In this document: piece after piece, positions 1 to 64,000 of the stretch
Layout of the letters: every line of letters begins with the position of its first letter
Position numbering within the stretch: position 1 is the stretch's first letter
Origin: Candidatus Melainabacteria bacterium
GTDB taxonomy: Bacteria > Cyanobacteriota > Vampirovibrionia > Obscuribacterales > Obscuribacteraceae
DNA length: 64,000 nucleotides
Assembly (NCBI GenBank): GCA_012965515.1
Contig: DTSE01000214.1
Span: 1-64,000 of the forward strand
Reading direction: 5' to 3'
The notes under the pieces: generated by a model
Databases searched by the model: none
What the model saw: only the letters and a program-made list of their open reading frames with translations
What the model was told of the DNA's origin: nothing
Position numbers and translations under genes: made by a program

Positions 1-398
1 AAACGTCTCTCTAACACGTTCTCAAGGAAACCACACCCCCGGCGCCAGCGCTACCACGTCTTTCACCGGACGCACACCGCCCAATGCAAAACAATCGGGC
101 CCAGCAGCAGCTTAAAGGCATTCCCCTATAAAATCGTGTCGTGAATCAGCATCACTAGCCACATTTGGTTCCACAAAATGCGTTTTCACAGGTGCCCGTT
201 GGCATTTGTTGCCCACCTGTGCGCCTTTCGATATGGCGCGTTGATGCACATGCGTGAATCTTGATGGCTACTAACGAATGCTTGTTTCAATGTTGATCAT
301 CAATTCTGCTGAAATCAACCCGAAAAGGGCTCTCAACTGTATTGACTGTGACGTTTTTTCCGCCAAGCGGGTGGTATATAGGAGTGCTTGTTATTTAA
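1..398. other. Non-coding left flank with one hairpin
   Basis: I see no convincing coding frame here on either strand. A perfect 8-bp inverted repeat (CACAGGTG at 187-194, CACCTGTG at 214-221) could form a hairpin, but no T-tract follows it, so terminator function is uncertain. TATATA at 375-380 and GGAG at 381-384 lie just before the IS element and could be remnants of the promoter/leader of the interrupted Mrr-like gene, since joining 398 to 3057 restores continuous flank. Confidence 0.4.
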
Positions 399-407
399 TG
401 CGTATTT

Positions 408-487
408 GCCTGAATTTGGCCGGCTCGCGCCGTGAATTTGGCCGGTTGTAATGACATTCTTTGAGCGGATTTGCATTTAATTTGGCC
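408..487 (+). repeat. IS21 left-end transposase-binding repeats
   Basis: Three copies of a motif ending in AATTTGGCC lie at 408-421, 429-443 and 473-487. They are spaced 21 and 44 bp apart, fitting the 22-bp period of the right end with one degenerate position near 451-465. The orientation is inverted relative to the right-end set. Such subterminal repeats are the known IstA binding sites in IS21. Confidence 0.75.
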
Positions 488-523
488 GCCTGCCAAGCTG
501 ACGTGGAGAAGTGGGCTTGTGCG

Positions 524-1276
524 TTACGCTTTTGCGTCTTGCTCTTCCTTCTTTTTCTTTTTGCGCAGTGATTCACCTTGCAAAACGAGTCGATATGATT
601 CATGTACCACGCGGTCGAGAATTGCATCGGCAAGAGTTGCATTTTCGAAGGTTTGATACCAGTTTTCGACAGGCAATTGAGATGCGATCACAAGCGAACT
701 CTTGCCGCATCTGTCGTCAGTTACTTCTAAAAGATCTCTGCACTGTTCTTCTGAGACCGGCACCAGCGCAAAGTCATCGAGAACAAGCAGGTCGAATTTT
801 GCCAACTTTGAAAGCAATCGCGTGTAGCTGCCGTTGAGCCGTGCAACAGTCAGTTCTTGAAAGAATCTTGGCGCGCGCAAATATGCGGTGGTAAATCCCA
901 GACGGCAAGACTTTTGCGCAAAAGCGCAGGCAAGGTAGGTTTTACCGACACCCGTAGGTCCGGTAATTAAAACGTTTAATCCTTTTCTGATCCATTCGCA
1001 AGTAGCGAGTTGCCCAACCATTTTTCGGTCGAGTCCGCGTGCATGCTGAAAGTCAATATCTTCCAGAGATGCGGAGTGTCTGAGTTTTGCAACTTTCAAT
1101 CGTTGCACCAATTTTGCGCTTTCGCGATCGCTGTGCTCTGCATCGACTAGGAGACCAAAACGTTCATCAAATGAAAGCTTTGTGAGTTCTGGCATCTCCT
1201 GTTGCTGCTTGAATGCGTTAAGCATGCCTACTAGTTTTAGGTCAATTAGTTTGTCGATAGTTGGGTTATTTAGCAT
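524..1276 (-). CDS. istB: IS21 helper ATPase IstB
   Basis: IstB is the AAA+ ATPase that binds DNA, selects the target and stimulates the IstA transposase. The 250-residue protein has the family's usual length. A Walker A motif GPTGVGKT lies at residues 106-113 and a Walker B LLVLDD near 163-168. An AAAGGAG Shine-Dalgarno sequence stands shortly before the ATG. It follows istA after a 12-bp gap, so the two are co-transcribed. The tail is lysine-rich. I see no frameshift or missing motif. Confidence 0.95.
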   Translation of the reverse strand: MLNNPTIDKLIDLKLVGMLNAFKQQQEMPELTKLSFDERFGLLVDAEHSDRESAKLVQRLKVAKLRHSASLEDIDFQHARGLDRKMVGQLATCEWIRKGLNVLITGPTGVGKTYLACAFAQKSCRLGFTTAYLRAPRFFQELTVARLNGSYTRLLSKLAKFDLLVLDDFALVPVSEEQCRDLLEVTDDRCGKSSLVIASQLPVENWYQTFENATLADAILDRVVHESYRLVLQGESLRKKKKKEEQDAKA

Positions 1277-1288
1277 CGAGTTTCTCCT

Positions 1289-2833
1289 TTAGCTGAAATG
1301 TTCTGGACCTCGAATATTCGGATGAGTAATTCCGGCAAGATTGATCGATAGTTGCTCCGGCAGGTTTTCCAGCCCGTACTGCAACAAAGTTTTGACGAGA
1401 CGGTAACTCGGGTTACCTAGAGAAAGCGCGTGTTTGCAAGCCGCCTCGACCTTTTCGTCACCATGCATTTTTACCTGCGAGCTAAGGACTCCGAAGCACT
1501 GGTCGTAGCTCAATTGTGGGTATGGTTTTGAGGCAAGAATCGTGGCAATTACTTGCTCGGCTGATGGTCCGACCTGACGAGCCCAGCGCAGAAATTTTTC
1601 AACAGACATTCCTTGGTACGCCGCATGCGCTGGTGTCATGTGCTCATCTGCGGTTGTCTTCTCTCCGCTCGCCCAACTTCGAATGTGGCTCGCGATGCGA
1701 ACATTTTGGTGAAAAACTTCTACTGTTGAATCTGTCAGGCGAATATCGACTCGCTCTCCCGCCAGCCTGTATGGCACGGAGTAATGGTGTTCGTTAGCTC
1801 TTACGTGGTAGTCCTTCGGTACTTTAACGTTCAGCAACCATTCCTCAAACTCAAATTCCTGGCTTGGTAGTGGACGAAGCGCGGGTTTGTCAATTTCTTC
1901 AAAGCGACTACGACGGCATCCAGACATTTTTTGAAATGGCTCGTCGTTCAGCTCGACAAGGAGCCGTTGGATAGATTGGTTCACCTCATGAATGGAAAAG
2001 AATGTGACATTCCGTAGCCTCGCCAGAATCCACTGTTCAACAAGCTGAACAGCTTTTTCAACTTTGGCTTTGTCACGCGGACGATATGGTCTTGCCGGCG
2101 CCACACCGCAGCCGTAGTGCTGTGCAAGTCGTCGGTAGCTTTTGTTGATTCTCGGATCGAAACGTGTTGCTTCCGAAACTGCGCTTTTTAGATTGTCTGG
2201 GACAAGTATTTTGGGCACGCCTCCAAAGAAGCGAAATGTGCGCACATGGGCGCCGAGCCAGTTTTTCAATTCCTGCGATTCGCACGCTTCAGCATACGTG
2301 TAATTGCTAGCACCCATGGTTGCGACGAATATTTGGGCTTGATTTACTTCTCCGGTTTCTCTGCAAACAACTGGCACCGTCTGACCTGCAAAATCAAGAA
2401 ACAGCTTGTCTCCAGGCGCATGCGATTGCCGCATCACAACATCTTTCTTGCTTTGCCATTTGCGAAAGAGCTTGGAGAAATGCGCGTAGCAGTATGAAGC
2501 TTCCCGGTGCTGTTCTTGATACTCGTCCCAAAGCAAATTTAGAGTCACGCCCTTTTTTGCGAGCTCAGTTTCAATTTTTTCGTAGTCTGGTAGAACGTAT
2601 CGTTCTTTAGTCTTCTGCTTTGGCGGGTAGAGCAGCTTTTCCAGTTGCGCATCATCCAGGTCTTCCGGCAAAGGCCAGGTCAGCCCAAGTTCGGTAGCGC
2701 GCTTGATACATGTCTGCACGGAGCCCCGCGAGACATTCGTCATTCGGTGAATCTCATTGGCGCTGAGATTCAGCAGAAATGCCAACCTGATGATTTCTCT
2801 GTGTGCCTGCATGGACGTCCTCTCTCTGGGCAT
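1289..2833 (-). CDS. istA: IS21 transposase IstA
   Basis: IstA is the DDE-type transposase of the IS21 family, which carries out cut-and-paste strand transfer together with IstB. The 514-residue protein has an N-terminal helix-turn-helix (around residues 18-40, beginning NEIHRMTNVS). A retroviral-integrase-like core follows, with the first acidic residue in LFLDFAG, the second in VPDNLKSAV, and a glutamate in KAKVEKAV. The C-terminal region has the beta-rich character usual for IstA. The gene is uninterrupted and at its full expected length, and leads directly into istB. Confidence 0.95.
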   Translation of the reverse strand: MPRERTSMQAHREIIRLAFLLNLSANEIHRMTNVSRGSVQTCIKRATELGLTWPLPEDLDDAQLEKLLYPPKQKTKERYVLPDYEKIETELAKKGVTLNLLWDEYQEQHREASYCYAHFSKLFRKWQSKKDVVMRQSHAPGDKLFLDFAGQTVPVVCRETGEVNQAQIFVATMGASNYTYAEACESQELKNWLGAHVRTFRFFGGVPKILVPDNLKSAVSEATRFDPRINKSYRRLAQHYGCGVAPARPYRPRDKAKVEKAVQLVEQWILARLRNVTFFSIHEVNQSIQRLLVELNDEPFQKMSGCRRSRFEEIDKPALRPLPSQEFEFEEWLLNVKVPKDYHVRANEHHYSVPYRLAGERVDIRLTDSTVEVFHQNVRIASHIRSWASGEKTTADEHMTPAHAAYQGMSVEKFLRWARQVGPSAEQVIATILASKPYPQLSYDQCFGVLSSQVKMHGDEKVEAACKHALSLGNPSYRLVKTLLQYGLENLPEQLSINLAGITHPNIRGPEHFS

Positions 2834-2938
2834 CTAAGTTCTCCTGAGCGCTGAAAGCGAGGAGAAGAATCCCTTCTTGCCTTGGGTTCGTCCACTTTTG
2901 AACCAGAAATACTTGGTTTTCCACGCCGCTTTTCAAGC

Positions 2939-3041
2939 GGCCAAATTAAATGCAAATGCCGGCCAAATTAAATGCGCGCCCCGGCCAAATTGAATGCGCG
3001 AGCCGGCCAAATTCGTGGCGCGAGCCGGCCAAATTGAATGC
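2939..3041 (+). repeat. IS21 right-end repeats, 22-bp period
   Basis: Five copies of a 15-bp motif (GGCCAAATTRAATGC, one copy degenerate) begin at 2939, 2961, 2983, 3005 and 3027, a strict 22-bp period, so copies fall on nearly the same helical face. They lie inside the IS right end and mirror the left-end set. They also keep an open frame running into the Mrr-like gene, which creates a spurious upstream start at 2950. Confidence 0.85.
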
Positions 3042-3063
3042 AAATATGCAATTTAACGAGTGT

Positions 3064-3984
3064 ATGTGGATGACTCAATCTTCAAAAGCCTACGAACTTC
3101 TAACCAAAACCGTCTTTGAGGAACTGGCTAAACTCGAAGGGTGGAAAACACTCGAAATTACGCACAATAAAATCCTCAAAAGCCCGACTGGCGCAGAGCA
3201 TCAAATAGACGTCTATATGAAATACTAGCTACTTGGGCGGGAGCAAGAAATTGTCATCGAGTGCAAGGATTTTCAAAAGCCCGTTGACAAGCCGCGCCTA
3301 ATGGCATTCGTAGGCGTTGTGAAAGATCTGATGCGAGTGCAAGGCTTGTTTGTCACCAGAAAGGGTTTTGACAAGGGCAATATTACTCCTATTGCGGAGG
3401 CGCATAATATTGGACTGTACGTGCTTGATGACACAGACGAATATTCCATCAAATTCAACGCCGAATTACGCGAACATGTTGCACAAGTTGTGCAGTTAGG
3501 TTTCGCGCCAGATTACGATCCCGCGCCGTTTGACAGGCTCACGCATGTTGTTTGCGAAGACTGGCTTATTTACGATAAAAATGACATTTTGAAAACCAAT
3601 CTGCAAAAGCTGATGGACCAAGCGATGGAACAGTTGCTTGCACGGAATGCACCCATTGGCGAGCACATTACTCTTAATTTCAATAGCTCAAATGAGATGT
3701 TTATCCAGGATAGAAATGGTCAACTGGAAAAAACTCGGCTCTTGTCTGTTGTGTTTCAAAGACAAGTACGAACACGTGTCATGGAAGTAGACTTTAAGCT
3801 TACACACTTGCTTCAAATCATCACAAATGACAAAAAATACTATGTGAGTCAGAACGGAAAGATTTTTAGAGCTGATGAAGAAGTGCCAATTCCAATCGTT
3901 TTTGAATCCGCTGGACCGAATGGCACAGACATCCTCATTAATGTAATAACTCGCATAAGAAAAGACGAAGCAGATAGTAATTAG
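3064..3984 (+). pseudogene. Mrr-like restriction endonuclease, interrupted by in-frame TAG
   Basis: Mrr-type enzymes are PD-(D/E)XK endonucleases that cleave modified or foreign DNA. Reading from ATG 3070 (ATG 3064 is also possible), the sequence has the family pattern: an N-terminal helix, HQID with catalytic Asp at codon 47, then IECK with Glu and Lys at codons 64 and 66, and a V-T-x-x-GF segment typical of Mrr_cat. A TAG at 3226-3228 (codon 53) lies between Asp and ExK without any frame change; homology resumes immediately and runs to the TAA at 3982. The roughly 150-residue C-terminal part is unassigned. As written, the gene can yield only a 52-residue peptide or an N-terminally cut product from ATG 3301, which lacks the active site. 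An IS21 copy sits just upstream and would displace the native promoter. Readthrough or a sequencing error are alternatives to decay. Confidence 0.8.
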
Positions 3985-4004
3985 CAGACTCTCGGTGCTG
4001 TTTT

Positions 4005-5060
4005 ATGAACCAAAGCCCTTATGAAATACGAAAGTGTCTCTATTGTTTAAAGCCAAAAAATCATCTTCTACGAAAGAAAAAAGGCTTCAAATCTGACTTC
4101 ACTAAAGAACATGTCATGCATGACGCACTTCTGCCGCGCGAATTTACGGACGCTCCGACCCTTGTTGGCAGAATATGTGGTGAATGCAATACCAACAACT
4201 TTGGCAACACCATTGATCGCGAGTTGACGCGCAGTGGATATGAAGGCTTTCAGCGATATAAGGCTGGTATCAAACCTACCTCGAAGCTCAATGAACTAAA
4301 GCAGGGTGGATTAGGTTTCGGCGTGCAGCCTCCGGGAATGGACGAGTACATCCCTGCGAACGTAATACACAAAGATGATCAAGGCATACTAACAACAAAG
4401 ATAGAGCCATTTTTGCTGGTCTATTCTCGAAGGCAAGGAAAGAAAATTCAGATTAAGTTGAGCGACATTTCAACAATCAATAGTTTGGCGCAAAAGGAAG
4501 ATCTCGACTTAGAGCAATTTACTTTTGGTACAAATGGTTCAGAAGCAGATGACCAAAAGCTGATATCGGCGCTAAAGGCTCAAGGAATTGATATTCTCGC
4601 ATCGATATCAGAAACGCAGCCATCAGCACTCCTGATAACAGAGTACGCACCCTCTTCCGAAATGATACGGGCGCTAGCAAAAATCGCTTTCAACTATTTC
4701 GCTTTGATATGTGAGAAGACTGAGCCATCTGTTCCACTTATGTCCGACTTCGATGAAATTAGGGAATTCATAAAATCTGGTACGGAACCTGCAGGCGTTT
4801 TCTTCATTATGCAAGGTGCTGGCTTGTTACGCGGAAATGTTGGAGATCATTCCGCAGTTCTGAAGTATTCAGACGATTCATCAGCCCCTGCTGTCATAGT
4901 TCAAGTAAGCATTTTCAACTGCTTTACGTATTCATTTGTACTCAGCAGACAGCCACGTAGTGCTAATTTTCCAGAACCTCAAGCGCACAAATGGGACTTG
5001 AAGAAAAAGCGTTTCGGTCGAATACCACTTAACTTACTTATTCCGACATCAGAGCGATGA
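4005..5060 (+). CDS. HNH endonuclease-like protein
   Basis: The N-terminus resembles HNH_5-type nucleases. It has a CxxC pair (C11, C14), an EH pair (E35-H36) as the likely metal/catalytic site, and a second zinc knuckle CGEC followed by Asn (C58, C61, N62). An iD-like segment follows around residue 70. The remaining 270 residues have no recognised domain and are rich in helices and charged residues. It starts 20 bp after the Mrr-like gene, in the same direction, so it is probably co-transcribed with it and with the Rx5H gene downstream. HNH proteins of this kind occur in restriction and other defence settings; the exact target cannot be told from sequence. Confidence 0.65.
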   Translation: MNQSPYEIRKCLYCLKPKNHLLRKKKGFKSDFTKEHVMHDALLPREFTDAPTLVGRICGECNTNNFGNTIDRELTRSGYEGFQRYKAGIKPTSKLNELKQGGLGFGVQPPGMDEYIPANVIHKDDQGILTTKIEPFLLVYSRRQGKKIQIKLSDISTINSLAQKEDLDLEQFTFGTNGSEADDQKLISALKAQGIDILASISETQPSALLITEYAPSSEMIRALAKIAFNYFALICEKTEPSVPLMSDFDEIREFIKSGTEPAGVFFIMQGAGLLRGNVGDHSAVLKYSDDSSAPAVIVQVSIFNCFTYSFVLSRQPRSANFPEPQAHKWDLKKKRFGRIPLNLLIPTSER

Positions 5061-5110
5061 CTGCTAGTGATTGAGCCGATGCTGTACCCGCTCATGAGGA
5101 GCTAAAAAAA

Positions 5111-5917
5111 GTGAAATCTGAAAATGGTCCGGAAACAATTTCCAAAGTCTTTAACTCTACCGGCATTGATATGCTTAAACTTCGCAAAACGAAGGATTGG
5201 CCAACTATTCTTCGGATGATGCGTGTTTCCAATGATATTACCCTTTCTCCAGGAGTCGCTTTTCTGGTTAGTTTTAGACCGCCAAGTGCTCACTTGGACG
5301 TCCTTAATAACGGACTTCATTGGCACTTTGTTCGTTGGAATGCTGCCGTGGCTTCTGAGGCATTGACCATAGTGATAGATCCGTTGCGCAAGCATATTAA
5401 CGACAAGGATCACGGAATTTGGAATGTCATTCGAGAAAGACAATCTCTTAATGAACGATGGAGATTGCTGGAAGAGTATCTTTCAGAAAAGGATCATTGG
5501 AAACATTTGAAAAGCGCGAAAACAATTAGAGATAAGCTAATGGCTCACTATGATAATGCGCCTATTAACAAAGCATTCAATGACCTTCTCAACTTACATG
5601 AACAGGCAGGCCACGATGTGGTTCTTGGATGGCATATGCAAAGCTCAAATGACGGCGGCGTGTTAACTCGCAACAATATGGTTGACCAGCTTTTGAACAT
5701 TGCCTGGTTTCAGACCTATGGCATAGAACCTACAATCGCCGGACCCGACAGCGAGTCTATTGAAAAGGTCGCAAAATCTATAGAAGAATTTCTGAGTTTG
5801 ACTTCCAATTTTTTCCACGGAGTTGTACTTGCATATTGTGAACAGCATGACCTTATCAACAGCGATGGAGAGCCACCCTGGTATTTGAAGGAACGAATGC
5901 TCCAAGGCGAAAAGTGA
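5111..5917 (+). CDS. Protein with HEPN-type Rx5H motif (AbiU2-like candidate)
   Basis: The start is GTG 5111, ten bases after an AGGAG ribosome-binding site at 5096-5100. The 268-residue protein is soluble and mostly helical. Residues 137-148 contain KTIRDKLMAHYD, with R140 and H146 forming an Rx5H motif typical of HEPN ribonucleases and nucleic-acid-linked HEPN domains such as AbiU2. It lies 50 bp after the HNH-like gene in the same direction. In toxin-antitoxin and abortive-infection systems, HEPN proteins cleave RNA. No partner nucleotidyltransferase (MNT) gene is visible nearby. The assignment rests on the short motif and helical context, so it is tentative. Confidence 0.45.
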   Translation: MKSENGPETISKVFNSTGIDMLKLRKTKDWPTILRMMRVSNDITLSPGVAFLVSFRPPSAHLDVLNNGLHWHFVRWNAAVASEALTIVIDPLRKHINDKDHGIWNVIRERQSLNERWRLLEEYLSEKDHWKHLKSAKTIRDKLMAHYDNAPINKAFNDLLNLHEQAGHDVVLGWHMQSSNDGGVLTRNNMVDQLLNIAWFQTYGIEPTIAGPDSESIEKVAKSIEEFLSLTSNFFHGVVLAYCEQHDLINSDGEPPWYLKERMLQGEK

Positions 5918-5959
5918 GCGAACAACAATTGCGACAGCTGGTATCAATCTTCGTCGGTC

Positions 5960-6124
5960 TTAGCGAGTCGTATCCTGAATAGCAGCGAGGTTGCGTCTAG
6001 CCAGCGCCGTGTACTGATGAGTCTTTCCAAACTTCCTCTCACAGGCCTTTAATGAGTCAACAAGAGCTGACCGCGCCAGCTCTGGATGCCCTTCTTCTTC
6101 ATGAATTCGAGCTAGGTCAGTCTG
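5960..6124 (-). pseudogene. Orphan C-terminal TPR fragment
   Basis: A 54-codon open stretch on the minus strand ends at TAA 5962-5960 and is bounded upstream by TGA 6127-6125. It encodes a TPR-like helix pair (LARIHEEEG, then LARSALVDSLK, then YTALARRNLAAI), of the kind seen at the ends of TPR proteins in this window. No start codon is present in frame, so this is a remnant of a longer gene whose upstream part is gone. Confidence 0.55.
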
Positions 6125-6352
6125 TCACTTTCAACAGTAAAAGAACTTTTTGGTTCGCCAAGAAAGCACACGATTTATGGAGACGAAATCTACATATTTG
6201 ATGCGCGCGGTATCTGGGGTGATGAAGAAAACACCTACCACATCGATCTAGTATTTGATTCTGAAGAAGTGGTTAGCGCATACAGAGTGAGAGGTATCGG
6301 AATTTCAATGCCACTTTGGATAAAAAACGGGAAAACAAGCATTTTGCCGTGA
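6116..6352 (+). pseudogene. 5'-truncated gene fragment, BamE/SmpA-like tail
   Basis: A plus-strand frame opens after TAG 6113-6115 and runs to TGA 6350-6352 without a usable start codon. The residues read like a real beta-rich domain: KELFGSPRK, IYGDEIYIFDARG, then IDLVFDSEEVVSAYRV. The pattern (a G-x-P turn, then alternating strands ending in a Fd-x-x-x-V strand) resembles the end of small BamE/SmpA-fold envelope proteins, but this is weak. It abuts the minus-strand TPR fragment, so a deletion or rearrangement breakpoint probably lies near 6113-6127. Confidence 0.45.
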
Positions 6353-6371
6353 TTTGACGCGCAGCAAATGC

Positions 6372-7307
6372 TTAGGGAGCCTCACATTCCGGATACTCTA
6401 AATACTTTTCTCGCGGTACAGCACGATATCCGGGCGAAGGTCCATACCTCCGATTATCGAATGTAAAAACCACTTCGAAAGAGGGCTGTTCAATGTCGTC
6501 AGGAAATTTGAGCACTTCTTTCCCATTTACTCTCCGAACGCTTTCAATAACAAGAAGATTGAACTCGTTGTTAGATGAAGGGTCCACTATTGCAATGTCT
6601 TTCAACTGACGGTCTCTCGTGACTTTGAACCGAACAACGGCTTTTAGCTTCGGTGACGTGAGTCGGGCTCTCTTGCTGAGCGCTAAGAACGTGGACTCGA
6701 TCGGCTTACTGATTCGTGATTTCCATTCATCCCAGACATCAACGAAAGGGCGATTGCGCACGCCTCCATGTGGAACCCTGCTAACGTCCTTAAACCCAAA
6801 AGTCTCCGTGGAAGTCATATCAATAAACTCACGGTTGGAAGAATCTGGAAACTTAAGCAACTCACTTCCATTCATACTGCTGATTGCATCAAGGACCATT
6901 GAATCAAAGTCTCGATTGGTACTTTGGGCGAAAATTTCAGCTTTTAACACCTGACGATCTTTAACAACCCTGAAAGCTACAACAGTCCTCAATTCTTGTG
7001 ATTTTGGTATTCCAGTCTTTCTGCATTTATCTGCTACGCTTTGGTGAATTGCAGTGCGAACTCTGAGAAACCATTGATCCCAAGCTAATCTCAATTGCTC
7101 ATCGGTTTCCTCAGTTGATACTATTTCCGAATCAGACACTTTTTTCTTTGGTGGCGGAAGGAATTTTTCCAGCGAATTTTCTTCACCAGAGACCGAGGTG
7201 CTTTGATTTCGTTCAATTTGAGATGCGTTATGTGGTTCTGCAAGGACTTTTGTACCAAGCGAACCGAACAGAAATGCAACGAATAGAATTTGCCTGCAAG
7301 TACTCGT
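6372..7307 (-). CDS. Secreted protein with two TonB-C-like domains, probable ACG start
   Basis: Two tandem copies of a TonB/TolA C-terminal-like domain are visible. Each begins with a Trp-rich AWDQW or VWDEW segment, then a VVAFRV or VVRFKV strand with KDRQ or RDRQ turns, and ends in KFPD. A canonical start exists only at GTG 7139. However, the frame stays open upstream and encodes a clear signal peptide (hydrophobic FVAFLFG, cleavage after VLA) and a proline/lysine linker. An AGAGGA ribosome-binding site (7320-7315) sits 7 bases before an ACG at 7307-7305, exactly where an ATG should be. The start is probably mutated or non-canonical. The signal peptide replaces the usual TonB membrane anchor, so this is a periplasmic or secreted relative, not a true TonB. 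A paralogue of this style lies at 57022-57888. Confidence 0.65.
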   Translation of the reverse strand, partial: TSTCRQILFVAFLFGSLGTKVLAEPHNASQIERNQSTSVSGEENSLEKFLPPPKKKVSDSEIVSTEETDEQLRLAWDQWFLRVRTAIHQSVADKCRKTGIPKSQELRTVVAFRVVKDRQVLKAEIFAQSTNRDFDSMVLDAISSMNGSELLKFPDSSNREFIDMTSTETFGFKDVSRVPHGGVRNRPFVDVWDEWKSRISKPIESTFLALSKRARLTSPKLKAVVRFKVTRDRQLKDIAIVDPSSNNEFNLLVIESVRRVNGKEVLKFPDDIEQPSFEVVFTFDNRRYGPSPGYRAVPREKYLEYPECEAP

Positions 7308-7318
7308 AGATTTATCCT

Positions 7319-7684
7319 CTACCTCTTCTTCTTCGACACTGCAGCTGGGCGCTTCTTAGGGCCCATTCCCTTTGCAGATGTTAATGCAGAGGCTTTACTT
7401 CTAGTTGTCGTCATCGCAACTTTTGCTCCTGCGGCTGGTTTAGCGACTTTTGCTGTCGCGACCGGTCCAGCAGCTTTCGTCACAGTCGCAGGTTCGATGT
7501 CCTTGGCGCCCAAAGTAACAATGGCTTTCGTCCTACCGGTCGAAGTAACGAACTCAACGTCATAGCCAACCTTCGGTCCCACCTTGTAGACCTCAATAAT
7601 GGTTCCTTTGGTACCAGTTCGCAAAGTGCCCCATTCACCAGTCTGCGGCTTCGTTATTCTTACGATGTCATACTGTTTGAACAT
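7319..7684 (-). CDS. DUF4926-like small protein with Lys/Ala tail
   Basis: The first 60 residues (starting MFKQYDIVRI, with GTKGTIIEVY and YDVEFV) match the SH3-like barrel pattern of DUF4926/KOW-type small proteins. The second half is a low-complexity tail rich in Ala, Lys and Thr, ending in SKKKR. Such basic tails often bind nucleic acid or polyanions. The stop codon at 7321 lies just before the ribosome-binding site of the TonB-C-like gene, so the two may be co-transcribed. Function is not established. Confidence 0.6.
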   Translation of the reverse strand: MFKQYDIVRITKPQTGEWGTLRTGTKGTIIEVYKVGPKVGYDVEFVTSTGRTKAIVTLGAKDIEPATVTKAAGPVATAKVAKPAAGAKVAMTTTRSKASALTSAKGMGPKKRPAAVSKKKR

Positions 7685-7792
7685 ATTTACTAATCAGGGT
7701 AGCAATAAATGAGGCGTATTTGATTTGTACCGACGTCGTTAATCCAAGCTGTTTTTATTCTCCTAGTTCTCCTCTCATTCGGCAAGACCACA

Positions 7793-7921
7793 TCAATTAC
7801 TTGATTTTAGCTCGGGATTGAGCACGTACTTTAGAAGTTTATCTTCGATACTCTTAGCATTCAGAACAAGCTTATCTGCCTTGGTTGGCTGCCTTGACTT
7901 CGGGGTAACACGCTTCTTCAT
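7793..7921 (-). CDS. Small basic protein, 42 residues
   Basis: An open frame from ATG 7921 to TGA 7793 encodes a lysine-rich peptide (starts MKKRVTPKSR; helical part KSIEDKLLKYVL). Upstream is TTAGGT, a weak and very close ribosome-binding site. The regular charged composition argues for a real small gene, but no family is recognised. Confidence 0.35.
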   Translation of the reverse strand: MKKRVTPKSRQPTKADKLVLNAKSIEDKLLKYVLNPELKSSN

Positions 7922-7985
7922 TACCTAACAATGCACTGAATTTATATTACTCTGATCGCAGTTCGGGACGATTTCGCATTCATAA

Positions 7986-8459
7986 CTAACGTTCGCGCAC
8001 AAAGTGGATCGTTTCGTCGGTAGTTGAACTTGTCAAAATCAACCCGTCCTCTCTGACAAAACCTTCTCTAAGAGCAAAGAACTCCTTCGATGGTTTCGCC
8101 TCACCCTCTTTTACAACAGTCCTAAACGAAAATTTCTTTCGAACATTAGGATCAAAGAGATCAACTACGTGTTTTTCTGGTTTTCCTTGTATTAGTAGGA
8201 CGTGGCGACGAGTTTCGATTGCCAGTCTGTAGCACTTCGAATGTGGACGATATTGGCGAAAAGGCTTGATTTCGACCCACAAACCAAACTCCGGCAGCCA
8301 AAAGTCCGGCGTATATTTGTCGGTGCCCAAGTCAACTTTGATGAACTCGTATTTGTGACGAATCTGGTTTTGGTCAAAGAACTCTGCCCACATTGCTTCC
8401 AATCTACTGCGATACAAGATGCCACCGTATTCGGTGTCTATAGCTTTATGCATGCTCAA
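7986..8459 (-). CDS. PD-(D/E)XK nuclease-like protein
   Basis: This 157-residue protein has the pattern of small PD-(D/E)XK nucleases. It begins with a YRSRLEAMWA helix (E21), followed by a YEF strand, then YTPDFWLP (D52) and WVEIKP (E63, K65). These are the expected catalytic Glu, Asp, Glu and Lys. Families with the SRLEA..PDF..VEIK layout occur in phages and mobile regions and as stand-alone genes. It stands alone between small genes; the substrate is unknown. The likely start is ATG 8459, with ATG 8453 as an alternative. Confidence 0.65.
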   Translation of the reverse strand: MSMHKAIDTEYGGILYRSRLEAMWAEFFDQNQIRHKYEFIKVDLGTDKYTPDFWLPEFGLWVEIKPFRQYRPHSKCYRLAIETRRHVLLIQGKPEKHVVDLFDPNVRKKFSFRTVVKEGEAKPSKEFFALREGFVREDGLILTSSTTDETIHFVRER

Positions 8460-8650
8460 ATCTCCATTGCCTAACTTAGATTAGGCAATTGCTTCGATGA
8501 GCACACTGTTGAATTCAACAGTTGCTCTTAACGTTGTTCGCAAGAAAACCAGAGTTGGAAGTTTGGCGACTTTCAGGCGATCTCATTGAGAGAAACCGTA
8601 TTCCCGTTCTGTCGGCTTTCGGGCATAATCATAATAGAGGAATTGTGCCT

Positions 8651-9673
8651 ATGAACCGGGTTCTGCTCGTTATCATTACATTCTCAATGACGCTCGGACT
8701 TCTGATTGGCTGGCGTCTGCCATATCTATTGGAGAAGCAAGCTCTAAGCGAGTTGATCAGCCAGCGCTGTACAAGTGCGGCGTTGCGAAGCCTTGTGCTG
8801 CAAAAGTCGAAGTCCAGTAGCTTAGTTGAAGACTGTATCGATAGTTCCCTAAGATTCGTCCTGTTGCCATACATGGTTGACCGCCGAAAGCACTTAAGGA
8901 AGCTGGACCTAAAGCAGCTAGCAGACCTCGCCGGCGTCAGCCTTAGATACGAACACTGCCTGATGTCTGTAAGCCATTGCCTGCACAATGGACAGTACAA
9001 GCTAGCAGCCGAATATGCCTGCACCGCGCTTGCGCTAAGACCACTTCAACAGAGGTCTTTCCCTTCCGGGAGTATTGATGGGAAATACAAATTTGAGGAG
9101 TACTTTTCCAGCCGGGAAGAATACTTCGCTGAAGGCCTTTGTTCTCTGGGAATGTATAACGATGCCAAATTCGTTATCATGAGCCTTCCCGAGATACCCC
9201 GAGTGCCAGGATCACACTGCACCGGTGCATATGTTGGGTATCGGCGAGGGGTGCTGGCAGAAGCATACTTAGGGCTGGGGCACTATGATGACGCTATTCG
9301 GGAATTGACCAAGCCAATCCCAGATCTTATCCAAAGCAATACCACTTGGGCAATGATTGAGTTTCTACAGGGTTTTGCTTATTTAGCAAAGGGCAATAGT
9401 GGATCAGCAAAGGCGGCGTTATCGACATGGGGTAACAGATTTAGAGAGCCTTATCAGCTAGAAGTGCTGTTGCAGCAAATCTCTGAATCTGTTGACGATG
9501 ATTTCGCTGCATGCCACCTGTCCAATAAGATAATCAAGTTCTTCGAGCCACATCCAGACGATGTTACGACACCTCAAAACCTGGATTTTTGCGGGAATGC
9601 GATGAAAGCTTATGGGCATAACGAGGCAGCCCGGTTATTGTTCAACAAGGCTCAAGAAATACGACAACAATGA
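8651..9673 (+). CDS. Membrane-anchored TPR-like protein
   Basis: I choose ATG 8651 because GAGGA at 8637-8641 precedes it by 9 bases and because it begins with a signal-anchor (VLLVIITFSMTLGLLIGW). The frame is open further upstream to TTG 8522, but that part has no ribosome-binding site. The rest is helical and contains TPR-type pairs (KLAAEYACTALALRPL; EAYLGLGHYDDAIREL; MKAYGHNEAARLLFNKA). Probably an extracytoplasmic scaffold attached to the membrane. The specific role is unknown. Confidence 0.65.
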   Translation: MNRVLLVIITFSMTLGLLIGWRLPYLLEKQALSELISQRCTSAALRSLVLQKSKSSSLVEDCIDSSLRFVLLPYMVDRRKHLRKLDLKQLADLAGVSLRYEHCLMSVSHCLHNGQYKLAAEYACTALALRPLQQRSFPSGSIDGKYKFEEYFSSREEYFAEGLCSLGMYNDAKFVIMSLPEIPRVPGSHCTGAYVGYRRGVLAEAYLGLGHYDDAIRELTKPIPDLIQSNTTWAMIEFLQGFAYLAKGNSGSAKAALSTWGNRFREPYQLEVLLQQISESVDDDFAACHLSNKIIKFFEPHPDDVTTPQNLDFCGNAMKAYGHNEAARLLFNKAQEIRQQ

Positions 9674-9744
9674 TGCATCGCACTTTCGAGAGAACCTTGA
9701 GCGAATCCGTAGATCAACTCCAGTTTCAGTGAGGACAACTCTCT

Positions 9745-9933
9745 GTGGCTTCTCCGCTATGGACCAGAGAATTTAAAGGAAGTGGAACCGCCCGCGTCGT
9801 ACCCGAGTTAGGTTCGGTTTATTTCCTCAACGGCTCTCAAATGTACGCGGGCATGAAAATTACAAGGTTGGATATTCATTCGGGTGAAGAGCTGTCCTGT
9901 TTCCTGACCCTGTGTAACATTGTCCACTATTGA
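9745..9933 (+). CDS. Short beta-propeller-like N-terminal fragment
   Basis: A GTG start at 9745 is preceded by GAGG at 9732-9735. The 62 residues resemble the first blade of a PQQ/WD-type beta-propeller (PLWTREFKGSG, then GSVYFLNG, then ITRLDIHSGEEL), after which the frame ends quickly in unrelated residues. I read it as a truncated gene rather than a complete small protein. Its 3' end overlaps the convergent gene by 7 bases. Confidence 0.4.
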   Translation: MASPLWTREFKGSGTARVVPELGSVYFLNGSQMYAGMKITRLDIHSGEELSCFLTLCNIVHY

Positions 9934-10451
9934 TGCGGAAGTCCACCAATCAACTTTCCACAATTCAGGTCAATAGCAAAATCGTGATATCGAGCATCGC
10001 AATAGCACTCCACTCGTCCGTGCAATGAATCGCCGTTAACTGAACTAAACTCTACTCCGTCCTGCGAGTAGTCTGTTCGCCAGAGAATGCCATCACGCCC
10101 AACCGCAAAAATGCTCATGAAATCAGCAAAGACCATCAGATCTTTTTCGAGCACAACCTGAACCTGTTGAACAAAGTTGACCGGTACTGTCATGATATTT
10201 TTTGGATCAATCGAATCTACGATGTACACATCATAATCACCCATAACGCAAAAGAATCTCTCATTCGGACTCGAGTAAATCTTATCGCCTGGGATTACGC
10301 AGAACCATGAGTCCCCTGATTCCGGACGAACTTTTGCAACAAGTCCGTCTTCTCTCGCGCCACTTACATAGTGTACATTCGCACCGTTCCATGGGAGTTC
10401 GGCGGCAACCTCAATCTCATAACTATGCGGAAACTCTAAGTTCAATTGCAC
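9927..10451 (-). CDS. Hypothetical beta-rich protein, possibly a truncated propeller
   Basis: The 174-residue product starts at GTG 10451 and consists of alternating short strands (FVVIPG-like and DVYIVD segments, then GILWRTDYS) in the manner of beta-propeller blades. No signal peptide is seen. In the adjacent upstream region other frames carry coding-like residues (DPLFDEESLERAIEL), so an original N-terminus may have been lost by frameshift. Not assigned to a family. Confidence 0.45.
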   Translation of the reverse strand: MQLNLEFPHSYEIEVAAELPWNGANVHYVSGAREDGLVAKVRPESGDSWFCVIPGDKIYSSPNERFFCVMGDYDVYIVDSIDPKNIMTVPVNFVQQVQVVLEKDLMVFADFMSIFAVGRDGILWRTDYSQDGVEFSSVNGDSLHGRVECYCDARYHDFAIDLNCGKLIGGLPHQ

Positions 10452-10677
10452 GTTCTAGCGATTCCTCATCGAATAGCGGATCTCTTACAACTTACCCACC
10501 GTTTGGTCAATTAAGCAGCCAAACAACATCAGTTCTCTTGATTGATGACCAATTAAGGCGACGCCAATCCACAACATAGCGGACAAAGTCCTTTTCCATA
10601 TCAGCTCTCTAACGCACCTGATCCGAGCGTGACCTTCAAGATAGAGAGTGTTTAATTCCCGCCAATTCCATTCCGTT
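10452..10677 (-). other. Possible degraded 5' part of the preceding gene
   Basis: Two short stretches in different minus-strand frames look coding-like (KDFVRYVVDWRRLNW near 10595-10550, and DPLFDEESLERAIEL near 10485-10440), but stops and frame changes separate them. It may be an eroded gene start. Random open frames cannot be excluded. Confidence 0.25.
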
Positions 10678-11700
10678 TCATTTATCGAGGGCAACTCGAG
10701 CGAGATCTTCGTCGTAAGTGAAGTGTATATTGCCCTCGCAGTTGATATCGCGCGCTATAACTGCGCCTTCGAATGAACAGTTACCTTCTCCCATTTCTAC
10801 TCGTGCGTTTGGCGCGTAGATTATGCCGCAGAATGTGGTGTTATGATCCAGCTTGATCGTGCCTTGTCCGTTGTACCAGATCTGGAAATTGACAGCTTTC
10901 CCTTCACGAAAACTTTCTACGCCAACCCTCCCGTTGACGCCTGAGACAAAAGCATAGCCGTCCACATTAGCGTTGTCAGTCAAGAACAACCTTACCTTCT
11001 GATTTGGTTGCACCCTTATTGATGAGACATTCAAGCCACCTGAGATGTAATCACCGGCACCTAGATTCAAATCAACACGGTGTCCTCGCGATAGCTTTTT
11101 GGCAATAAGACTTATGTCGTAGATTTCATTGGGCGCCGGTTGTATCACGTCGGAAAAACCACCGCTAACCTGCGGATTAGCGACAAGCCTTTTTGATGGT
11201 GAGGGTCTGAGCACCGGCAGCAGTGGCAAGGCAGGATGAGGCGCGGTGTACTGGGTTGAGCCGCTGGAAAAACCAATGTCGCCTGTCGTCCATTTAAATC
11301 CATCTGGTTCGGAATAAACATGCTCTATCCTTCCACGGCTTACATCAGCCTTTCCATAGCATCCCAGCAAGCATTTGTTGCTGCGCGGAGATCTACTTCC
11401 TGGCGATCCGATTGAGTCCGTGTTTATATTTCCGTCAAGAGTGAGGTTTCGGGTCGCTAGCACACAGAAGCGCAAAGTGTAGTCGGCGCGACAGCGCTGA
11501 CTACCTCCATTCATAGGAGTCGGAGGTGCTAACAGGTTGGGCTGTCGCAACATCTCTGCCGGTCTTGCAATAATAGCAGGTGGAACATTGCCGTCCGAGA
11601 ATTGAGTCCGAATCCGTTGTTGCGCAAATGCTTCGTCGCAAACAATCAGCGCAAGTGTGGTTAGAGCTAAAAGTGATGTATGTCTGATAGATTTTGTCAT
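10678..11700 (-). CDS. Secreted DUF7305-like protein
   Basis: A signal peptide covers residues 1-26 (SLLALTTLALIV, cleavage after AFA). The C-terminal 100 residues have the pattern of DUF7305-type domains found with pilus and surface proteins: FCGIIYAPNARVEMGEG, then a GAVIARDI strand, then an acidic YDEDLARVAL end. The middle is proline-rich. The start codon overlaps the stop of the upstream TPR gene (ATGA at 11700-11697), indicating translational coupling and a joint role at the cell surface. Function is not known. Confidence 0.6.
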   Translation of the reverse strand: MTKSIRHTSLLALTTLALIVCDEAFAQQRIRTQFSDGNVPPAIIARPAEMLRQPNLLAPPTPMNGGSQRCRADYTLRFCVLATRNLTLDGNINTDSIGSPGSRSPRSNKCLLGCYGKADVSRGRIEHVYSEPDGFKWTTGDIGFSSGSTQYTAPHPALPLLPVLRPSPSKRLVANPQVSGGFSDVIQPAPNEIYDISLIAKKLSRGHRVDLNLGAGDYISGGLNVSSIRVQPNQKVRLFLTDNANVDGYAFVSGVNGRVGVESFREGKAVNFQIWYNGQGTIKLDHNTTFCGIIYAPNARVEMGEGNCSFEGAVIARDINCEGNIHFTYDEDLARVALDK

Positions 11701-13694
11701 TTTGTGCCCTGTTCAATTAATCCATACTTTCTCAGATCGTTCTGGCGGTTTTCTATCATCCTTGCTGCTGACTCTTCGCTATAGGTCTTAAGTGACCTGT
11801 TAAACCAATCATCAGACTGTGCAAGTGCTTTTTGAGCTTGACCCGCTTTACCATCCTTCTGAAGACTGGCCGCATGCTTTGTGTAAACTTCGGCAAGATC
11901 CCTTGAAAAATCAATCTCTTCAAAAACATTCGAAAATGAGGACTGAGCAAAGAGCACCAATGCTTCTGCGCTTTCGAAATCGCCCGCCCTACAATACTCC
12001 TTGCTTATAACTCGCACCGCATTGTCCGCCCAGGACAGGTCTTTCTCAAACGCGAATTTGTTTTTCTTGACGATTTCCACCAACTTTCGAATCCATATGT
12101 CTGCTTCCTTCGGGTGACTTTTACGATCATATTCTTGTGCAACTTGTTGAAAGCGGTATAGACCACGTTTCGCCTTGAATGACTCCGGATTACTCTGCAT
12201 GATCACCAAAACTTGATTGATTATCGAGTTTGCTTTCTCAAAGTTATCGATGCGAACATAGAAAGCTGCAACGCCAAGCAAGTGCCCAGCAGCGGTTGAA
12301 TCCTTTTGAGTCAATGAATCCAGTTGTTCCTGCGCGACCTCACTCGCTCGGTCAACGTCACCAAATCTTTCGTAGAGTTGACGCAGGTCTTCGCATACTT
12401 CGTTGTAGGTGTCGTAGTCAGAGGGGCAAAGTTTCTTAACTCTGTCGCGCGTCTTAGAGAGAAATTCGATCGCCGAGTCATTGCGATGCTTGTCCATGTA
12501 ATAGCGAGTGACTTCGTTGAGATAGCTGGTGAGCTCAGTCTTTCTTAAACCTCTTCGCTTCACTTCGCGATTGTACTTTTCGAGGTGCGCTTCAACCAAG
12601 TCGTAAATAATCAGCTCATCTGCTTTAGTATCGACATTTCTCAGAGCGTACAAAATACCATTCCAAATGGTTTGCGTCACATCTCTATCGACGTTTGATA
12701 CGGGCATATCGCGATACGATTTGAGAGCCACTCTGTATTGCTCAAACGCTTTTGCTTTGTCACCATTGGAGAGAAGGGCTGACGCATAACGCACTCGCGC
12801 ATTCAGTAGTCTGTAAGGATCCACTTCGGCGCGCTTCTCCGCATCTTGCAACTGCTCCAATGTCGAATGTAGAAACTCTACCTTATCCTTTTTGCGTTCA
12901 TCAGAAGCAAGCCTGTCGAGATAAGCAAGTTCTTCAGTATTTCGCAGCGCCGTAAGATTTTGCTGGTAGTTCTTTAAAAACTTCCTCTTCATTGAATGTG
13001 TTTTTTCTGAATCAGTAGAAGCAGCAAGTGCATTCAATGTTGCACGACCGATAGCGATGAGTTCGTCACTGTGCCTCTGCTTGCGATAAGTGTCACAGAG
13101 CGATAAGAGCGTGTCTAGAACATCACTGTTGAGACCTGCTACTTTCAGACCAAGCTTAAACGATGCTTTCAGCATGGATTCTCGCACACCATCAGTCAGT
13201 ATCGCCGAGCCGGAGTTGGCTCCGCCCGCAACTACAAAGAAAGTGTCCGATGAGCCAGCGATGTATAGCCACTCGGCTGCCGCCATATTGTCGGACTTTT
13301 TGTCGGGCGTTAGTGGTGCTGCGTTTGCTATGGAAACTGCCCGTTGTACATTTCGAAGTCCGTCATCAAGCCCTGGAAGAGCTGCAAGCTGCAAAAGTAT
13401 TGGAACAAGTTTTACACTGCTTCCTCCACTACTTTTCTCAATTTCGGCAAGCCGATTTAGGAGTTTAAACTTAGTCTCCTGCCTCACATCCTGCCCCATA
13501 AAAAGAGTAGCTCGCAATTGCATTGCTTCCACGTGAGGATCACCAGAGCGAGGAATCTCTGCGGAAGGCGGACTCTTCACCCAGATTTTGTAAGCTGCAT
13601 CAATTTGTTGTGCGTAACTTAACTCTGACGCGGCACTAGAAAGCAGAAGTGATGTCAGAAATGCAAAACAGCAAGCTGTGATGTGAAATCGCAT
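11697..13694 (-). CDS. Secreted TPR-repeat protein
   Basis: I choose ATG 13694, which places a signal peptide at the very start (FHITACCFAFLTSLLLSSAASELSYAQQ). The open frame continues upstream but adds 25 residues without such character. The mature part is almost wholly helical, with TPR-like pairs, for example KAKAFEQYRVALKSYR, DVDRASEVAQEQLDSL and DFESAEALVLFAQSS. TPR arrays of this kind act as protein-binding scaffolds in the periplasm or outside. It is translationally coupled to the DUF7305-like gene downstream. Confidence 0.75.
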   Translation of the reverse strand: MRFHITACCFAFLTSLLLSSAASELSYAQQIDAAYKIWVKSPPSAEIPRSGDPHVEAMQLRATLFMGQDVRQETKFKLLNRLAEIEKSSGGSSVKLVPILLQLAALPGLDDGLRNVQRAVSIANAAPLTPDKKSDNMAAAEWLYIAGSSDTFFVVAGGANSGSAILTDGVRESMLKASFKLGLKVAGLNSDVLDTLLSLCDTYRKQRHSDELIAIGRATLNALAASTDSEKTHSMKRKFLKNYQQNLTALRNTEELAYLDRLASDERKKDKVEFLHSTLEQLQDAEKRAEVDPYRLLNARVRYASALLSNGDKAKAFEQYRVALKSYRDMPVSNVDRDVTQTIWNGILYALRNVDTKADELIIYDLVEAHLEKYNREVKRRGLRKTELTSYLNEVTRYYMDKHRNDSAIEFLSKTRDRVKKLCPSDYDTYNEVCEDLRQLYERFGDVDRASEVAQEQLDSLTQKDSTAAGHLLGVAAFYVRIDNFEKANSIINQVLVIMQSNPESFKAKRGLYRFQQVAQEYDRKSHPKEADIWIRKLVEIVKKNKFAFEKDLSWADNAVRVISKEYCRAGDFESAEALVLFAQSSFSNVFEEIDFSRDLAEVYTKHAASLQKDGKAGQAQKALAQSDDWFNRSLKTYSEESAARMIENRQNDLRKYGLIEQGTK

Positions 13695-13835
13695 TTGTTG
13701 AAAGCCACCCGGTTCACCGTCGCGCCTGCAAAAGCCCAGAATACCCACCCTCTCAATTTGCAGGCACAATTAAGTCCTTTGCCATCCTATCTTATGCCCA
13801 GCATTGGAGAGTTTCAGTTACAGTTTCAACAATCG

Positions 13836-14771
13836 CTAGGCATTCTGATAACAAATCTTTTTTCTCACATCTTCACTAATTGATGCCTTCTCGATGAAGT
13901 CTGCGGCAATCTGGGCTGACTCAAAAGGATAGTCCGTTGAGAAAAGCACGTTATCTGCACCTATCGCCTCGATGCTGCATATCAAAGGCGCATTGTCACA
14001 AGCACCAGATGTGGTGATGAAGAAATTGTCTCTTACGTATTGCGATAATGATTTATCGAGTTTCTTCGAGTGTTTAGAGATTTCCCAGCGACTGTCAAAC
14101 CTCCAGAGCATAAAGGGCAACGCCTCTCCCATATGCCCAAGGATTACTTTCAGCCCGGGAAGCCGATCGAACAAACCGCTTACTATTAGCCTCAAAGCGT
14201 GGGTGGCTGTTTCAACTGTCCAGCCCCAAGTGGGTCCCATTAACTCGGGGTGACCTGCAAACATATGAGGCACGTCAAATGAGCTCGCCGGGTGCAAATA
14301 CAAAGGAACATCGAGTTCATTTAGCGTCTCCCAAAACGGTATGTAGCTTTGATCGTCCAGATAAACGCCGTTTGTATGCCCATTAATCAATGCCCCTCTG
14401 AACGCAAGCTGTTTCACGCACCTTTCCAATTCTTTGACTGCCTCTTTCGGATCTTGCATTGCTAGATGCGCGAAGCCGGCAAAACGACCTGGGTGTTTTT
14501 GAATCTCAAGCGCAAGAAAATCATTCACTTCCTGCGCTTTGCGTATCGCTTTTGGTGCGTCCGTCTCTATCTGCAACCCTGGAGAGGTCTGAGAAAGCAC
14601 GCATACATCAATTCCTGCTTGGTCCATTGTTTCGAGGCGAAGTTCGGCGAATTCCGGAAGACGAAGGGCGAATTCCCTGTAAGCCTCGGGATTCATCATG
14701 TTTTTGACATCGCCTTCGTACTCATCGAACCCGGGAGCCATGAAATGCTCTTCTAAAGCTATTTTTCTCAT
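13836..14771 (-). CDS. Amidohydrolase_2 family decarboxylase-like enzyme, early amber stop
   Basis: The protein closely follows the ACMSD / gamma-resorcylate decarboxylase branch of the amidohydrolase superfamily. Those are TIM-barrel metal enzymes that decarboxylate aromatic acids. Metal-ligand motifs are ALEEHF near the start, YLHPAS in the middle, LGHMGE, and STDYPFE near the end. The frame stops at TAG 13838-13836 after CYQNA, but in the same frame the next codons read RLLKL then TAA (13820-13818), completing the usual NA-x-RLxKL ending. The TAG thus seems to replace one sense codon six codons before the natural end, trimming about six residues; activity could survive. It begins 40 bp after the MBL-hydrolase gene and is likely in its operon. 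The exact substrate is unknown. Confidence 0.8.
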   Translation of the reverse strand: MRKIALEEHFMAPGFDEYEGDVKNMMNPEAYREFALRLPEFAELRLETMDQAGIDVCVLSQTSPGLQIETDAPKAIRKAQEVNDFLALEIQKHPGRFAGFAHLAMQDPKEAVKELERCVKQLAFRGALINGHTNGVYLDDQSYIPFWETLNELDVPLYLHPASSFDVPHMFAGHPELMGPTWGWTVETATHALRLIVSGLFDRLPGLKVILGHMGEALPFMLWRFDSRWEISKHSKKLDKSLSQYVRDNFFITTSGACDNAPLICSIEAIGADNVLFSTDYPFESAQIAADFIEKASISEDVRKKICYQNA

Positions 14772-14811
14772 CTGATTTTCCGTTTGTACATCCTGCTTGC
14801 GGTGCGCCTTC

Positions 14812-15912
14812 TTAACCGGCTGGTGATTCGCTCTTTGGTCTGGGGAAAACAGGTATTTTCGGCTGCGAATGCGGGATATACTCTATTTTTGCTTCCGAGT
14901 TCGCTGCCGGTTTGACGATAATATGATCCCCATCGTCGGCGACTGTGAGACGACCTGAATACAGCTCCGGCATTCCTTCGGTGAACGCACGCTTTGCCTC
15001 AGCGGTAGTAGGTATGCATGGAACCAAATGCGTCAATACAAGACGCTTCACTCCTGCTCGTTGCGCCATCTTCGCCAATTCGAGCGAGTCTGCATGGTAG
15101 GTAGCTAAATCCTTAACCACTTGAGCTGCTTGATCACTTGTCACTTCCTTCTTCGACAATGGATTGCTGAATGACTCGCTAATGAGAAGATCGGCATCTT
15201 TTGACTGCTCTTCCAGCGATTTCACTACTGCGGTATCACCGCTAATCACGATCTTGGCACCACTGTAATTGATCGCATACCCGAATGCAGGCACGACCGG
15301 TGAATGCTTTACGAGAAAACAGCTAATCTTCAATTTGCTGTCCGAATAAACGAGTGTTCCGTCAGCTGCTGCGTCAATAGAACGTGGAGTTGCAGAGGCA
15401 AAATTTGGATTTAGAACTCCTTGCAACGACGCTACTCGAAATCCTGTGTCCAACTTGTAGGCGCTCTTAATGCCATCCAAGACCTGGTCTGTTCCTTTTG
15501 GACCATACACTTGAACAGCATGCTTTCGACCGTGAAGCCAGGATGCGTTCAATAACTGCCCAAGCCCTCCGAAGTGGTCGGAATGCCAGTGCGTCATGAA
15601 GATCTTGGATACATGTTCATATGGAAGACCAAGTCCTGCTGCACTTTGAACTGCACCTTCTCCTGCATCGAAAAAGAATACTTTGCCATCTACAATGACA
15701 GCAACGCAAGATGGCCTTCTAATATTTTGCATTTCAGATTCAGGATTGCCGGTGCCCAGCATGAAAATATGCAGGTTGCCATCGCGTAAAAGTTCGTTTT
15801 GCGGCAGAGCCTCAACAAATAGTCCGGCATAAGCCGGCAAGCTGACAATCAATCCGAGAATGAACAAAAACGAGGTCAGAACTACTCGCTGAATGGCTGG
15901 TTTGGAGTACAA
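14812..15912 (-). CDS. Exported MBL-fold metallo-hydrolase (RNase Z/arylsulfatase-like)
   Basis: A metallo-beta-lactamase fold with THWHSDHFGG (the HxHxDH zinc motif), preceded by DAGEGA and followed by ISGDT and a late LTHLVP histidine. The layout is close to the RNase Z-like/AtsA-type branch, but the signal peptide (TSFLFILGLIVSLPAYA) shows that it is exported, so a small-molecule or ester substrate is more likely than tRNA. I favour TTG 15912, because AGGGAG lies 9 bases before it. GTG 15951 is the longer alternative and lacks a ribosome-binding site. The amidohydrolase follows 40 bp downstream. Confidence 0.75.
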   Translation of the reverse strand: MYSKPAIQRVVLTSFLFILGLIVSLPAYAGLFVEALPQNELLRDGNLHIFMLGTGNPESEMQNIRRPSCVAVIVDGKVFFFDAGEGAVQSAAGLGLPYEHVSKIFMTHWHSDHFGGLGQLLNASWLHGRKHAVQVYGPKGTDQVLDGIKSAYKLDTGFRVASLQGVLNPNFASATPRSIDAAADGTLVYSDSKLKISCFLVKHSPVVPAFGYAINYSGAKIVISGDTAVVKSLEEQSKDADLLISESFSNPLSKKEVTSDQAAQVVKDLATYHADSLELAKMAQRAGVKRLVLTHLVPCIPTTAEAKRAFTEGMPELYSGRLTVADDGDHIIVKPAANSEAKIEYIPHSQPKIPVFPRPKSESPAG

Positions 15913-16131
15913 GACAAGGGTCTCCCTGAGGTTTCTCGTCAATTGTTCCACAAAACAGCAGTACGAAGTTTACCTTGACGTCAATCATGCCTTCCTTGAG
16001 AATAGGTTTCTAAAGCTTAAAAACTGAATCCAGACAAGAAGTAATCGCTAAGCAACCTGGTTTCACGGAAATTGAATATTGGTTAGGCTCAAAAAGGACG
16101 TGCTTAGCATTTCGAGAAGAGTAAAACCATA

Positions 16132-16578
16132 ATGCGCAACTTTTTCTTTCTCGCCTACATCGGTTTGTACCTGTTCTTCGGCATATCGCTGTGCGCTTTG
16201 GCAAATGAAACCAACCATTGGTCGCCAACTGCAGCGGTCGTGACGCAAAACAATGTTAATGAAAGAACGATGACTTACGAAGTCCAAAGGAAGATCTACA
16301 CGACCTCAAACGAAAACATCGTAGACATTTTTGCCAAGCGACTGGGTGGTCGAAGTTTTCTTCATCCAGGGCACAGTAGAACTGTGATAAATGGCGTCGA
16401 TCAAGATATCGGCAAGCAAGAAACAGTCTATTACAACCCATCGCATCCGGCGGATGCTGTCGTCAATAAAGGTTGGAGCGACGCTGTCGTACTCTATCTA
16501 ATTTGCACCGCCATTCCAATTCTGATCAGGTTTTTCGTGGCGATATCTTCTGGTGCCAGCGTTTCTAACGATGTCTAA
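16132..16578 (+). CDS. DUF3592-like membrane protein
   Basis: The 148-residue protein has an N-terminal hydrophobic segment (FFFLAYIGLYLFFGISLCALA), a periplasmic beta domain and a C-terminal membrane segment (VVLYLICTAIPILIRFFVAI). Before the last segment, ETVYYNPSHPADAVV matches the VxYNPxxP signature of DUF3592 proteins. Function is unknown. It stands alone between two minus-strand genes. Confidence 0.6.
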   Translation: MRNFFFLAYIGLYLFFGISLCALANETNHWSPTAAVVTQNNVNERTMTYEVQRKIYTTSNENIVDIFAKRLGGRSFLHPGHSRTVINGVDQDIGKQETVYYNPSHPADAVVNKGWSDAVVLYLICTAIPILIRFFVAISSGASVSNDV

Positions 16579-16635
16579 CGATTCGTTCTAGACCTTGCGG
16601 TTCACTCGAAATAGTATGGATGCTTGCTGCTCGCT

Positions 16636-18000
16636 CTAAACCCTTCGATGCACCCAGCCGCCAGTCTGGAATCGCACCGACATTGCAATAGCCGAAATCG
16701 TCGCGGATGCAGCCATCGATATCCAGGCACCGCTCGCACCCATGCCCAAACTCACAACCAAAAACCAAGCCAATGGCAAACGGATTATCCAATAGCACAC
16801 AATCGAAATCCACATAGTGATTTTGGTGTCTCCGGCTCCTTGTAGTGCACCGCTGATCACAGCATTTATCCCTTGAAAAACAGCGCCAATTGCGTTTATC
16901 TGCAGAAAACTCGTCGTGGCCTCAACGGTGGCAAGGTCATCTGCGCACATCATCTCCGCTAACTGGCGTGCAAAGATAAATTCACCAACGCATACTGTTC
17001 CCATCATCAAAACGGCTATGCCGCACACTGTCCATCCAGCACGAAAAGCTCTGTCAACTTTCCCCGCACCGAGGTTTTGGCCGACAATCGAACTCACGGC
17101 TATGCTCAACGCGAGTTCTGGCATGAACAGCAGCGCTTCGACACGCATACCGATTGTCCAAGCCGCTAATGCGGCAGTGGGATTCGCAACTTTTGAAAGT
17201 ATGAAAAACAAACCAAAGACGCTAAAAGCCCAGCTCAAACGCTGTAACGCGGCCGGCACTCCAATGTTGATCATGCGCTTGATAAACGAAGCGGATAGTG
17301 GCAATAGTTGACTCATACTGCCTTTCAGTTGCGACCGACGCACAAAAATAATGGCAGCAATAGCAGCAACTAAAGCACCGGTGACCGCGGACGCAGCGAT
17401 GCCTCGCACTCCTAAACCCGGGACCGGCCAATTATAGACGACGGTCAAATAGTCACCCGCGATATTGATTGCCACTTCTATGCAAATGATTATCAGAGGA
17501 ATGCGCGCATTACCTATCGCCCTAAATGCCGCATTGGCAATACACACCAAACTGAATGGCACCAAATACAGTGCATACACTGTCAGGTAGAGACTGCTCT
17601 GAACATTCACATCAGTAGCATCGCTTAACAACGGAATTATCCAGCGCGCAGTCAGAATCGCTGTAACCGACAAAGCAACTCCGATGAGGATCGAGAGCGA
17701 AAGAGATTGCGCCGTTGCGAAATCGGCCTCCGCAACATCCTTCGCACCGTAAGCTCGGGAAACGATTGCAGTAGTCCCGACTCCTACGGACATCAAAAAC
17801 ACCTGGAACATGAATATGATCTGCTCCGCGACACCGACAGCAGCCTGCGATGCCGCACCCAGCAGCCCCGCCACTTGCACATTCACTAGCGCGACTATCG
17901 AGGTGGCAACGGTCGCTACCAATAACGGCCAAGACATAACCCAGATAGACTTCCACAAGCTGCCGGAGACGAGCGGCGCGTCTTTTTCAGCTTCGAGCAT
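16636..18000 (-). CDS. MATE-family efflux transporter
   Basis: A 454-residue polytopic protein with about twelve membrane segments. It has the two-fold repeated layout of MATE (NorM/DinF-like) exporters, which expel drugs or metabolites in exchange for Na+ or H+. The N-terminal half contains SWPLLVATVATSIVALVNV and VGVGTTAIVSRAYGAKD, and the second half repeats with SIAVSSIVGQNLGAGK, both typical MATE signatures. Length is normal for the family. The substrate cannot be predicted. Confidence 0.9.
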   Translation of the reverse strand: MLEAEKDAPLVSGSLWKSIWVMSWPLLVATVATSIVALVNVQVAGLLGAASQAAVGVAEQIIFMFQVFLMSVGVGTTAIVSRAYGAKDVAEADFATAQSLSLSILIGVALSVTAILTARWIIPLLSDATDVNVQSSLYLTVYALYLVPFSLVCIANAAFRAIGNARIPLIIICIEVAINIAGDYLTVVYNWPVPGLGVRGIAASAVTGALVAAIAAIIFVRRSQLKGSMSQLLPLSASFIKRMINIGVPAALQRLSWAFSVFGLFFILSKVANPTAALAAWTIGMRVEALLFMPELALSIAVSSIVGQNLGAGKVDRAFRAGWTVCGIAVLMMGTVCVGEFIFARQLAEMMCADDLATVEATTSFLQINAIGAVFQGINAVISGALQGAGDTKITMWISIVCYWIIRLPLAWFLVVSLGMGASGAWISMAASATISAIAMSVRFQTGGWVHRRV

Positions 18001-18182
18001 AAATAGGTTTAGACTCCCATAATTTCAATTAGAACCTATATTCCCTCGCTAATCTCTGAAGTCCTGCAGTGAACAACCCAGGAGACAATTTTGAGCTGCA
18101 GTAATTAGTACGTGCCTAATTTTCAGAAATAGAAGGTTTTCCCCGAAATTGTTGCCATGCGTTCGCTAATGGTACTTCAGGC

Positions 18183-18317
18183 GATTGGAAACTGTTTGAC
18201 GAAAGCGCTCAAATATATGTGGTTAACATCGAAGGCGAAGAGAGGCTCTCACTCAAATATGCGCCAGGACGCAGTTTGGTTGACAACGACATCGTCGTCT
18301 ACCAACTGTTGAAATAG
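18183..18317 (+). pseudogene. Orphan 3' end of a plus-strand gene
   Basis: A plus-strand frame ends at TAG 18315-18317 and has a clear protein-like character: WKLFDESAQIYVVN, then ERLSLKYAPG, then DIVVYQLLK. No start codon or plausible upstream domain is present; a stop lies at about 18118. It looks like the C-terminal strands of a beta-propeller protein. It overlaps the end of the convergent minus-strand gene by 65 bases, suggesting a deletion joined two unrelated 3' ends. Confidence 0.5.
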
Positions 18318-19674
18318 ATCTCGAGCCGCTAGTAGATTCAAAACTCATCCCTTTTCCGTCTGACTTACTGAGAGAATAAGTGTCCGCGCAATCGACGGAC
18401 AGTTTGAATTCTTTGGTATTTTGCTTATTCGCATTAAGCGCCGCAGAAATACATTGATTGTAGAGTTTTTGTGCTTCCTTCTTTTCTCCAGCGTCACACA
18501 TTATTCTCAACCAACAAGAAAGATACCAGCTAGGCTGAGAATAGCACCTAGGAACCATTCCGCAGCCGATTTGCTGCAACTCATTTGGGCGAGGAGGAGG
18601 TGGAGGCGCAGGTTCTTCGAAATCCATACTAGAAAAAATCAATGGACAGACGTCGATTGCAGCAGTGTAAGCGCCGGCTCTGAGAACATCCTGTAAAAGC
18701 GTCGCGCATCGAAATTCTTCGCCGCTCTTCGCAAGGAAAGTAGAGTATTTTTTGAAGGCCGGGCATAGCGCCGAATATTGCTGCTCGCTTATATATAGCT
18801 CCATAAGCATGCGCAATACGGTTCCTGGTCGGTAGTCGCCCCGAACACCTTCCAAATTCAACTGCAACACTTTTAGATATTCGCCACTCTCATTGCCCTT
18901 TTGATTTTCGGCACCAAAAACTCGGGCAAGTTGTTCATGAGCAATCACCGCCAGTTTAGACTTAGGATCTAGCTTTTCGAATAATTCTACTGACTTTTTG
19001 GTGACATCTAAAACGCATTTATTGCGACGCGAGTCCGAAATTACCTGCCCCCAACTGCCACAAAAATTTCTTTCGATGCAACGTAATCTATTTGCAAGGT
19101 CCTTATCTACTTCAATCCCAGGCTTGTCACATAATCCCAGAACAGTGTAAACAAGCGGAATCGCATTGAGTTCTCTATCCGTATGCAGCATCACGGACGG
19201 ATACGTAGCCAGGAGTGTAAGAACTTTATTTTGCTCTTCAATCGAAAACCTCTGCACTCGACTGTTCACATCTGAGAGAACTGCTCCGAAATTTGTAGCT
19301 TGCCCACGATCTAACTGATCCGCATATCGAAGGAGCCACCAAATGACGACAGCAGAATTCGGCCCTTCAATATTACTGTGTTTGTAAGCACCGTAAATGT
19401 ACATCCGATTATCGAAGTATGTTGTTTCGTAAGCTTTTGCGTTTTCGAAACCGGGATAAATCTTGGAGCTTAAATCAAGCTTTGAACGTCTCTTCTCTTT
19501 CCGAAAATTTTCCCAAGTACATTCCCTGGATTCATCGCCCATATGATAGTCTTCCCAAATGACCTTCGCATTTGAAATTTGAGCGTCGCAATGTACCGTG
19601 GCGCAGAAAAATAGACACAAACAAACTGCACATGTCCAAAACAATTGATGGACAAATCTCTGCATCTTCAGCAC
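18253..19674 (-). CDS. Secreted helical-repeat protein with probably altered C-terminus
   Basis: The signal peptide is at residues 1-31 (FWTCAVCLCLFFCATVHC, cleavage after CDA). The mature part is helical, rich in cysteine, and TPR-like in places (EYLKVLQLNLEGVRG; KKEAQKLYNQCISAALNA). A polyproline run lies near residue 365. The last 19 or so residues, arginine- and cysteine-rich (GRRRCRCQP), are the antisense of the orphan plus-strand coding tail at 18183-18317. They are therefore probably not native, and the original stop seems lost. No family is recognised. Confidence 0.6.
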   Translation of the reverse strand: MLKMQRFVHQLFWTCAVCLCLFFCATVHCDAQISNAKVIWEDYHMGDESRECTWENFRKEKRRSKLDLSSKIYPGFENAKAYETTYFDNRMYIYGAYKHSNIEGPNSAVVIWWLLRYADQLDRGQATNFGAVLSDVNSRVQRFSIEEQNKVLTLLATYPSVMLHTDRELNAIPLVYTVLGLCDKPGIEVDKDLANRLRCIERNFCGSWGQVISDSRRNKCVLDVTKKSVELFEKLDPKSKLAVIAHEQLARVFGAENQKGNESGEYLKVLQLNLEGVRGDYRPGTVLRMLMELYISEQQYSALCPAFKKYSTFLAKSGEEFRCATLLQDVLRAGAYTAAIDVCPLIFSSMDFEEPAPPPPPRPNELQQIGCGMVPRCYSQPSWYLSCWLRIMCDAGEKKEAQKLYNQCISAALNANKQNTKEFKLSVDCADTYSLSKSDGKGMSFESTSGSRSISTVGRRRCRCQPNCVLAHI

Positions 19675-19939
19675 CGAGGCTTTTTATCGCCACTCTTGGC
19701 TCGAAAGAGGAACGTTATGAAAGGCAAACCATAAGCTTTAGCCTTTTTGGATTTACACAATGCCGTCTTTGCGATCGCTTTCTTGTTCATAGTGAAATAG
19801 TATCGGGCTCAAACTTCAATCGTACCAACCGACATATATCCTGTCCATGTTTCAACAAACATTCCATGCGCCGAACAGGCTAAAAGCAGGTCAGATAAAC
19901 AATTGAACTAATACGGCATTACACTTCTTGACTCTTCCC
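19675..19939. other. Intergenic, with possible Cys-rich fragment on plus strand
   Basis: A plus-strand frame ending at TAA 19881-19883 contains FTQCRLCDRFLVHSE and ISCPCF, a zinc-knuckle-like spacing, but its only start lies within the antisense of the secreted protein's signal peptide. It may be a relic. One HIP1-like octamer GCGATCGC occurs near 19769. Nothing else is evident. Confidence 0.25.
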
Positions 19940-19968
19940 TTGACCAAACTAGCCGACCGGTCTAATAT
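19940..19968 (+). promoter_or_regulatory. Sigma70-type promoter with palindromic operator
   Basis: TTGACC (19940-19945) and TAATAT (19963-19968) are separated by exactly 17 bp, a near-consensus housekeeping promoter for the SDR gene. The spacer holds TAGCCGACCGGTCTA (19950-19964) with a perfect GACCGGTC core at 19955-19962, touching the -10 box. A palindrome in this place fits a repressor operator, and TAGACC-type half-sites are known for TetR-family regulators such as NemR. Confidence 0.65.
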
Positions 19969-20008
19969 ATTCCGAACAAACTAGTGGAATGCGGAGAGTA
20001 ATCAACTA

Positions 20009-20740
20009 ATGGGAAAACTAGCAGGCAAAGTTGCGGTCATCACGGGCGCAACGTCAGGCATGGCACTCGCGACAGCAAAACTTTTTGTAGAAGAAGGTGC
20101 TTACGTCTACATCACCGGTCGCAGGCAAGGACATCTGGACGAAGCTGTCAAAGCAATTGGCAAGAACGTAAAAGGTATTCAGGGCGACGCTGCAAATCTC
20201 GCAGACCAGGAGAAGCTATTCGAGACGGTCAAAGCAGAAAAAGGAAACATCGATATCCTTTTCGCGAGTGCTGGATACGGTGAATTTCAAGCATTGGGAA
20301 GCATCACGGAAGAGCACTACCACAAAATATTCGATCTCAACGTGAAGGGCACGCTCTTCACTGTTCAGAAGGCGCTTCCACTTTTGAAAGATGGTTCGTC
20401 CATCATCATCAACGGTTCTGTCGCAAACCTCAAAGGAATTCCGAATTTCAGCGTATACAACGCAAGCAAAGCAGCGTTGCGCTCATTTGTCCGCACCTGG
20501 ACTAATGATTTGAAGGAACGAAAAATACGCGTCAACCTCCTCAGCCCAGGACCAATCGATACTGCAGCATTGGATGGTATCAGTGACGAAATGCGTCAAT
20601 CGTTTATCGATCAAGTGCCGCTCGGTCGCATCGGTAAATCAGAAGAAATTGCTACTGCAGTTCTCTTCCTCGCATCGAACGATTCGAGCTACGTGACCGG
20701 AATTGATCTCTGTGTCGACGGCGGATTCGCGCAGGTTTAG
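20009..20740 (+). CDS. SDR-family oxidoreductase
   Basis: A classical short-chain dehydrogenase/reductase of 243 residues. The Rossmann NAD(P)-binding motif is TGATSGMA (residues 13-20), FASAGYG corresponds to the NAG motif, the catalytic Ser is in NGSVA, and Tyr and Lys are in YNASK. The end CVDGGFAQV is typical. A GGAGAG ribosome-binding site precedes the ATG. The gene is monocistronic: its own promoter with a TetR-type operator lies upstream and a strong terminator downstream. This arrangement is common for SDRs induced by reactive electrophiles or quinones. The substrate is unknown. Confidence 0.92.
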   Translation: MGKLAGKVAVITGATSGMALATAKLFVEEGAYVYITGRRQGHLDEAVKAIGKNVKGIQGDAANLADQEKLFETVKAEKGNIDILFASAGYGEFQALGSITEEHYHKIFDLNVKGTLFTVQKALPLLKDGSSIIINGSVANLKGIPNFSVYNASKAALRSFVRTWTNDLKERKIRVNLLSPGPIDTAALDGISDEMRQSFIDQVPLGRIGKSEEIATAVLFLASNDSSYVTGIDLCVDGGFAQV

Positions 20741-20760
20741 GGTCAATCGCCGATAAACTA

Positions 20761-20792
20761 GAACGACCGCTTCTGAACAGGCGGTCGTTTTT
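20761..20792 (+). terminator. Rho-independent terminator of the SDR gene
   Basis: AACGACCGC (20762-20770) pairs with GCGGTCGTT (20781-20789) around a ten-base loop, followed by a run of T. It lies 22 bp after the SDR stop codon. Confidence 0.85.
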
Positions 20793-20992
20793 GCATTGCA
20801 AGGCATTCCGCCGCGTGACAATTTCCAAGAACAGATTACAGTTTTCGTCTTCCAAGTCAGAATTCAAATCGAGCTGGATAATTAACTCATGCAACCGCGG
20901 AACTTGCATAACGGAATCTTTCTCATCGCCTCTGATGATTGAGCCAAGGAGATTTTTAGCTCGAGTAATTCGTTAATATCGGTCATAAGTGT

Positions 20993-22012
20993 TTAACCAA
21001 GTGCGGCATCTACAGATGTAAATCGCCACCTTCCATAAGGGTTGTAGAAAAGGTCATCCTGATCGTAGCCGGTGCATTCTTCCCAAACAACTCGAAAGCT
21101 TGGCCATTCCAAATCTGGCTGAAAGGTGTAACCAGACGCGAACGTTCCATCTTCGCATTCAGCGAGGAGGTAAAGGCAAAACACCTCAAATAAATAAACG
21201 ATAGAATCGGTTGCTGACTCCGTCTTCCTTGTCTGTTGCATTAACTCGCGTGACACAATCACGTCTGGCTTTCCAAGCAAGTGCATCCCGCAGCTATAAA
21301 AATCATCTTCTAAAACTATAGGAAACTGCACGAACGCATCGAACAAGGCAGACCAGAATAAAATCCACTCGCCATCGGCTCCGCGTTCTGCTTGCCCGGC
21401 AAGTTCCAGCCAACGCTGACGTGAGTGTGCAATACCTGAGCTTTCGCACTTCATAGCGATTGCACCAGCTTCTAGCAAACGACTGCCCACACGCAAAAAA
21501 TGATAGGCTCTATTAACCGCAAATCGAGCCGGAAAGTTATCACTCAAAATATAGACAATCGACGAGTGCTCAGCGATGCTTCCTAACTCTAGTTTTGTCA
21601 GAGATGGACCGCGACCCAAATCGGCTTTCTCAAAAGCATCAACCATCGCCGCATCGTAATCACTAATTTCAAAATCTGTTTCTTCCTCTGCAAGAATCCC
21701 CTGAAGGTTCGGTACGGAAGCCTGCGTTGCGGGCAAACACATAACTATCTTGGGAAGATAACCCCTTCCGGTAAATTCGACTCGCAGTTGATTCCAATCG
21801 GCCCAACAATTTTCTGGATTTACGTCTCGGAAACCACGCTTCTCTTCTAATTCTTTAGCAACCTCACTCGGCACCATTATGCACGGTGCTTTATCGCGAA
21901 TGGCAATCACCTCTCTTTCTGTGAGGTGACTACCTTTCTGTTCTTCCCCTAATGCCAACATCTGGCCGAGCAGTGGAACAAAGTTGGCAATGAGTTGTTC
22001 GTCTTCAGTCAT
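20993..22012 (-). CDS. DUF4261-like protein
   Basis: A soluble 339-residue protein. The central and C-terminal regions have the DUF4261 pattern: HSRQRWLEL, then LFDAFVQFPIV, then YSCGMHLLGKPDV, then FEVFCLYLLAECEDG. Such proteins occur widely without assigned function, often beside SMI1/immunity-like genes. No signal peptide or membrane segment. It is transcribed away from the following plus-strand gene. Confidence 0.55.
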   Translation of the reverse strand: MTEDEQLIANFVPLLGQMLALGEEQKGSHLTEREVIAIRDKAPCIMVPSEVAKELEEKRGFRDVNPENCWADWNQLRVEFTGRGYLPKIVMCLPATQASVPNLQGILAEEETDFEISDYDAAMVDAFEKADLGRGPSLTKLELGSIAEHSSIVYILSDNFPARFAVNRAYHFLRVGSRLLEAGAIAMKCESSGIAHSRQRWLELAGQAERGADGEWILFWSALFDAFVQFPIVLEDDFYSCGMHLLGKPDVIVSRELMQQTRKTESATDSIVYLFEVFCLYLLAECEDGTFASGYTFQPDLEWPSFRVVWEECTGYDQDDLFYNPYGRWRFTSVDAALG

Positions 22013-22136
22013 TTTTCGTAGTCAATTGATTTCGCTTCGGTTTACTCCCCTAGCGTAACAGGAGAGTTGCAAAAAACAACCAAGGAGATAATCTATAATC
22101 GAGACCAATTCAGAAAAGTAACCATTGGGTGCCCAT

Positions 22137-23189
22137 ATGAACGCTTCGTTTATGTATTGGACTGTTAGTGGTGGCGGTGGACATGATTTGCTGTCACTCA
22201 TTCCCTACCTGCTACGTTTGCACGAAATACCAGGTTCGCATGATGTCCTGGAAATAGATGTAACTGTGAGATTTCGAGCTACTGAAGTGCCTGATATCCC
22301 TGGATTTCAACCATCATTTCTGGACGACTATAACAACACGCTACCGAACAAGCCTAAGTGTTCGTTCTACAAAACGACTAAAAAACTAAAGATAGAGTAT
22401 GTCAGTAAATTTCTCCCATTCAGCACTCCAAAACAGTTTGTCAGCAACATCAAATTAGTTCCGCGGGAAAACAAAGGTTGTCAAAAGCTGGAGCAATTTG
22501 TGCGCGAATTTCGGGACGCTCTTTCTTCGTTGACGACTGAGATCGAGAAAAAAACTGACTTTAAGCCAAATTCAATTCTTGTTTCAATCGACGAATTGCT
22601 TTCAAATTTCCCAACGACAGATGAACAGCTAATTAAGGCACAGGAAGAACAGCGCGAATTACCTTACGAAGACAATGAGGAATCATTTGAGCCCTATGTG
22701 TCTAAAACTCTGCCTAAGGTAATCCCAGTTAATCACTATCCTAATTACGGTTACTCAAAGTACATTGGAAAATACGGCAAGGCTACTTTTCTATTCGGTA
22801 AACGCAATCAGTTTTGGGCCCGCGTCGCAGCTGTGTTCAGCAAGGGAAATGCAGAGCAAGCATGGGAAGAGCGAAAGATTTGGTATGCAATTTTGCATAC
22901 TTTTGATTCGGAAGGTAATCACATCGAGACGAAAACAGAAAAGATCGGTGCTACTGCAGATGGTGAAGCTGGAGTTTTAGACAGAGCCGAAAAGGTAATG
23001 ATGTCGTACATCGAGAGCCTTGACTCAGTCAACTATGGAAACATCGCGATTAAGCTATTCGATGTCATCGTCGATGGACACAAATTTGGCATGCTAGACA
23101 GTTCATCAGAGGAGTATGGAGATCAAACCTCAATGGAGCCGGGAGATTTGGTCTTCTACCCTCCATGGACCGGCGATTATGACACCTAA
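22137..23189 (+). CDS. Hypothetical soluble protein
   Basis: I do not recognise a family. The product is about 350 residues, hydrophilic, with many Tyr, Phe and Lys, no signal peptide and no membrane segment. ATG 22137 is preferred, and TTG 22125 lies four codons upstream in the same frame. A perfect TATAAT (22094-22099) lies upstream, but its best -35 match (TTGCAA, 22067-22072) is 21 bp away, longer than usual. A terminator follows the gene, so it is probably monocistronic. Confidence 0.55.
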   Translation: MNASFMYWTVSGGGGHDLLSLIPYLLRLHEIPGSHDVLEIDVTVRFRATEVPDIPGFQPSFLDDYNNTLPNKPKCSFYKTTKKLKIEYVSKFLPFSTPKQFVSNIKLVPRENKGCQKLEQFVREFRDALSSLTTEIEKKTDFKPNSILVSIDELLSNFPTTDEQLIKAQEEQRELPYEDNEESFEPYVSKTLPKVIPVNHYPNYGYSKYIGKYGKATFLFGKRNQFWARVAAVFSKGNAEQAWEERKIWYAILHTFDSEGNHIETKTEKIGATADGEAGVLDRAEKVMMSYIESLDSVNYGNIAIKLFDVIVDGHKFGMLDSSSEEYGDQTSMEPGDLVFYPPWTGDYDT

Positions 23190-23208
23190 TTCGGAAATAC
23201 GTTAGCAA

Positions 23209-23246
23209 AAACGACCGCTACTTAAAATGAGAGTTAGCGGTCGTTT
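23209..23246 (+). terminator. Hairpin terminator with AACGACCGC stem
   Basis: AACGACCGCTA (about 23210-23220) pairs with TAGCGGTCGTT (23235-23245) around a 14-base loop, followed by short T runs. It serves the gene ending at 23189 and, in reverse, perhaps the patatin-like gene ending at 23265. The stem sequence repeats that of the terminator at 20761. Confidence 0.75.
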
Positions 23247-23264
23247 CTCAAAACATTGGCTCGA

Positions 23265-24311
23265 CTACTGCGGATTGCTTCCAGGCTTTAGAGCAATGCC
23301 CATTGTGGACAACTTCTTCTTCAATTCCGGCATCGCTGCACGCGCAGCAGCAATACCAGCATCTATGCCGGTCTGACCATCGGACTTTTTGAAAGATACA
23401 AGACTGATGCCGGTTGTATCAGGATGAATGTAGACGTCGGCAGTCTTTGAATTCAGGCTATCAAAAGTAGCCAACTGAATTTTCAGCGCTTGCCGCGCCA
23501 TCGAGCCTAAACCTCGAAACTTATCGAGCGGCATGTCCTTTAGCTTTTCATCTATATCAACGGCGATCACAAAATCAGCGCCCATCTCGCGTGCGTGATT
23601 TACCGGCACGTTGTTGATCAATCCGCCATCACAATACAGGCGTTGGCCAATCTGAACAGGTTTCTTCAACCCAGGCACAGCAGTACTTGCAGCCATTGCA
23701 ACTGCAATATCGCCAGACGTTAGCCTGCAACTTTCGCCAGTAACTACATCAGTGACAACAGCACCATAAGGCATCTTTAGCTGCTCGATGTTTTTATCGC
23801 TAAGGGTTTTTCTGACATAGCCTTTGAACTTCCAGCCACGATAAAGCCCGTCATAAGGCTTGTATCCAACGACTCGCAGCATGAGTTCGAGCGGTTCGGT
23901 TGCCACTCTGACATAAGGAAGCGGAGTGAATTCTTTGGTGAACCTATCATTTATGAATAGTTGTTCAATTTGATTGATGGGCGTTCCAGCGGCATAGTAT
24001 CCACCAACTACAGAGCCAATACTGGTGCCAACAACCAAATCAATCGGAATATTTTCTTCCTTCAATACTTTCAAAACACCAACGTGAGCAGCGCCGCGCG
24101 AACCACCACCGCCGAGAGCCAAACCAATGCGAGGTCTGCCCAGAGGCCTCGTCGCCGAGGACGTGTCGGTCTTGGTAGTGACAGTAACTGGCTCGGATGT
24201 AGTCGCTGCTTCAGATTCACGGTCAAGGTCAGCAGTTTGTCCAAATGCCGGTGGAACAGTGAAAACTCCCGCCAACAGGAAAGGTAGGATTATCGCCCAA
24301 CTTTTACTCAT
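23265..24311 (-). CDS. Exported patatin-like phospholipase
   Basis: ATG 24311 is chosen because it starts a signal peptide (KSWAIILPFLLAGVFTVPPAFG); a longer start at 24341 exists. The mature part begins with the oxyanion-hole motif GLALGGGGSRGAAHVG, followed by nucleophile GTSIG and the catalytic Asp in CDGGLINNVPV, so the Ser-Asp dyad is complete. These enzymes hydrolyse membrane phospholipids or acyl esters. The RssA-like core is about 270 residues long, and no C-terminal POTRA/beta-barrel follows, so it is the short soluble type. Confidence 0.85.
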   Translation of the reverse strand: MSKSWAIILPFLLAGVFTVPPAFGQTADLDRESEAATTSEPVTVTTKTDTSSATRPLGRPRIGLALGGGGSRGAAHVGVLKVLKEENIPIDLVVGTSIGSVVGGYYAAGTPINQIEQLFINDRFTKEFTPLPYVRVATEPLELMLRVVGYKPYDGLYRGWKFKGYVRKTLSDKNIEQLKMPYGAVVTDVVTGESCRLTSGDIAVAMAASTAVPGLKKPVQIGQRLYCDGGLINNVPVNHAREMGADFVIAVDIDEKLKDMPLDKFRGLGSMARQALKIQLATFDSLNSKTADVYIHPDTTGISLVSFKKSDGQTGIDAGIAAARAAMPELKKKLSTMGIALKPGSNPQ

Positions 24312-24645
24312 GACAACCACTCGATAAGGTAAACGCTGCAATGCTAAAACGATTTGCCCGCTTCAACCAGTCCATTCCTATAACCTTTTGGATACACTCA
24401 AAGCAGGAAATTGCGGACAAGCTTGTACAATTTAGCGAAGAAAAGACATCTGAAGGACTAGTTCACTAATGTAGATGCCGCCACTCTTTGAGAAGAAGCG
24501 GCCGTTGTTCTCTGCAATCGTTGTGCCGTATCTGTAGAGCGAGTTCTTGCCCAGCCACCGGCTTGTGCACATCTCCCATCTTCCATGAAAGAACTACAAT
24601 CTTATAAAGGGAAACGCGATCTCAACAAAATAGTAGGACACGCAC
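24312..24645. other. Intergenic between divergent genes
   Basis: The region separates the patatin-like and transglutaminase-like genes and must hold both promoters. I see a weak GCCGC/GCGGC inverted pair near 24478-24512 and no coding frame of merit. Confidence 0.3.
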
Positions 24646-26277
24646 TTGCTTAAACGCGTCTTCGGGTTTCTGACGAAACTACTGCTCGGTTTCATATTCT
24701 ACGCAACACCGTTAGTAGGTATTTGGCTTGCTTCATCACTTGAAGCTTACCTGGGCGGACCTGCATGGATGGCGTGGACTGCAGGAGCACTTCTCTTTCC
24801 GATTATCCCGGGACTGTGGGAATTGCATGCATGGGCCTACCGAAAACCTGACAGCAAACCTTGGCTAACAACACTTGATAGACTCAGCTTAAAAACCTTT
24901 GTCGTGGGCTTGGCGTTTGTTTGCGGACTGCTGTCCTTCTATCCCCAAGTTGCATTTCTAGCATTGTCGACCCGCGGGGATTGGATGCTCGATGAGGTCA
25001 AAGATCCTCGAACGGAGCGTGCGCGCCGGATGTTATTCGCAGCCGCCGGTGGGTTGGAATGGCTGTATCGCGCCACCAAGAGCAATCCATACATATCTCA
25101 AATCGATTCTGAAGCAATTCATAGTACTAACCAGGCGACGCAGCAGCGTGAGAGCGAGGAAGAAAAACACGAACAGGAAGTAGCTAAAACTAATGAACAA
25201 GATGTTGATCAACAAAAGGAAGTAGAAGTTCCAAAGGAACAATCACAAGAATCGAACCAGACTGACACGGTCGATTCAACTGATAAAAATAATGAGACGA
25301 TCGCTGATAAAGATGCACAGAAGGAAGATCCGCCCAGCAAAAAAGACATTGCCGAAAAGGATAAACAAGAGTCGGCAACGGAATCGAGGTTTAGCAAAAA
25401 GTGGCCGTGGAAGGGTGTGACTCTGCACCCTGTGGTTGCCACAATGCCTGCTTCTGTGGAAACCAGCATAAAGTCGGTTGCGCAGTACATCGCCAAAAGG
25501 GAAAAAGATCCAGTTTTGCGCATCAAGGCTTTGCACGATTATGTGGCAGACAGAATCGCGTATGACACAGTGGCACTTTACTCCGGCAATTTCCCCAGTC
25601 AGAGCGCCCGAACGGTCTTTGAGACGCGAAAAGGAGTGTGTGCAGGTTACGCAAATCTGCTAACCGCACTCGCAAGTGCGATAAATGAGAAGGTAGTAGT
25701 AGTGGTTGGTGACGCCCGCGACGCTGAAAACAGCGATAAGCTTGCAGGTGGTGGTCATGCCTGGAATGCAGCGAGAATAAATGGGCGCTGGTATTTGATC
25801 GACGTATGCTGGGATGCTGGCAGCGTAACAAGGGAAACTGGATTTACCAAGAAATACAAGACAGAGTATCTGCTGACACCTCCCGAAGTTATGATCCAAA
25901 GTCATTTTCCGGATCAAGTGACATGGCAATTGTTGGATGAACCAATATCCTTGGGGGATTTTCTACGCAAGCCGATGTTAGATCCAAGCTTCCAAGCTGC
26001 CGACCTGACTTTGGTTAGACCAACAAGGGCGATAAACGAAACAGACTCCAACGCCGTCGTTATCGTGAAGAATCCAGACCTTTACTGGCTTATGGTAGGT
26101 CTCGAACAGAACGGCAAAAAGGTTGGAAGTGGCAGCTATGCCACCAAAAGTAAATATGCAAAACTTGAGCGCCCTCTGCCGGGCAAGGGGAAATATCGTC
26201 TGAACATTTTCGCCAACGAGAAAGACGAATATTCACAATATACTTTTGTCGGTGCAGTCGATTTTGTCCGTCGATAA
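24646..26277 (+). CDS. Membrane protein with transglutaminase-like protease domain
   Basis: The 543-residue protein starts at TTG 24646. The N-terminus holds three membrane segments (near residues 12-32, 42-58 and 83-105). Residues 165-255 form a Glu/Lys/Gln-rich linker, very low in complexity. Residues 275-420 are a transglutaminase-like core with Cys in KGVCAGYANLL, His in GGHAWNA and Asp in DVCWDAG, so the Cys-His-Asp triad is complete. The last 110 residues form a beta-rich domain like those of the kyphoscoliosis-peptidase group. It probably acts outside the membrane as a peptidase or cross-linker. Start codon choice is uncertain. Confidence 0.78.
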   Translation: MLKRVFGFLTKLLLGFIFYATPLVGIWLASSLEAYLGGPAWMAWTAGALLFPIIPGLWELHAWAYRKPDSKPWLTTLDRLSLKTFVVGLAFVCGLLSFYPQVAFLALSTRGDWMLDEVKDPRTERARRMLFAAAGGLEWLYRATKSNPYISQIDSEAIHSTNQATQQRESEEEKHEQEVAKTNEQDVDQQKEVEVPKEQSQESNQTDTVDSTDKNNETIADKDAQKEDPPSKKDIAEKDKQESATESRFSKKWPWKGVTLHPVVATMPASVETSIKSVAQYIAKREKDPVLRIKALHDYVADRIAYDTVALYSGNFPSQSARTVFETRKGVCAGYANLLTALASAINEKVVVVVGDARDAENSDKLAGGGHAWNAARINGRWYLIDVCWDAGSVTRETGFTKKYKTEYLLTPPEVMIQSHFPDQVTWQLLDEPISLGDFLRKPMLDPSFQAADLTLVRPTRAINETDSNAVVIVKNPDLYWLMVGLEQNGKKVGSGSYATKSKYAKLERPLPGKGKYRLNIFANEKDEYSQYTFVGAVDFVRR

Positions 26278-26296
26278 ATCAGATGTGGGATGCAGC

Positions 26297-26905
26297 ATGC
26301 GTTTTGATTCGCACCGACCTTCAAAAACCAAACTTTTTTTCTTCGCCACTCTCACCCTTTGGCTTGCAACAATCGTTCTTAGTCCTCTCTACATAGGCGA
26401 TCTGTATGGAACGTCCTTGCACTTTCAGAGTGTTTGGTTAGGTTGTTTCTTTTGGATCGTGCTGGCAGCAACAACCTGCGGTACTTGGTGTTGTTATCTT
26501 TATCTGAAAGCAACTTCGATGTCGGACAAGAGCGGAATGTTCTGGGTGAAGTTTGGTGCTTCACTCGGACTGCTTGGAATTTTCGTACTGTGGATCTTTA
26601 TCGTAGGTTATGTGGACTACTACTTTGAGACACTGCTAAGCGGTAAAGACTGCATTCACCAAGCGGTAGAATCCATCGAAATACGCAAAAACAAGAACCT
26701 TGTAATGTATTGGTGCATAGAACCTGCCCTCAGTCCATGCATCTTGATACTTGCAGTTCAGGAGCAATTGCCCTTCGGCTTAGTCATCGAGAAGAACCTT
26801 CACCACAAGAAGAGCTCAACCGACTGCACACTCTCGGTTGAAGAAAACACTGCGACTCTAAAATATGATTCGAAGACCTTCACGTTCCCGCTGGACAGAG
26901 AATGA
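26297..26905 (+). CDS. Small polytopic membrane protein
   Basis: The gene follows the transglutaminase-like gene after 19 bp and is likely co-transcribed. From ATG 26297 the protein has three membrane segments: FFFATLTLWLATIVLSPLYI, then a VWLGCFFWIVLAATTCGTW stretch, then FGASLGLLGIFVLWIFIV. An extracytoplasmic C-terminal part of about 90 residues follows, containing several Cys and a beta-rich end. No family is recognised. Confidence 0.55.
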   Translation: MRFDSHRPSKTKLFFFATLTLWLATIVLSPLYIGDLYGTSLHFQSVWLGCFFWIVLAATTCGTWCCYLYLKATSMSDKSGMFWVKFGASLGLLGIFVLWIFIVGYVDYYFETLLSGKDCIHQAVESIEIRKNKNLVMYWCIEPALSPCILILAVQEQLPFGLVIEKNLHHKKSSTDCTLSVEENTATLKYDSKTFTFPLDRE

Positions 26906-26922
26906 ATTCATGACAGCGAACA

Positions 26923-27143
26923 TTAACTGGCATTTTTATGGCGGTCTTTAAGACGCTCGTACAAGCCTTCGCACGTCTGTTTCAACCCCAGCTTGTAAAA
27001 ATCCTTCAATTCCGCCAGTTGCCGGTCCAATCGCTCTAGAAAGAATGAAGCTCTGGAACCTTCATAACGGGATCGAGTTCCTCTCCGCTAGCTATCGAGC
27101 GAAGAATGTCTATCAGTTCAATCCAGCAGCTTTCTTCGGACAT
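26923..27143 (-). pseudogene. Frameshifted small helical protein gene
   Basis: Two minus-strand frames join into one plausible product of about 70-80 residues. From ATG 27143 it starts MSEESCWIELIDILRSIASG. After a frame change near 27080-27050 it continues RASFFLERLDRQLAELKDFY and ends GLYERLKDRHKNAS at TAA 26925-26923. Each part alone lacks either start or end. The even helical character of both halves suggests a recent frameshift. Confidence 0.4.
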
Positions 27144-27167
27144 CCCGTGATTCTAACCTTCTGCTAA

Positions 27168-27356
27168 TCAAGACCTGCCAAGAAAATCTATAATGGTCTA
27201 TTCTGCCACGTCTTTAATTCGATCGTAGCTTCGCTTGTAAAAGCAGCCAATTTAGAAGGCATCAGACTATCGTTTCCGTCCGATGGTTACTACCAAGGTT
27301 TCTCCGGACCGTTTTTGTCTAAAGCGTATTTTGCTCAGAAAAGTTCGTTGAAGTAG
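27168..27356 (+). pseudogene. 5'-truncated coding fragment
   Basis: A plus-strand frame ending at TAG 27354-27356 reads like a protein end (IYNGLFCHVFNSIVASLVKA, then LEGIRLSFPSDGYYQG, then FLSKAYFAQKS). No ATG, GTG or TTG is in frame after the preceding stop. It is probably the tail of a lost gene. The family is not recognised. Confidence 0.35.
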
Positions 27357-27380
27357 CAGAAATTGTTCCCTGCAAAGGCA

Positions 27381-28250
27381 ATGATAGAAAATTGGAGCGA
27401 AAAAATCAAAGAGCTTTCTGACTCGTGGGGAGCAGGTTCGGAAAAGCATTGTGCGGCGCTGGAAAATGCTCGTGCGTTGGCACGTGAAAGCAAATTCGAG
27501 GATGCACTCACTGCGTACAGTAAGCTCTTCGAAGAAGGGCGTGATACGTCGCCGTTCATAGGAGCAAGACTTTCATATGTGCTGAGCGACATGGCAGAAC
27601 TTGGAAAAGTCTACGAGCCGGCGCTCAGAGCACTGTTGAATTTTAGAGAAGCGCACGAGCAATCCATACGCTTGGGTCAATCAGATGATCTTGTAAGGGA
27701 GGAGTGGACAGCTCTATGTCAGTACACAGACGTCAATCGCCAGATTGAGTTTTACGATTCTCTCGAAAGTGAGCCAAACAAAAACGAAGAAGTAATCACA
27801 ATTGTAAGGCGGATCATTTGGCACGAACTCATAGAGCGAAAGAGATACGACGAGTTTTCACCATCAGAATTAGCGACCTTCCTTAAGGCAATTGCTCAGT
27901 ATGCCGGTCCAACACTGTCACCGAATAGCATACTGAAGAAGGCAATGCCTGAAATGTTAGATTTCCCAGACTTCAGCGAATCTATTGCAAAGCAGACGAT
28001 TCAACAATGTGCAGCCATCTACGAATGCGCAATTGGACTCAACAAACAATCTATTGCAAAAAAGGCTTTGAAACTAGCAACTTACTACGAGAGAACAGGA
28101 AGAGCATATTCTTTCTTCGTGAACGCCGCTTACAGAGCTGGTAATAACTCAAATGCGCAGAAACTCATTGATGAGGCAAAAAGCACTCTGCCTGAGAATG
28201 AGTTCAAAACCCTCATGTATACAGCCGAAAAGCTAGGTCTTGAGCCCTGA
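27381..28250 (+). CDS. Hypothetical helical-repeat protein
   Basis: A cytoplasmic, all-helical protein of 289 residues from ATG 27381, with TPR-like pairs (ARESKFEDALTAYSKLFEEG; NNSNAQKLIDEAKSTL). No signal peptide. Probably a protein-interaction scaffold. TTG 27363 is a longer alternative. Confidence 0.5.
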   Translation: MIENWSEKIKELSDSWGAGSEKHCAALENARALARESKFEDALTAYSKLFEEGRDTSPFIGARLSYVLSDMAELGKVYEPALRALLNFREAHEQSIRLGQSDDLVREEWTALCQYTDVNRQIEFYDSLESEPNKNEEVITIVRRIIWHELIERKRYDEFSPSELATFLKAIAQYAGPTLSPNSILKKAMPEMLDFPDFSESIAKQTIQQCAAIYECAIGLNKQSIAKKALKLATYYERTGRAYSFFVNAAYRAGNNSNAQKLIDEAKSTLPENEFKTLMYTAEKLGLEP

Positions 28251-28390
28251 TAATCAATACCATTTGCCCGCTAACCAGCGCGTTATCATCCTTTCGAAGG
28301 AGCAGCGAATCGCACTGTCTAGACAGATTAGACGATATCGAAATCCACCTCTAACTACACAATTAGTGCTGTAGGGGGGAGGAGAAATCA

Positions 28391-29395
28391 ATGTCACACA
28401 TTCAGCAGTTGCTCGATAAGATTCGCGCGAAGCTGTACAGCGGCGAAGAAACCGGCAGATTGAAAAGCATGCACGATCGCATGCAGACTCGGCAAAAGGG
28501 CTCCCACCCGGACTTCTTGGATACTCACCATCCCGATGGTAAGCGCCAATCGCGTCTAGAGCATCATGCTGCAAACTTCTGGCACTACTACTATCCAGGC
28601 GAGCATCCAACCGAGGTTGTGGCCGATATGCCGCGCGGAGAACATGAATACTGGACAGAAGAGCAACACCGCCAGCTGCGCGAGCGCATGATCGATCCTT
28701 CAGGCGGTGAGGCGAAGACGGCTAGAAGCAAGAAGAAAGAAAACTACGACACAATTCAACAACACTGGATGTATGCATCAATGCTCGGCGAATTGGCCCT
28801 CGAAAAGAGCGATTATGCTGCTGCCGAGAAAAACTTCAAGCAGTTTCTTATTGAGTCCGAGAGGTCCAATGTGCCTGCACCGTTACTCGCAAAAGTGTTG
28901 AGACATCTAGCACGTTCACTTTCGGCGCAGCGCAAGTATTCCGAATTTGAAAACGTATATGAAAAAGCCCTGGCAATCGACACAGAAACCCAAGGAAGCA
29001 TCGCTCACTTTCCGGAAGAAGAGGATCTTAACCGCATAGCTTACGAATATTTGAAGGAAGGAAGAGATGAAGAAGCTAAAGAGCTATATCAGCACATTCT
29101 CGCCGTTCTCAAACGTGTGAGAGGACCGAAAAGTGCTGTTGTATCGCGCTGCTTAAATGACCTGGCCGGCATATATGCAAAGACGGAAGAATGGACAAAA
29201 GCAGAAGATTTACTGAAACAAGCAATTGAAATTTGTGAGAACGCTCCCGAAACTCTGAGCGAAGAACTAGCCACTTCAATGTACAATCTGGGCTCTCTCT
29301 ACCACAAACATGAACGTGACAATGAAGCGCAGGAATTGTTTGGACGCGCTACAGCTATTCTGGAAAAACATACTTCAGAAAACAGCTGCGCATAG
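28391..29395 (+). CDS. TPR-repeat protein
   Basis: A GGAGGAG ribosome-binding site stands right before ATG 28391. The first 115 residues are unassigned, rich in His, Arg and Trp/Tyr. Residues 120-325 carry about five TPR units, of the kinesin-light-chain-like sort with spacing near 42 residues: GELALEKSDYAAAEKNFKQF, then AYEYLKEGRDEEAKELYQ, then LAGIYAKTEEWTKAEDLL, then LGSLYHKHERDNEAQELFG. No signal peptide, so it acts in the cytoplasm as a protein-binding scaffold. Confidence 0.8.
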   Translation: MSHIQQLLDKIRAKLYSGEETGRLKSMHDRMQTRQKGSHPDFLDTHHPDGKRQSRLEHHAANFWHYYYPGEHPTEVVADMPRGEHEYWTEEQHRQLRERMIDPSGGEAKTARSKKKENYDTIQQHWMYASMLGELALEKSDYAAAEKNFKQFLIESERSNVPAPLLAKVLRHLARSLSAQRKYSEFENVYEKALAIDTETQGSIAHFPEEEDLNRIAYEYLKEGRDEEAKELYQHILAVLKRVRGPKSAVVSRCLNDLAGIYAKTEEWTKAEDLLKQAIEICENAPETLSEELATSMYNLGSLYHKHERDNEAQELFGRATAILEKHTSENSCA

Positions 29396-29444
29396 TATTC
29401 GGAACTGAATAACACGAAACAAACAATTTTTGAGAGTCACAGCC

Positions 29445-30449
29445 ATGGTTGCCCGAGTGTTGATCCCAGTTGATAATCAAGAGTGCACGGTTGCAGCACT
29501 CAAATCAGTAATGTCACGTAAGTGGCAGAAAGATACGAAGTTTTTGCTGCTCAAAATTGTAGAGGACTTCAGCACATTACTGTATGCAGATGAGATTCAA
29601 CACGCCGCTGCACTATCAGCAGAACAAGAAGAATACACGTATGAGATGCGCATGTGGCTCAATGAACTTACGGACTCATTCTCCCAGGTTTTTCCAGATA
29701 CGAAGTCGAGCCTGGAAAGAGGCAGTGTGGCTCAGCGAATTTGCGAGATTGCCTGTGAATGGTGCGCTGATTACATTGTTCTAGGCTCTCACGACAGACT
29801 CTCAAGTCATCGCTGCGCTATAAGCAGTGTTGCAGCAGATGTGGTCAAGTATTCCCCCTGCTCTGTGGAAGTGATTCGCTACCAAGAATTGCACAAACTC
29901 CTTTTGCAGGAAGGCAAGATAACCGAGAATGACATAAATGCAATTGTTCGCCCTCCCTCAAGGGTATTGATCGCAGTTGATCTCAAGTCAACCGCTGAGG
30001 GGTTGATTGACTGGGTCGGCTCGATTGGATGGCCAGAATACACTCGGTTTAAGCTAATTTCGGTGACTGAACCGCCGCATAAAGTAGAAATTTCTCACTG
30101 GCATAGAGGAGTGGGCACCTTATACACAAAAGAAGGACAGCACAACAAAATTGTTGAGTCTCATCTGCACACCCTGGAAACTCGCTTGTCGCAGGCATTA
30201 GGAAACAACATCGAATCGAATCCCGTGCGGCACGAATTGCCGTCGGAAGGCATCATTGAAGTCGCGAACGAGTGGGCGACTGACTTTTTGGTGCTAGGTG
30301 CATCCTCTTACCATACGGCAGAGGACACAAGAGTCAGCTCAACTCCATTAGAAGTTGCTGCCGCCCTACATTGCTCGATGGCGGTAATTCAAAGCAATGC
30401 AGAACGGCAGCCGATATTCTCCTGGCACAAGGAAGAACAAAACAACTGA
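29445..30449 (+). CDS. Tandem universal stress protein (UspA) domains
   Basis: Two UspA domains in one chain. The first begins RVLIPVDNQECTVAAL and ends near residue 150 with the YIVLGSHDRLS region. The second begins RVLIAVDLKSTAEGLI and ends with DFLVLGASSYHTAED followed by HCSMAVIQ. The G-x2-G-x9-G(S/T) ATP-binding signature is incomplete in both, so ATP binding is doubtful. Tandem Usp proteins respond to stress in many bacteria. ATG 29445 is preferred because domain one starts there. Confidence 0.8.
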   Translation: MVARVLIPVDNQECTVAALKSVMSRKWQKDTKFLLLKIVEDFSTLLYADEIQHAAALSAEQEEYTYEMRMWLNELTDSFSQVFPDTKSSLERGSVAQRICEIACEWCADYIVLGSHDRLSSHRCAISSVAADVVKYSPCSVEVIRYQELHKLLLQEGKITENDINAIVRPPSRVLIAVDLKSTAEGLIDWVGSIGWPEYTRFKLISVTEPPHKVEISHWHRGVGTLYTKEGQHNKIVESHLHTLETRLSQALGNNIESNPVRHELPSEGIIEVANEWATDFLVLGASSYHTAEDTRVSSTPLEVAAALHCSMAVIQSNAERQPIFSWHKEEQNN

Positions 30450-30915
30450 AAGAAATCATAGTATCCAGATCATGCACTGTTAGTGGGGGATTTCGACCCG
30501 AACCTGCTTTCTCAAACGCCACTTGTTCAGCGATCGGGTGCTGATCATGCAGTTGTGTAAAACCGCACTAAAACCCGTAAAGATTGATTTATAAATCGGG
30601 TCGAAACACCAATTTCGCAAGTATCGTGTGAATAAGAGGTTAGGGGCGAGTTAAGGCACGTGCGTTTTTTTCGGAACAAAAATTTCGTCGGATAGTCAGT
30701 TAATACTATTGCCCAAGAGATGGCTCGGGCTTGAGGTGTTTTAGCGCACGGAGAGTCCGAATCTAAATGCTGATGACAGCGGGGTTCGTAACCGCTGGCT
30801 TTAAGCTGCTTTAGAGCACTCAACTGCCTATTTTAGTTTGCAGCGGTCGCTCGCTTTGAAGCGGACGTGCACCGTTTTTAGTATCACTTGGTACAGATAT
30901 TCGAAGGGAGCATTC
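30450..30915 (+). other. Structured non-coding leader or RNA candidate
   Basis: No convincing gene is seen in this 466-bp gap. It holds an 11-bp perfect inverted repeat (TTTCGACCCGA 30491-30501; TCGGGTCGAAA 30596-30606) with further pairings inside: TCAGC with GCTGA near 30529-30546, and ACCCG with CGGGT near 30574-30601. A separate hairpin, CAGCGG with CCGCTG, lies near 30778-30798. The nested helices suggest a folded transcript or leader of the amidase gene. I tested it as a tRNA by eye and rejected that, since the loop sizes do not fit. Confidence 0.35.
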
Positions 30916-31746
30916 ATGGAATCACGCTGGCTGGCAATTGTTTCACTTATCTTTCTTCTACACATCTCTCTTCCAGTCCCAAGTTTTTCGGCCGCTTCTA
31001 GCTCGAAAAGCTCAATCAAAAGAAGCCAAAAACGAACGGTGACGAAAACCATCGTTAAGAGGACTGTTGCGACAAAGATAGCCAAAAAGAATACGGCCTC
31101 AAAGAATGCTGTTGCAGCCAAGAAAAGTCCGTATTCTGCCGCTGTCAGCCGTCGCATCACGGCAAACTTCAAGAACGGCAACGCTGCGCGATATTCGCCA
31201 CAAGATCTGGTGCGAGCTAAGGTTTTTGTGCACTATCCATTGAAGGGAGGAATTCGAAAACGTTCAGGCGCGATTCGCAACCTCGTCCTACACTCCACTG
31301 AAACTGGACGTCCCGCAGGCGCCCGAACGATAGTGCGGAGTTGGAACAACATCGGTCCCCGTCACCCCGGTGCACAATATCTGGTAGATCGCGATGGAAC
31401 CATTATCCAGACCGCAGATCCGGCATACGCAACCATCCACGTCAACGATAGAACGTCACTGGGCGGGGTCAAAAACGACAACAGCATTGGAATCGAGATA
31501 GTTCGTACCGGGAGTCAGAAATACACTCAAAAGCAGCTCACCTCACTGGTCGCACTCGTCGACTATGTGAAAGACCGATACGGTATCACTCGCGTTTGCG
31601 GGCATGGAGAAATCCAACCAAGCGATCGTACGGATCCCGTGGCATTTGACTGGGCAAGGTTCTCCAGGAGCCTTGCTTCTATCGAGCGTAATCAATTGGA
31701 CTCGAAAACAGCCTATCATCAAGAAACCGACCGCACAGATGGTTAG
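30916..31746 (+). CDS. N-acetylmuramoyl-L-alanine amidase (Amidase_2)
   Basis: From ATG 30916, with GAAGGGAG just upstream. The protein has a signal peptide (LAIVSLIFLLHISLPVPSFSA), a very basic Lys/Thr/Ala linker, and an Amidase_2/PGRP-type domain from about residue 115. Zinc-binding motifs are LVLHSTETG (first His), a middle YATIHVNDRTSLGG, and CGHGEIQPSDRTDP (second His and Asp). Such enzymes cut the amide bond between MurNAc and the stem peptide. The basic linker may hold it on the cell wall. Confidence 0.88.
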   Translation: MESRWLAIVSLIFLLHISLPVPSFSAASSSKSSIKRSQKRTVTKTIVKRTVATKIAKKNTASKNAVAAKKSPYSAAVSRRITANFKNGNAARYSPQDLVRAKVFVHYPLKGGIRKRSGAIRNLVLHSTETGRPAGARTIVRSWNNIGPRHPGAQYLVDRDGTIIQTADPAYATIHVNDRTSLGGVKNDNSIGIEIVRTGSQKYTQKQLTSLVALVDYVKDRYGITRVCGHGEIQPSDRTDPVAFDWARFSRSLASIERNQLDSKTAYHQETDRTDG

Positions 31747-31908
31747 TGATTGATAAACAGACAGATAAACCGGGCACAGGAACTAATTCTTCGATAAAAC
31801 CAATCTTGACTCAGAACGTCAAAACGATTGTAGTGAGAGAAACCGTATTCACAAATTTGCCATTTGCGGACACAATCAAGATAGACAGATTGTGCACAAT
31901 GAAAGCAA

Positions 31909-32583
31909 ATGAAATACTTTGACCCGTATATTCCGCGGTGCTCCAGCAATTTTTCAAAAGAAGGCAAGTTTCGTCTTGTTCTGTGCATTGTAGTTATCGC
32001 GATAGCTGCAATAGTGTCATCCGCTGTTGACGATCTCGGGCATGTAATGCCTGCAAAAACAATCTTTCACAGCAATTCGCTAATTTACTCAGGTCGAGCC
32101 TTCGCAGCCGAATACGAAATTGCCTGTTCGGACGACACACAAGAGAAGAGACGGCAACTGGTTTCTTGCAATGGCACGGGAATCTTCATCCACGAGTGGA
32201 ACAAATTGCGATTTCTATACGACAGCAACAAAAACCTAGAGTTCATTATCGATCCCAGTGAGAGCAGAATCTATGTTCATCCACTTAAAGAAAAAGGAGC
32301 CTATTGGCTCGATGAGGAACATTTTTTGCACGGTTTTCCTGGGCTAATTGGCTACAAACAATTAGCTGACGCCACAATTGATGGTAGAGATTGCAGTGTT
32401 TACGGCTGTGAATTTGACGAGAAACGTTATTACGATAAGGAAACTAAACTTCTGGTACTTCAAAAGGGCGGATTACCACACCGAAGATATTCCACAAGGA
32501 TGCTGAGGTATAGTGATAAGGCGTTGCCTGCCAATCTTTTCGAACTACCGTCTGGCTATAGCATAATTGATTGCACTAGATAG
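31909..32583 (+). CDS. LolA-like fold exported protein
   Basis: A 224-residue protein with an N-terminal membrane segment (LVLCIVVIAIAAIVSSAV), followed by alternating beta strands and ending in ALPANLFELPSGYSI. That ending is typical of LolA/LolB-like or DUF4412-like envelope proteins, in which a half-barrel binds lipid. It has several Cys. It may be tethered to the inner membrane. The assignment is by fold pattern only. Confidence 0.5.
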   Translation: MKYFDPYIPRCSSNFSKEGKFRLVLCIVVIAIAAIVSSAVDDLGHVMPAKTIFHSNSLIYSGRAFAAEYEIACSDDTQEKRRQLVSCNGTGIFIHEWNKLRFLYDSNKNLEFIIDPSESRIYVHPLKEKGAYWLDEEHFLHGFPGLIGYKQLADATIDGRDCSVYGCEFDEKRYYDKETKLLVLQKGGLPHRRYSTRMLRYSDKALPANLFELPSGYSIIDCTR

Positions 32584-32629
32584 CAGGTCCTCCCGTAAAA
32601 TAGAACTACCAATTTCGGAGAGAAGCCCG

Positions 32630-32989
32630 TTGAAACTCGCGCAGTTCGACAAATTTTGCCGGGACCTACCAGCAACCACCTACGTAAATCAGTGGGGCGG
32701 GTGTCATGTATGGAAAGTCGCCGACAAGGTTTTTGCAATCGGCGGACTGGACGAGGGAGAAGAGTTCTACACAATCAAAGTTAGTCCCTGGGCATTTGAA
32801 GTGCTGCAAGAGCAGCCAGGCCTGCGCCCAGCACCATATTTAGCATCACGTGGACTGAGCTGGATTCAGCACTACGAAAAGCCTGGTCTGACAGACAAAC
32901 AGTTAAAAGACTACATCAGAAAATCGTATGACTTGGTTCTCGAAGGTGTTTCAAAAAAGAAACGCCGCGAATTGGGACTACTGGAATAG
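32630..32989 (+). CDS. MmcQ/YjbR family protein
   Basis: TTG 32630 is chosen because GGAGAG lies 6 bases before it and it yields 119 residues, the usual length of the family. The sequence follows the CyaY-like MmcQ/YjbR fold: GGCHVWKVADKVFAIG, then TIKVSP, then APYLASRGLSWI and LKDYIRKSYDLV. These small proteins are thought to bind DNA; biological role is not established. The longer open frame from 32567 overlaps the upstream gene. Confidence 0.82.
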   Translation: MKLAQFDKFCRDLPATTYVNQWGGCHVWKVADKVFAIGGLDEGEEFYTIKVSPWAFEVLQEQPGLRPAPYLASRGLSWIQHYEKPGLTDKQLKDYIRKSYDLVLEGVSKKKRRELGLLE

Positions 32990-33065
32990 TCACTTATTGA
33001 GACAGTTTCAGCCACGACTTTCGCATGACCGCCGGTACCAATGACGATAACTTTCACTTGCCCAT

Positions 33066-33692
33066 TCATTTTGCCGGTACATCCTTATCAGGCTCGGTAA
33101 AGGATACGAAGTCTACCATTTCCCAAACACCATCCTTGTTTGGCTTGAAAATATCCATGCTTTGCGTTTCCTCTTCCATTACTTTCTTGCCGTCTTTGCT
33201 CAAAGTTAAATACCAGGTGATTCGTCCAACAGCAAGATCGCCTGCACGGTAGACTCTCAGCAGTTTGAAGCGGTATGTGTATTGGCGTGATTTGTCTGCG
33301 AACAGCTTTTGAAATCGAGCGCGCATGGTTTCCCAGTTCTCGGTAGGAACACCTTGATGGTCGGCTTTAATATCTTTGGAAAACAATGCGCAAGACCCAT
33401 CGAGATCTCGGCGATTGAATGCCTCAGTCCATTCTGCAAAACGTTTCTCAATTGCATCGAAGTCACTCTGCGCGGATTTCGAAACGGCAGTAGATTTCGT
33501 AGAGGTTGCGGGCTTCGGATAAGCTGCGGGTTTTGCACCGGCTGCGGTGCAGACCAGAAGTGAAAACACAACTAGACAAACCGCAAAGAAACCTTTCAGA
33601 GAATGAGCGGAAGTAATGAAGCTTCTTTTACTTAGCAAGAAAGCCTGAGCCGCGTCGTTCATAGCGTTTGTGCATTGAGATTTCAGCAGCAT
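33066..33692 (-). CDS. Exported DUF4440/SnoaL-like protein
   Basis: ATG 33692 is chosen because GGGGAGG stands 7 bases upstream; an earlier GTG at 33722 lacks this. A hydrophobic segment (GFFAVCLVVFSLLVCTAAGA) serves as signal peptide or anchor. It is followed by a Lys/Pro/Ala-rich linker and a nuclear-transport-factor-2-like domain: WTEAFNRRDLDGSCALFSKD, then WYLTLSKDGKKVMEEET, then WEMVDFVSF. The NTF2 cone can bind small ligands or act as an enzyme. No specific substrate is evident. Confidence 0.68.
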   Translation of the reverse strand: MLLKSQCTNAMNDAAQAFLLSKRSFITSAHSLKGFFAVCLVVFSLLVCTAAGAKPAAYPKPATSTKSTAVSKSAQSDFDAIEKRFAEWTEAFNRRDLDGSCALFSKDIKADHQGVPTENWETMRARFQKLFADKSRQYTYRFKLLRVYRAGDLAVGRITWYLTLSKDGKKVMEEETQSMDIFKPNKDGVWEMVDFVSFTEPDKDVPAK

Positions 33693-33791
33693 CGATAAGC
33701 CTCCCCAGCAGCGTTTCGTCACTTAGATAGTTTATACTGTGCGCTGCCACATGGAATCTAATTCCGCACTTTCCGCGACAGCTGACATCAC

Positions 33792-34223
33792 TTGCCAAAC
33801 CATAGAGCAAAGCCCGGTCCTTTCGTCAAACGCATAAGCCGAGTCTTACTGCGCTGGATAGCCACACCTTTTGCGGCATTGGCAGGATTTGGACTGGGGC
33901 ATATCGTTTGTGCCGCCTTGCACGGCGCGATATCATTTTTCAAATTTGTACCATTTGTGACCAATGTTCTTTGGATTAGCGGAGCAGTTACAGCCTATTT
34001 AGGCACCACCTGGGCCACTAGTTTCGCAGTTCGGTGTGCGCCAGCCTCGCACCAGAAAGTGCGATGGGTAGTGTTACTTTCCATTTTTGCGTTTCAGCTG
34101 CTGCAATTGTTTTCTATTCCGTCACTTGAGAATGCTATGCAAACCAAATTCGGTGCCTACGCTGTTCAAGGCTTTATTGTAGTATCGTGGTTGATGTTTA
34201 GAGCTTGGAAAAAACCGCTTTAG
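33792..34223 (+). CDS. Small polytopic membrane protein
   Basis: A 143-residue protein from TTG 33792 with about four membrane segments, including PFAALAGFGLGHIVCAALHG, VTNVLWISGAVTAYLG and VVLLSIFAFQLLQLFSI. No good ribosome-binding site is seen, so the start is uncertain. No family is recognised. Confidence 0.45.
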   Translation: MPNHRAKPGPFVKRISRVLLRWIATPFAALAGFGLGHIVCAALHGAISFFKFVPFVTNVLWISGAVTAYLGTTWATSFAVRCAPASHQKVRWVVLLSIFAFQLLQLFSIPSLENAMQTKFGAYAVQGFIVVSWLMFRAWKKPL

Positions 34224-34571
34224 AGCTTGCCGACCATCAGACAGCAGGGAAGCACCAAAAAGCTAAGCCTGGCGACCAAGGCTTGCGTTACTGCGGGCCC
34301 CCTATCCTTAAAACTTGGCTCGCGTATCAGCCTTAAGTTTGAAGGGGGTTTGAACCACTTTCAGTCGTCTCCCAAAAGCCCGCAATCTCCAGCCTGGTGA
34401 TGTTCTCCAGGTGACAACCTTCGAGCAACATTAACGCCCTATTCTAACGGCATGAGCGGTTGAAATACCGCATCGAACTTTCCGATTAGTACCGAACTAC
34501 CACCACTGCATGACGACAGGCACACTGCCGATTTTGTCATCTGCGTTTCTACACACTGAGAGGACCCACTC
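34224..34571. other. Intergenic region, 348 bp
   Basis: I see no coding frame, no clear terminator and no consensus promoter. GAGAGGA at 34558-34564 is the ribosome-binding site of the next gene. Confidence 0.4.
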
Positions 34572-35687
34572 ATGCAAAATCCCCAACGCGAAACTGACCG
34601 CCAACCAACCCCACCTGCGGGAACAGACCACAGCGCCGGAAGTGATATCGGTGTGCAAAAGTCCACGGGTATTTCAATGGACTCTCTGGTTCGTGGGAAT
34701 GATGCAGGCTCTCAAAACGGGCTGACGTTCGCACAAACCGCTGACATAATCGCGCGAATGACAGGCAACGGAAACATTGCAGACATTGTTGGAGCAGGAT
34801 TTGCACTCTACGACTCTTTAACGGAAGGCGCATCACAGAAAACAAAATCGGGAGAAAGGAAACTTCCGAACGACAGCGCCAGCATGGAAAAAGGCGGCAT
34901 GACGAAGGAGATTCCCCCAAGAGACGGTAGGCCTACTCCACCACGTCCTTCGGACGGTTACTATGACCTGCCGCCTACTACTCAATCAACAGCAATGAAT
35001 CCGCATCCGGAAAATGTTCCGACAGAAGCTCCTGCAGCAGCAGCAATTGCTGATGCCAACAAAACACTTGAACGGCTTGCAGGACAAGGCGAAGGTTTGC
35101 TCAACCCTGACGACCAGCCTATCAGCGCGGAAACACAGACCGCCTTGCAAGGTTTGTTGAACGCAGATTTCGCAGGTATTCAGAAAATGTTGAAGGATGC
35201 TCAAGGCAATCCGGAAGCGATAGCAAAACTCCACGCAATGGCTCGGGAGCTTACAAGCTTGACGAGCACGACGGTGAAACTTCAAGAAGGTGAAGATGGC
35301 GCTCTCTCATTGAGTATGCTTTCCAACTTCGACAATCCGAAAGGCGGAGGATTCTCAGGCGCCGGCGTACCGCAAATGGAAAATCGCCTTATCGTTTCCG
35401 CTGATAGTGTCACAGCAACCACCACACGTGATTATGGTCACAACTTAGGCAGCAGAGGTCGGTCGACTGTCGACGGAAATGTAGAAACTGAAGCGGCAAG
35501 AATGCAACAGCTGGCAGTCAGGGGATTGGAGTTCCAAGCCGGACAAGCCGCACAAAACGCGGCAATGCGACAAATGGACATAATCAAAAACAGTATCGCA
35601 GACAAAGGTCCAAAAGTGATGCAAGCGCCTGCAGAAATCCTGGAATCAATTCGAAAGTCGATTCTTCTCGACCATCTCGATAAGTAG
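34572..35687 (+). CDS. Disordered hydrophilic protein, unknown function
   Basis: A 371-residue protein with GAGAGGA before its ATG. The first 160 residues are rich in Pro, Thr, Gly and Asp and look unstructured, apart from a short helical FAQTADIIARMTG segment. Residues 165-280 are helical, and the end (AAQNAAMRQMDIIKNSI, then EILESIRKSILLDHLDK) forms amphipathic helices. No signal peptide, membrane segment or known domain. A strong terminator follows, so it is monocistronic. Confidence 0.6.
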   Translation: MQNPQRETDRQPTPPAGTDHSAGSDIGVQKSTGISMDSLVRGNDAGSQNGLTFAQTADIIARMTGNGNIADIVGAGFALYDSLTEGASQKTKSGERKLPNDSASMEKGGMTKEIPPRDGRPTPPRPSDGYYDLPPTTQSTAMNPHPENVPTEAPAAAAIADANKTLERLAGQGEGLLNPDDQPISAETQTALQGLLNADFAGIQKMLKDAQGNPEAIAKLHAMARELTSLTSTTVKLQEGEDGALSLSMLSNFDNPKGGGFSGAGVPQMENRLIVSADSVTATTTRDYGHNLGSRGRSTVDGNVETEAARMQQLAVRGLEFQAGQAAQNAAMRQMDIIKNSIADKGPKVMQAPAEILESIRKSILLDHLDK

Positions 35688-35716
35688 CTAGTTTTGACGA
35701 ATTACCTCGGTGGTAG

Positions 35717-35746
35717 AGAAGCCAGCTCTGATGAGCTGGCTTCTTT
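35717..35746 (+). terminator. Rho-independent terminator
   Basis: A perfect 12-bp stem (AGAAGCCAGCTC at 35717-35728, GAGCTGGCTTCT at 35733-35744) closes a TGAT tetraloop and is followed by TTT. It lies 30 bp after the disordered-protein gene. Confidence 0.85.
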
Positions 35747-35804
35747 CACTGGCGGGGAAACTTTTAGGGGGCGCATGCAATATGCCAGGCACGCGTGATA
35801 AGTT

Positions 35805-36635
35805 CTACCACCACCACAGCTTGAATCCTTTGAGCGGAAACGATGGTTTGTTCTGTGGTACTGCTTGCGGTGCTTGCTTTGGTGCTTCAGGTTTGTAACT
35901 GCGAACATAGAGGTTGGTTCCCACCACATTTGGGAGCGGTGCACCATTCGGACGTTTCTTCTGTTGAATCAGATCACGTAAATTCTCAACCGATTTCTCA
36001 CGAGCTAGTGCGCTTTCCGAGCCATCCTTGGGATTCGCCTTCAAAGCTGCTAATTCCGCTGCGGTTGGTGGTTCTGGAATCTCTGGTGCAGCATTCTTCA
36101 AACCATGCTTTGCCGGGGTTGTTTTCAGCTGCACCGCCTTCTTCCCTTCAGCGTCAATACCAAATCGGTCCAGACAAAGTCTGCAATAATCACCAATTGT
36201 TCCTGTCGGCTGAAGGGCATAAGCAATACGGTACTCGCGAATTGCAGACTCTTTGTGTCTCAAGTGCACCATGCAGTTTGCATAGTAGTAATGCAAGAGC
36301 GGGTTGTTAAACTCTGACGGCAGCGCCGCTCCCAAATCGTTTGCAGCGTTTGCAAACTGCCGGCAGCGATACAGAGCTATTCCGCTGCTTAGTTTGTTTT
36401 CTTTTGGCTCGCCTAAATGCGAATCCTCAACCGCCCCGCCGTTGTTCACTCCAAAATTTCCGGCGGTATTGTTTACTCCAAAACTTTCACTATTTCGAAT
36501 GACGCTGCTTGCAACATTATTAGCACCGAATCCTACGCCACTCCGTGCTTCGTTTGCGAGAACCGGCTGTGATACCACACATGCGAGAACAAATGGCACA
36601 ACAAATGCAAAAGCAATACCTCGGGTGTTCATCAT
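35805..36635 (-). CDS. Secreted TPR-like protein of the Tad-type operon
   Basis: Signal peptide at residues 1-27 (GIAFAFVVPFVLACVVS, cleavage after VLA). Next comes a region rich in Asn, Gly and Phe with repeated FGVNN-like units. A TPR-like block follows at residues 85-165 (ALYRCRQFANAANDLGAAL; YYYANCMVHLRHKESAIREY). The tail is proline-rich and ends in a Trp-rich LWWW. It starts 5 bp after the stop of the TadG-like gene, so it is the last gene of that operon and may assist assembly of the surface fibre. Confidence 0.65.
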   Translation of the reverse strand: MMNTRGIAFAFVVPFVLACVVSQPVLANEARSGVGFGANNVASSVIRNSESFGVNNTAGNFGVNNGGAVEDSHLGEPKENKLSSGIALYRCRQFANAANDLGAALPSEFNNPLLHYYYANCMVHLRHKESAIREYRIAYALQPTGTIGDYCRLCLDRFGIDAEGKKAVQLKTTPAKHGLKNAAPEIPEPPTAAELAALKANPKDGSESALAREKSVENLRDLIQQKKRPNGAPLPNVVGTNLYVRSYKPEAPKQAPQAVPQNKPSFPLKGFKLWWW

Positions 36636-36640
36636 AATTT

Positions 36641-38338
36641 CTATTCCACCGGTCCAAAGATTTCGTCCATGTAATCAGTCGCGCGGGAAGGCCAACCAGT
36701 GAAAATCACATCAGTCCTTCGCTTAATACTCAGCAAACCGAGACATTGATTCCATCCGGTTCCCGGTTGCCAGGTCAGAAAGCCGGAAAGCGCAGTTCGA
36801 TGGACGTCAGCTGAATAACTTGGCCAGTCAGGCTTGGGCGTCATCGGAATCTCGTAGTGCCCCTCATTAATGGTGCTCCAAGCAGTATTGGGTTTGTCAC
36901 GCTGAGTTTGCTCCTTCACTATCGTCTTGGATGAGCCTTCGGGTGTCGCATTGGTATTGAGCCAGCTAGGCAACTGCCCCCGCGTACCGACCGCGACTTG
37001 AGCATTGGTATTATCGGGAGTGCTGTATTTCGGATAGATGTAATAGGTCACGGTATCCTCACCGTTATTGAGGAGGCGTTGTGACTTCAGTAGATTCTGC
37101 AACTCGCCTTGAGTGTATCCGGGCTTAAACTCCTTCACTCGCTGCAAAATCACACTGATAGCCGCAGCGTGATCGCCCGGCAGTGCATTTATCGCCTGCC
37201 ACAAATTGTCCGGCTGAAGTTCATTTCCAAGCGAAACATAACCATTGAGCAAACCGGATGTACCTAGCCATTTGCTCGATGTGTAAGGGTATGTATATCG
37301 TTTATTCTCTAAATCAACACTCTTAAATGGTTGCAGAGTGCCGGTGTCCGAGTAATAAGGCTTCGGCGGATAATTGGTGACATGACCGTGCCCGTCATCC
37401 AATCGAATGGTGGCAATCGATGTCAAACTAATTGCTACAAAAGAATGAGGAATAGTCAGCTCATAACTCCGCATCGGATTAGCAACAGCTGAAGCGGATG
37501 CGGCAAGCTGCACCTGGTCTGTAAGATGCCCTGACTCCTTGAACGCATTAGGTAGTGTCTGCACGGTGCTATTTGGCACCGTCACATTTTTCCATTGATC
37601 AAATGTGTTGTTAGATACCAAATGTGATGCTTCATTCGAATGAAAAGTAACAAAGCAAAAGTAATTACCATTGGCTTCGGACGGATTGTAGCCTTGCATG
37701 TACGTTTGATTCTGTTTGGTATGCAAATTGGCTGTAATACCGGAAGGAATTGTTTGCGGGTCATTTACTTCAATGTTCGATTCTTCACCTCGATACAGCG
37801 CAGCAGAATCCCATTCCGCAGTATCGCCGGAAGAAACGTTTCCGCCGCGTCCAAGCAGTTTGGCAGGCTTGCCTGATACTAACTTATTGAAGTAAACCGA
37901 CAACGCAGTAGTATTGGTGAGAATCTTGTAGAGCTCATCGTTTATAGTCTTTGCATTCTGAAATGCTTCCTTCGGAGAGTTGCCACCTGTGCCATAGCCT
38001 TGCTGACTCATCGCCTCAGCGTTAGCGTTTACCAGAAATGACTTGCCCCACACTCTATTTATGTTCGCCAAACTGATCGTGCGCTGGGAATCGGCAACAT
38101 CGTCATAGCCAAGACCTTGTTTTGATGACGAACCTGTAGGGTTAGTTTTCAGCTCGAAAACGCGTTTGGCAACGTTGAGTGCACCAGCATCAATCGAGTT
38201 CTTCATCTCTTGTGACCCACCCAGGAAAACGCTCATGCGAAATCCCGTGACTATCGCAATAATGATGAGAAGCGCGCACACAGCAACGATTGCAAAAGCG
38301 CTGCCGTTGTTTCTACGTAATGATCCTTTATGTAGCAT
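36641..38338 (-). CDS. TadG-like pseudopilin-type protein
   Basis: ATG 38338 is chosen because GAGGAA lies before it and a type IV/Tad-like N-terminus follows: a short basic leader RRNNGSAFA and then a hydrophobic helix (IVAVCALLIIIAIVTGF). The remaining 520 residues are extracytoplasmic, Asn/Thr/Ser-rich and beta-like, with no recognised domain such as VWA. The same operon holds two TadE-like genes upstream. Known TadG proteins belong to the Flp/Tad pilus system and sit in the membrane with a large outer part. The frame is open upstream to 38506 but overlaps the TadE-like gene there. Confidence 0.68.
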   Translation of the reverse strand: MLHKGSLRRNNGSAFAIVAVCALLIIIAIVTGFRMSVFLGGSQEMKNSIDAGALNVAKRVFELKTNPTGSSSKQGLGYDDVADSQRTISLANINRVWGKSFLVNANAEAMSQQGYGTGGNSPKEAFQNAKTINDELYKILTNTTALSVYFNKLVSGKPAKLLGRGGNVSSGDTAEWDSAALYRGEESNIEVNDPQTIPSGITANLHTKQNQTYMQGYNPSEANGNYFCFVTFHSNEASHLVSNNTFDQWKNVTVPNSTVQTLPNAFKESGHLTDQVQLAASASAVANPMRSYELTIPHSFVAISLTSIATIRLDDGHGHVTNYPPKPYYSDTGTLQPFKSVDLENKRYTYPYTSSKWLGTSGLLNGYVSLGNELQPDNLWQAINALPGDHAAAISVILQRVKEFKPGYTQGELQNLLKSQRLLNNGEDTVTYYIYPKYSTPDNTNAQVAVGTRGQLPSWLNTNATPEGSSKTIVKEQTQRDKPNTAWSTINEGHYEIPMTPKPDWPSYSADVHRTALSGFLTWQPGTGWNQCLGLLSIKRRTDVIFTGWPSRATDYMDEIFGPVE

Positions 38339-38352
38339 GATTGACTTTTTCC

Positions 38353-38754
38353 TCAGCGCGGAACCGGAAGTGAAACAATCGGCTGTTTCACATTGGCAGA
38401 AACAGTCACACGCTCGTAACCGGGAAACGGTACAGGCATTGCAACAACCATTGACGTGGTGAGTGAAACTTCTTGCGCACCGGCATCGAAAACCAGATTG
38501 CTGCATTCGAGTTTCGAGATATTGGAAGGAAGACGATACTGTCTAATTACGTCTGAGCAAGCCTGAATCGCATTTGCTTGATCAGGAAGAGTAGAACAGA
38601 GGCGAGCCAACTGCTCAGCAAACTCTTCATTTGCATGAGCGGCGTGAAACATCACAGCCAGGTCTGCTGCAAACAGCACCAGAGGAACAAAAACTATGCC
38701 GACTCCGACAATCGACTCGATTAGGGCGTTGCCCTTGATTCTTCTATTTATCAT
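38353..38754 (-). CDS. TadE/F-like pseudopilin
   Basis: A 133-residue protein with the TadE-type start: basic NRRIKGNA, then LIESIVGVGIVFVPLVLFAADLA, where the Glu at position 5 of the hydrophobic helix (the LIES motif) is the conserved residue of pseudopilins. The outer part is about 95 residues with two Cys. It begins 19 bp after the first TadE-like gene and is followed by the TadG-like gene. Confidence 0.72.
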   Translation of the reverse strand: MINRRIKGNALIESIVGVGIVFVPLVLFAADLAVMFHAAHANEEFAEQLARLCSTLPDQANAIQACSDVIRQYRLPSNISKLECSNLVFDAGAQEVSLTTSMVVAMPVPFPGYERVTVSANVKQPIVSLPVPR

Positions 38755-38773
38755 TTGACTCTTTAGTTTGTCA

Positions 38774-39286
38774 TTATTCGTTTAAGAAGCGATTGTTTTC
38801 AACAGGACGTCGACCAACAACTGAAAATGTAATTGGACCGCCAAGTCCTGGAACACCATTGAACATAAAAATAGGTAGCGGGGGTCTGAAAGAAACCGTT
38901 GTAGAGACGCTGACGAACCAAAAGTTCACAGTCTGATTGTCACCAACTGGTTGCCACGGGACAGGTATGTATTCAACTTTCGTGATCACTTTCTGATCGG
39001 AGTTTGCTAGTCCTCCCAATAAAGTGCGGCGCCATTGATCTGGAATAGTCTTAATGACGGTTCCGCTGGTATCAATTACTTTAGAGCGAGGCAGCTTCTG
39101 TGCTTCACGCAACTGCAGCTCGTTGAGGTAGCGTGCCGATCCGTAGTCGATTCCAATGCAGACGGCGTCTACAATTGGGAAAAAACCAAACATCAGAAGC
39201 AGAAAGAGACCGGGCGCAAATTCACTGATGGCGGTGCCTTTCGAAGAGCGCAACAAAGTACAGCCTCGCCGTGCGTTTAGGAACAT
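38774..39286 (-). CDS. TadE-like pseudopilin
   Basis: First gene of the Tad-type operon. The N-terminus has a basic stretch followed by KGTAISEFAPGLFLLLMFGF, with the conserved Glu near the start of the helix as in TadE proteins. The outer domain is beta-rich (FWFVSVSTTVSFRPP). A GGAA ribosome-binding site lies before the ATG. No prepilin peptidase or Tad ATPase gene is present in the window, so the secretion machinery must be encoded elsewhere. Confidence 0.7.
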   Translation of the reverse strand: MFLNARRGCTLLRSSKGTAISEFAPGLFLLLMFGFFPIVDAVCIGIDYGSARYLNELQLREAQKLPRSKVIDTSGTVIKTIPDQWRRTLLGGLANSDQKVITKVEYIPVPWQPVGDNQTVNFWFVSVSTTVSFRPPLPIFMFNGVPGLGGPITFSVVGRRPVENNRFLNE

Positions 39287-39750
39287 ACTTTTCCATCATA
39301 GCGAAAGCGCGCTCTCCGTCTAGTCCTTCGAAGATGAGAATTGTAAGGCAATTGTGTAGACGTTTACAAACCGCTGTTCATAGGATTTTCCGAAACACCA
39401 CAAAAAACCACATCATCGCGCGCGCTCTTAGCTTGCCTGAAATGAAGGGCGTAAAGGAACCATGGAACGCATTTACAAATCAAAGATTAGAAATTTGCTT
39501 AGTAAATTGGATGGTCCACTAGCGTGACGCGATTCGGCTTCGGCTAGCAGTCCGCGGAAGAAATCGCGAAAATTCCGCTCCCATCCTACTAAATGTTAGG
39601 ACTGCCGGTTTCCCGTACGGTTCCTTCCGTTTCGGACTTTTCTCGTAAAGTTTGAATATTAAAACGCGCCGCAACGGGTATAAGACACCCGGAAGCCTTA
39701 ATCTGTTTGCCTTTTGAGGTAAACTTGCGAAGGATTATTCGGGGCTCTGC
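39287..39750. other. Divergent promoter region of Tad-type operon and kinase
   Basis: The region lies between divergently transcribed genes and must hold both promoters, but I cannot find a good -35/-10 pair. An AT-rich TTTGAATATTAAAA (39650-39663) may belong to the kinase promoter. No coding frame looks real. Confidence 0.35.
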
Positions 39751-41298
39751 GTGGACAAAAAAGACCTAAAGATAGCCAAGGAAATCGAGCTTGTCGAATC
39801 ACCGTCCCAGCCAAAGGACAGGGAAGGTCTGCAAGCGAATAGTCGATTAGAAGGTGCGGATCCTGCGACTAATTCAGAAGCGTCCGAACATACTCGGGAA
39901 TTGACGCAAGGTTCTCCTCAAACAAGTCAAATACAGCATAGCGCCAATAGCGACTATCTTATAGGCAAAGTAATCGGCGGTCACTACGAAATTCTTTCGA
40001 GAATCGGACAAGGCGGAATGAGCACGGTATATAAGGCGCGGCATCAGCTTCTCAAAAGAGACGTTGCCATTAAGTTTCTGGCCGTCGGTCGTCAGTTTGA
40101 TGGAAAAGCAATACAACGCTTTCAAGAAGAAGCAAGAGCAGCTGTCGGGCTACAACATTCAAGCATTTGCTCAACACGAGAATTCGGAATCAACGAGGAT
40201 GGAATTCCATATCTCGTCATGGACTACGTGGAAGGCACCAGCCTCGGTGAATTGCTCAGACAGGAAAGAACTTTTTCACAGCCGCGCACAATCGAGTTGA
40301 TCCTTGGCGTTTGCGCTGGTTTGCAGCACGCTCATGAGAGTGGAGTTATACACCGCGATATCAAGCCGGCAAACATTATCATCACAAAGGATAAATCAGG
40401 CATCGAGACGACCAAGCTGGTCGATTTCGGAATTGCAAAACTGATTCGCGAAGATGACTCGGGACCGGATTTGACCCAAACCGGGGAAGTTTTCGGGACT
40501 CCCAAATACATGAGCCCGGAACAGTGCCATGGCAACAAAGTAGATCAGCGAGCGGACATTTACGCGCTGGGTTGCATTCTGTTCGAGATGCTAACCGGAC
40601 AACCACCATTCAACAATGAAAGCGCAATTCAAATACTCTTCGCTCACATCAATGAAGAACCACCCGCTCTCGGCAATTCGGTGAGCAAAGACATGCAAGC
40701 TATCATCGATCGCTGTCTTCAGAAAGATCCGAGTTTGCGCTACCAAAAGATCGCAGATCTCATAGCTGATCTCGACGCTGTAAGAGATGGCGAAAAACCA
40801 GTTCATGCACAGCCGAGAAAACCTGCAAAACCGCGTGTTGCTGTAGTGCTCGCTACAGTTTTCACGTTGATCACGATATTTGCAGTTTTGCTGTCCAGCC
40901 TGGCAATGAATCGAAGAGCGGACAACAACTTCACAAATCAGTGGGAAAGCGCGCACACTACAGCCCTGCAATACCGGCGCGCGAAAAACCTAGCAGCAGA
41001 GGAAACACAGCTAGAGAAGTGCTTAAAACTGGCGCAAGAGAGTCGTAATGATTCTCTTATAAGTGTGACGTTACAGGAACTATCCAACGTTGAAGAATCA
41101 CTTGGAAAAACTCAGGACGCCGAAGCGCATAGAAAAACTCTCACCAATAAGATCAAAGTCGGTGGACTCTCCAAACTGTTCATAATGGCGGCATTTTCTC
41201 TGATTGGCGTTGGCATTGCCATTTTCGTTGCATCATTGATTTTGTTCGGCAAGAACAAAAATGCAACTCTTCGTGATGTTTTCACAAAAGGCAAATAG
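39751..41298 (+). CDS. Membrane-anchored Ser/Thr protein kinase
   Basis: A PknB-type kinase. The start is GTG 39751. After a disordered N-terminus the kinase domain spans residues 79-345: glycine loop GQGGMSTVY, lysine in VAIKF (K108), catalytic loop HRDIKPANI, DFGIAK, and GTPKYMSPEQ. All catalytic residues are present. Two membrane segments follow (VVLATVFTLITIFAVLLSSLA near 370-390 and LFIMAAFSLIGVGIAIFVAS near 475-497), with a helical region of about 80 residues between them outside the membrane. That region probably acts as sensor. Its substrate is unknown; a second kinase lies at 54630-56903. Confidence 0.92.
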   Translation: MDKKDLKIAKEIELVESPSQPKDREGLQANSRLEGADPATNSEASEHTRELTQGSPQTSQIQHSANSDYLIGKVIGGHYEILSRIGQGGMSTVYKARHQLLKRDVAIKFLAVGRQFDGKAIQRFQEEARAAVGLQHSSICSTREFGINEDGIPYLVMDYVEGTSLGELLRQERTFSQPRTIELILGVCAGLQHAHESGVIHRDIKPANIIITKDKSGIETTKLVDFGIAKLIREDDSGPDLTQTGEVFGTPKYMSPEQCHGNKVDQRADIYALGCILFEMLTGQPPFNNESAIQILFAHINEEPPALGNSVSKDMQAIIDRCLQKDPSLRYQKIADLIADLDAVRDGEKPVHAQPRKPAKPRVAVVLATVFTLITIFAVLLSSLAMNRRADNNFTNQWESAHTTALQYRRAKNLAAEETQLEKCLKLAQESRNDSLISVTLQELSNVEESLGKTQDAEAHRKTLTNKIKVGGLSKLFIMAAFSLIGVGIAIFVASLILFGKNKNATLRDVFTKGK

Positions 41299-41330
41299 CG
41301 ATCCTGCGCTAAGGACTCAAAAGACCAGTT

Positions 41331-42410
41331 CTACTCTATTTGCTCAAAAGTGCACTGCTTCGGACTCTTGTCTGGACGCCAACGCAGCAGTTTAGTGCCG
41401 TGACGGAAACGTCCACCGGTAACATGATCGTAGCGGACTTCCACCACCAATTTGGATTTCAGTGGCACCCACTCTGTACTTCTTTCGTTACTCCAGCGAC
41501 TTGGTGCCCCCGGTATGTTTTCCTGAAACGACTCTTTCGCTTTCAGTTTTTCAAGTTTTCCGGTTAGTTCTCTCTTTTCCACAGCGGACAACGAAGATGT
41601 GAAACCGACATGGTGCAAGCGCCCATCATCATCGTAAAGGCCCAACAACAACGAACCGACGAGTTTAGAATTGGTACCATACCTGAAACCACCAACGACG
41701 CAATCAGCAGTGCGCATTCGCTTCACTTTGATCATGCCTTTGCGGTTGCCGGTTTGATAGGGCAAATCAAGATCTTTGGCAATAACACCGTCAATTAGAG
41801 AACCAGTCGTGCTCAACCAATTGTTTGCATCGTTCAGCGAGTAAGCAACAGGACTCAGCGATATATCCTTTCTCTGCTTTAAAAACTTGAGGGCAAACTT
41901 TTCAAGTTTTTGTCTTCGGATGCGAAGGCTTTCTCCGGTCATATTCTCTCCATCTTGAGTCTTGAGAATATCGAAAACAATATAATTGGCGGGGATTTCG
42001 GCAGAGAGCTTACGAACCCGACTTTCCGCTGGGTGGATTCGCTGCAACAAATCATCAAACGAAAATACATCACCGACCCGAATCACCAATTCTCCATCGA
42101 GCACAAAGGTATCTGCTTTCAAAGTCGATAATGCGCTAACAACTTCAGGAAAGTATCGGGTCAAGGACTGACCGCTTTTGGACCGCAATTCGATGTCCTC
42201 TCCATCTCTAAACGCAATACAGCGAAATCCATCCCACTTAGGCTCATACTGCCACTTATTTCCGGACGGCAGTTTGTCGGTCAACTGGGCTTCCATCGGA
42301 GCGTAGTCGTAGTCGAGGCGTGCAGATTTTGAGGAGGAACTAGTGGTTGACTCAAGGGGTGTTATCGTGCGTCCCTTAGTCATTGACTTTGTTGATGCTT
42401 TTATTGCCAT
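41331..42410 (-). CDS. ATP-dependent DNA ligase
   Basis: A nucleotidyltransferase-type ligase of 359 residues, similar to the LigC/LigD ligase domain. Motif I is EPKWDGFR with adenylated lysine K58; DGELV is motif III; IDGVIAKDL, and then IKVKR (motif V), follow. The OB domain (residues 230-350) includes GSLLLGLYDDDGRLHHVGF. It seals nicks in DNA with ATP, for repair. It starts 17 bp after the PolX gene and is thus in one operon with it. The first 30 residues form a Ser/Thr/Lys-rich tail. Confidence 0.93.
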   Translation of the reverse strand: MAIKASTKSMTKGRTITPLESTTSSSSKSARLDYDYAPMEAQLTDKLPSGNKWQYEPKWDGFRCIAFRDGEDIELRSKSGQSLTRYFPEVVSALSTLKADTFVLDGELVIRVGDVFSFDDLLQRIHPAESRVRKLSAEIPANYIVFDILKTQDGENMTGESLRIRRQKLEKFALKFLKQRKDISLSPVAYSLNDANNWLSTTGSLIDGVIAKDLDLPYQTGNRKGMIKVKRMRTADCVVGGFRYGTNSKLVGSLLLGLYDDDGRLHHVGFTSSLSAVEKRELTGKLEKLKAKESFQENIPGAPSRWSNERSTEWVPLKSKLVVEVRYDHVTGGRFRHGTKLLRWRPDKSPKQCTFEQIE

Positions 42411-42427
42411 GGGGGTTTCTTCGGTGT

Positions 42428-44131
42428 CTAATTTGGTTTAACTGTGTTTCTAAACTTGGAAAAGCTTTGAGCGTTCAAAACTTGAGATCTGCGAATGCCA
42501 GCACGTCTTGCTTGATGAATTCCGAACGGAAGATTCTGCAAATCGGAAGTTGCATGCGCATCAGTCGAAATCACAAAGTTGAAACCCAAATCGCTGGCAA
42601 GCTTGGACCACTTTGGTTCGAGATCTAATCGGTATGGATCACCATTTATCTCAATGGCAACCGGTGAGTCCTGAATCGCTTCCAAGATTTTCTCAACGTC
42701 GCATGGAATAGGATCTCGCCTCAAGACAAGCCTTCCAAGCGGATGTCCCCAAATCTTAAAATGTGGATTGCGCAAACCATTGAGCAGACGCTTCATCATC
42801 TTCGACTCATCCTGCTTATAGCGAGAATGAATACTCGCGATGATTACATCAAACTGTTCCAAGATTTCGTCAGGATAATCCAGTTCACCGTCAGCAAGTA
42901 TGTCGCACTCGGTGCCTCTCAAGAGTTTGATTTTTACCTTTTCCTGGACGCGTTCGATCTCTTCCCATTGTTCCTTTAGACGATCAACAGTTAAACCTCC
43001 AGCATAGTGCGCTGTGGGCGAGTGATCCGTAATGGTCATGTATTTCATGCCCATGCGCTCGGCGGCGCGCGCCATCTGCTCAATTGAATGCCTGCCGTCC
43101 GAATAAGTGCTATGACAATGAGTCATTCCCTGAATGTCGTCATAGTGAATCAAGTCGGAGAAATCATCTTTTCGCGCGAGTTGAACTTCACCATTGTCTT
43201 CTCGCAATTCAGGCGGAACAAAAGAAAGTCCAAGCTTCTTGTAGACATCCGTTTCAGACACAACTTCTATCTGGCGAGTCTTCGCTTTAAATACATCGCT
43301 ATTGAGAGTAAGTCCTTTGCGCTTAGCTAGTTTTTGCAAATGCAAGAAATGGGCCGGACCGGTGGTTTCCAGCAGCTTGAGCGTGAAATTTTCTGCAATA
43401 AAAAGTTCCACTCTCAACTCATTGAATAACCTCACAGCCGCGAAGTCATCGCTGCTTTCGATGACTTCGGTAACCAGAGGAAATTTCTTGAATGCCTCCA
43501 GCGCAGAGGAAACTACTCTTGGCTTTGCAACGAATTGAATCTTCTCAACCGCCTCATACCAGCGCCGAACATCTCCCGTCACCTCAATCTCCAGACCTCG
43601 AACTGAAGAACGCATATACGAGATAATTTCTTCTGCGGTCTCCAACGCATCCACAAGAAGAATCGCAGACGCACGCGTCTTCATTCGCTGAATCTTACCG
43701 AGCAGCGCCCGCTCACTGCGCGCCGCGAATCCGGGCACAAGACGCACCTTCTCTTCAGTGCAAGCTTGCTCCAATTCGGAAATCGTGCGAATACCTAGCG
43801 CTTCCGTCAACTTCCGAATCTTGTCCAGAGTCAGACCTGGAATTCGTGACAGCTCGACCGTCCCTTCCGGCACCTCGTCCTTCAATCGATGCAGATATTT
43901 CGACTCACCGGACTGGTAAATCTCCTCAATGGTCTTGGCCAGAGATTCGCCGATTCCTGGGATTGACGTGAGCGTGTGCTCTCGAACGAGTTTGCCGATG
44001 TCCGCTTGCGACGCTTCAATCGCTTTGGCGCCCCTGAGGTAGGCGCGTGCTTTAAATTGGTTTTCGCCCTTGGCACTGAGCAACAAACCTGTCTCGCGCA
44101 AATAGCTGGCAATTTCGAATTTGTCCGGCAT
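42428..44131 (-). CDS. polX: PolX-type protein, intact PHP domain, degenerate polymerase site
   Basis: PolX enzymes combine a family X DNA polymerase with a PHP-type nuclease domain. The order here is normal: an 8-kDa-like helical domain with helix-hairpin-helix motifs (SIPGIGESLAKTI, residues 57-69, and RIPGLTLDKI), a fingers/palm region, and PHP from about residue 333. The PHP metal motifs are intact: HCHSTYSDG (H338, H340), ITDH (368-371), GTECDIL, IASIHSRY, IWGHPLGR and STDAHA. In the palm, however, the two catalytic aspartates expected after GxxRR are K197 and Q199 (EAVEKIQFV), and the third is E242. Polymerase activity is therefore predicted to be lost, while 3'-5' exonuclease/phosphatase-type activity stays likely. 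An AGGAGAA ribosome-binding site precedes ATG 44131. Confidence 0.9.
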   Translation of the reverse strand: MPDKFEIASYLRETGLLLSAKGENQFKARAYLRGAKAIEASQADIGKLVREHTLTSIPGIGESLAKTIEEIYQSGESKYLHRLKDEVPEGTVELSRIPGLTLDKIRKLTEALGIRTISELEQACTEEKVRLVPGFAARSERALLGKIQRMKTRASAILLVDALETAEEIISYMRSSVRGLEIEVTGDVRRWYEAVEKIQFVAKPRVVSSALEAFKKFPLVTEVIESSDDFAAVRLFNELRVELFIAENFTLKLLETTGPAHFLHLQKLAKRKGLTLNSDVFKAKTRQIEVVSETDVYKKLGLSFVPPELREDNGEVQLARKDDFSDLIHYDDIQGMTHCHSTYSDGRHSIEQMARAAERMGMKYMTITDHSPTAHYAGGLTVDRLKEQWEEIERVQEKVKIKLLRGTECDILADGELDYPDEILEQFDVIIASIHSRYKQDESKMMKRLLNGLRNPHFKIWGHPLGRLVLRRDPIPCDVEKILEAIQDSPVAIEINGDPYRLDLEPKWSKLASDLGFNFVISTDAHATSDLQNLPFGIHQARRAGIRRSQVLNAQSFSKFRNTVKPN

Positions 44132-44229
44132 GCCGGGTTCTCCTGTCTTTCAATGAAGACAGATCGAATCTTTCAAAGTTCCAAACGCTGCAAAGCCTAG
44201 CCAGTATGGGCATAATGAGCGAAGCCCGG

Positions 44230-44526
44230 TTAATCCGGCGAATGTACTATCCTCGCCAGGTACTTATCGTATCTTTCTCTCTTTTCGAGAGTTCGCAAGT
44301 TGCTCCAAGCCTCTGCAACTTGATTGTACATATAGGGATATCCAGTCTCTTTGTTCTCTGGATGATACTTGGCGGAAAGAGACTCGTACGCCTTTTCAAT
44401 TACGCCTAATTCTGCTTCAGGATCGACTTCCAACAATTCGTAGTAAGTTCGAAGCTCATACATTAGTTCGTAAACACTCGAGAAATCGACTTTGCGGAAA
44501 ACTGAATAGTCCATTCGAGAAGGCAC
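44230..44526 (-). CDS. J-domain protein with HPE instead of HPD
   Basis: A 98-residue protein (from ATG 44526, possibly 44514) whose last 70 residues form a J domain: YYELLEVDPEAELGVIEKAY, the loop motif YHPEN, then NQVAEAWSNLRTLEKRERYD. The HPD tripeptide that drives DnaK ATPase is HPE here, a conservative but usually harmful change. It stands alone upstream of PolX, 98 bp away. It may be a DnaJ-like adaptor that binds proteins without stimulating Hsp70. Confidence 0.7.
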   Translation of the reverse strand: MPSRMDYSVFRKVDFSSVYELMYELRTYYELLEVDPEAELGVIEKAYESLSAKYHPENKETGYPYMYNQVAEAWSNLRTLEKRERYDKYLARIVHSPD

Positions 44527-44661
44527 TCATACATCAACGCCCATAAGGACAAATATAGTTGACGTGCGTTCGAAACCTACTGGGTGAATTGACGAGCAAG
44601 ATCTAGGGAAAAGGATGACTTCCAGACTCATCCCTTTGCATCTTACACCAAGCAGACCAAT

Positions 44662-45960
44662 CTATTTGTATTCACGAATGTAGAGCTGCCTGCGCGTGGT
44701 TGGTGAGCCAAATTGTGCTTCGCCAGAATAGCGACCAAAATAAGGAGTCGTTCGACCGTAGGCGGAACCAGCAGCTGGCCCGTTTGGAGGTGGCCCGCTT
44801 GGGAAACCCTGGGGGTGTCCGCCCATACGTGGTCCGCCCCACGGAGGCGAACCCATAGGAGGTGGAAAATGCGGCGGTCCACCATCCAAGCCGGGATGTG
44901 AAGGTCCTCCTTGTGGTGGTCCATTTTGAGGTGGTGCGTCGACAGGAGGTTCCCCATTTGGATGTCCGCGTTGCGCAATTTCTCCGCCACGAGTGTCGCG
45001 TTGCTGAGCTTGAAGCGAGTGAGGATCAGTCACAGGAATCGCAGTCTTCCACTCAATTCCGTTTTGCCTTCCTGCGCGCATATGATCATGGTGACTCAGT
45101 TCCTGAGGGTGAAACATTGCCAACGCCTGTTTCGAAGCGGAAGTAAGCTCATTCTGGCTAGCGTTCGCTCCCAACTGTTTGATAGCGGTTCCATCAGTAC
45201 CAAACAGACCCGGTGCAACGAAAACATAACCGCTCGACCGGCTTGAATTTTTGATTGAACCTAAATCATCTACACCACCCGTGGTGTACACAAGTTTTCC
45301 AATCAGAGGTTCTGACCAAGCAGTTGGAGCTAATCGCGAAGCAAGTTGTTTTCTCTCTTGATCATTTTGGCCCACAATGATCACTAGCGGACGCTTATCA
45401 CACGCAGCCACATCAATCGCCAGTCGAACGGTATCGACAGCCGGTAATTCCTTAGGCACAACGACGCCGTTACTACCATAATAATGAGCGATTTCATTCA
45501 TGCGCGCCGCCATATCGTCCGCATCGCGGAAAACCATTTGCGGGCTTCGACCGCCGCGCACTATCGAGCGGCCTTCAGGATCGAGAATCGCGAAGATTGT
45601 ATTCTCGAGCGGTGCATCAGGACGCCACAAAGTTTTAAGCAGCTCTGCTTCGCTGGCGCTCTCGTAGGTCATCATCCGTACGCAGACGAAACTCCTGGAA
45701 GCTTGTATTACATTTGGCTTGGACAGGAACCTCCCATCCATATCTTGCTTGCCTGGTCACCAGATGCCGGGAACACCAGCGCATTGTGGTGCAGCAGCAA
45801 CAAGCAAGATCGGCTTACGTTCTTTCGACGCTTCCGACTTTGCCTGCCGCCACGTCGGAATCCAGCCGATGCCATCGGATTCCGCCAACGCCGGAAGCGA
45901 CGTGAACGTGGCGAGTATGGCGTATCCGAGCAGGACTGCAAGAGAAAACACGAATCGCAT
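44662..45960 (-). pseudogene. Exported thioredoxin-like protein gene, interrupted by in-frame TGA
   Basis: Read as one frame, the product has a signal peptide from ATG 45960 (FVFSLAVLLGYAILATFTSLPALA), then a thioredoxin-like start (WRQAKSEASKERKPILLVA, then PQCAGVPGIW). A TGA follows at 45759-45757. The same frame continues PGKQDMDGRFLSKPNVIQAS and SFVCVRMMTY, which completes the thioredoxin-like strand order. Residues from about 230 on are unstructured and very rich in Gly and Pro. A new start at ATG 45741 could give the second half alone, but without export signal. The TGA could stand for Arg or Trp by single-base mutation; selenocysteine is unlikely because the position is not a CxxU site. 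Confidence 0.65.
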
Positions 45961-46211
45961 ATTGAGTCTCCAAAATCAAACCCAACAGCCGCAGGAGCGG
46001 AAGTGAAAGTTTCGTGCCCACCACTTCCGCCGTTGCTGCTGTCCGGTTACAAGCAAGCCCTCGCCTGCCATCAATTCCAAGTTATCAAAGCAATATGGAG
46101 AAATTATGGAGGACACGTCTTCGGCTCAAACACAGCGGTGAGCATGCTGGGTATAACCCCAATGCCTGGGCTTTCCGCAATTGATCAATTTTCAGCACAC
46201 AGGCACGCCCT

Positions 46212-47357
46212 TCAATTTTGAGCGCAGCTTGAAGGCGTCAAATCATCACTAGTTTTAGCTCCCGTAAGTGGCACTTCCAAGCTTTGAAATTGGCCCGGAG
46301 CAATGGCAATTGCAAGTCCGGCCAGGCTAATGGGAATCGTCGATAAAGCAACACAAATTCGAAATACGTCACGTGCAAGGAGGCGATCAATGATGCCCTC
46401 TACAGGCATGTTGAACACCAAAAGGTGAATGAAGGGCAACATGTAAAACAGCGCCCAAACTACAATGAACGAGTGAAACGTCGCAGTCAAGGTGCAGAAT
46501 TCCAGCGACTTGCGCGCAACACATTTGTACAAGACAAACTGAAGAAGGAATAGAACTATTCCTGCGTAAAGCGCGGAATTGAGCGCAATCATTGATTCTT
46601 CTCCAATAACTTGCTTGTAGATCAGTGGAGAGGACAATGCATTATTCTGCAGCGCGAACGTAATTTTACCGCAGTGTTGAGAGGTAATAGCCATGAAGGT
46701 GCATGCAAGAACAATGACAAGAATGCTTATTGCAAGATGAACACCCAATGTAGAAAAGCGCGTAATATTGGAACGAAGTGAGTCATCACTGGTGGAGGGC
46801 ACCAGTTGCCATAAATACAGTTTCTTCTTGTGAGCGGCAGCAGTAATGAGTCCGAGTAGAACTATTGAGGGCACTAAGATTGCAAGGGAGGTAGCATCTA
46901 AACTACCTTCAAACAAAAACAAATCCAGTCTTGCCCAGCAAAGAATGAACAAATTTAGCGGCAGCAAAAGAGCCAGGCCCAAAACAGCAGAGACTCTCCA
47001 ATAATCTTTGACGCGAAACGCCACCAATCTATTTAGCCAGCACGGCACACGATTTCCAGGGAGAGCTTTCTTCAGTTGTTTGAAACACTCATCGAACAGA
47101 GATACGAGTAGGACTGCCGCACCTGCACCTCTGACAAAATACTCCAATCCGGACTGCACAAGTTCTTGCCTATAGAGCAGAATTTTTGCTGAAAACATCA
47201 GGTCCAAGACTTTGTGCTCAGCCACCGGAGTAAGAATTACATTGGGAAACGGGAAATTTTGAAATCCCCAACCACAGGCCTTTTCTGCAGCCACATGCAA
47301 CAAAATGGCAAAGCCAGTGATTCCTCCTATCAAAGCTGCGTAAAGCAAGCGACGCAT
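46212..47357 (-). CDS. Polytopic membrane protein, unknown function
   Basis: A GGAG ribosome-binding site lies 9 bases before ATG 47357. The 381-residue protein has about eight membrane segments, for example LLYAALIGGITGFAILLHVA, VSAVLGLALLLPLNLFILCW, LGVHLAISILVIVLACTFMA and VALSTIPISLAGLAIAIAPG. The hydropathy layout resembles Yip1-like proteins, but no motif allows assignment. Confidence 0.55.
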   Translation of the reverse strand: MRRLLYAALIGGITGFAILLHVAAEKACGWGFQNFPFPNVILTPVAEHKVLDLMFSAKILLYRQELVQSGLEYFVRGAGAAVLLVSLFDECFKQLKKALPGNRVPCWLNRLVAFRVKDYWRVSAVLGLALLLPLNLFILCWARLDLFLFEGSLDATSLAILVPSIVLLGLITAAAHKKKLYLWQLVPSTSDDSLRSNITRFSTLGVHLAISILVIVLACTFMAITSQHCGKITFALQNNALSSPLIYKQVIGEESMIALNSALYAGIVLFLLQFVLYKCVARKSLEFCTLTATFHSFIVVWALFYMLPFIHLLVFNMPVEGIIDRLLARDVFRICVALSTIPISLAGLAIAIAPGQFQSLEVPLTGAKTSDDLTPSSCAQN

Positions 47358-47648
47358 TAGGTTAGCTCCAGGCGCAAAACCGTTATAAACCCATCTTATC
47401 CCCAGTCTTATACCTTATATAGAGTTCAGCGGCGCCAACAGTGAGGAAAACCGCACTTTTCTACATTTCCTCAATGTTATTAAGCTCAAAAACATGCCGC
47501 CCGGGGCGATTCACGGGTGTATAAACCCAATTAATTGCCCCAATTGGGCATCAGAAGTAGAATCAATCTAGGGGTTAAGGCAGCGCAGGTGACAGATTTG
47601 CAGCAGGCCTTCTCACTGGAAGTTTTGATACACCGGAAACCTGGTTGG

Positions 47649-49676
47649 ATGCCGAAGCAAAAAAAATCGAATCAGCGGAACACTTGGGCGAAGTTCCTAA
47701 TCTCGCTTGGCTGTTTGTCGCTCCTGGTACCGCAAGAGGCAGACGCCCACAGAAACTTAGTCAGAGCCAAGGCTGACCAGGCTAAGGGAACGCCAAGCGT
47801 TTATAAAACACCAAAGACATCCCGCCGGTTCAAGCAAATCTCGCAGTATTTGACCATGAGCGATGGTACAAAAATCGCCGTGGATGTGTATCTGCCGGAT
47901 ACCTACAAAAGCGGCGAAAAGCTTCCGACGATGTTCGAGCAAAGTCGTTATTGGCGCGTGATTCAGCCCAAGTCATACTTGAAATTCCTCTATTGGACGC
48001 CGCTCAGCCTCTACCGCTCGGAGTTTTTGTCACATGGATATGTCTGGGTAGTCACGGACGCGCGCGGCGCGGGAGCCTCGTTTGGTGATCGCCCATGGGA
48101 GTTGCCTCCACTCGATGTTCGCGATAGCAAAGAGATCATGGACTGGATTGCGAAACAGCCATGGTCAAATGGTGACATCGGGTTGATCGGCCACTCTTAT
48201 TCCGGAAACATGGCTGAATTCGCGCTGATGAACAAGCATCCGGGTGTGAAAGCCGCCGCGATCTTATCGAGTCCGTTCGATATCTACGCTGACGTTCTAC
48301 GTCCAGGCGGTCTTCCACTCCAGCCATTCATCGACAACTGGATGCAGTTGAATAAGGATTTCGACTCAAATATCCTGCCGCGTAATTTGAAGTTTCTGAG
48401 ACCGCTGCTTTGTCACATGAAGCCCGTGGATCAGGATAAGGACAAACACCTACTGAAACAAGCTCTTGCAGAACACAAGAAGAACTCGGCACTGTCTGCG
48501 GACAAATTGAACTTCAGGGACGACTCTCCATTTACTGCAACAGATTTGCTTGCCACCAAAACTCGCGATCTGTCTGGGCAAATTCTGCGCGACCGATACG
48601 GTCAGCACTTCGAAAAGCTTGGCGTGGATCCCAGCAGCCCAAGCGACTATTGGAAGGAGTTTGACGCAGCTCAAGTTCCGGTGTACATGAGTTCGGGCTG
48701 GATCGAAGGCTCGAATTCGCGTGCAGCCGTCAATCGTTTTCTCAACTACACCTCTCCTGGCTCAAAGCTGATATTGGGACCGTGGGAGCACGACTTCTTC
48801 AACATTAGTCCATTTACGCGTGGTGGCTTATCGCGTTTTCGTATCGATCGAGAGATGCTCAAATTCTTCGATCACTATATGTTGAATAAAAACTCACTGG
48901 CAAATGACGCGCGTGTTCATTACTACACGTTGGGCGAAGAACGTTGGCATGGCAGCGACACATGGCCGCCAAAGAATGATCCGAAGACTTTGTTTTTGTC
49001 TGCCGATAAATCAATGAATGATAAGGCACCTCCTATCGAACAAAGCGCGCTCTACAAGATTAGCGAGAAAAGCGGCTCTGGAAAAAATTCGCGATGGGAT
49101 TGTTTGCTGGGAAATGTGTTGCTCGATCCCTACTCGAATAGGCGCGGCGAAGATAAGCACAACATCTGTTTTGAGACGCCACCACTCCCGGACAATTGGA
49201 TCGTCAGCGGCAATCCAATCGTGAAAGTGTTTGTAAAACCGAATGGTGAGGATTGCAGTTTATTTGTCTATCTCGAAGATGTTTCTCCCAACGGCTCTGT
49301 GAATTACGTCACAGAAGGACAGATTCTGTGCGGAAACACTCTCAGCGATGCGAACTCACCGAAGTACAAAACAGTCGCGCCCATGCGAACCTTCCGCAAA
49401 GAAGACTACAAGCGCTTTTCACCAGGTGAAGTTAGAGAAGTAGATCTTGAGATGTTCCCAATCTCCTATCAGTTTAAGAAGGGACATCGCGTCCGCCTCT
49501 CGATCGCCGGTCGAGACAAGAATCACTTTAAACAACCGCCTTTTGCCAAAATGAGTGATCAGATCGAAATCGTCTGTGGAGAGCAACACGCTTCACAAAT
49601 CTGTCTGCCGATCGAGCCCGGTGAAACAGCGAGAGCGATCACGCTCAGCTCTAAACGCCACTCAAAATCTGAATAA
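47649..49676 (+). CDS. CocE/NonD family exported hydrolase (X-Pro dipeptidyl-peptidase-like)
   Basis: From ATG 47649 the protein begins with a basic, signal-like segment (FLISLGCLSLLVPQEADA) and then an alpha/beta-hydrolase domain of the CocE/NonD type: MSDGTKIAVDVYLP near the start, VTDARGAGASFG, nucleophile GHSYSG, then the SGWIEGSN acid region, LGPWEHDF with the catalytic His, and a C-terminal jelly-roll domain (KVFVKPNGEDCSLFVYLEDV; GHRVRLSIAGRDKNHF). Such serine enzymes cleave esters (cocaine esterase) or X-Pro dipeptides. The triad is complete. The frame is open upstream to TTG 47535. Confidence 0.88.
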   Translation: MPKQKKSNQRNTWAKFLISLGCLSLLVPQEADAHRNLVRAKADQAKGTPSVYKTPKTSRRFKQISQYLTMSDGTKIAVDVYLPDTYKSGEKLPTMFEQSRYWRVIQPKSYLKFLYWTPLSLYRSEFLSHGYVWVVTDARGAGASFGDRPWELPPLDVRDSKEIMDWIAKQPWSNGDIGLIGHSYSGNMAEFALMNKHPGVKAAAILSSPFDIYADVLRPGGLPLQPFIDNWMQLNKDFDSNILPRNLKFLRPLLCHMKPVDQDKDKHLLKQALAEHKKNSALSADKLNFRDDSPFTATDLLATKTRDLSGQILRDRYGQHFEKLGVDPSSPSDYWKEFDAAQVPVYMSSGWIEGSNSRAAVNRFLNYTSPGSKLILGPWEHDFFNISPFTRGGLSRFRIDREMLKFFDHYMLNKNSLANDARVHYYTLGEERWHGSDTWPPKNDPKTLFLSADKSMNDKAPPIEQSALYKISEKSGSGKNSRWDCLLGNVLLDPYSNRRGEDKHNICFETPPLPDNWIVSGNPIVKVFVKPNGEDCSLFVYLEDVSPNGSVNYVTEGQILCGNTLSDANSPKYKTVAPMRTFRKEDYKRFSPGEVREVDLEMFPISYQFKKGHRVRLSIAGRDKNHFKQPPFAKMSDQIEIVCGEQHASQICLPIEPGETARAITLSSKRHSKSE

Positions 49677-49686
49677 TTCAGATTCA

Positions 49687-49725
49687 CTAATGTATGGTCG
49701 ACGCATGGCGTCGACCTTACATTAG
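49687..49725 (+). terminator. Long near-perfect hairpin after the CocE-like gene
   Basis: Two 18-base arms (49687-49704 and 49708-49725) pair with a single T-T mismatch around an ATG triloop; the core is GGTCGACGC with GCGTCGACC. It lies 10 bp after the stop codon at 49676. No T-tract follows, so it may protect the mRNA end or act as terminator. Confidence 0.6.
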
Positions 49726-49768
49726 ATCGCCCGTGGGCACAGTGATTCACATACAGGAGCGGTCCTTA

Positions 49769-49804
49769 AGTCGCTTAACAATAGCGCTTTAGTCGCTTAA
49801 CAAT
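49769..49804 (+). repeat. Direct repeat AGTCGCTTAACAAT, 22-bp spacing
   Basis: The 14-mer occurs at 49769-49782 and again at 49791-49804. Two copies two helical turns apart in an intergenic leader could be a regulator-binding site for the downstream gene, whose start is at 49979. Confidence 0.45.
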
Positions 49805-49978
49805 TCGATCCTCCGATGCCTATGCCAGCATACGTTTCTGGATTTTTCCTCAGGAAATGATCAGAATTGGCGGCTAGTATTTGAGCGTCGACTTTGACAC
49901 CAGTAACCCCTTACTAATCAGCAAATTGACGGCTCGCTGCTCAGGCGCTCCGCACGCTTCTAATGGAGGACGCACCTC

Positions 49979-50896
49979 ATGTCCGTTATCGAAAACAATT
50001 TTGGCAGTTTCGAATCATCGCGAGAATCGCCCGTCGCAAATGCGTGGTCACAACAAGCATTCTCAGAAATTTTGTCGGACAGAATGTATTCCACAAGCAG
50101 TCGCAAAGTTGAAGACCCCAATTGGCTAAGCAATTTGGTTTTGGAGGACAGCGCTACTACCAACGGAGTTGCTCAAGCAGAGACTACTCCAAGTGAAGCT
50201 CCAAGCGAAGCGCCAAGTGAAGCTCCAAACGAAGCGCCAAGTGATGCTCCAAGTGAAGAGCCAAGTGATGTTCCAAGTGAAGAGCCGAGGACAGTTCCGC
50301 CTGCAAACGAGTCAGGCAGTTCGGAATCAAATGATGGACCGAAAGTCGCCTATGCCGTACGACCTGCCAATGGCGAACCGAGAGTCGTAGAGGGGGCGCC
50401 GTCGTCCGGCACTGGCGATGCGCGTAATCGAGGAACCGGACATTATTCGCCACCTGATTCGGGCAGTTTTCCGAAAACCTTACCAGGCTCCTCAGAAACA
50501 GCAGGACTTAGCGATAAAATCCCCTTTGATCTTGAACCTGGGGAATCACCCAAAGCCAAACTGTTCAGCGAACGAATCAAGAATGCGATGGACCAAGTTC
50601 AACAACGGCACGTCGCAGCCGAAGGATCATTCGGAAAAGCATTCAATTTGCCAACGGAGGAAGAACGGCAAGCAAGAGAGATAGAAAAGATAAAACATGC
50701 TTTGGCTGAAGTAGCCAAACGAAGACCACCTCATGACCCTAGCGAGCCTATAAAGGAATCCCCCTTCAAACCACGAGTCCCTGCAGAAAACCCAAACCCC
50801 GGCACCGACACCCCACCTGAAGAACCACCGGTCGAAACAAAACCGCCAATCCAGCCACCAGGCTACGAAAACGGCACCCCGATTTTAAACGGTTAA
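49979..50896 (+). CDS. Disordered Pro/Glu/Ser-rich protein with PSEA repeats
   Basis: GGAGGA stands 8 bases before ATG 49979. The 305-residue protein has no signal peptide or membrane segment. Residues 71-102 consist of eight four-residue PSEA-like units. Further on come Gly/Pro/Ser-rich parts, a helical stretch near residues 200-260 (KLFSERIKNAMDQVQQRH; REIEKIKHALAEVAKRR) and a proline-rich tail. It may be an extended linker or scaffold protein. It is similar in style, but not evidently in sequence, to the gene at 34572. Confidence 0.6.
   Translation: MSVIENNFGSFESSRESPVANAWSQQAFSEILSDRMYSTSSRKVEDPNWLSNLVLEDSATTNGVAQAETTPSEAPSEAPSEAPNEAPSDAPSEEPSDVPSEEPRTVPPANESGSSESNDGPKVAYAVRPANGEPRVVEGAPSSGTGDARNRGTGHYSPPDSGSFPKTLPGSSETAGLSDKIPFDLEPGESPKAKLFSERIKNAMDQVQQRHVAAEGSFGKAFNLPTEEERQAREIEKIKHALAEVAKRRPPHDPSEPIKESPFKPRVPAENPNPGTDTPPEEPPVETKPPIQPPGYENGTPILNG
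50189..50284 (+). repeat. 12-bp in-frame tandem repeat, eight copies
   Basis: Eight units of CCAAGTGAAGCT and variants encode PSEA/PNEA/PSDA/PSEE/PSDV. Synonymous differences between units show that the array has aged. Slippage could change its length by steps of four residues. Confidence 0.85.
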
Positions 50897-51033
50897 GCGC
50901 AAGAGCCACTCAAGGAATCAGTAACTTGATTGGAGGAGTCACAGTTTAGTGAGCGGGCCAGAGCGCCGACATCTAGCCGGCAACAGCCGCCAGGATGGCA
51001 GCGCTCCGGCCAACAAAAATGCAAGGAGGTGAA

Positions 51034-51459
51034 TTACGAAGATGCGTGCAAAGGTTCTCCAGCAAAGGATTCATCGCAAGTCGGTTCGATAAACTTACCA
51101 TGGGCAAGCATGACTTCCTGCAAAAGAGCTTTTCTCGCATCAGACGCATCCGCAAACGCCAACCGCAAAGGCCCCGTCAACCCCAAGGCATCGTCTTTAC
51201 GTGGCAAGCTGGAGAGAACCTCCTCTTGCCACTTGCGGTGTTCTCTGATCTCTTCTTTTGCCATTTCTATGATGTAACCGAGCTCTCGCCTGCGGTTGTC
51301 TTCGGATGTTTCGCGTGTTCTCGCTTCTGTGTCCGAGATCCAATTCGAATACATCTCGAAGACAACCTTCTCGCCTAACACAACGTAGCCAGCCAGCTCA
51401 TACTTTTCCTTCTTTACTAAATTGCAGACGAGCTTTTTCGAAGCCCACTCTCTTTCCAT
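51034..51459 (-). CDS. Hypothetical helical protein
   Basis: A 141-residue cytoplasmic protein with a charged helical, probably coiled-coil middle (SEDNRRRELGYIIEMAKEEI; EHRKWQEEVLSSL). No known family, signal peptide or membrane segment. An overlapping plus-strand frame of similar length looks less natural in composition. Confidence 0.45.
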   Translation of the reverse strand: MEREWASKKLVCNLVKKEKYELAGYVVLGEKVVFEMYSNWISDTEARTRETSEDNRRRELGYIIEMAKEEIREHRKWQEEVLSSLPRKDDALGLTGPLRLAFADASDARKALLQEVMLAHGKFIEPTCDESFAGEPLHASS

Positions 51460-51573
51460 GTCATACCTGCTTTGCCCACAGAAGTATGTCCCACACCAGA
51501 TTTAGAATTTCGTAAATCAGGTATGCCACACTGAATTTCGTCGGTAACTCCCTTGATATAGGGTTCACCAGTG

Positions 51574-52407
51574 CTATACCGCGGGAATTTTCCGAGCGTT
51601 CGGCTTCGCGATTTTGCGGTTTTTCACCTTGGGTTTTGGATTGCCGGCAGCGAGCCTTAGCATCGAAACATCCACAGGCTGAGGCTTCTGGGCGATTACT
51701 TGAGTTAACAAAACACCTGTCAAAAGTCCACCACCGAGAATTCCCCAAAACAGCCATTGCCCGGGAATTGCCTCCAGCCCAGAAGGAAAATTCATGCCGA
51801 AGATAGAAGATATAGCTGTAACGGGAAAGAATAACGCCGCCAACAGGTTAAGCCGGTGCGCGGACATTGCCATTTCGTAGCTGCGCTGAGATTGAAGCTC
51901 TGCTTTCTGCGCGGCCGTAAAATCGAGTCCGTTTTTGGCGTCGGTGTACAGAAGTTCAAACGCTCGCTCGAGATCGCCGGCGGCATCGCGAGCGATAATC
52001 ACATCTTTATCTTCAGAAAGCATGTCGCGGGCTGATTGAAGTGTCGCATGCAAGTTTCTACTAGTTCTGTGCAATGGCGTAATCGCCTGAAGCAACTCGA
52101 AGTAGTCCGCTGCACAGTTAGCGCTCTGCAATTGATTTTCCAACTGTTCCGCTCTGGAGGCGAACAACGCAATATGCTTCTTCAGCAAATTTGTCGATGC
52201 TCCGTCGCTGGTCCATCTCCAAGAACCGTCCGGACTGCGCCATATCAGCCGGGCTTCTCGATCTCTGTCGTTTGGTCCAGGTGGTTCGTGCAGCACCAAA
52301 AGCAAATGTCCATTCGCCATCATTGCTCTCTGCCGCCCGGCACTGTCACCAAATCGAGCGCGAATCTGGACGGGTACATCCCAATCTTCAGGTACGATAG
52401 TCTTCAT
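51574..52407 (-). CDS. CorA-like divalent-cation transporter
   Basis: The C-terminus has the CorA signature: two membrane segments (LNLLAALFFPVTAISSIFGM and WLFWGILGGGLLTGVLLTQV) with the GMN motif (FGMNFP) right after the first. The cytoplasmic part is helical (residues 80-190) with a short N-terminal beta domain. CorA proteins form pentamers that carry Mg2+ or related ions. At 277 residues it is shorter than typical CorA. A short proline/lysine-rich tail follows. Confidence 0.8.
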   Translation of the reverse strand: MKTIVPEDWDVPVQIRARFGDSAGRQRAMMANGHLLLVLHEPPGPNDRDREARLIWRSPDGSWRWTSDGASTNLLKKHIALFASRAEQLENQLQSANCAADYFELLQAITPLHRTSRNLHATLQSARDMLSEDKDVIIARDAAGDLERAFELLYTDAKNGLDFTAAQKAELQSQRSYEMAMSAHRLNLLAALFFPVTAISSIFGMNFPSGLEAIPGQWLFWGILGGGLLTGVLLTQVIAQKPQPVDVSMLRLAAGNPKPKVKNRKIAKPNARKIPAV

Positions 52408-52537
52408 TCTTCAGTTGTCTTCTTCTTGTGTTTGTCATCTTAGTTGCTCCCATTCTCCGGCTATACCGGTTAAGAGCGTCTTAAGACCGACTCGCAAGAA
52501 GACAGTTCAAATGAAGTCTTAAGAATCCGATTGGCGT

Positions 52538-53383
52538 TTAGTGAATGTCAATCCGCCGCTTCGCCACTTTTTCTTTCCAGAATTTCTCGTCCATCTCAGG
52601 AATGTACTCAACAAGCATCTCTTTCATTCGCTCGACCTTGCGCTTCAAAACGCCATCTTTTGCTGCGCGAGCCATAACCTTCTTGTATGAAACCATCATA
52701 TGGCAAAAAACTTCAGCCTTGTCTTCAGCCACAGAATAACGCGCGTAATCAGTTATAAAACCTGGCGTCGCCGACTCCTCCGCAGACATTCTATTGTATG
52801 GATCGTCAAACTCTCTGGGCATTGCGTCCTGCGGATTTTGTCCTAACAATCGGTGCATATCCGCGGCAGCATCAAACTCGTATTTGAAGCTGTCACCCTG
52901 TATTCTTGTCCAATCTGCATCAATATATCCATGCCACGTGTCACGGAAATCGATCGCGTGATACAACTCGTGGTGCAGCGTACGCCGCCCGTGTAGTTCA
53001 TTGCGAAACTCAGACAAATCAATGAAAAGCGTATCTACATAATGCAGCCCGACCTTCAATGTTCCGCCCGCGCGCTTGTTACTCACTACAAGGTTCGAAC
53101 AAAAGATCACTTGTTCAATTCTAGTTTTCTCAATAGCTTCTTTTGGATAGACGGAAAACTCTTCGATAATTATGTCTTTAGCACGGCGATACTGCACATC
53201 CGACGCTTGCTGATATGAGAAGTCAGAGCAGTCGAGTTCGTCTTCCGTGACAAACTTGATGCCGTACCTTTTGCCAAGTTCAAGGAACTCAGGGTCCGTC
53301 GTTTCCGCGGGTTGGAGTTCATAAACCCCGAGCATCTTTGCGAAACATCTTTCGGCTGCAACGCTCAAATCTCTTAGGTTCAT
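52538..53383 (-). CDS. HExxH zinc metallopeptidase-like protein
   Basis: The 281-residue protein contains HHELYHAID, an HExxH zinc-peptidase motif, near residue 138. A downstream SVAEDKAEVFCHM segment about 80 residues later probably supplies the third ligand Glu, as in gluzincins. No signal peptide is visible. A GGAGG ribosome-binding site lies close to ATG 53383. It is the last of three closely spaced genes (SGNH hydrolase, Nudix, peptidase) with gaps of 39 and 29 bp, so these are co-transcribed. The substrate is unknown. Confidence 0.7.
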   Translation of the reverse strand: MNLRDLSVAAERCFAKMLGVYELQPAETTDPEFLELGKRYGIKFVTEDELDCSDFSYQQASDVQYRRAKDIIIEEFSVYPKEAIEKTRIEQVIFCSNLVVSNKRAGGTLKVGLHYVDTLFIDLSEFRNELHGRRTLHHELYHAIDFRDTWHGYIDADWTRIQGDSFKYEFDAAADMHRLLGQNPQDAMPREFDDPYNRMSAEESATPGFITDYARYSVAEDKAEVFCHMMVSYKKVMARAAKDGVLKRKVERMKEMLVEYIPEMDEKFWKEKVAKRRIDIH

Positions 53384-53412
53384 AAACCTCCAATCTAATC
53401 CTTCTTCAACTG

Positions 53413-53817
53413 CTATTTGTCGCCTAACATTGATTCTAATCGCGTGATGAACTCACTCTGATCTTGATGAATCAAGTCTTTAGCTTTCTCCAGTTCCACA
53501 AACTCAGCCTTATCAACTTCCCAGGAAGCACAATGCGGGGCTGCATCGTCTGGTGCCGGTCCACAAAAGCAATGTACACGCTTCCGGCTCTTGGTGTATT
53601 CGACATAGCCAAGGCTTTCAAGCTTACCTGCTTTTACACCAGTCTCCTCGACAGTCTCGCGCCGCGCAGCTTGCTCCATGTTCTCGCCAGGATCAGGCAC
53701 ACCCTTTGGAATACTCCATTTCGACTTCTTGTTGTAGTTACCAGAAGCATGCACGAGCAATACTTCAATGACACCATTACTGGTTCTGTACAACAATGTT
53801 CCTGCAGATTCCTTCAT
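53413..53817 (-). CDS. Nudix hydrolase
   Basis: The Nudix box reads GVPDPGENMEQAARRETVEETGV, matching Gx5Ex7REUxEExGU with all metal-binding Glu residues, so it should cleave a nucleoside diphosphate linked to another moiety. ATG 53817 is preferred, since it starts right at the KESAGTLLYR strand of the fold. A TTG at 53850 is possible, 6 bp after the upstream stop. It resembles the small Ap4A/dNTP-type Nudix proteins. Confidence 0.88.
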   Translation of the reverse strand: MKESAGTLLYRTSNGVIEVLLVHASGNYNKKSKWSIPKGVPDPGENMEQAARRETVEETGVKAGKLESLGYVEYTKSRKRVHCFCGPAPDDAAPHCASWEVDKAEFVELEKAKDLIHQDQSEFITRLESMLGDK

Positions 53818-53856
53818 ATCATCTCGGGAAAGCCGACGGCTCGCTGACAATTACTC

Positions 53857-54609
53857 TCATTTGTCACTACCTAAACTCTTTACACTCTCCAACCAAACAC
53901 GCCGAATCTCACTGGCTCCCTTATAGCTAGGTTCTATTGGACTAGCTTTCCAGTACCAAAATTCGTCTGCAGAATTACACTCTGCTCCATGACCTAAGAA
54001 ATGCTTATGAACGTCAGCTACTGAGACTGTTGGATCATTCGAATGCGCTCGAATATGATCATTAAACTGGTCGAGAAATTCAATTGGTAATCTGCCATTA
54101 TAGATCGGCGTGGACATCGGCATGATTCCAGTTCCATCAGTTGGATCAAACACAGTGGACAGGATAAGTCGATAGTTGTTGAAGAGGCTCTTTGCCAAGA
54201 ATACAACGTGATCATACTCCGTTTGAATTCGGAGAATCTCTTCTTGTAAAACGCCTTTCTCTTTCTCAACGCTGGCTCTGTATGCGGAAAGCAAATCATT
54301 GCCTCCTACCGTTAGTGTAATTAGTGCGCACACTTCAGGACTGGTACTCAGGTCCATAGCGGCCAACCTATTAATGACACCTCCACACGTGTTGCCGTCT
54401 TCTGCAATATTCTTGTAGTGAATCTTAGGAAAAAAAGACGCCAAATCCATTCCACTGAATTCAGGAAACATGTCTGACTCATTGTGATGAAAAAGCGCTG
54501 CGGCACCGATATCTTCGCGGACCGTAATACCAGAGGCTTCCGCATCCTGCGCTGGGTAAAAGTCAATGCTCATTGAGTCGCCGATTGCGAAGTAAATGTC
54601 AAACTTCAA
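53857..54609 (-). CDS. SGNH/GDSL-type hydrolase
   Basis: The start is TTG 54609. Block I is FAIGDSMSIDF with the catalytic Ser, block III is TVGGNDLLSAY with the oxyanion Asn, and a late VADVHKHFLGHG holds the Asp/His of block V, so the catalytic set is complete. It lacks a signal peptide, so this is an intracellular esterase or thioesterase. First gene of a three-gene operon with Nudix and metallopeptidase genes. Confidence 0.82.
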   Translation of the reverse strand: MKFDIYFAIGDSMSIDFYPAQDAEASGITVREDIGAAALFHHNESDMFPEFSGMDLASFFPKIHYKNIAEDGNTCGGVINRLAAMDLSTSPEVCALITLTVGGNDLLSAYRASVEKEKGVLQEEILRIQTEYDHVVFLAKSLFNNYRLILSTVFDPTDGTGIMPMSTPIYNGRLPIEFLDQFNDHIRAHSNDPTVSVADVHKHFLGHGAECNSADEFWYWKASPIEPSYKGASEIRRVWLESVKSLGSDK

Positions 54610-54629
54610 TAACTAGATTCACTCCGTAA

Positions 54630-56903
54630 TTATTGACTCGATGCTGAATGAGTCATCGCATCAACCGCCGGTCCCATAATCTCCACGTCTTTCAGAACAG
54701 ACAAGATGGGACAAACGTGTGCTCTCATCCCCTCGTTCAACCAAGTCAGATCTGTTGAAGCACAAATGTAGTCCAAATTATCCTCATAAATCCAATTCAC
54801 TGACATTCGCGGAGCGGCTTTTGAAAGCTGGGCTTCAAAGTAATTTTTCTCCTCAGGAGACCAAGGCGTATTCTTGTAGTGAGCAATCTTCACCTTGCGC
54901 AAATTCGGAATTTTCGCAATTGTCCTCCACGCCATCGGAGTGACTTTTGTTTCACTCAAATCCAGGTACTCCAGATTCTTTAGCTTGGTGAGATGTACAA
55001 GTCCTTTATCGGTAATCTTATTCCATGCAAGGTCTAAAATGCGCAGGTGATCTGACTTTGCTAACTCCTTCAAATCATCGTCGCCAATTCGAGTATCAAC
55101 AAGCAAAATGTGGCGCAATTGCGGCATCTCATGAATCCGTTTGACTGCATTCTTACCATCTCTAAGGCAAGTGAGATCCAGACTGTTGATTGTCTTAAGC
55201 GGCAAATATTTTAATGCCTCCTCGCATGTGACGCCTGTGAATGCAAAATTCACGTACAAAAGGTTCTTAAGGTTGGAAAGGATGTGAAGGTCGCGATTGA
55301 CGAACTCCGTGTCATACAAGTTGAGCCCCTTCAAGCCAGTCAGCTTCCCAACTTTCTCAAAAACCTTCAGTTTTGCATCTCTGTTCTTGTTAAAATCAAA
55401 AACAGCGATTTCATCCGGTTTGAACTTGTCCAGAAGATCTGGATTTTTCACCAGCTTTTCATTTGCCACTATTCCTAGTGGCAACTCTCTGGGCACCGAA
55501 ACTATTCCCTTTGCGTCATAACTTTCGCCGTTGGCAACAACTATTTTGCCCATTGACGAGTCGGTGGGGAATTCGAATACGCGCTTGTCACCTTTATAGT
55601 GAGACCAAAACTTCTTCCCTTCATCACCAGAAGAAGTACCGTCGACTTTCGAACTATCATTACTGCCATCTGACTTTTTTGGATCGGAAGCCGAGGCGGA
55701 GGCAGCTATTTTGGAAGAATGCTTAGCTGTCGGGTGCCCACTAAAATGTCCCACGAGGTTGTCGGACAACACACCAACTGTAAACGCAACCGCAGCGACT
55801 CCCGCAATCAACAGTGCCTTTTCTTTCCTCGCGAATTCTTCCTCTTCTTTGGTCAACACCTGGCGCGTATACTTCGGCGCCGCCTCAAGTTTGTCAGACG
55901 TAAGTTCCTGGGTTCCGGCATCATGCAAGGTTCGCTCAAGATGAATAAGATCGGACGCAAGCTGGCTCGCCGCCTGATAGCGATTCTGGGGATCTTTCTC
56001 TAGTAGTTTGCCAACAATCTTTTCAAGCCCGGAAGGAAAGTGCATTCCAAGTGACGCTTCCTTCAAAGGCGCCTGCATCTCAGACTGATGCTTCATCATT
56101 GTCGAAAGAGCAGACTCGCCCATGAACGGCGGTGCGCTTGTAAGCGCTTCATACAAAACACACCCCAGAGAGTAGAGGTCACTGCGGTGGTCCACGGCGA
56201 TGCCCATGCACTGTTCCGGACTCATGTACAACGGGCTACCGAAAATCTCACCTGTTTTGGTCAGGGTCTGTTGGTTAAACTCATCCACCCCTGTCAATTT
56301 TGCAATACCGAAGTCAACGACCTTCACTATTTCCGGGTCGCGCTCGGACTTACGCTCTATAAGCATGATATTGCTCGGCTTTAGGTCGCGGTGAACCACG
56401 CGACTGTCGTGCGCATAGCCGATTGCAAACGCAACCTGGATAAAGATCTTGATGACGCGCTCAATCGGCAAATGCCCAAGTCGCTCAATCTCATCGGCAA
56501 GCGTAACCCCTTCCACCAACTCCATCAGGAAAAACGGCTGCCCGCCCGGCAGAAGCCCGAACTCATACACTTTGATGAGATTGGCGTGATCGAGCATGTG
56601 GGCGGCTTTAGCTTCGTTCTTAAACCGCCTCCAGCCGGCATCCTCCTTTTGGAATTTATTGAGACACTTGAGGGCGAATTGCTGGTTCATCAGCAAGTGT
56701 TCAACCCGGTAAACGCTGCCCATGCCACCCTGACCAAGGAGTTCGATGATTTTGAATTTCTCGAGAAGGACAGTTCCCGGCTTCAACAACTCAAGGGGTT
56801 CCGCCGGAAGACAAAGGGTTGTGTCGCCTTGATACACAGGCTGTTTCGGGGATTCATCCCCCGAATCTTCCGCAGCTTCTTCGTTGTATAAACTGTTGAC
56901 CAA
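54630..56903 (-). CDS. Membrane Ser/Thr kinase with C-terminal leucine-rich repeats
   Basis: A 757-residue protein starting at TTG 56903 with AGGGTG upstream. The kinase domain (residues 48-315) has GQGGMGSVY, lysine in FALKCL, HRDLKPSNIM, DFGIAK and GSPLYMSPEQ, all intact. A membrane segment (LLIAGVAAVAFTVGVLS) lies near 368-386. The outer part has about 6-7 leucine-rich repeats near residues 520-700 (for example LTGLKGLNLYDTEF, HLRILDLAWNKITDKGL, KNLEYLDLSETKV). The LRR ectodomain is a likely ligand sensor. Kinase-TM-LRR layouts are known from plant receptors and a few bacteria. Confidence 0.9.
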   Translation of the reverse strand: MVNSLYNEEAAEDSGDESPKQPVYQGDTTLCLPAEPLELLKPGTVLLEKFKIIELLGQGGMGSVYRVEHLLMNQQFALKCLNKFQKEDAGWRRFKNEAKAAHMLDHANLIKVYEFGLLPGGQPFFLMELVEGVTLADEIERLGHLPIERVIKIFIQVAFAIGYAHDSRVVHRDLKPSNIMLIERKSERDPEIVKVVDFGIAKLTGVDEFNQQTLTKTGEIFGSPLYMSPEQCMGIAVDHRSDLYSLGCVLYEALTSAPPFMGESALSTMMKHQSEMQAPLKEASLGMHFPSGLEKIVGKLLEKDPQNRYQAASQLASDLIHLERTLHDAGTQELTSDKLEAAPKYTRQVLTKEEEEFARKEKALLIAGVAAVAFTVGVLSDNLVGHFSGHPTAKHSSKIAASASASDPKKSDGSNDSSKVDGTSSGDEGKKFWSHYKGDKRVFEFPTDSSMGKIVVANGESYDAKGIVSVPRELPLGIVANEKLVKNPDLLDKFKPDEIAVFDFNKNRDAKLKVFEKVGKLTGLKGLNLYDTEFVNRDLHILSNLKNLLYVNFAFTGVTCEEALKYLPLKTINSLDLTCLRDGKNAVKRIHEMPQLRHILLVDTRIGDDDLKELAKSDHLRILDLAWNKITDKGLVHLTKLKNLEYLDLSETKVTPMAWRTIAKIPNLRKVKIAHYKNTPWSPEEKNYFEAQLSKAAPRMSVNWIYEDNLDYICASTDLTWLNEGMRAHVCPILSVLKDVEIMGPAVDAMTHSASSQ

Positions 56904-57021
56904 GGTCGCACCCTACAGGAAGCACAGGAGACCTTATTACGGCTGGCACCTACCTATTTATGCCCAAAAACCGCCGTACTCAGCTTGAGGTATCATTGTG
57001 CTCGATTTCGGAACCAATAAA

Positions 57022-57888
57022 ATGTTGAAAAGATACGCAATGACGACCGTTTCAAGCCTTCTAGCCAAATCTGGCGCACTTGCGATTTTGACCGTGACAG
57101 GTCTTACAGTGCCCTGCCTTGCCGACGACGAAGCCAATGCGTACGGAGACGTAAAGCTACACGCAGTGGAACAACAAATTGTCTCTCTTGCACAGGCGAG
57201 CGAAAAAGATATCTCTTATCAGGACCATCAAAAGCTGCTCGACAAAGTTTCCGGGGAAATCGTTGGGAGTATGTCTAATGTCTCTGACCTCGCAACGCTG
57301 GCTGTTTGGGCATACCTGAATGTGCATTCCAACGAAATGGATGGTCGTTTCATCAACTACGATCACGTTGTCAGAACGGCATTCTCCAGCGCGCTTTGTC
57401 AAATTGCCAAGCAAACCACGCCCCAAGCCGAAGCAGCTCTGTGGCGAGTTGCGCGCCAGGTCAACATCGATGGACATGTATCAGAAGAACTAGCCGATGC
57501 GATAGGTAGCGTGACCAAGAAAAAAGACTTTCGCTTTGGAGAACGAGTGTACACACGCTTTCAAGAGCGAATTTTGGAGAAACTTCCATTAGCACCGGAA
57601 CTTGCAAAATTTCGAATCGCAGTTTGCGATGAACTGTGGAAACATTGGAAATCGCCCGTTAAGGAAAGCGCGGATGTCATTGCACGAGCAACCTTTGTGA
57701 TCGATCAAGATCGACAGTTCACCAACATAAAAGTGGTGCCCGCATACTTCGGCAAGACGAAAGATCAAGCAGCAGGTCTTCAATTCGTAGAAGCAGCGCG
57801 CACCGCTTTGGAGCACTGCGCACTCAAAGAGCCACTTCCGAGTACACTGAAGAAAGTTCGCGTCGAAGCTGACTTCTACGGCAAATAA
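57022..57888 (+). CDS. Exported protein with TonB-C-like domain
   Basis: From ATG 57022 the protein has a signal peptide (ALAILTVTGLTVPCLA), a helical middle of about 170 residues and a C-terminal TonB/TolA-like domain beginning DELWKHWKSPV, then ARATFVIDQDRQFTNIKVVP, with a VRVEADFY end. It lacks the TonB membrane helix and proline-rich spacer. Of the same style as the gene at 6372, so this is a small local family of secreted TonB-C proteins. Confidence 0.65.
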   Translation: MLKRYAMTTVSSLLAKSGALAILTVTGLTVPCLADDEANAYGDVKLHAVEQQIVSLAQASEKDISYQDHQKLLDKVSGEIVGSMSNVSDLATLAVWAYLNVHSNEMDGRFINYDHVVRTAFSSALCQIAKQTTPQAEAALWRVARQVNIDGHVSEELADAIGSVTKKKDFRFGERVYTRFQERILEKLPLAPELAKFRIAVCDELWKHWKSPVKESADVIARATFVIDQDRQFTNIKVVPAYFGKTKDQAAGLQFVEAARTALEHCALKEPLPSTLKKVRVEADFYGK

Positions 57889-57909
57889 GAGAGAGGATGC
57901 TTTTGGGAA

Positions 57910-58713
57910 GTGGTTGCTCTGAAGAGATTACTAGAAGTGGGACTTCACTTTGGACATGCAACGCATAGGTGGAATCCCAAAATGCGCCCGTTCATCCACA
58001 GCGAACGGAATGGCGTGCACATCATTGATTTAGTGCAGACTCAAATGGCACTGCAACGAGCCTGCGACTTCGCGGCGGTAGCAGCCAGAGAAAAGAAGAA
58101 TATTGTCTTTATAGGGACGAAACGACAGGCCGCAGACATCGTAGAGGAAGAAGCGAAACGTTGCGGCGTGCACTATGTAAATCGTCGCTGGCTCGGTGGC
58201 ATGCTGACAAATTTCGATACTATGCGCCTGAGAATTAATCGTCTCAGAGAACTAGAAGAAATGCGCGATACTGGAGACTTCTACAGAAGACCCAAGAAAG
58301 AATTGGCTGTGCTAAACAGAGAACTCTTCAAACTTGAAAAGTCACTCGGTGGACTCAAGAATTTGAAAGGTAGCCCGGATGTTCTATTCGTGATAGATCA
58401 AAGGCGTGAGTCTCTTGCAATTGCAGAAGCAAAGAAAGTTGGAATAACAGTAATTTGCCTGATTGATACCAATTGCGATCCCGACGGAATCGAATTTCTG
58501 ATTCCAGGCAACGACGATTCAATCCAAGCAGTGAGGCTAGTAACCAGGGCAATTGCGGACGCCATTCTATTCGGTAAACCAAAGGGTCTTGACGATGATG
58601 CAGGTGGTGGTCCCGAGCCACGCCCTTCTGGCGTTCCACGAGTTCCAAGTCCGTCAGCAGGAGAAATGGAAGCAGAAGCGACCCCTGATTTTTTAGAACA
58701 TAGCAGTCTATAA
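57910..58713 (+). CDS. rpsB: 30S ribosomal protein uS2
   Basis: Ribosomal protein S2, needed for 30S assembly and binding of S1. The start is GTG 57910. Typical motifs are LLEVGLHFGHATHRWNPKM, VNRRWLGGMLTNFDTM, a coiled region and the late IDTNCDPDGIEFLIPGNDD and RLVTRAIADAI. The C-terminal 40 residues are an unusual Pro/Gly/Glu-rich tail. In most bacteria tsf follows rpsB; here no tsf is found, and a small membrane peptide gene comes next. Confidence 0.97.
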   Translation: MVALKRLLEVGLHFGHATHRWNPKMRPFIHSERNGVHIIDLVQTQMALQRACDFAAVAAREKKNIVFIGTKRQAADIVEEEAKRCGVHYVNRRWLGGMLTNFDTMRLRINRLRELEEMRDTGDFYRRPKKELAVLNRELFKLEKSLGGLKNLKGSPDVLFVIDQRRESLAIAEAKKVGITVICLIDTNCDPDGIEFLIPGNDDSIQAVRLVTRAIADAILFGKPKGLDDDAGGGPEPRPSGVPRVPSPSAGEMEAEATPDFLEHSSL

Positions 58714-58760
58714 TCTTGTCAGGAATCTCCCACGGTTCAATTCTCTACAGGTGCAAACTC

Positions 58761-58901
58761 ATGCCTGACGATCCATACGATCCAAATCCACCGTCCAATT
58801 GGGGTAAGGTCGTTATGATTCTGGCCGGTATCGCCATCATTGTTCTCGGCGTATGGGCTGTTGCCGGAACCATGATTTCGAAAGCGTTGATGTTCAAATA
58901 A
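58761..58901 (+). CDS. Small single-pass membrane protein, 46 residues
   Basis: ATG 58761 is preceded by AGGTG. The peptide begins MPDDPYDPNPPSNWGK and has one membrane helix (VVMILAGIAIIVLGVWAVAG). It starts 47 bp after rpsB and may share its transcript. Small membrane peptides of this kind are common and often unannotated; function unknown. Confidence 0.5.
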   Translation: MPDDPYDPNPPSNWGKVVMILAGIAIIVLGVWAVAGTMISKALMFK

Positions 58902-58984
58902 AAGTTCACTTCTAATCAACAACGACTTGTTGAAAAGCTTTCCATCCTGGTGCCACCACAGGCGGTTGAATGGACTGTTTCGGG

Positions 58985-60955
58985 TTACAGCGCTTTCAAC
59001 TTACGTTCCATTTGGTCGAGTTCTTTCAAGCGAGCAATAGCCAGTTGCCCCGGAAGTTTTCCTTCCTTCGCGGCTTTGTGCCGATTGATTTCCCCTCGAA
59101 CCTGAATTCGGAGAGTATCGAGCATGGAGAACACACCTGCAGGAAGCCCCAAGATTGCGGACGTAAATAGCAAGTCGTTGGTGACGCGCGATGAACGCTC
59201 ATCCGACTTATTGTAATTGGGGTTAAAACCAGGGACAAGGAATAGAACCCCTGAAGCAGTCTTCAATCCACCGACAAACAATCCGGCTCCAATATTCTGT
59301 GTTGCAGTCAATTTTGCAGCATCTGATTTCTTCTGCGCAGAACTAATCTCATTTGTGAACGCGCGTTCGTGAGCTTCGTAGTCACCCTGCATAACGACAG
59401 TTGTCGCAACTTCAGCATTGTGTTCTTTATGCTGCTTGATTATCTTGTCCAAATCAGCAAGATCCGCAGAGAGTTTGGATATGCTTGTCTCTCTGGCTTC
59501 TTTGCTGATATCCTTCATGCCCATTTTTGTAAATTCGCCGTAGCCTTTCGCAAAAAGTCTGCTAAGAATCGGCGCATAGCAAGTCAACTGACCGGAAATC
59601 GCAAACATGACACCGGCACGTCCGTTCCATATGCGATGGTGATTCGCGAGAGACAAATACGCCCAATTGCAGCCAATCGCATTTGTTGTGTACTTCGCCA
59701 CATCAAATAGATATTGAGTCTGTTGAAATCCAAGAACCTTTCGCGCACTGATGTGGAAGCGTTCAAACTCCATCAATGACTGATCGCGCATGTCCTTCAA
59801 AATACGCCCTTCAACTTCGTCTACAGCGACATACTCATGAAGACTCGGCTCTGATGCCTCGATTCGCATCAAAGCTTCACGCTTATCCAAAAGAGAATCG
59901 ATATCTTGTTGCAGACCTCGCACCTTTTTGACAGCTGCAGTTGGCGAAAAACCTTTTGAGCGCGCCACCATTTCATGGTACGTATTGATACCAAACTCCC
60001 CAGCAGCAGCGCTAGCTCCGATGATCGATCCAATCATCGGAATGTAGTTTGCGGCCAGCTGCGTGTGAAGATTGACACGCTTGGAATTGTGAAGCGCTTG
60101 CCCGCGATTTGAAGTCGAAATGACAGAACCAGCCAGACCCAAGCCCGAATTGATCTCTTGGAACATAGCATACCGCCAGCCTTTCCAACGTCCTTGTTTG
60201 GCAACTTCCATTGTGTAATGCAAGTTGTATCGCTGAAGTTCAATTTCTTTGAATAGGATTTGTTTAGTCAGCTCATCAATCTGACGCGCCGCCTCACTCG
60301 GTGCAACAGAGGCATCCCCGCGCAAGATTACCTTGTCACCAAAGGATTGGGCAATTGCAGTCGGTCGCAAATCTTCAGCCGGTTCAGATGTCACGGCTAC
60401 AGGTGCCGACTCCACAGATACAGGTGGTGACTCCAGAGCTACAGGTGCCGACTCCACAGATACAGGTGGTGACTCCAGAGCTACAGGTGCCGACTCCGCA
60501 GCAACAACGTCGTGCATCACAGCAGTAGAAGCAACGGCACCAGATTTGGTGTCAGATTTTGTTGCGTCAGAGCCTATGCTTTTGCTTGCTACATCAGATG
60601 TAGGGGCGGCATTATTGCCGCCCGCCGGGAGACGGATGGTGTCGCCCCTACAGGATTGATCGGCACTCTTTGGACTTCCGTCAGTCTTATCATCGAATAG
60701 TTCGCTACTGCCGTAGTCTGGCTTCTCAACATTCTCTACAGCAGCCAACATATCATTGGCGATTGGTAATTCACCGAAGTCAACGGCGCTATTTGCAATT
60801 TCGGTGCCAGGCGAGGCAGCTATGGTCGCGGTGCTCTCGCTTGCAAAACAAACTAAATTAGAGTGAATGAAAAACGATGTAGCAAGACAAGCACAAACGA
60901 TACTTCTACGATTGTTTTTTAATAACACTGAGAGATACCTGATTTCTAATGACAA
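58985..60955 (-). CDS. Large secreted helical protein with Ser/Pro/Val repeats
   Basis: The frame starts at TTG 60955; GTG 60928 with AGG before it is an attractive alternative. A signal peptide (SIVCACLATSFFIHSNLVCFA) is followed by a low-complexity region of about 150 residues that contains two and a half 14-residue repeats (SAPVALESPPVSVE type) and a segment encoded by a palindromic element (RGDTIRLPAGGNNAAP). The rest is helical with several hydrophobic stretches (for example FAISGQLTCYAPILSRLFA) and coiled-coil parts (ETSISKLSADLADLDKIIKQ). No known family. Confidence 0.6.
   Translation of the reverse strand: MSLEIRYLSVLLKNNRRSIVCACLATSFFIHSNLVCFASESTATIAASPGTEIANSAVDFGELPIANDMLAAVENVEKPDYGSSELFDDKTDGSPKSADQSCRGDTIRLPAGGNNAAPTSDVASKSIGSDATKSDTKSGAVASTAVMHDVVAAESAPVALESPPVSVESAPVALESPPVSVESAPVAVTSEPAEDLRPTAIAQSFGDKVILRGDASVAPSEAARQIDELTKQILFKEIELQRYNLHYTMEVAKQGRWKGWRYAMFQEINSGLGLAGSVISTSNRGQALHNSKRVNLHTQLAANYIPMIGSIIGASAAAGEFGINTYHEMVARSKGFSPTAAVKKVRGLQQDIDSLLDKREALMRIEASEPSLHEYVAVDEVEGRILKDMRDQSLMEFERFHISARKVLGFQQTQYLFDVAKYTTNAIGCNWAYLSLANHHRIWNGRAGVMFAISGQLTCYAPILSRLFAKGYGEFTKMGMKDISKEARETSISKLSADLADLDKIIKQHKEHNAEVATTVVMQGDYEAHERAFTNEISSAQKKSDAAKLTATQNIGAGLFVGGLKTASGVLFLVPGFNPNYNKSDERSSRVTNDLLFTSAILGLPAGVFSMLDTLRIQVRGEINRHKAAKEGKLPGQLAIARLKELDQMERKLKAL
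60399..60498 (+). repeat. 42-bp tandem repeat inside a coding sequence
   Basis: Copies begin at 60399 and 60441 with a partial third at 60483. The first two are identical over 42 bp, so the array is young. On the minus strand they encode the SAPVALESPPVSVE repeats of the secreted protein. Confidence 0.85.
60599..60652. repeat. REP-like palindromic element inside a coding sequence
   Basis: TGTAGGGGCG (60599-60608) and CGCCCCTACA (60643-60652) form a perfect 10-bp inverted repeat ending a 54-bp block with a GC-rich interior. Short mobile palindromes with GTAGGGGCG ends are common in many bacterial genomes. Its length, 54 bp, is a multiple of three and keeps the host gene in frame. Confidence 0.6.
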
Positions 60956-61287
60956 CCATGTTGGCTATGTGCGCCGCAGAAGGTGGTTGGCTACAGCAGC
61001 AGCTTAAGACATTTTGTTCGCTAGCGCAAAACCTTTTACCTAAATTTGAAAAGCTCATGAGGGCATGCCTTTCGGATAATCACTAGGGCTTGGAAGAGCG
61101 CCCACACTGCTCAAGAGCCAGACTACTTTAGCTCCTTGACAGTTTTCAATGGCATAAATTTGCATTTGCTTTTATCAAGAATTGGTCAAGGAAAGCTTTC
61201 AAGTCTCGGGCACATTCAGTTTTTCTGGTCGTCAGTGAAAGCATCGATTGACCGGTGACCTATCCATACGCTTTCGCTGTTCGATAT
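60956..61287. other. Intergenic between divergent genes
   Basis: No gene is visible. TTGACA at 61136-61141 matches a -35 box exactly, but no good -10 box lies 16-18 bp downstream. Confidence 0.35.
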
Positions 61288-61926
61288 ATGTCTCATTTAC
61301 TAATCGCTCCTCTCGTTTTGCTCTTTCTCCAATTGAGTAATTGTTCTCCAGCACTTGCGAAGCCCAATTCACCCGTAGAACAACAAAACAATCAGGTTTC
61401 CTACACACTTGGTTTTCAGCGGTGGGGTGACTTCGGTTCTTATCACCTTGGTATGAAAGTAACAATGCTAGAGGGAGGAAAGCCAACTGCAACCTGGTTC
61501 ATGAATGGTGGCTGGGATACAACCTTTGCGCACGACACCTTACTTGTGTATCAGATTCCGGTATTGTTTCCAGTTTTTCTAAGAGCGTATGTTCACCCGA
61601 CACATCCCACTTCGCCACTCTTCAACATACGCAAGTGGGAAGACTTCGGACAAATTCAGTCCATAAGCAGTGAAACAGCAATGAGGCTGATCACCCACTC
61701 GCATAACGGAATGAAAAACATCAACAAAGGCGATTTTATGTACAGCCCAATAGTGAAACCGTTCAAATTAGGTAATGCTGGTTTCTGGACAAGCAACAGC
61801 TATGTTGCATCGCTTGTTCATTGGGCTAATGAGACCGGACCCAACATTCTTCCGCCGGAAGGGGGAAAGTACCCTGGTCTTGATGGACCATTTTTGCCAA
61901 AATCCGTATTTGAGTCACAAAAGTAA
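61288..61926 (+). CDS. Secreted hypothetical protein
   Basis: From ATG 61288 (61255 GTG/other starts are possible) the protein has a signal peptide (SHLLIAPLVLLFLQLSNCSPALA) with an ALA cleavage site. The mature part of about 185 residues is beta-like with many Trp, His and Gly, including a GGWDTTFAHDTLLVY segment and an ITHSHNGM segment. No family is recognised. The stop codon overlaps the ATG of the RDD gene by one base, so the two are translationally coupled. Confidence 0.55.
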   Translation: MSHLLIAPLVLLFLQLSNCSPALAKPNSPVEQQNNQVSYTLGFQRWGDFGSYHLGMKVTMLEGGKPTATWFMNGGWDTTFAHDTLLVYQIPVLFPVFLRAYVHPTHPTSPLFNIRKWEDFGQIQSISSETAMRLITHSHNGMKNINKGDFMYSPIVKPFKLGNAGFWTSNSYVASLVHWANETGPNILPPEGGKYPGLDGPFLPKSVFESQK

Positions 61927-62375
61927 TGCTCAGCATTAGCAAAAACCCAAGATATCCAACCATAGAAAAGCGCTCAATAGCTTGGCTTACTGACGCCGTA
62001 ATCGTCAGCATCATAATCCTCCTAGCGAGAATGGCATTCTTTGCAGTATGCATGCAACTTCAAATTCGACTTCCTGCAGGCAAAATCACGATTATAAGTT
62101 TGGCAATTGGAGTACTGATCGCGATTGCATATCACACTTTTTTTGAAGGGTCGAAGCTTCAAGCAACACCAGGAAAAATGTTGTTTGGACTCATCGTGAC
62201 TGACTTAAGAGGAAATCGTATCAGCCTTGCCAGAGCGCTATCGAGACACATGGGCAAATACGCTTCAGCTTTTTCATTTGGCATCGGCTACCTCCTGTAT
62301 TTCTTCTCCAAAAGAAAACAGTGCTTACACGACATGATTGCGAAATGTGTGATCGTCCATCGAACGGTCACTTAA
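61926..62375 (+). CDS. RDD-family membrane protein
   Basis: A 149-residue protein with three to four membrane segments. The family pattern is present: SIAWLTDAVIVSIIILLA (with the R-x3-WxxD motif), LQATPGKMLFGLIVTD, LARALSRHMGKY, and a final LHDMIAKCVIV. RDD proteins have unknown or ion-transport-related roles. Its ATG overlaps the stop of the preceding secreted protein (TAATG). Confidence 0.85.
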   Translation: MLSISKNPRYPTIEKRSIAWLTDAVIVSIIILLARMAFFAVCMQLQIRLPAGKITIISLAIGVLIAIAYHTFFEGSKLQATPGKMLFGLIVTDLRGNRISLARALSRHMGKYASAFSFGIGYLLYFFSKRKQCLHDMIAKCVIVHRTVT

Positions 62376-62453
62376 TGATGCGATTGAGAAACTCTCGCTG
62401 GTTCGACCTTTTTGGAGGGCGATAGAACACAAAAGGTGTACAGGGGAGTATTG

Positions 62454-62588
62454 ATGAAAACTCCACACCCCAGATACAAGATTATTAAGGCTAGCCCGAC
62501 CTTCTTTAGCACTGCGACTCCAAAGTTCACCAGCTTAGCAAACCCGCCCCAGCGACGGGCCTGCTATGGCGAGAAAACTGAAGATTAA
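62454..62588 (+). CDS. Small basic protein, 44 residues
   Basis: AGGGGAG at 62442-62448 lies 5 bases before ATG 62454, a near-ideal ribosome-binding site. The peptide (starts MKTPHPRYKIIKASPTF; ends CYGEKTED) is rich in Lys, Pro and Thr, with no signal or membrane segment. Translation signals support it; no family is known. Confidence 0.45.
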   Translation: MKTPHPRYKIIKASPTFFSTATPKFTSLANPPQRRACYGEKTED

Positions 62589-62629
62589 AAGGGCATATAA
62601 ATGAAAGACTGAGTCTCAGGGTGGGTTTA

Positions 62630-63340
62630 ATGACCGAAAAAAGCCACGAAATCGCTGTTGCCGACTTCCCGATTCTCAATCCGGAGCACATTCAGCCGCA
62701 GGACTACCTGCGTCCAATCCTTGGCGCCACAATTTATGCAATGGTGTTCACCTTGCCGGCGACGCTGGTGGGGTTAGGCACAGGGGTTTCAGTTGCTCGA
62801 TTACTTACATTTCAATTGGGCGTCGCTACAACGATTGTTGGAATGTTACTCATTTCGGCAATGGTTCATCATTTCGTTTGGTGGCGAAGATTGAAGAATC
62901 ATGGCGCCAGTGCATTCATTGCATACGAAGATTTGGACATGCCGCTCGAAGAGGCTTTCGAACTCTGCCTCGGTGCGACAACTCAGCTGCCAAAGTCAAA
63001 AATAGAGACATTTGAGGAAGGAAAGTGCATTCAGTTGCGCGTTAAAGGAAACTTCTGGGTGACCGTCGATCGAATGATTGATATCAGGTTCCAGGGTTTG
63101 GGAGAGGACAAAACTCGCGTAATCGTTGATTCCGCGTTTAAACTTACGCCTGCGCGCACATTCTTAATCTCCAAGATCTGGGGACCAAAATGGACGCCGA
63201 TTGTGTTTCGCCTTGATGTTCGAAAGAACAAACAGATGCTCGCACAGATAACAGACTACCTGCGCAGAGTGCCGGAGTGGAATCACAAATACATTTATGG
63301 TGATTCATTCGAGGCGCTCAACAACGAAAAAGTCGCCTAG
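62630..63340 (+). CDS. Membrane protein with C-terminal soluble domain
   Basis: ATG 62630 follows a GGGTGGG-like site; GTG 62621 is a near alternative. Two membrane segments (ATIYAMVFTLPATLVGLGTG and VATTIVGMLLISAMVHHFVW) are followed by a cytoplasmic part of about 150 residues with a beta-rich core (CIQLRVKGNFWVTVDRMIDI; TRVIVDSAFKLTP), whose style resembles START/polyketide-cyclase-like or DUF1499-like domains. No firm family. Confidence 0.5.
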   Translation: MTEKSHEIAVADFPILNPEHIQPQDYLRPILGATIYAMVFTLPATLVGLGTGVSVARLLTFQLGVATTIVGMLLISAMVHHFVWWRRLKNHGASAFIAYEDLDMPLEEAFELCLGATTQLPKSKIETFEEGKCIQLRVKGNFWVTVDRMIDIRFQGLGEDKTRVIVDSAFKLTPARTFLISKIWGPKWTPIVFRLDVRKNKQMLAQITDYLRRVPEWNHKYIYGDSFEALNNEKVA

Positions 63341-63415
63341 AATAATCGTCACGTCGCCGCGCGCAAGGCCACTGTGGATATGATTTATTCATTGCTAAAA
63401 ACTAGTGCAATCAAA

Positions 63416-64000
63416 CTACTTGGTTAGTTCTTTGACTTTCCCGTCATTGCCAATGATCACGCGTTCAACCATATCAATAAACAACCCATGCTCGACAATG
63501 CCCGGAATTAGAGAGAGCTTTTGCGCCAGAGCCCGTGGATCTTCGATCAATCCAAAATCGCAATCGAGAATCAAGTTATTTTCGTCGGTGCGAAACACTC
63601 GATCATCTCGTACTCGAACAACGCTCTTCGCGCCCATTTCGTCAACCTTCTCTTGAACCAACCCGCGAGAGAACGGAACTATTTCTATCGGCAGATGAAA
63701 CTTGCCAAGTTTTTCGACCAGCTTTTTCTCGTCAACAATGATCACTACTCTCTTTGATGCATAAGCAACAATCTTCTCTCGAAGAAGCGCTCCACCACCG
63801 CCTTTAATTAAACACAGACTAGGTTCGACTTCATCTGCACCATCGATATCTAAATCCAACGCAGGAAACTCATCCAAGGTTACGATCGGAATTCCTACGC
63901 TTCTGGCAAGTTTTTCCGTCGAATCCGACGTTGGCACACCTTTGATTTTCAGACCTTTCTTGACACGTTCGCCAAGCAATTGCACAGCAAAGACGGCCGT
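63416..64000 (-). CDS. rpiA: Ribose-5-phosphate isomerase A, 5' end beyond window
   Basis: RpiA interconverts ribose 5-phosphate and ribulose 5-phosphate in the pentose phosphate pathway. The active-site motifs are DLDIDGADEVEP and IKGGGGALLREKIVA, both intact. The frame stays open to base 64000 (TAVFAVQLLGERV at the edge), so about the first 30-40 residues, including the phosphate-binding GxGSTA start, lie outside. The normal protein is about 220-235 residues long. Confidence 0.95.
   Translation of the reverse strand, partial: TAVFAVQLLGERVKKGLKIKGVPTSDSTEKLARSVGIPIVTLDEFPALDLDIDGADEVEPSLCLIKGGGGALLREKIVAYASKRVVIIVDEKKLVEKLGKFHLPIEIVPFSRGLVQEKVDEMGAKSVVRVRDDRVFRTDENNLILDCDFGLIEDPRALAQKLSLIPGIVEHGLFIDMVERVIIGNDGKVKELTK

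Follow-up and report, generated by a model that had tools for sequence, protein, structure and literature searches.

Three groups of nucleases with a part in bacterial immunity bear on the locus described here: the Mrr or type IV restriction nucleases, the HNH nucleases and the HEPN ribonucleases. The HEPN motif is written Rx4-6H, with a polar residue after the arginine (PMC3710099), and HEPN domains have been reported fused to DNase domains of the REase and HNH folds (PMC3710099). A further system with a PD-(D/E)XK component, PD-Lambda-3, has been published as an abortive system (PMC13190303).

The stretch of DNA analysed here, referred to as the window, is 64,000 nucleotides long and forms the beginning of contig C214, which belongs to a genome bin of 6.3 Mb from an uncultured, non-photosynthetic relative of the cyanobacteria. 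A preliminary description of the window had pointed out three neighbouring genes with nuclease motifs and had considered them as a possible system, to be supported by conserved co-occurrence in other genomes. The present results bear out the genes and the conservation of their motifs within the families, but not an intact system of three nucleases; the locus resembles a remnant assortment of defence-type genes more than an established new immune system of three parts.

Structure of the locus

The features at the left end of the window are as follows.

399 to 3050, minus strand: IS21-family element, from NCBIfam matches, inverted ends and target duplication
524 to 1276, minus strand: istB (NCBIfam IS21_help_AAA, 2.4e-74)
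1289 to 2833, minus strand: istA (NCBIfam transpos_IS21, 1.5e-82)
3070 to 3984, plus strand: gene A, Mrr-type PD-(D/E)XK nuclease, pseudogene (Pfam PF04471, Mrr_cat)
4005 to 5060, plus strand: gene B, HNH_5-type nuclease with CxxC/EH/CxxCN (family invariants; Pfam HNH_5 in relatives)
5111 to 5917, plus strand: gene C, R140-D-x4-H146 protein, candidate HEPN RNase (motif; GTG start after a GAGGAG site)
5918 to 6360: gene relics, a broken TPR-like frame on the minus strand and a broken frame on the plus strand (six-frame reading)

Genes A, B and C are consecutive on the plus strand, with the gaps of 20 bp between A and B and 50 bp between B and C that had been described. Their G+C content is 0.43, compared to 0.48 for the remainder of the window. 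The insertion sequence noted at the left edge is a complete IS21 element with istA and istB, where the inverted ends at 413-445 and 3003-3035 are 94% complementary and a 6-bp target duplication, ATTTAA, can be read at 393-398 and 3051-3056. A ladder of 22-bp repeats (CGGCCAAATT...) occupies 2938-3047 within its right end, and the left end partly mirrors this ladder. The end of the element and the start codon (ATG) of gene A are 19 bp apart, so that the element probably cuts the genes off from their former promoter; on the plus strand from the element to gene C, no promoter-like site came up in a simple scan, which is weak evidence.

At the right edge, where relics had been reported, only frame-broken fragments lie between 5918 and 6360; the TPR-like identity of the minus-strand fragment was judged by eye, and a search of the genome for a second copy of these relics found none. 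At 7986-8459, on the minus strand, there is a fourth nuclease-like gene, which encodes a small protein with a weak Phage_endo_I match and a TPDFWLP...EIK pattern. The DNA from 9 to 64 kb carries ordinary chromosomal genes, as judged by eye, and a CyVA-1 RNA (Rfam RF02965, 43 bits) lies on the minus strand at 39509-39586. The right flank of A-C, within the window, contains no further recognised defence genes. The genomes used here are draft bins, in which neighbours are hidden at contig ends, including everything to the left of the window. The earlier suggestion of a defence or accessory island is supported in its accessory part, given the lower G+C content, the IS21 element and the mobile genes beside relatives, and not as a defence island, given the chromosomal genes from 9 to 64 kb and the contig end on the left.

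Genes A and B

The read-through frame of gene A matches Mrr_cat (PF04471) with an E-value of 2.4e-8 and 34.5 bits, where the cut-off is 21, and the same match was obtained for all 12 members of the A family. In the alignment of these 12 proteins, every member has D47; E or Q stands at position 64, and K stands at position 66 in 11 members, with R in the remaining one. The family and the catalytic residues D47, E64 and K66 given in the preliminary description are therefore upheld, but not a single intact catalytic protein, since an in-frame amber codon, TAG, at 3226-3228 replaces codon 53, which lies between D47 and E64 and is a sense codon in the aligned relatives. With this stop codon, an intact Mrr protein is not encoded; the ATG frame that is left, 3301-3984, starts past all three catalytic residues, and the Mrr gene is presumably dead. 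Recoding of the amber codon was considered and rejected; it is unlikely because TAG is a normal terminator in the window, ending 11 of the 26 genes examined, gene A among them. The weak PADLOC matches of A are to the defence candidates PDC-S02 and mREase_IV.

In gene B, the CxxC/EH/CxxCN set of an HNH nuclease is present as described, and all seven of its residues (C11, C14, E35, H36, C58, C61 and N62) are invariant in the seven aligned members of the family. Six of the seven members scanned match Pfam HNH_5 (PF14279), the best with 3.3e-10 and the member at L047 with 32.5 bits against a cut-off of 27.5; the window protein is the one without a match. The family also has a conserved C-terminal domain, AKIAFNY...FN...H-W, with a block around R222-Y231, H282, F304 and H328, part of which corresponds to PHROG 35254 (function unknown; 3.5e-6 in the L047 member). 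Comparison of A and B with solved structures gave no useful match.

Gene C as a candidate HEPN ribonuclease

Three versions of the C protein are known. Besides that of the window, there is a copy with 57% identity, carried by G006 and at another place in the window genome, and a relative with 24% identity in G339. R140, D/N141 and H146 are kept in all three, and a motif conserved to the same degree was reached in 101 of 20,000 column shuffles (0.5%). The spacing and the polar residue of this motif fit the published HEPN motif. A match to C in G128 was rejected, as it sits within an ATP synthase cluster.

The profile searches with C gave no Pfam match over the cut-off and no match in PADLOC, NCBIfam or PHROG. 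A profile comparison with a DUF4145 protein indicated no relation, and AbiU2 was rejected as the family of C, with PF18734 giving nothing over the cut-off in the order and nothing in the genome. Among solved structures there was no useful match, the best being a short uncharacterised protein with an E-value of 0.017. AlphaFold models of C, with two sequences, are helical but unreliable, at pLDDT values of 39 and 36. As no library names C and the models are unusable, its assignment as a HEPN protein is plausible, a good lead and not a result; the conservation of the Rx5H motif (R140, H146) speaks for the earlier proposal, and the profile searches do not.

These findings also bear on an explanation outside defence, in which the genes are nucleases of mobile elements, such as homing-type HNH genes and restriction genes carried by the elements, that stayed behind at a degraded site of integration, and C is an unrelated helical protein with a coincidental Rx5H. 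The missing HEPN profile match and the unreliable models of C are consistent with this explanation, as are the conjugation genes often found beside B relatives and the right flank with no other recognised defence genes. It is opposed by the invariance of R-D/N-x4-H in three of three C proteins, reached in 0.5% of column shuffles, and by the place of A in the Mrr_cat family with its matches, albeit weak, to defence candidates. We regard it as unlikely.

Co-occurrence of the three genes

Relatives of the genes were sought across the order (53 genomes) and the phylum (386 genomes), and on plasmids, phages and viral contigs. In neither the order nor the phylum samples was a second A+B+C trio found; conserved co-occurrence, which had been named as support for a system, was not borne out, and a trio acting as one system is not supported. 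Among the 53 genomes, A is present in nine and B in eight, and both in three (G000, G343 and G314). Two of these three, the window genome G000 and G343, have A next to B; in G314 the two genes lie on separate contigs. At the G343 locus (L037), B at 5212-6231 is followed directly by A at about 6278-7201, so that the order is reversed with respect to the window; this B is a distant relative, C is missing, and a J-domain plus integrase gene follows, as judged by eye. The chance of random A-B adjacency in G343 is about 1e-3. In the phylum (386 genomes), no genome besides the host has both A and B with E below 1e-5.

C occurs in three genomes. Neither A nor B adjoins its close copy, whether in the window genome or in G006, and its relative in G339 is flanked by an HNH gene on one side and a PD-(D/E)XK gene on the other. 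At that locus (L018:6022-8105, contig G339:C182), the frame-broken HNH gene, the C relative and the PD-Lambda-3_A-like PD-(D/E)XK gene are on one strand. The PD-(D/E)XK protein has a PD...ExK pattern and is related to PD-Lambda-3_A (PADLOC 1.1e-15); it was rejected as a relative of A, with an hhalign probability of 0.9%. The C-terminal part of the HNH gene is different from that of B.

Further A relatives are located at 11 loci in eight other genomes of the order, where the neighbours vary and include PIN and STAND NTPase proteins, DUF4145, an OLD-like ATPase and proteins unnamed in Pfam. No relatives of B or C were found on phages and viral contigs or on plasmids, and none within about 4 kb of A at the eight of 15 plasmid matches examined, which are from Acinetobacter, E. 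coli, Vibrio, Acetobacter, Pantoea, Pseudomonas, Piscirickettsia and Salinivibrio. From the order, phylum and plasmid neighbourhoods, the trio is unique within the searched data, and its pairs recur weakly.

The two partial pairings, A+B once and C+HNH+PD-(D/E)XK once, sustain a weaker, modular version of a system. Such a system would be a loosely modular multi-nuclease defence that pairs HNH with PD-(D/E)XK nucleases, to which a HEPN RNase may be added. Its parts would be swapped for non-homologous ones of the same class, and the copy in the window would be damaged. The DNA would be cut first, with the RNase as a back-up. The A-B adjacency in two of three genomes, improbable at random in G343, the distant C relative between an HNH gene and a PD-Lambda-3_A-related gene, and the published HEPN fusions with REase- and HNH-fold DNase domains (PMC3710099) all point in this direction. 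The details of the two loci do not: G343 has A and B in reversed order and is missing C, the PD-(D/E)XK gene of G339 is unrelated to A and stands with a broken HNH gene of different C-terminal part, and most relatives have other neighbours. This modular system is a weaker alternative, possible but rather unlikely. Unlikely, too, is a modular defence system in which HNH and PD-(D/E)XK nucleases would constitute one unit with a new family of HEPN-like RNases, its slots filled by interchangeable non-homologous proteins, broken in the window and partial in G339 and G343.

Mobile surroundings of the relatives

Elsewhere, the relatives of these genes are found mostly singly or in twos, on mobile DNA, and integrase, plasmid-type or conjugation genes are often close to them. 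Related conjugation genes lie near the B relatives at L011, L048 and L050, and related replicon-type genes lie near B at L010, near A at L034 and L040, and near the C copies at L009/L013. One replicon-type marker gene occurs within 10.5 kb of five of the 21 A, B and C relatives, where 0.16 are expected under random placement; the corresponding P of about 3e-7 is optimistic, because the 10.5 kb limit was picked after the distances had been seen and some related loci were counted as independent.

Several of these loci have other features. A helix-turn-helix/coiled-coil family, present in 35 of the 53 order genomes (for example at L010:9118-9870), is a marker of the mobile modules of replicon type that lie close to relatives of A, B and C. 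At L050:8094-10991 (G340:C26), a B-family HNH gene is the immediate neighbour of a CBASS-type pair of SMODS CD-NTase and S_4TM effector, and conjugation genes are close by. At L013:7545-13442, which is the same locus as L009, three proteins lie next to the C copy: one of AbiJ_NTD3/DUF559 type, one of DUF4365 type and one of 261 aa, the last of which is related to the neighbour of an A relative at L039.

Proposed explanation of the locus

The gene content, the motifs, the damage, the IS21 insertion and the mobile genes beside relatives were observed directly, and the locus is probably an accessory cassette in decay, made up of defence-type nuclease genes that are each mobile in their own right. 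We infer the biochemical activities, the defence purpose and the independence of the parts. Mobile DNA would have gathered three nuclease-type genes of the anti-phage or anti-plasmid kind, and an IS21 element was inserted just ahead of gene A. From knowledge of the Mrr family, A would once have cut foreign or modified DNA, an activity presumably now lost. B, if expressed, would most likely use its HNH centre to cut invading DNA, and its C-terminal domain would pick the target. C would most likely be a separate HEPN-type RNase, which, from what is known of the family, would cut RNA and halt the growth of infected cells. The genes most likely work singly or as interchangeable pairs, and not as an obligatory three-part machine.

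Against the cassette stand the two partial recurrences in G343 and G339, where the same nuclease classes come together in excess of plain random placement, although such recurrences would be more probable where mobile cargo is clustered.

At present, the locus serves chiefly as a caution against taking a cluster of nuclease motifs for a system. Its divergent Mrr and HNH families, together with a HEPN-like family that has no name, also enlarge the accessory gene pool of an order that is uncultured and little studied, where they are seen next to one kind of replicon module and next to conjugation genes. If the pairing of HNH and PD-(D/E)XK nucleases, with or without HEPN, is general, it would point to a system absent from the defence library searched.

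Comparison with known systems

Gene A resembles the Mrr or type IV restriction nucleases (PF04471) in the catalytic domain with D47, E/Q64 and K66, and most A relatives are stand-alone genes, as those nucleases are. It differs in that a stop codon interrupts the window gene and in that the N-terminal catalytic domain is followed by a C-terminal part unnamed in Pfam. The HNH_5 nucleases (PF14279), which six of seven family members match, have the CxxC...EH...CxxCN layout in common with B, whereas the window protein is below detection and the conserved C-terminal domain matches PHROG 35254 only.

Like the HEPN RNases (AbiU2, DUF4145 and related families), C has a polar residue after the arginine and a histidine after a spacer of five, and it is helical in its unreliable models; unlike them, it has no profile match to any HEPN family, and its HEPN fold is putative. 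With respect to PD-lambda-3, the window does not contain the PD-(D/E)XK gene concerned, which is unrelated to A, and C matches no PADLOC PD-lambda-3 model; the likeness lies in G339, where a relative of that system's PD-(D/E)XK component stands next to the distant C relative.

Follow-up and report, generated by a model that had tools for sequence, protein, structure and literature searches.

A noncanonical PolX with a decayed polymerase site and a complete PHP site in a Melainabacteria family

Noncanonical PolX proteins, in which the polymerase site is altered, were described as a class by Prostova et al. (2022, Nucleic Acids Res. 50:6398, PMC9226535). The main text of that survey counts 809 altered PolX (27.5%), with 302 triad variants and with their PHP sites intact, and reports several independent origins and an association with NHEJ. 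The main noncanonical cluster holds most members of the class, not all of them. Deletions in palm and fingers are found in many noncanonical PolX without being a requirement, and in Alphaproteobacteria the commonest operon neighbour is LigD. Two proteins of the class, from Deinococcus radiodurans and D. gobiensis, were shown there to lack polymerase activity and to be strong Mn-dependent 3'-5' exonucleases; the survey acknowledges an earlier report of polymerase activity for the D. radiodurans protein, whose triad is AEE, and finds none itself.

Here we analyse a PolX gene in a 64,000-nucleotide stretch of DNA from a Candidatus Melainabacteria genome (phylum Cyanobacteria); this stretch we call the window. 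The gene, its domains (borders approximate), its active-site residues and its neighbour are as follows.

42428..44131, minus strand: noncanonical PolX open reading frame, 567 aa, ATG start (ORF call and profile matches)
Residues 1-155: N-terminal 8 kDa/HHH region
Residues 156-245: decayed palm
43541..43543, minus strand: K197, at the first palm Asp position (alignment)
43535..43537, minus strand: Q199, at the second palm Asp position (alignment)
43406..43408, minus strand: E242, at the third palm Asp position, acidic (alignment)
Residues 246-312: fingers/thumb
Residues 330-567: PHP exonuclease domain (predicted activity)
42554..43120, minus strand: PHP active site from H338 to H526, HHHEHHEDH, complete (alignment)
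41331..42410, minus strand: LigC-type ATP-dependent DNA ligase, 359 aa, KWDG motif from K58; next gene downstream after a 17-bp gap (profile match)

The protein belongs to PolX over its whole length: its match to NCBIfam PolX NF006375 spans residues 4-565 at 430.8 bits (cut-off 426), and Pfam recognizes HHH_8, HHH_5, Pol beta thumb and PHP domains. Its top PDB matches are the PolX of Thermus thermophilus (E 6e-89) and of D. radiodurans (E 1.7e-71), and close relatives come from MAGs titled Candidatus Melainabacteria (85% and 75% identity) and Cyanobacteria (one MAG, 73%). Overall confidence in the AlphaFold model is low (mean pLDDT 71.6, pTM 0.45), with blocks of the palm stretch mostly at pLDDT 73-94 and one at 56. 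Foldseek ranked PolX structures first, with high rmsd, and we therefore make no claim about the geometry of the palm site. In the 8 kDa region, the window protein has Thr at a column where Thermus has Lys; the family varies at this column, and canonical rows vary too. The column would be that of the dRP-lyase nucleophile, and we do not claim a loss of lyase activity. The same genome (G000) encodes a second PolX-like frame of 301 aa (L002:1465-2370, contig C88, about 20637-21128) with HHH_8 and HHH_5 only, lacking palm and PHP, and with a C-terminal part that has no Pfam match. Short frames resembling it occur in G002, G018 and G035.

All nine PHP metal ligands are present in the window protein (H338, H340, H370, E408, H435, H463, E494, D524 and H526), which bears out the sequence-only reading that every PHP metal motif is kept. 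The polymerase site is different. In MAFFT alignments of 28 and then 38 rows, the columns of K197, Q199 and E242 correspond to the three palm aspartates of Thermus PolX, and in the larger alignment they are D/D/D in all 20 canonical rows. The replacement of all three aspartates, also claimed from the sequence, thus holds, and the residue numbers given with it are correct. Other acidic residues in the catalytic positions had been named as what would speak against the claim; we found no substitute acidic residue beside the three positions in either alignment, so this objection falls away. As read from the alignment, charge is gone at two positions and E242 is a conservative swap. An alignment slip that masks true aspartates is ruled out by independent alignments. 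Assembly error is ruled out as well, because the same decay is found again in 11 other assemblies of the family.

The dNTP pocket is substituted too. The Thermus motif GSARR (canonical GSxRR) reads GDVRR, with S187D and R190 kept. The steric-gate column, Tyr or His in 19/20 canonical rows, is E255, and the base-contacting column, Asn in 18/20, is F262. In the fingers motif a one-residue deletion removes the Ser of the cis-peptide 'GS', and the Lys is P259. Changes of this sort are described for the noncanonical class in the main text of PMC9226535, where almost all altered PolX have a hydrophobic residue at the base-contact column.

With a triad that is not all acidic, substituted dNTP residues and the HHHEHHEDH site, the window protein shows the features by which the main text of PMC9226535 characterizes noncanonical PolX, and we therefore regard it as a member of this known class. 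It further shares with the class the retained 8 kDa domain and the presence of Ku and LigD in the genome. It differs in having no palm/fingers deletion beyond one residue, the optional feature of the class, in forming a clade of its own in our tree and in its neighbour, which is LigC-type rather than LigD. The canonical Thermus PolX (PDB 3au2 and others) matches all domains at full length and has a palm of equal length (90 residues in the aligned stretch), yet it carries D/D/D and an intact dNTP pocket, and palm identity is 28%. D. radiodurans PolX (PDB 2w9m) shares the architecture, the PHP ligands and an altered triad that has Glu as its third residue, whereas identity amounts to 22% for the palm and 37% for PHP, and its palm is shortened to 78 residues in that stretch.

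We searched 60 genomes, the window's own and those of relatives (36 of them from the window's family), and found matches in 21. Intact full-length orthologues are present in 12 genomes, the window's own included, all in its family; matches in eight others (G002, G022, G031, G035, G041, G046, G056 and G059) are weak PHP, partial or HHH-only. In a further genome, G012, the orthologue (L066, contig C9, about 508318-509745) is split over several frames with stops, which could be due to a pseudogene or to assembly indel errors. G004 (L023, contig C227:6561-8231) encodes two PolX, one VQE and one canonical DDD, the latter 33% identical to the window protein. The contig JAJPJO010000386.1 (L030) is titled as a Proteobacteria MAG; its PolX frame and the one in G014 (L009), a genome of the window's family, have equal scores, and the title looks wrong.

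The PHP ligands are invariant in 12/12 orthologues, and an independent survey (PMC12926913) likewise describes the PHP site as more conserved than the polymerase site. The Asp triad is missing from all 12, which carry 11 different triads: KQE (the window and G006), TQE, VQE, SQE, CQE, RCE, EET, EKE, TEQ, NNS and HET. The sequence-only reading had asked whether related genomes share K/Q/E; only the 85%-identical relative does, and a conserved new K/Q/E site is ruled out. Given the variety of triads, the invariant PHP site and a diverged palm, K/Q/E is one stage of a decayed site and not a conserved new motif. Synonymous change was saturated in nearly all pairs and dN/dS by domain yielded little information, so we compared identities with canonical pairs instead. 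In the band of 55-65% PHP identity, palm identity minus PHP identity was on average -33.5 points in the altered family (16/66 pairs) and -5.4 points among canonical proteins (12/190 pairs). This far larger gap at equal PHP divergence indicates that the polymerase part has drifted while the nuclease part was kept; the palm is under relaxed constraint. Six palm/fingers positions are nevertheless invariant in 12/12 orthologues (G186, R189, W191, E193, T257 and H261), and Trp at column 191 occurs in just 1/20 canonical rows. The palm domain therefore keeps some role, and this pattern suggests retention for its fold or as a binding surface.

To place these proteins, we inferred a tree of 38 PolX in which only the N-terminal region and the PHP domain were used. 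A search of 292 genomes of the phylum gave 13 above the family cut-off; the tree took 14 PolX loci from it (L031-L042, L044 and L045) and excluded L043, which is the window's copy, as well as second copies and fragments, L046 among them. From 47 plasmid records with a match, nine were retrieved, hand-chosen for spread. The 12 family proteins form one clade (100/100) separate from the noncanonical PolX of Deinococcus and Alphaproteobacteria, and the full-length tree recovers the same clade (100/100). Forcing the 12 into one clade with four Deinococcus and alphaproteobacterial rows cost 11.9 log-likelihood units (p-AU 0.018), for a group that was named after the tree was seen and that contains no Bacteroidota rows. 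Because of this post hoc choice and the lack of Bacteroidota, an independent loss is likely and not proven; judging from the trees, the Melainabacteria clade probably represents a separate loss of the polymerase triad. Two other altered PolX of the phylum sample, G081 (REY) and G093 (DHE, partial frame), are placed among canonical rows, so losses have recurred within the phylum.

Taken together, we consider it highly likely, at a probability of roughly 0.88, that the product of this gene is a noncanonical PolX which no longer synthesizes DNA and acts as a nuclease that processes 3' ends. Its most likely task would be to trim such ends during the repair of double-strand breaks or of bases. Positioned on gapped or broken DNA by its N-terminal 8 kDa/HHH region and the leftover palm/thumb scaffold, the protein would use its Mn-dependent PHP site to take off 3' nucleotides or blocked 3' termini, and perhaps to incise abasic sites as well. 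Fill-in would fall to other polymerases, for example the LigD primase-polymerase domain of the same genome, and sealing to a ligase, possibly the adjoining LigC. The activity, the pathway and the co-operation with a ligase are what we infer from these comparisons. Of the roles first proposed from the sequence, a pure nuclease is thus well supported, both by the intact PHP site and by the two Deinococcus proteins, for which the main text of PMC9226535 describes this property. A phosphatase fares less well: it is conceivable only as one among the various activities on 3' ends that PolX PHP domains are reported to have.

The neighbouring ligase scores 444.4 bits against PRK08224/NF006078 (cut-off 296), a model named 'ATP-dependent DNA ligase' that we take to be LigC. 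The sequence-only reading had also raised a structural role for PolX with this ligase, and in its fuller form the proposal is that PolX serves chiefly as a structural or recruitment partner of LigC in a dedicated end-cleaning and sealing pair, with the nuclease secondary. The arrangement itself is real, the ligase being the next gene on the same strand 17 bp downstream, and the same kind of ligase follows PolX in G006, G003, G004 and G014, whose PolX identities run from 85 to 53%. Proximity to a ligase gene also has precedent, in the LigD neighbours of Alphaproteobacteria (main text of PMC9226535) and at a Mesorhizobium plasmid locus where ligD is the gene preceding PolX. However, adjacency extends to only 5/12 orthologues: no ligase was found within the 1.0-4.6 kb examined downstream of PolX in 6/12, and the remaining one, G033, offers just 270 bases before the contig end. 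In G019 and G020 a LigC is encoded on a different contig. Strict conservation of the PHP catalytic residues, needless for a scaffold, counts against a purely structural role, and we regard this proposal as very unlikely.

Ku and LigD are found side by side on contig C92 of the window's genome. The LigD frame there (762 aa) has ligase and primase-polymerase domains and no nuclease domain. A LigD_N (phosphoesterase) domain lies apart from them in a separate 318-aa frame (G000 contig C60:14413-14772), which weakens the idea that the PHP domain stands in for the missing LigD nuclease. The genome is 76% complete, and gene absences in it therefore mean little.

Even less probable is that the palm site retains an altered nucleotidyl transfer through E242 and other residues. 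Glu occupies the third position in 8/12 orthologues, including the acidic E242, and the main text of PMC9226535 deems Glu acceptable there and records the polymerase activity once reported for the AEE protein of D. radiodurans. Against this, position 197 is nearly free (K, T, V, S, C, R, E, N or H) and 199 likewise (Q, C, E, K or N), the third position is T, Q or S in 4/12, and the dNTP pocket is lost. That the gene is a decaying relic heading for a pseudogene is the least credible reading, since the broken G012 orthologue stands against intact frames in all 12 full-length orthologues, the window's included, and a PHP-domain dN of 0.057 against saturated synonymous change between the window and G006.

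One might go further and speculate that Melainabacteria lost the polymerase independently of Deinococcus, Bacteroidota and Alphaproteobacteria, and that the full-length palm came under a new constraint (GxxRxWxE and TxxxH invariant, triad drifting) as a module that binds DNA or the ligase, within an end-cleaning and sealing unit made up of the two genes for PolX and LigC. We hold this extended scenario to be doubtful.

The novelty is modest. The kind itself has been known since 2022, and what this family adds to it is a Melainabacteria clade that has a full-length palm and a LigC-type ligase as neighbour. A word search of the main text of PMC9226535 gave no occurrence of Cyanobacteria, and our literature search for Melainabacteria and PolX found no paper. 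The NCBIfam name 'DNA polymerase' is probably wrong as to activity, and the annotation would be corrected to a protein that is very probably a 3'-end-processing nuclease, not a polymerase. The finding extends the polymerase-to-nuclease class of PolX to a Melainabacteria family and lends support to the view that what bacteria retain of PolX is its nuclease.
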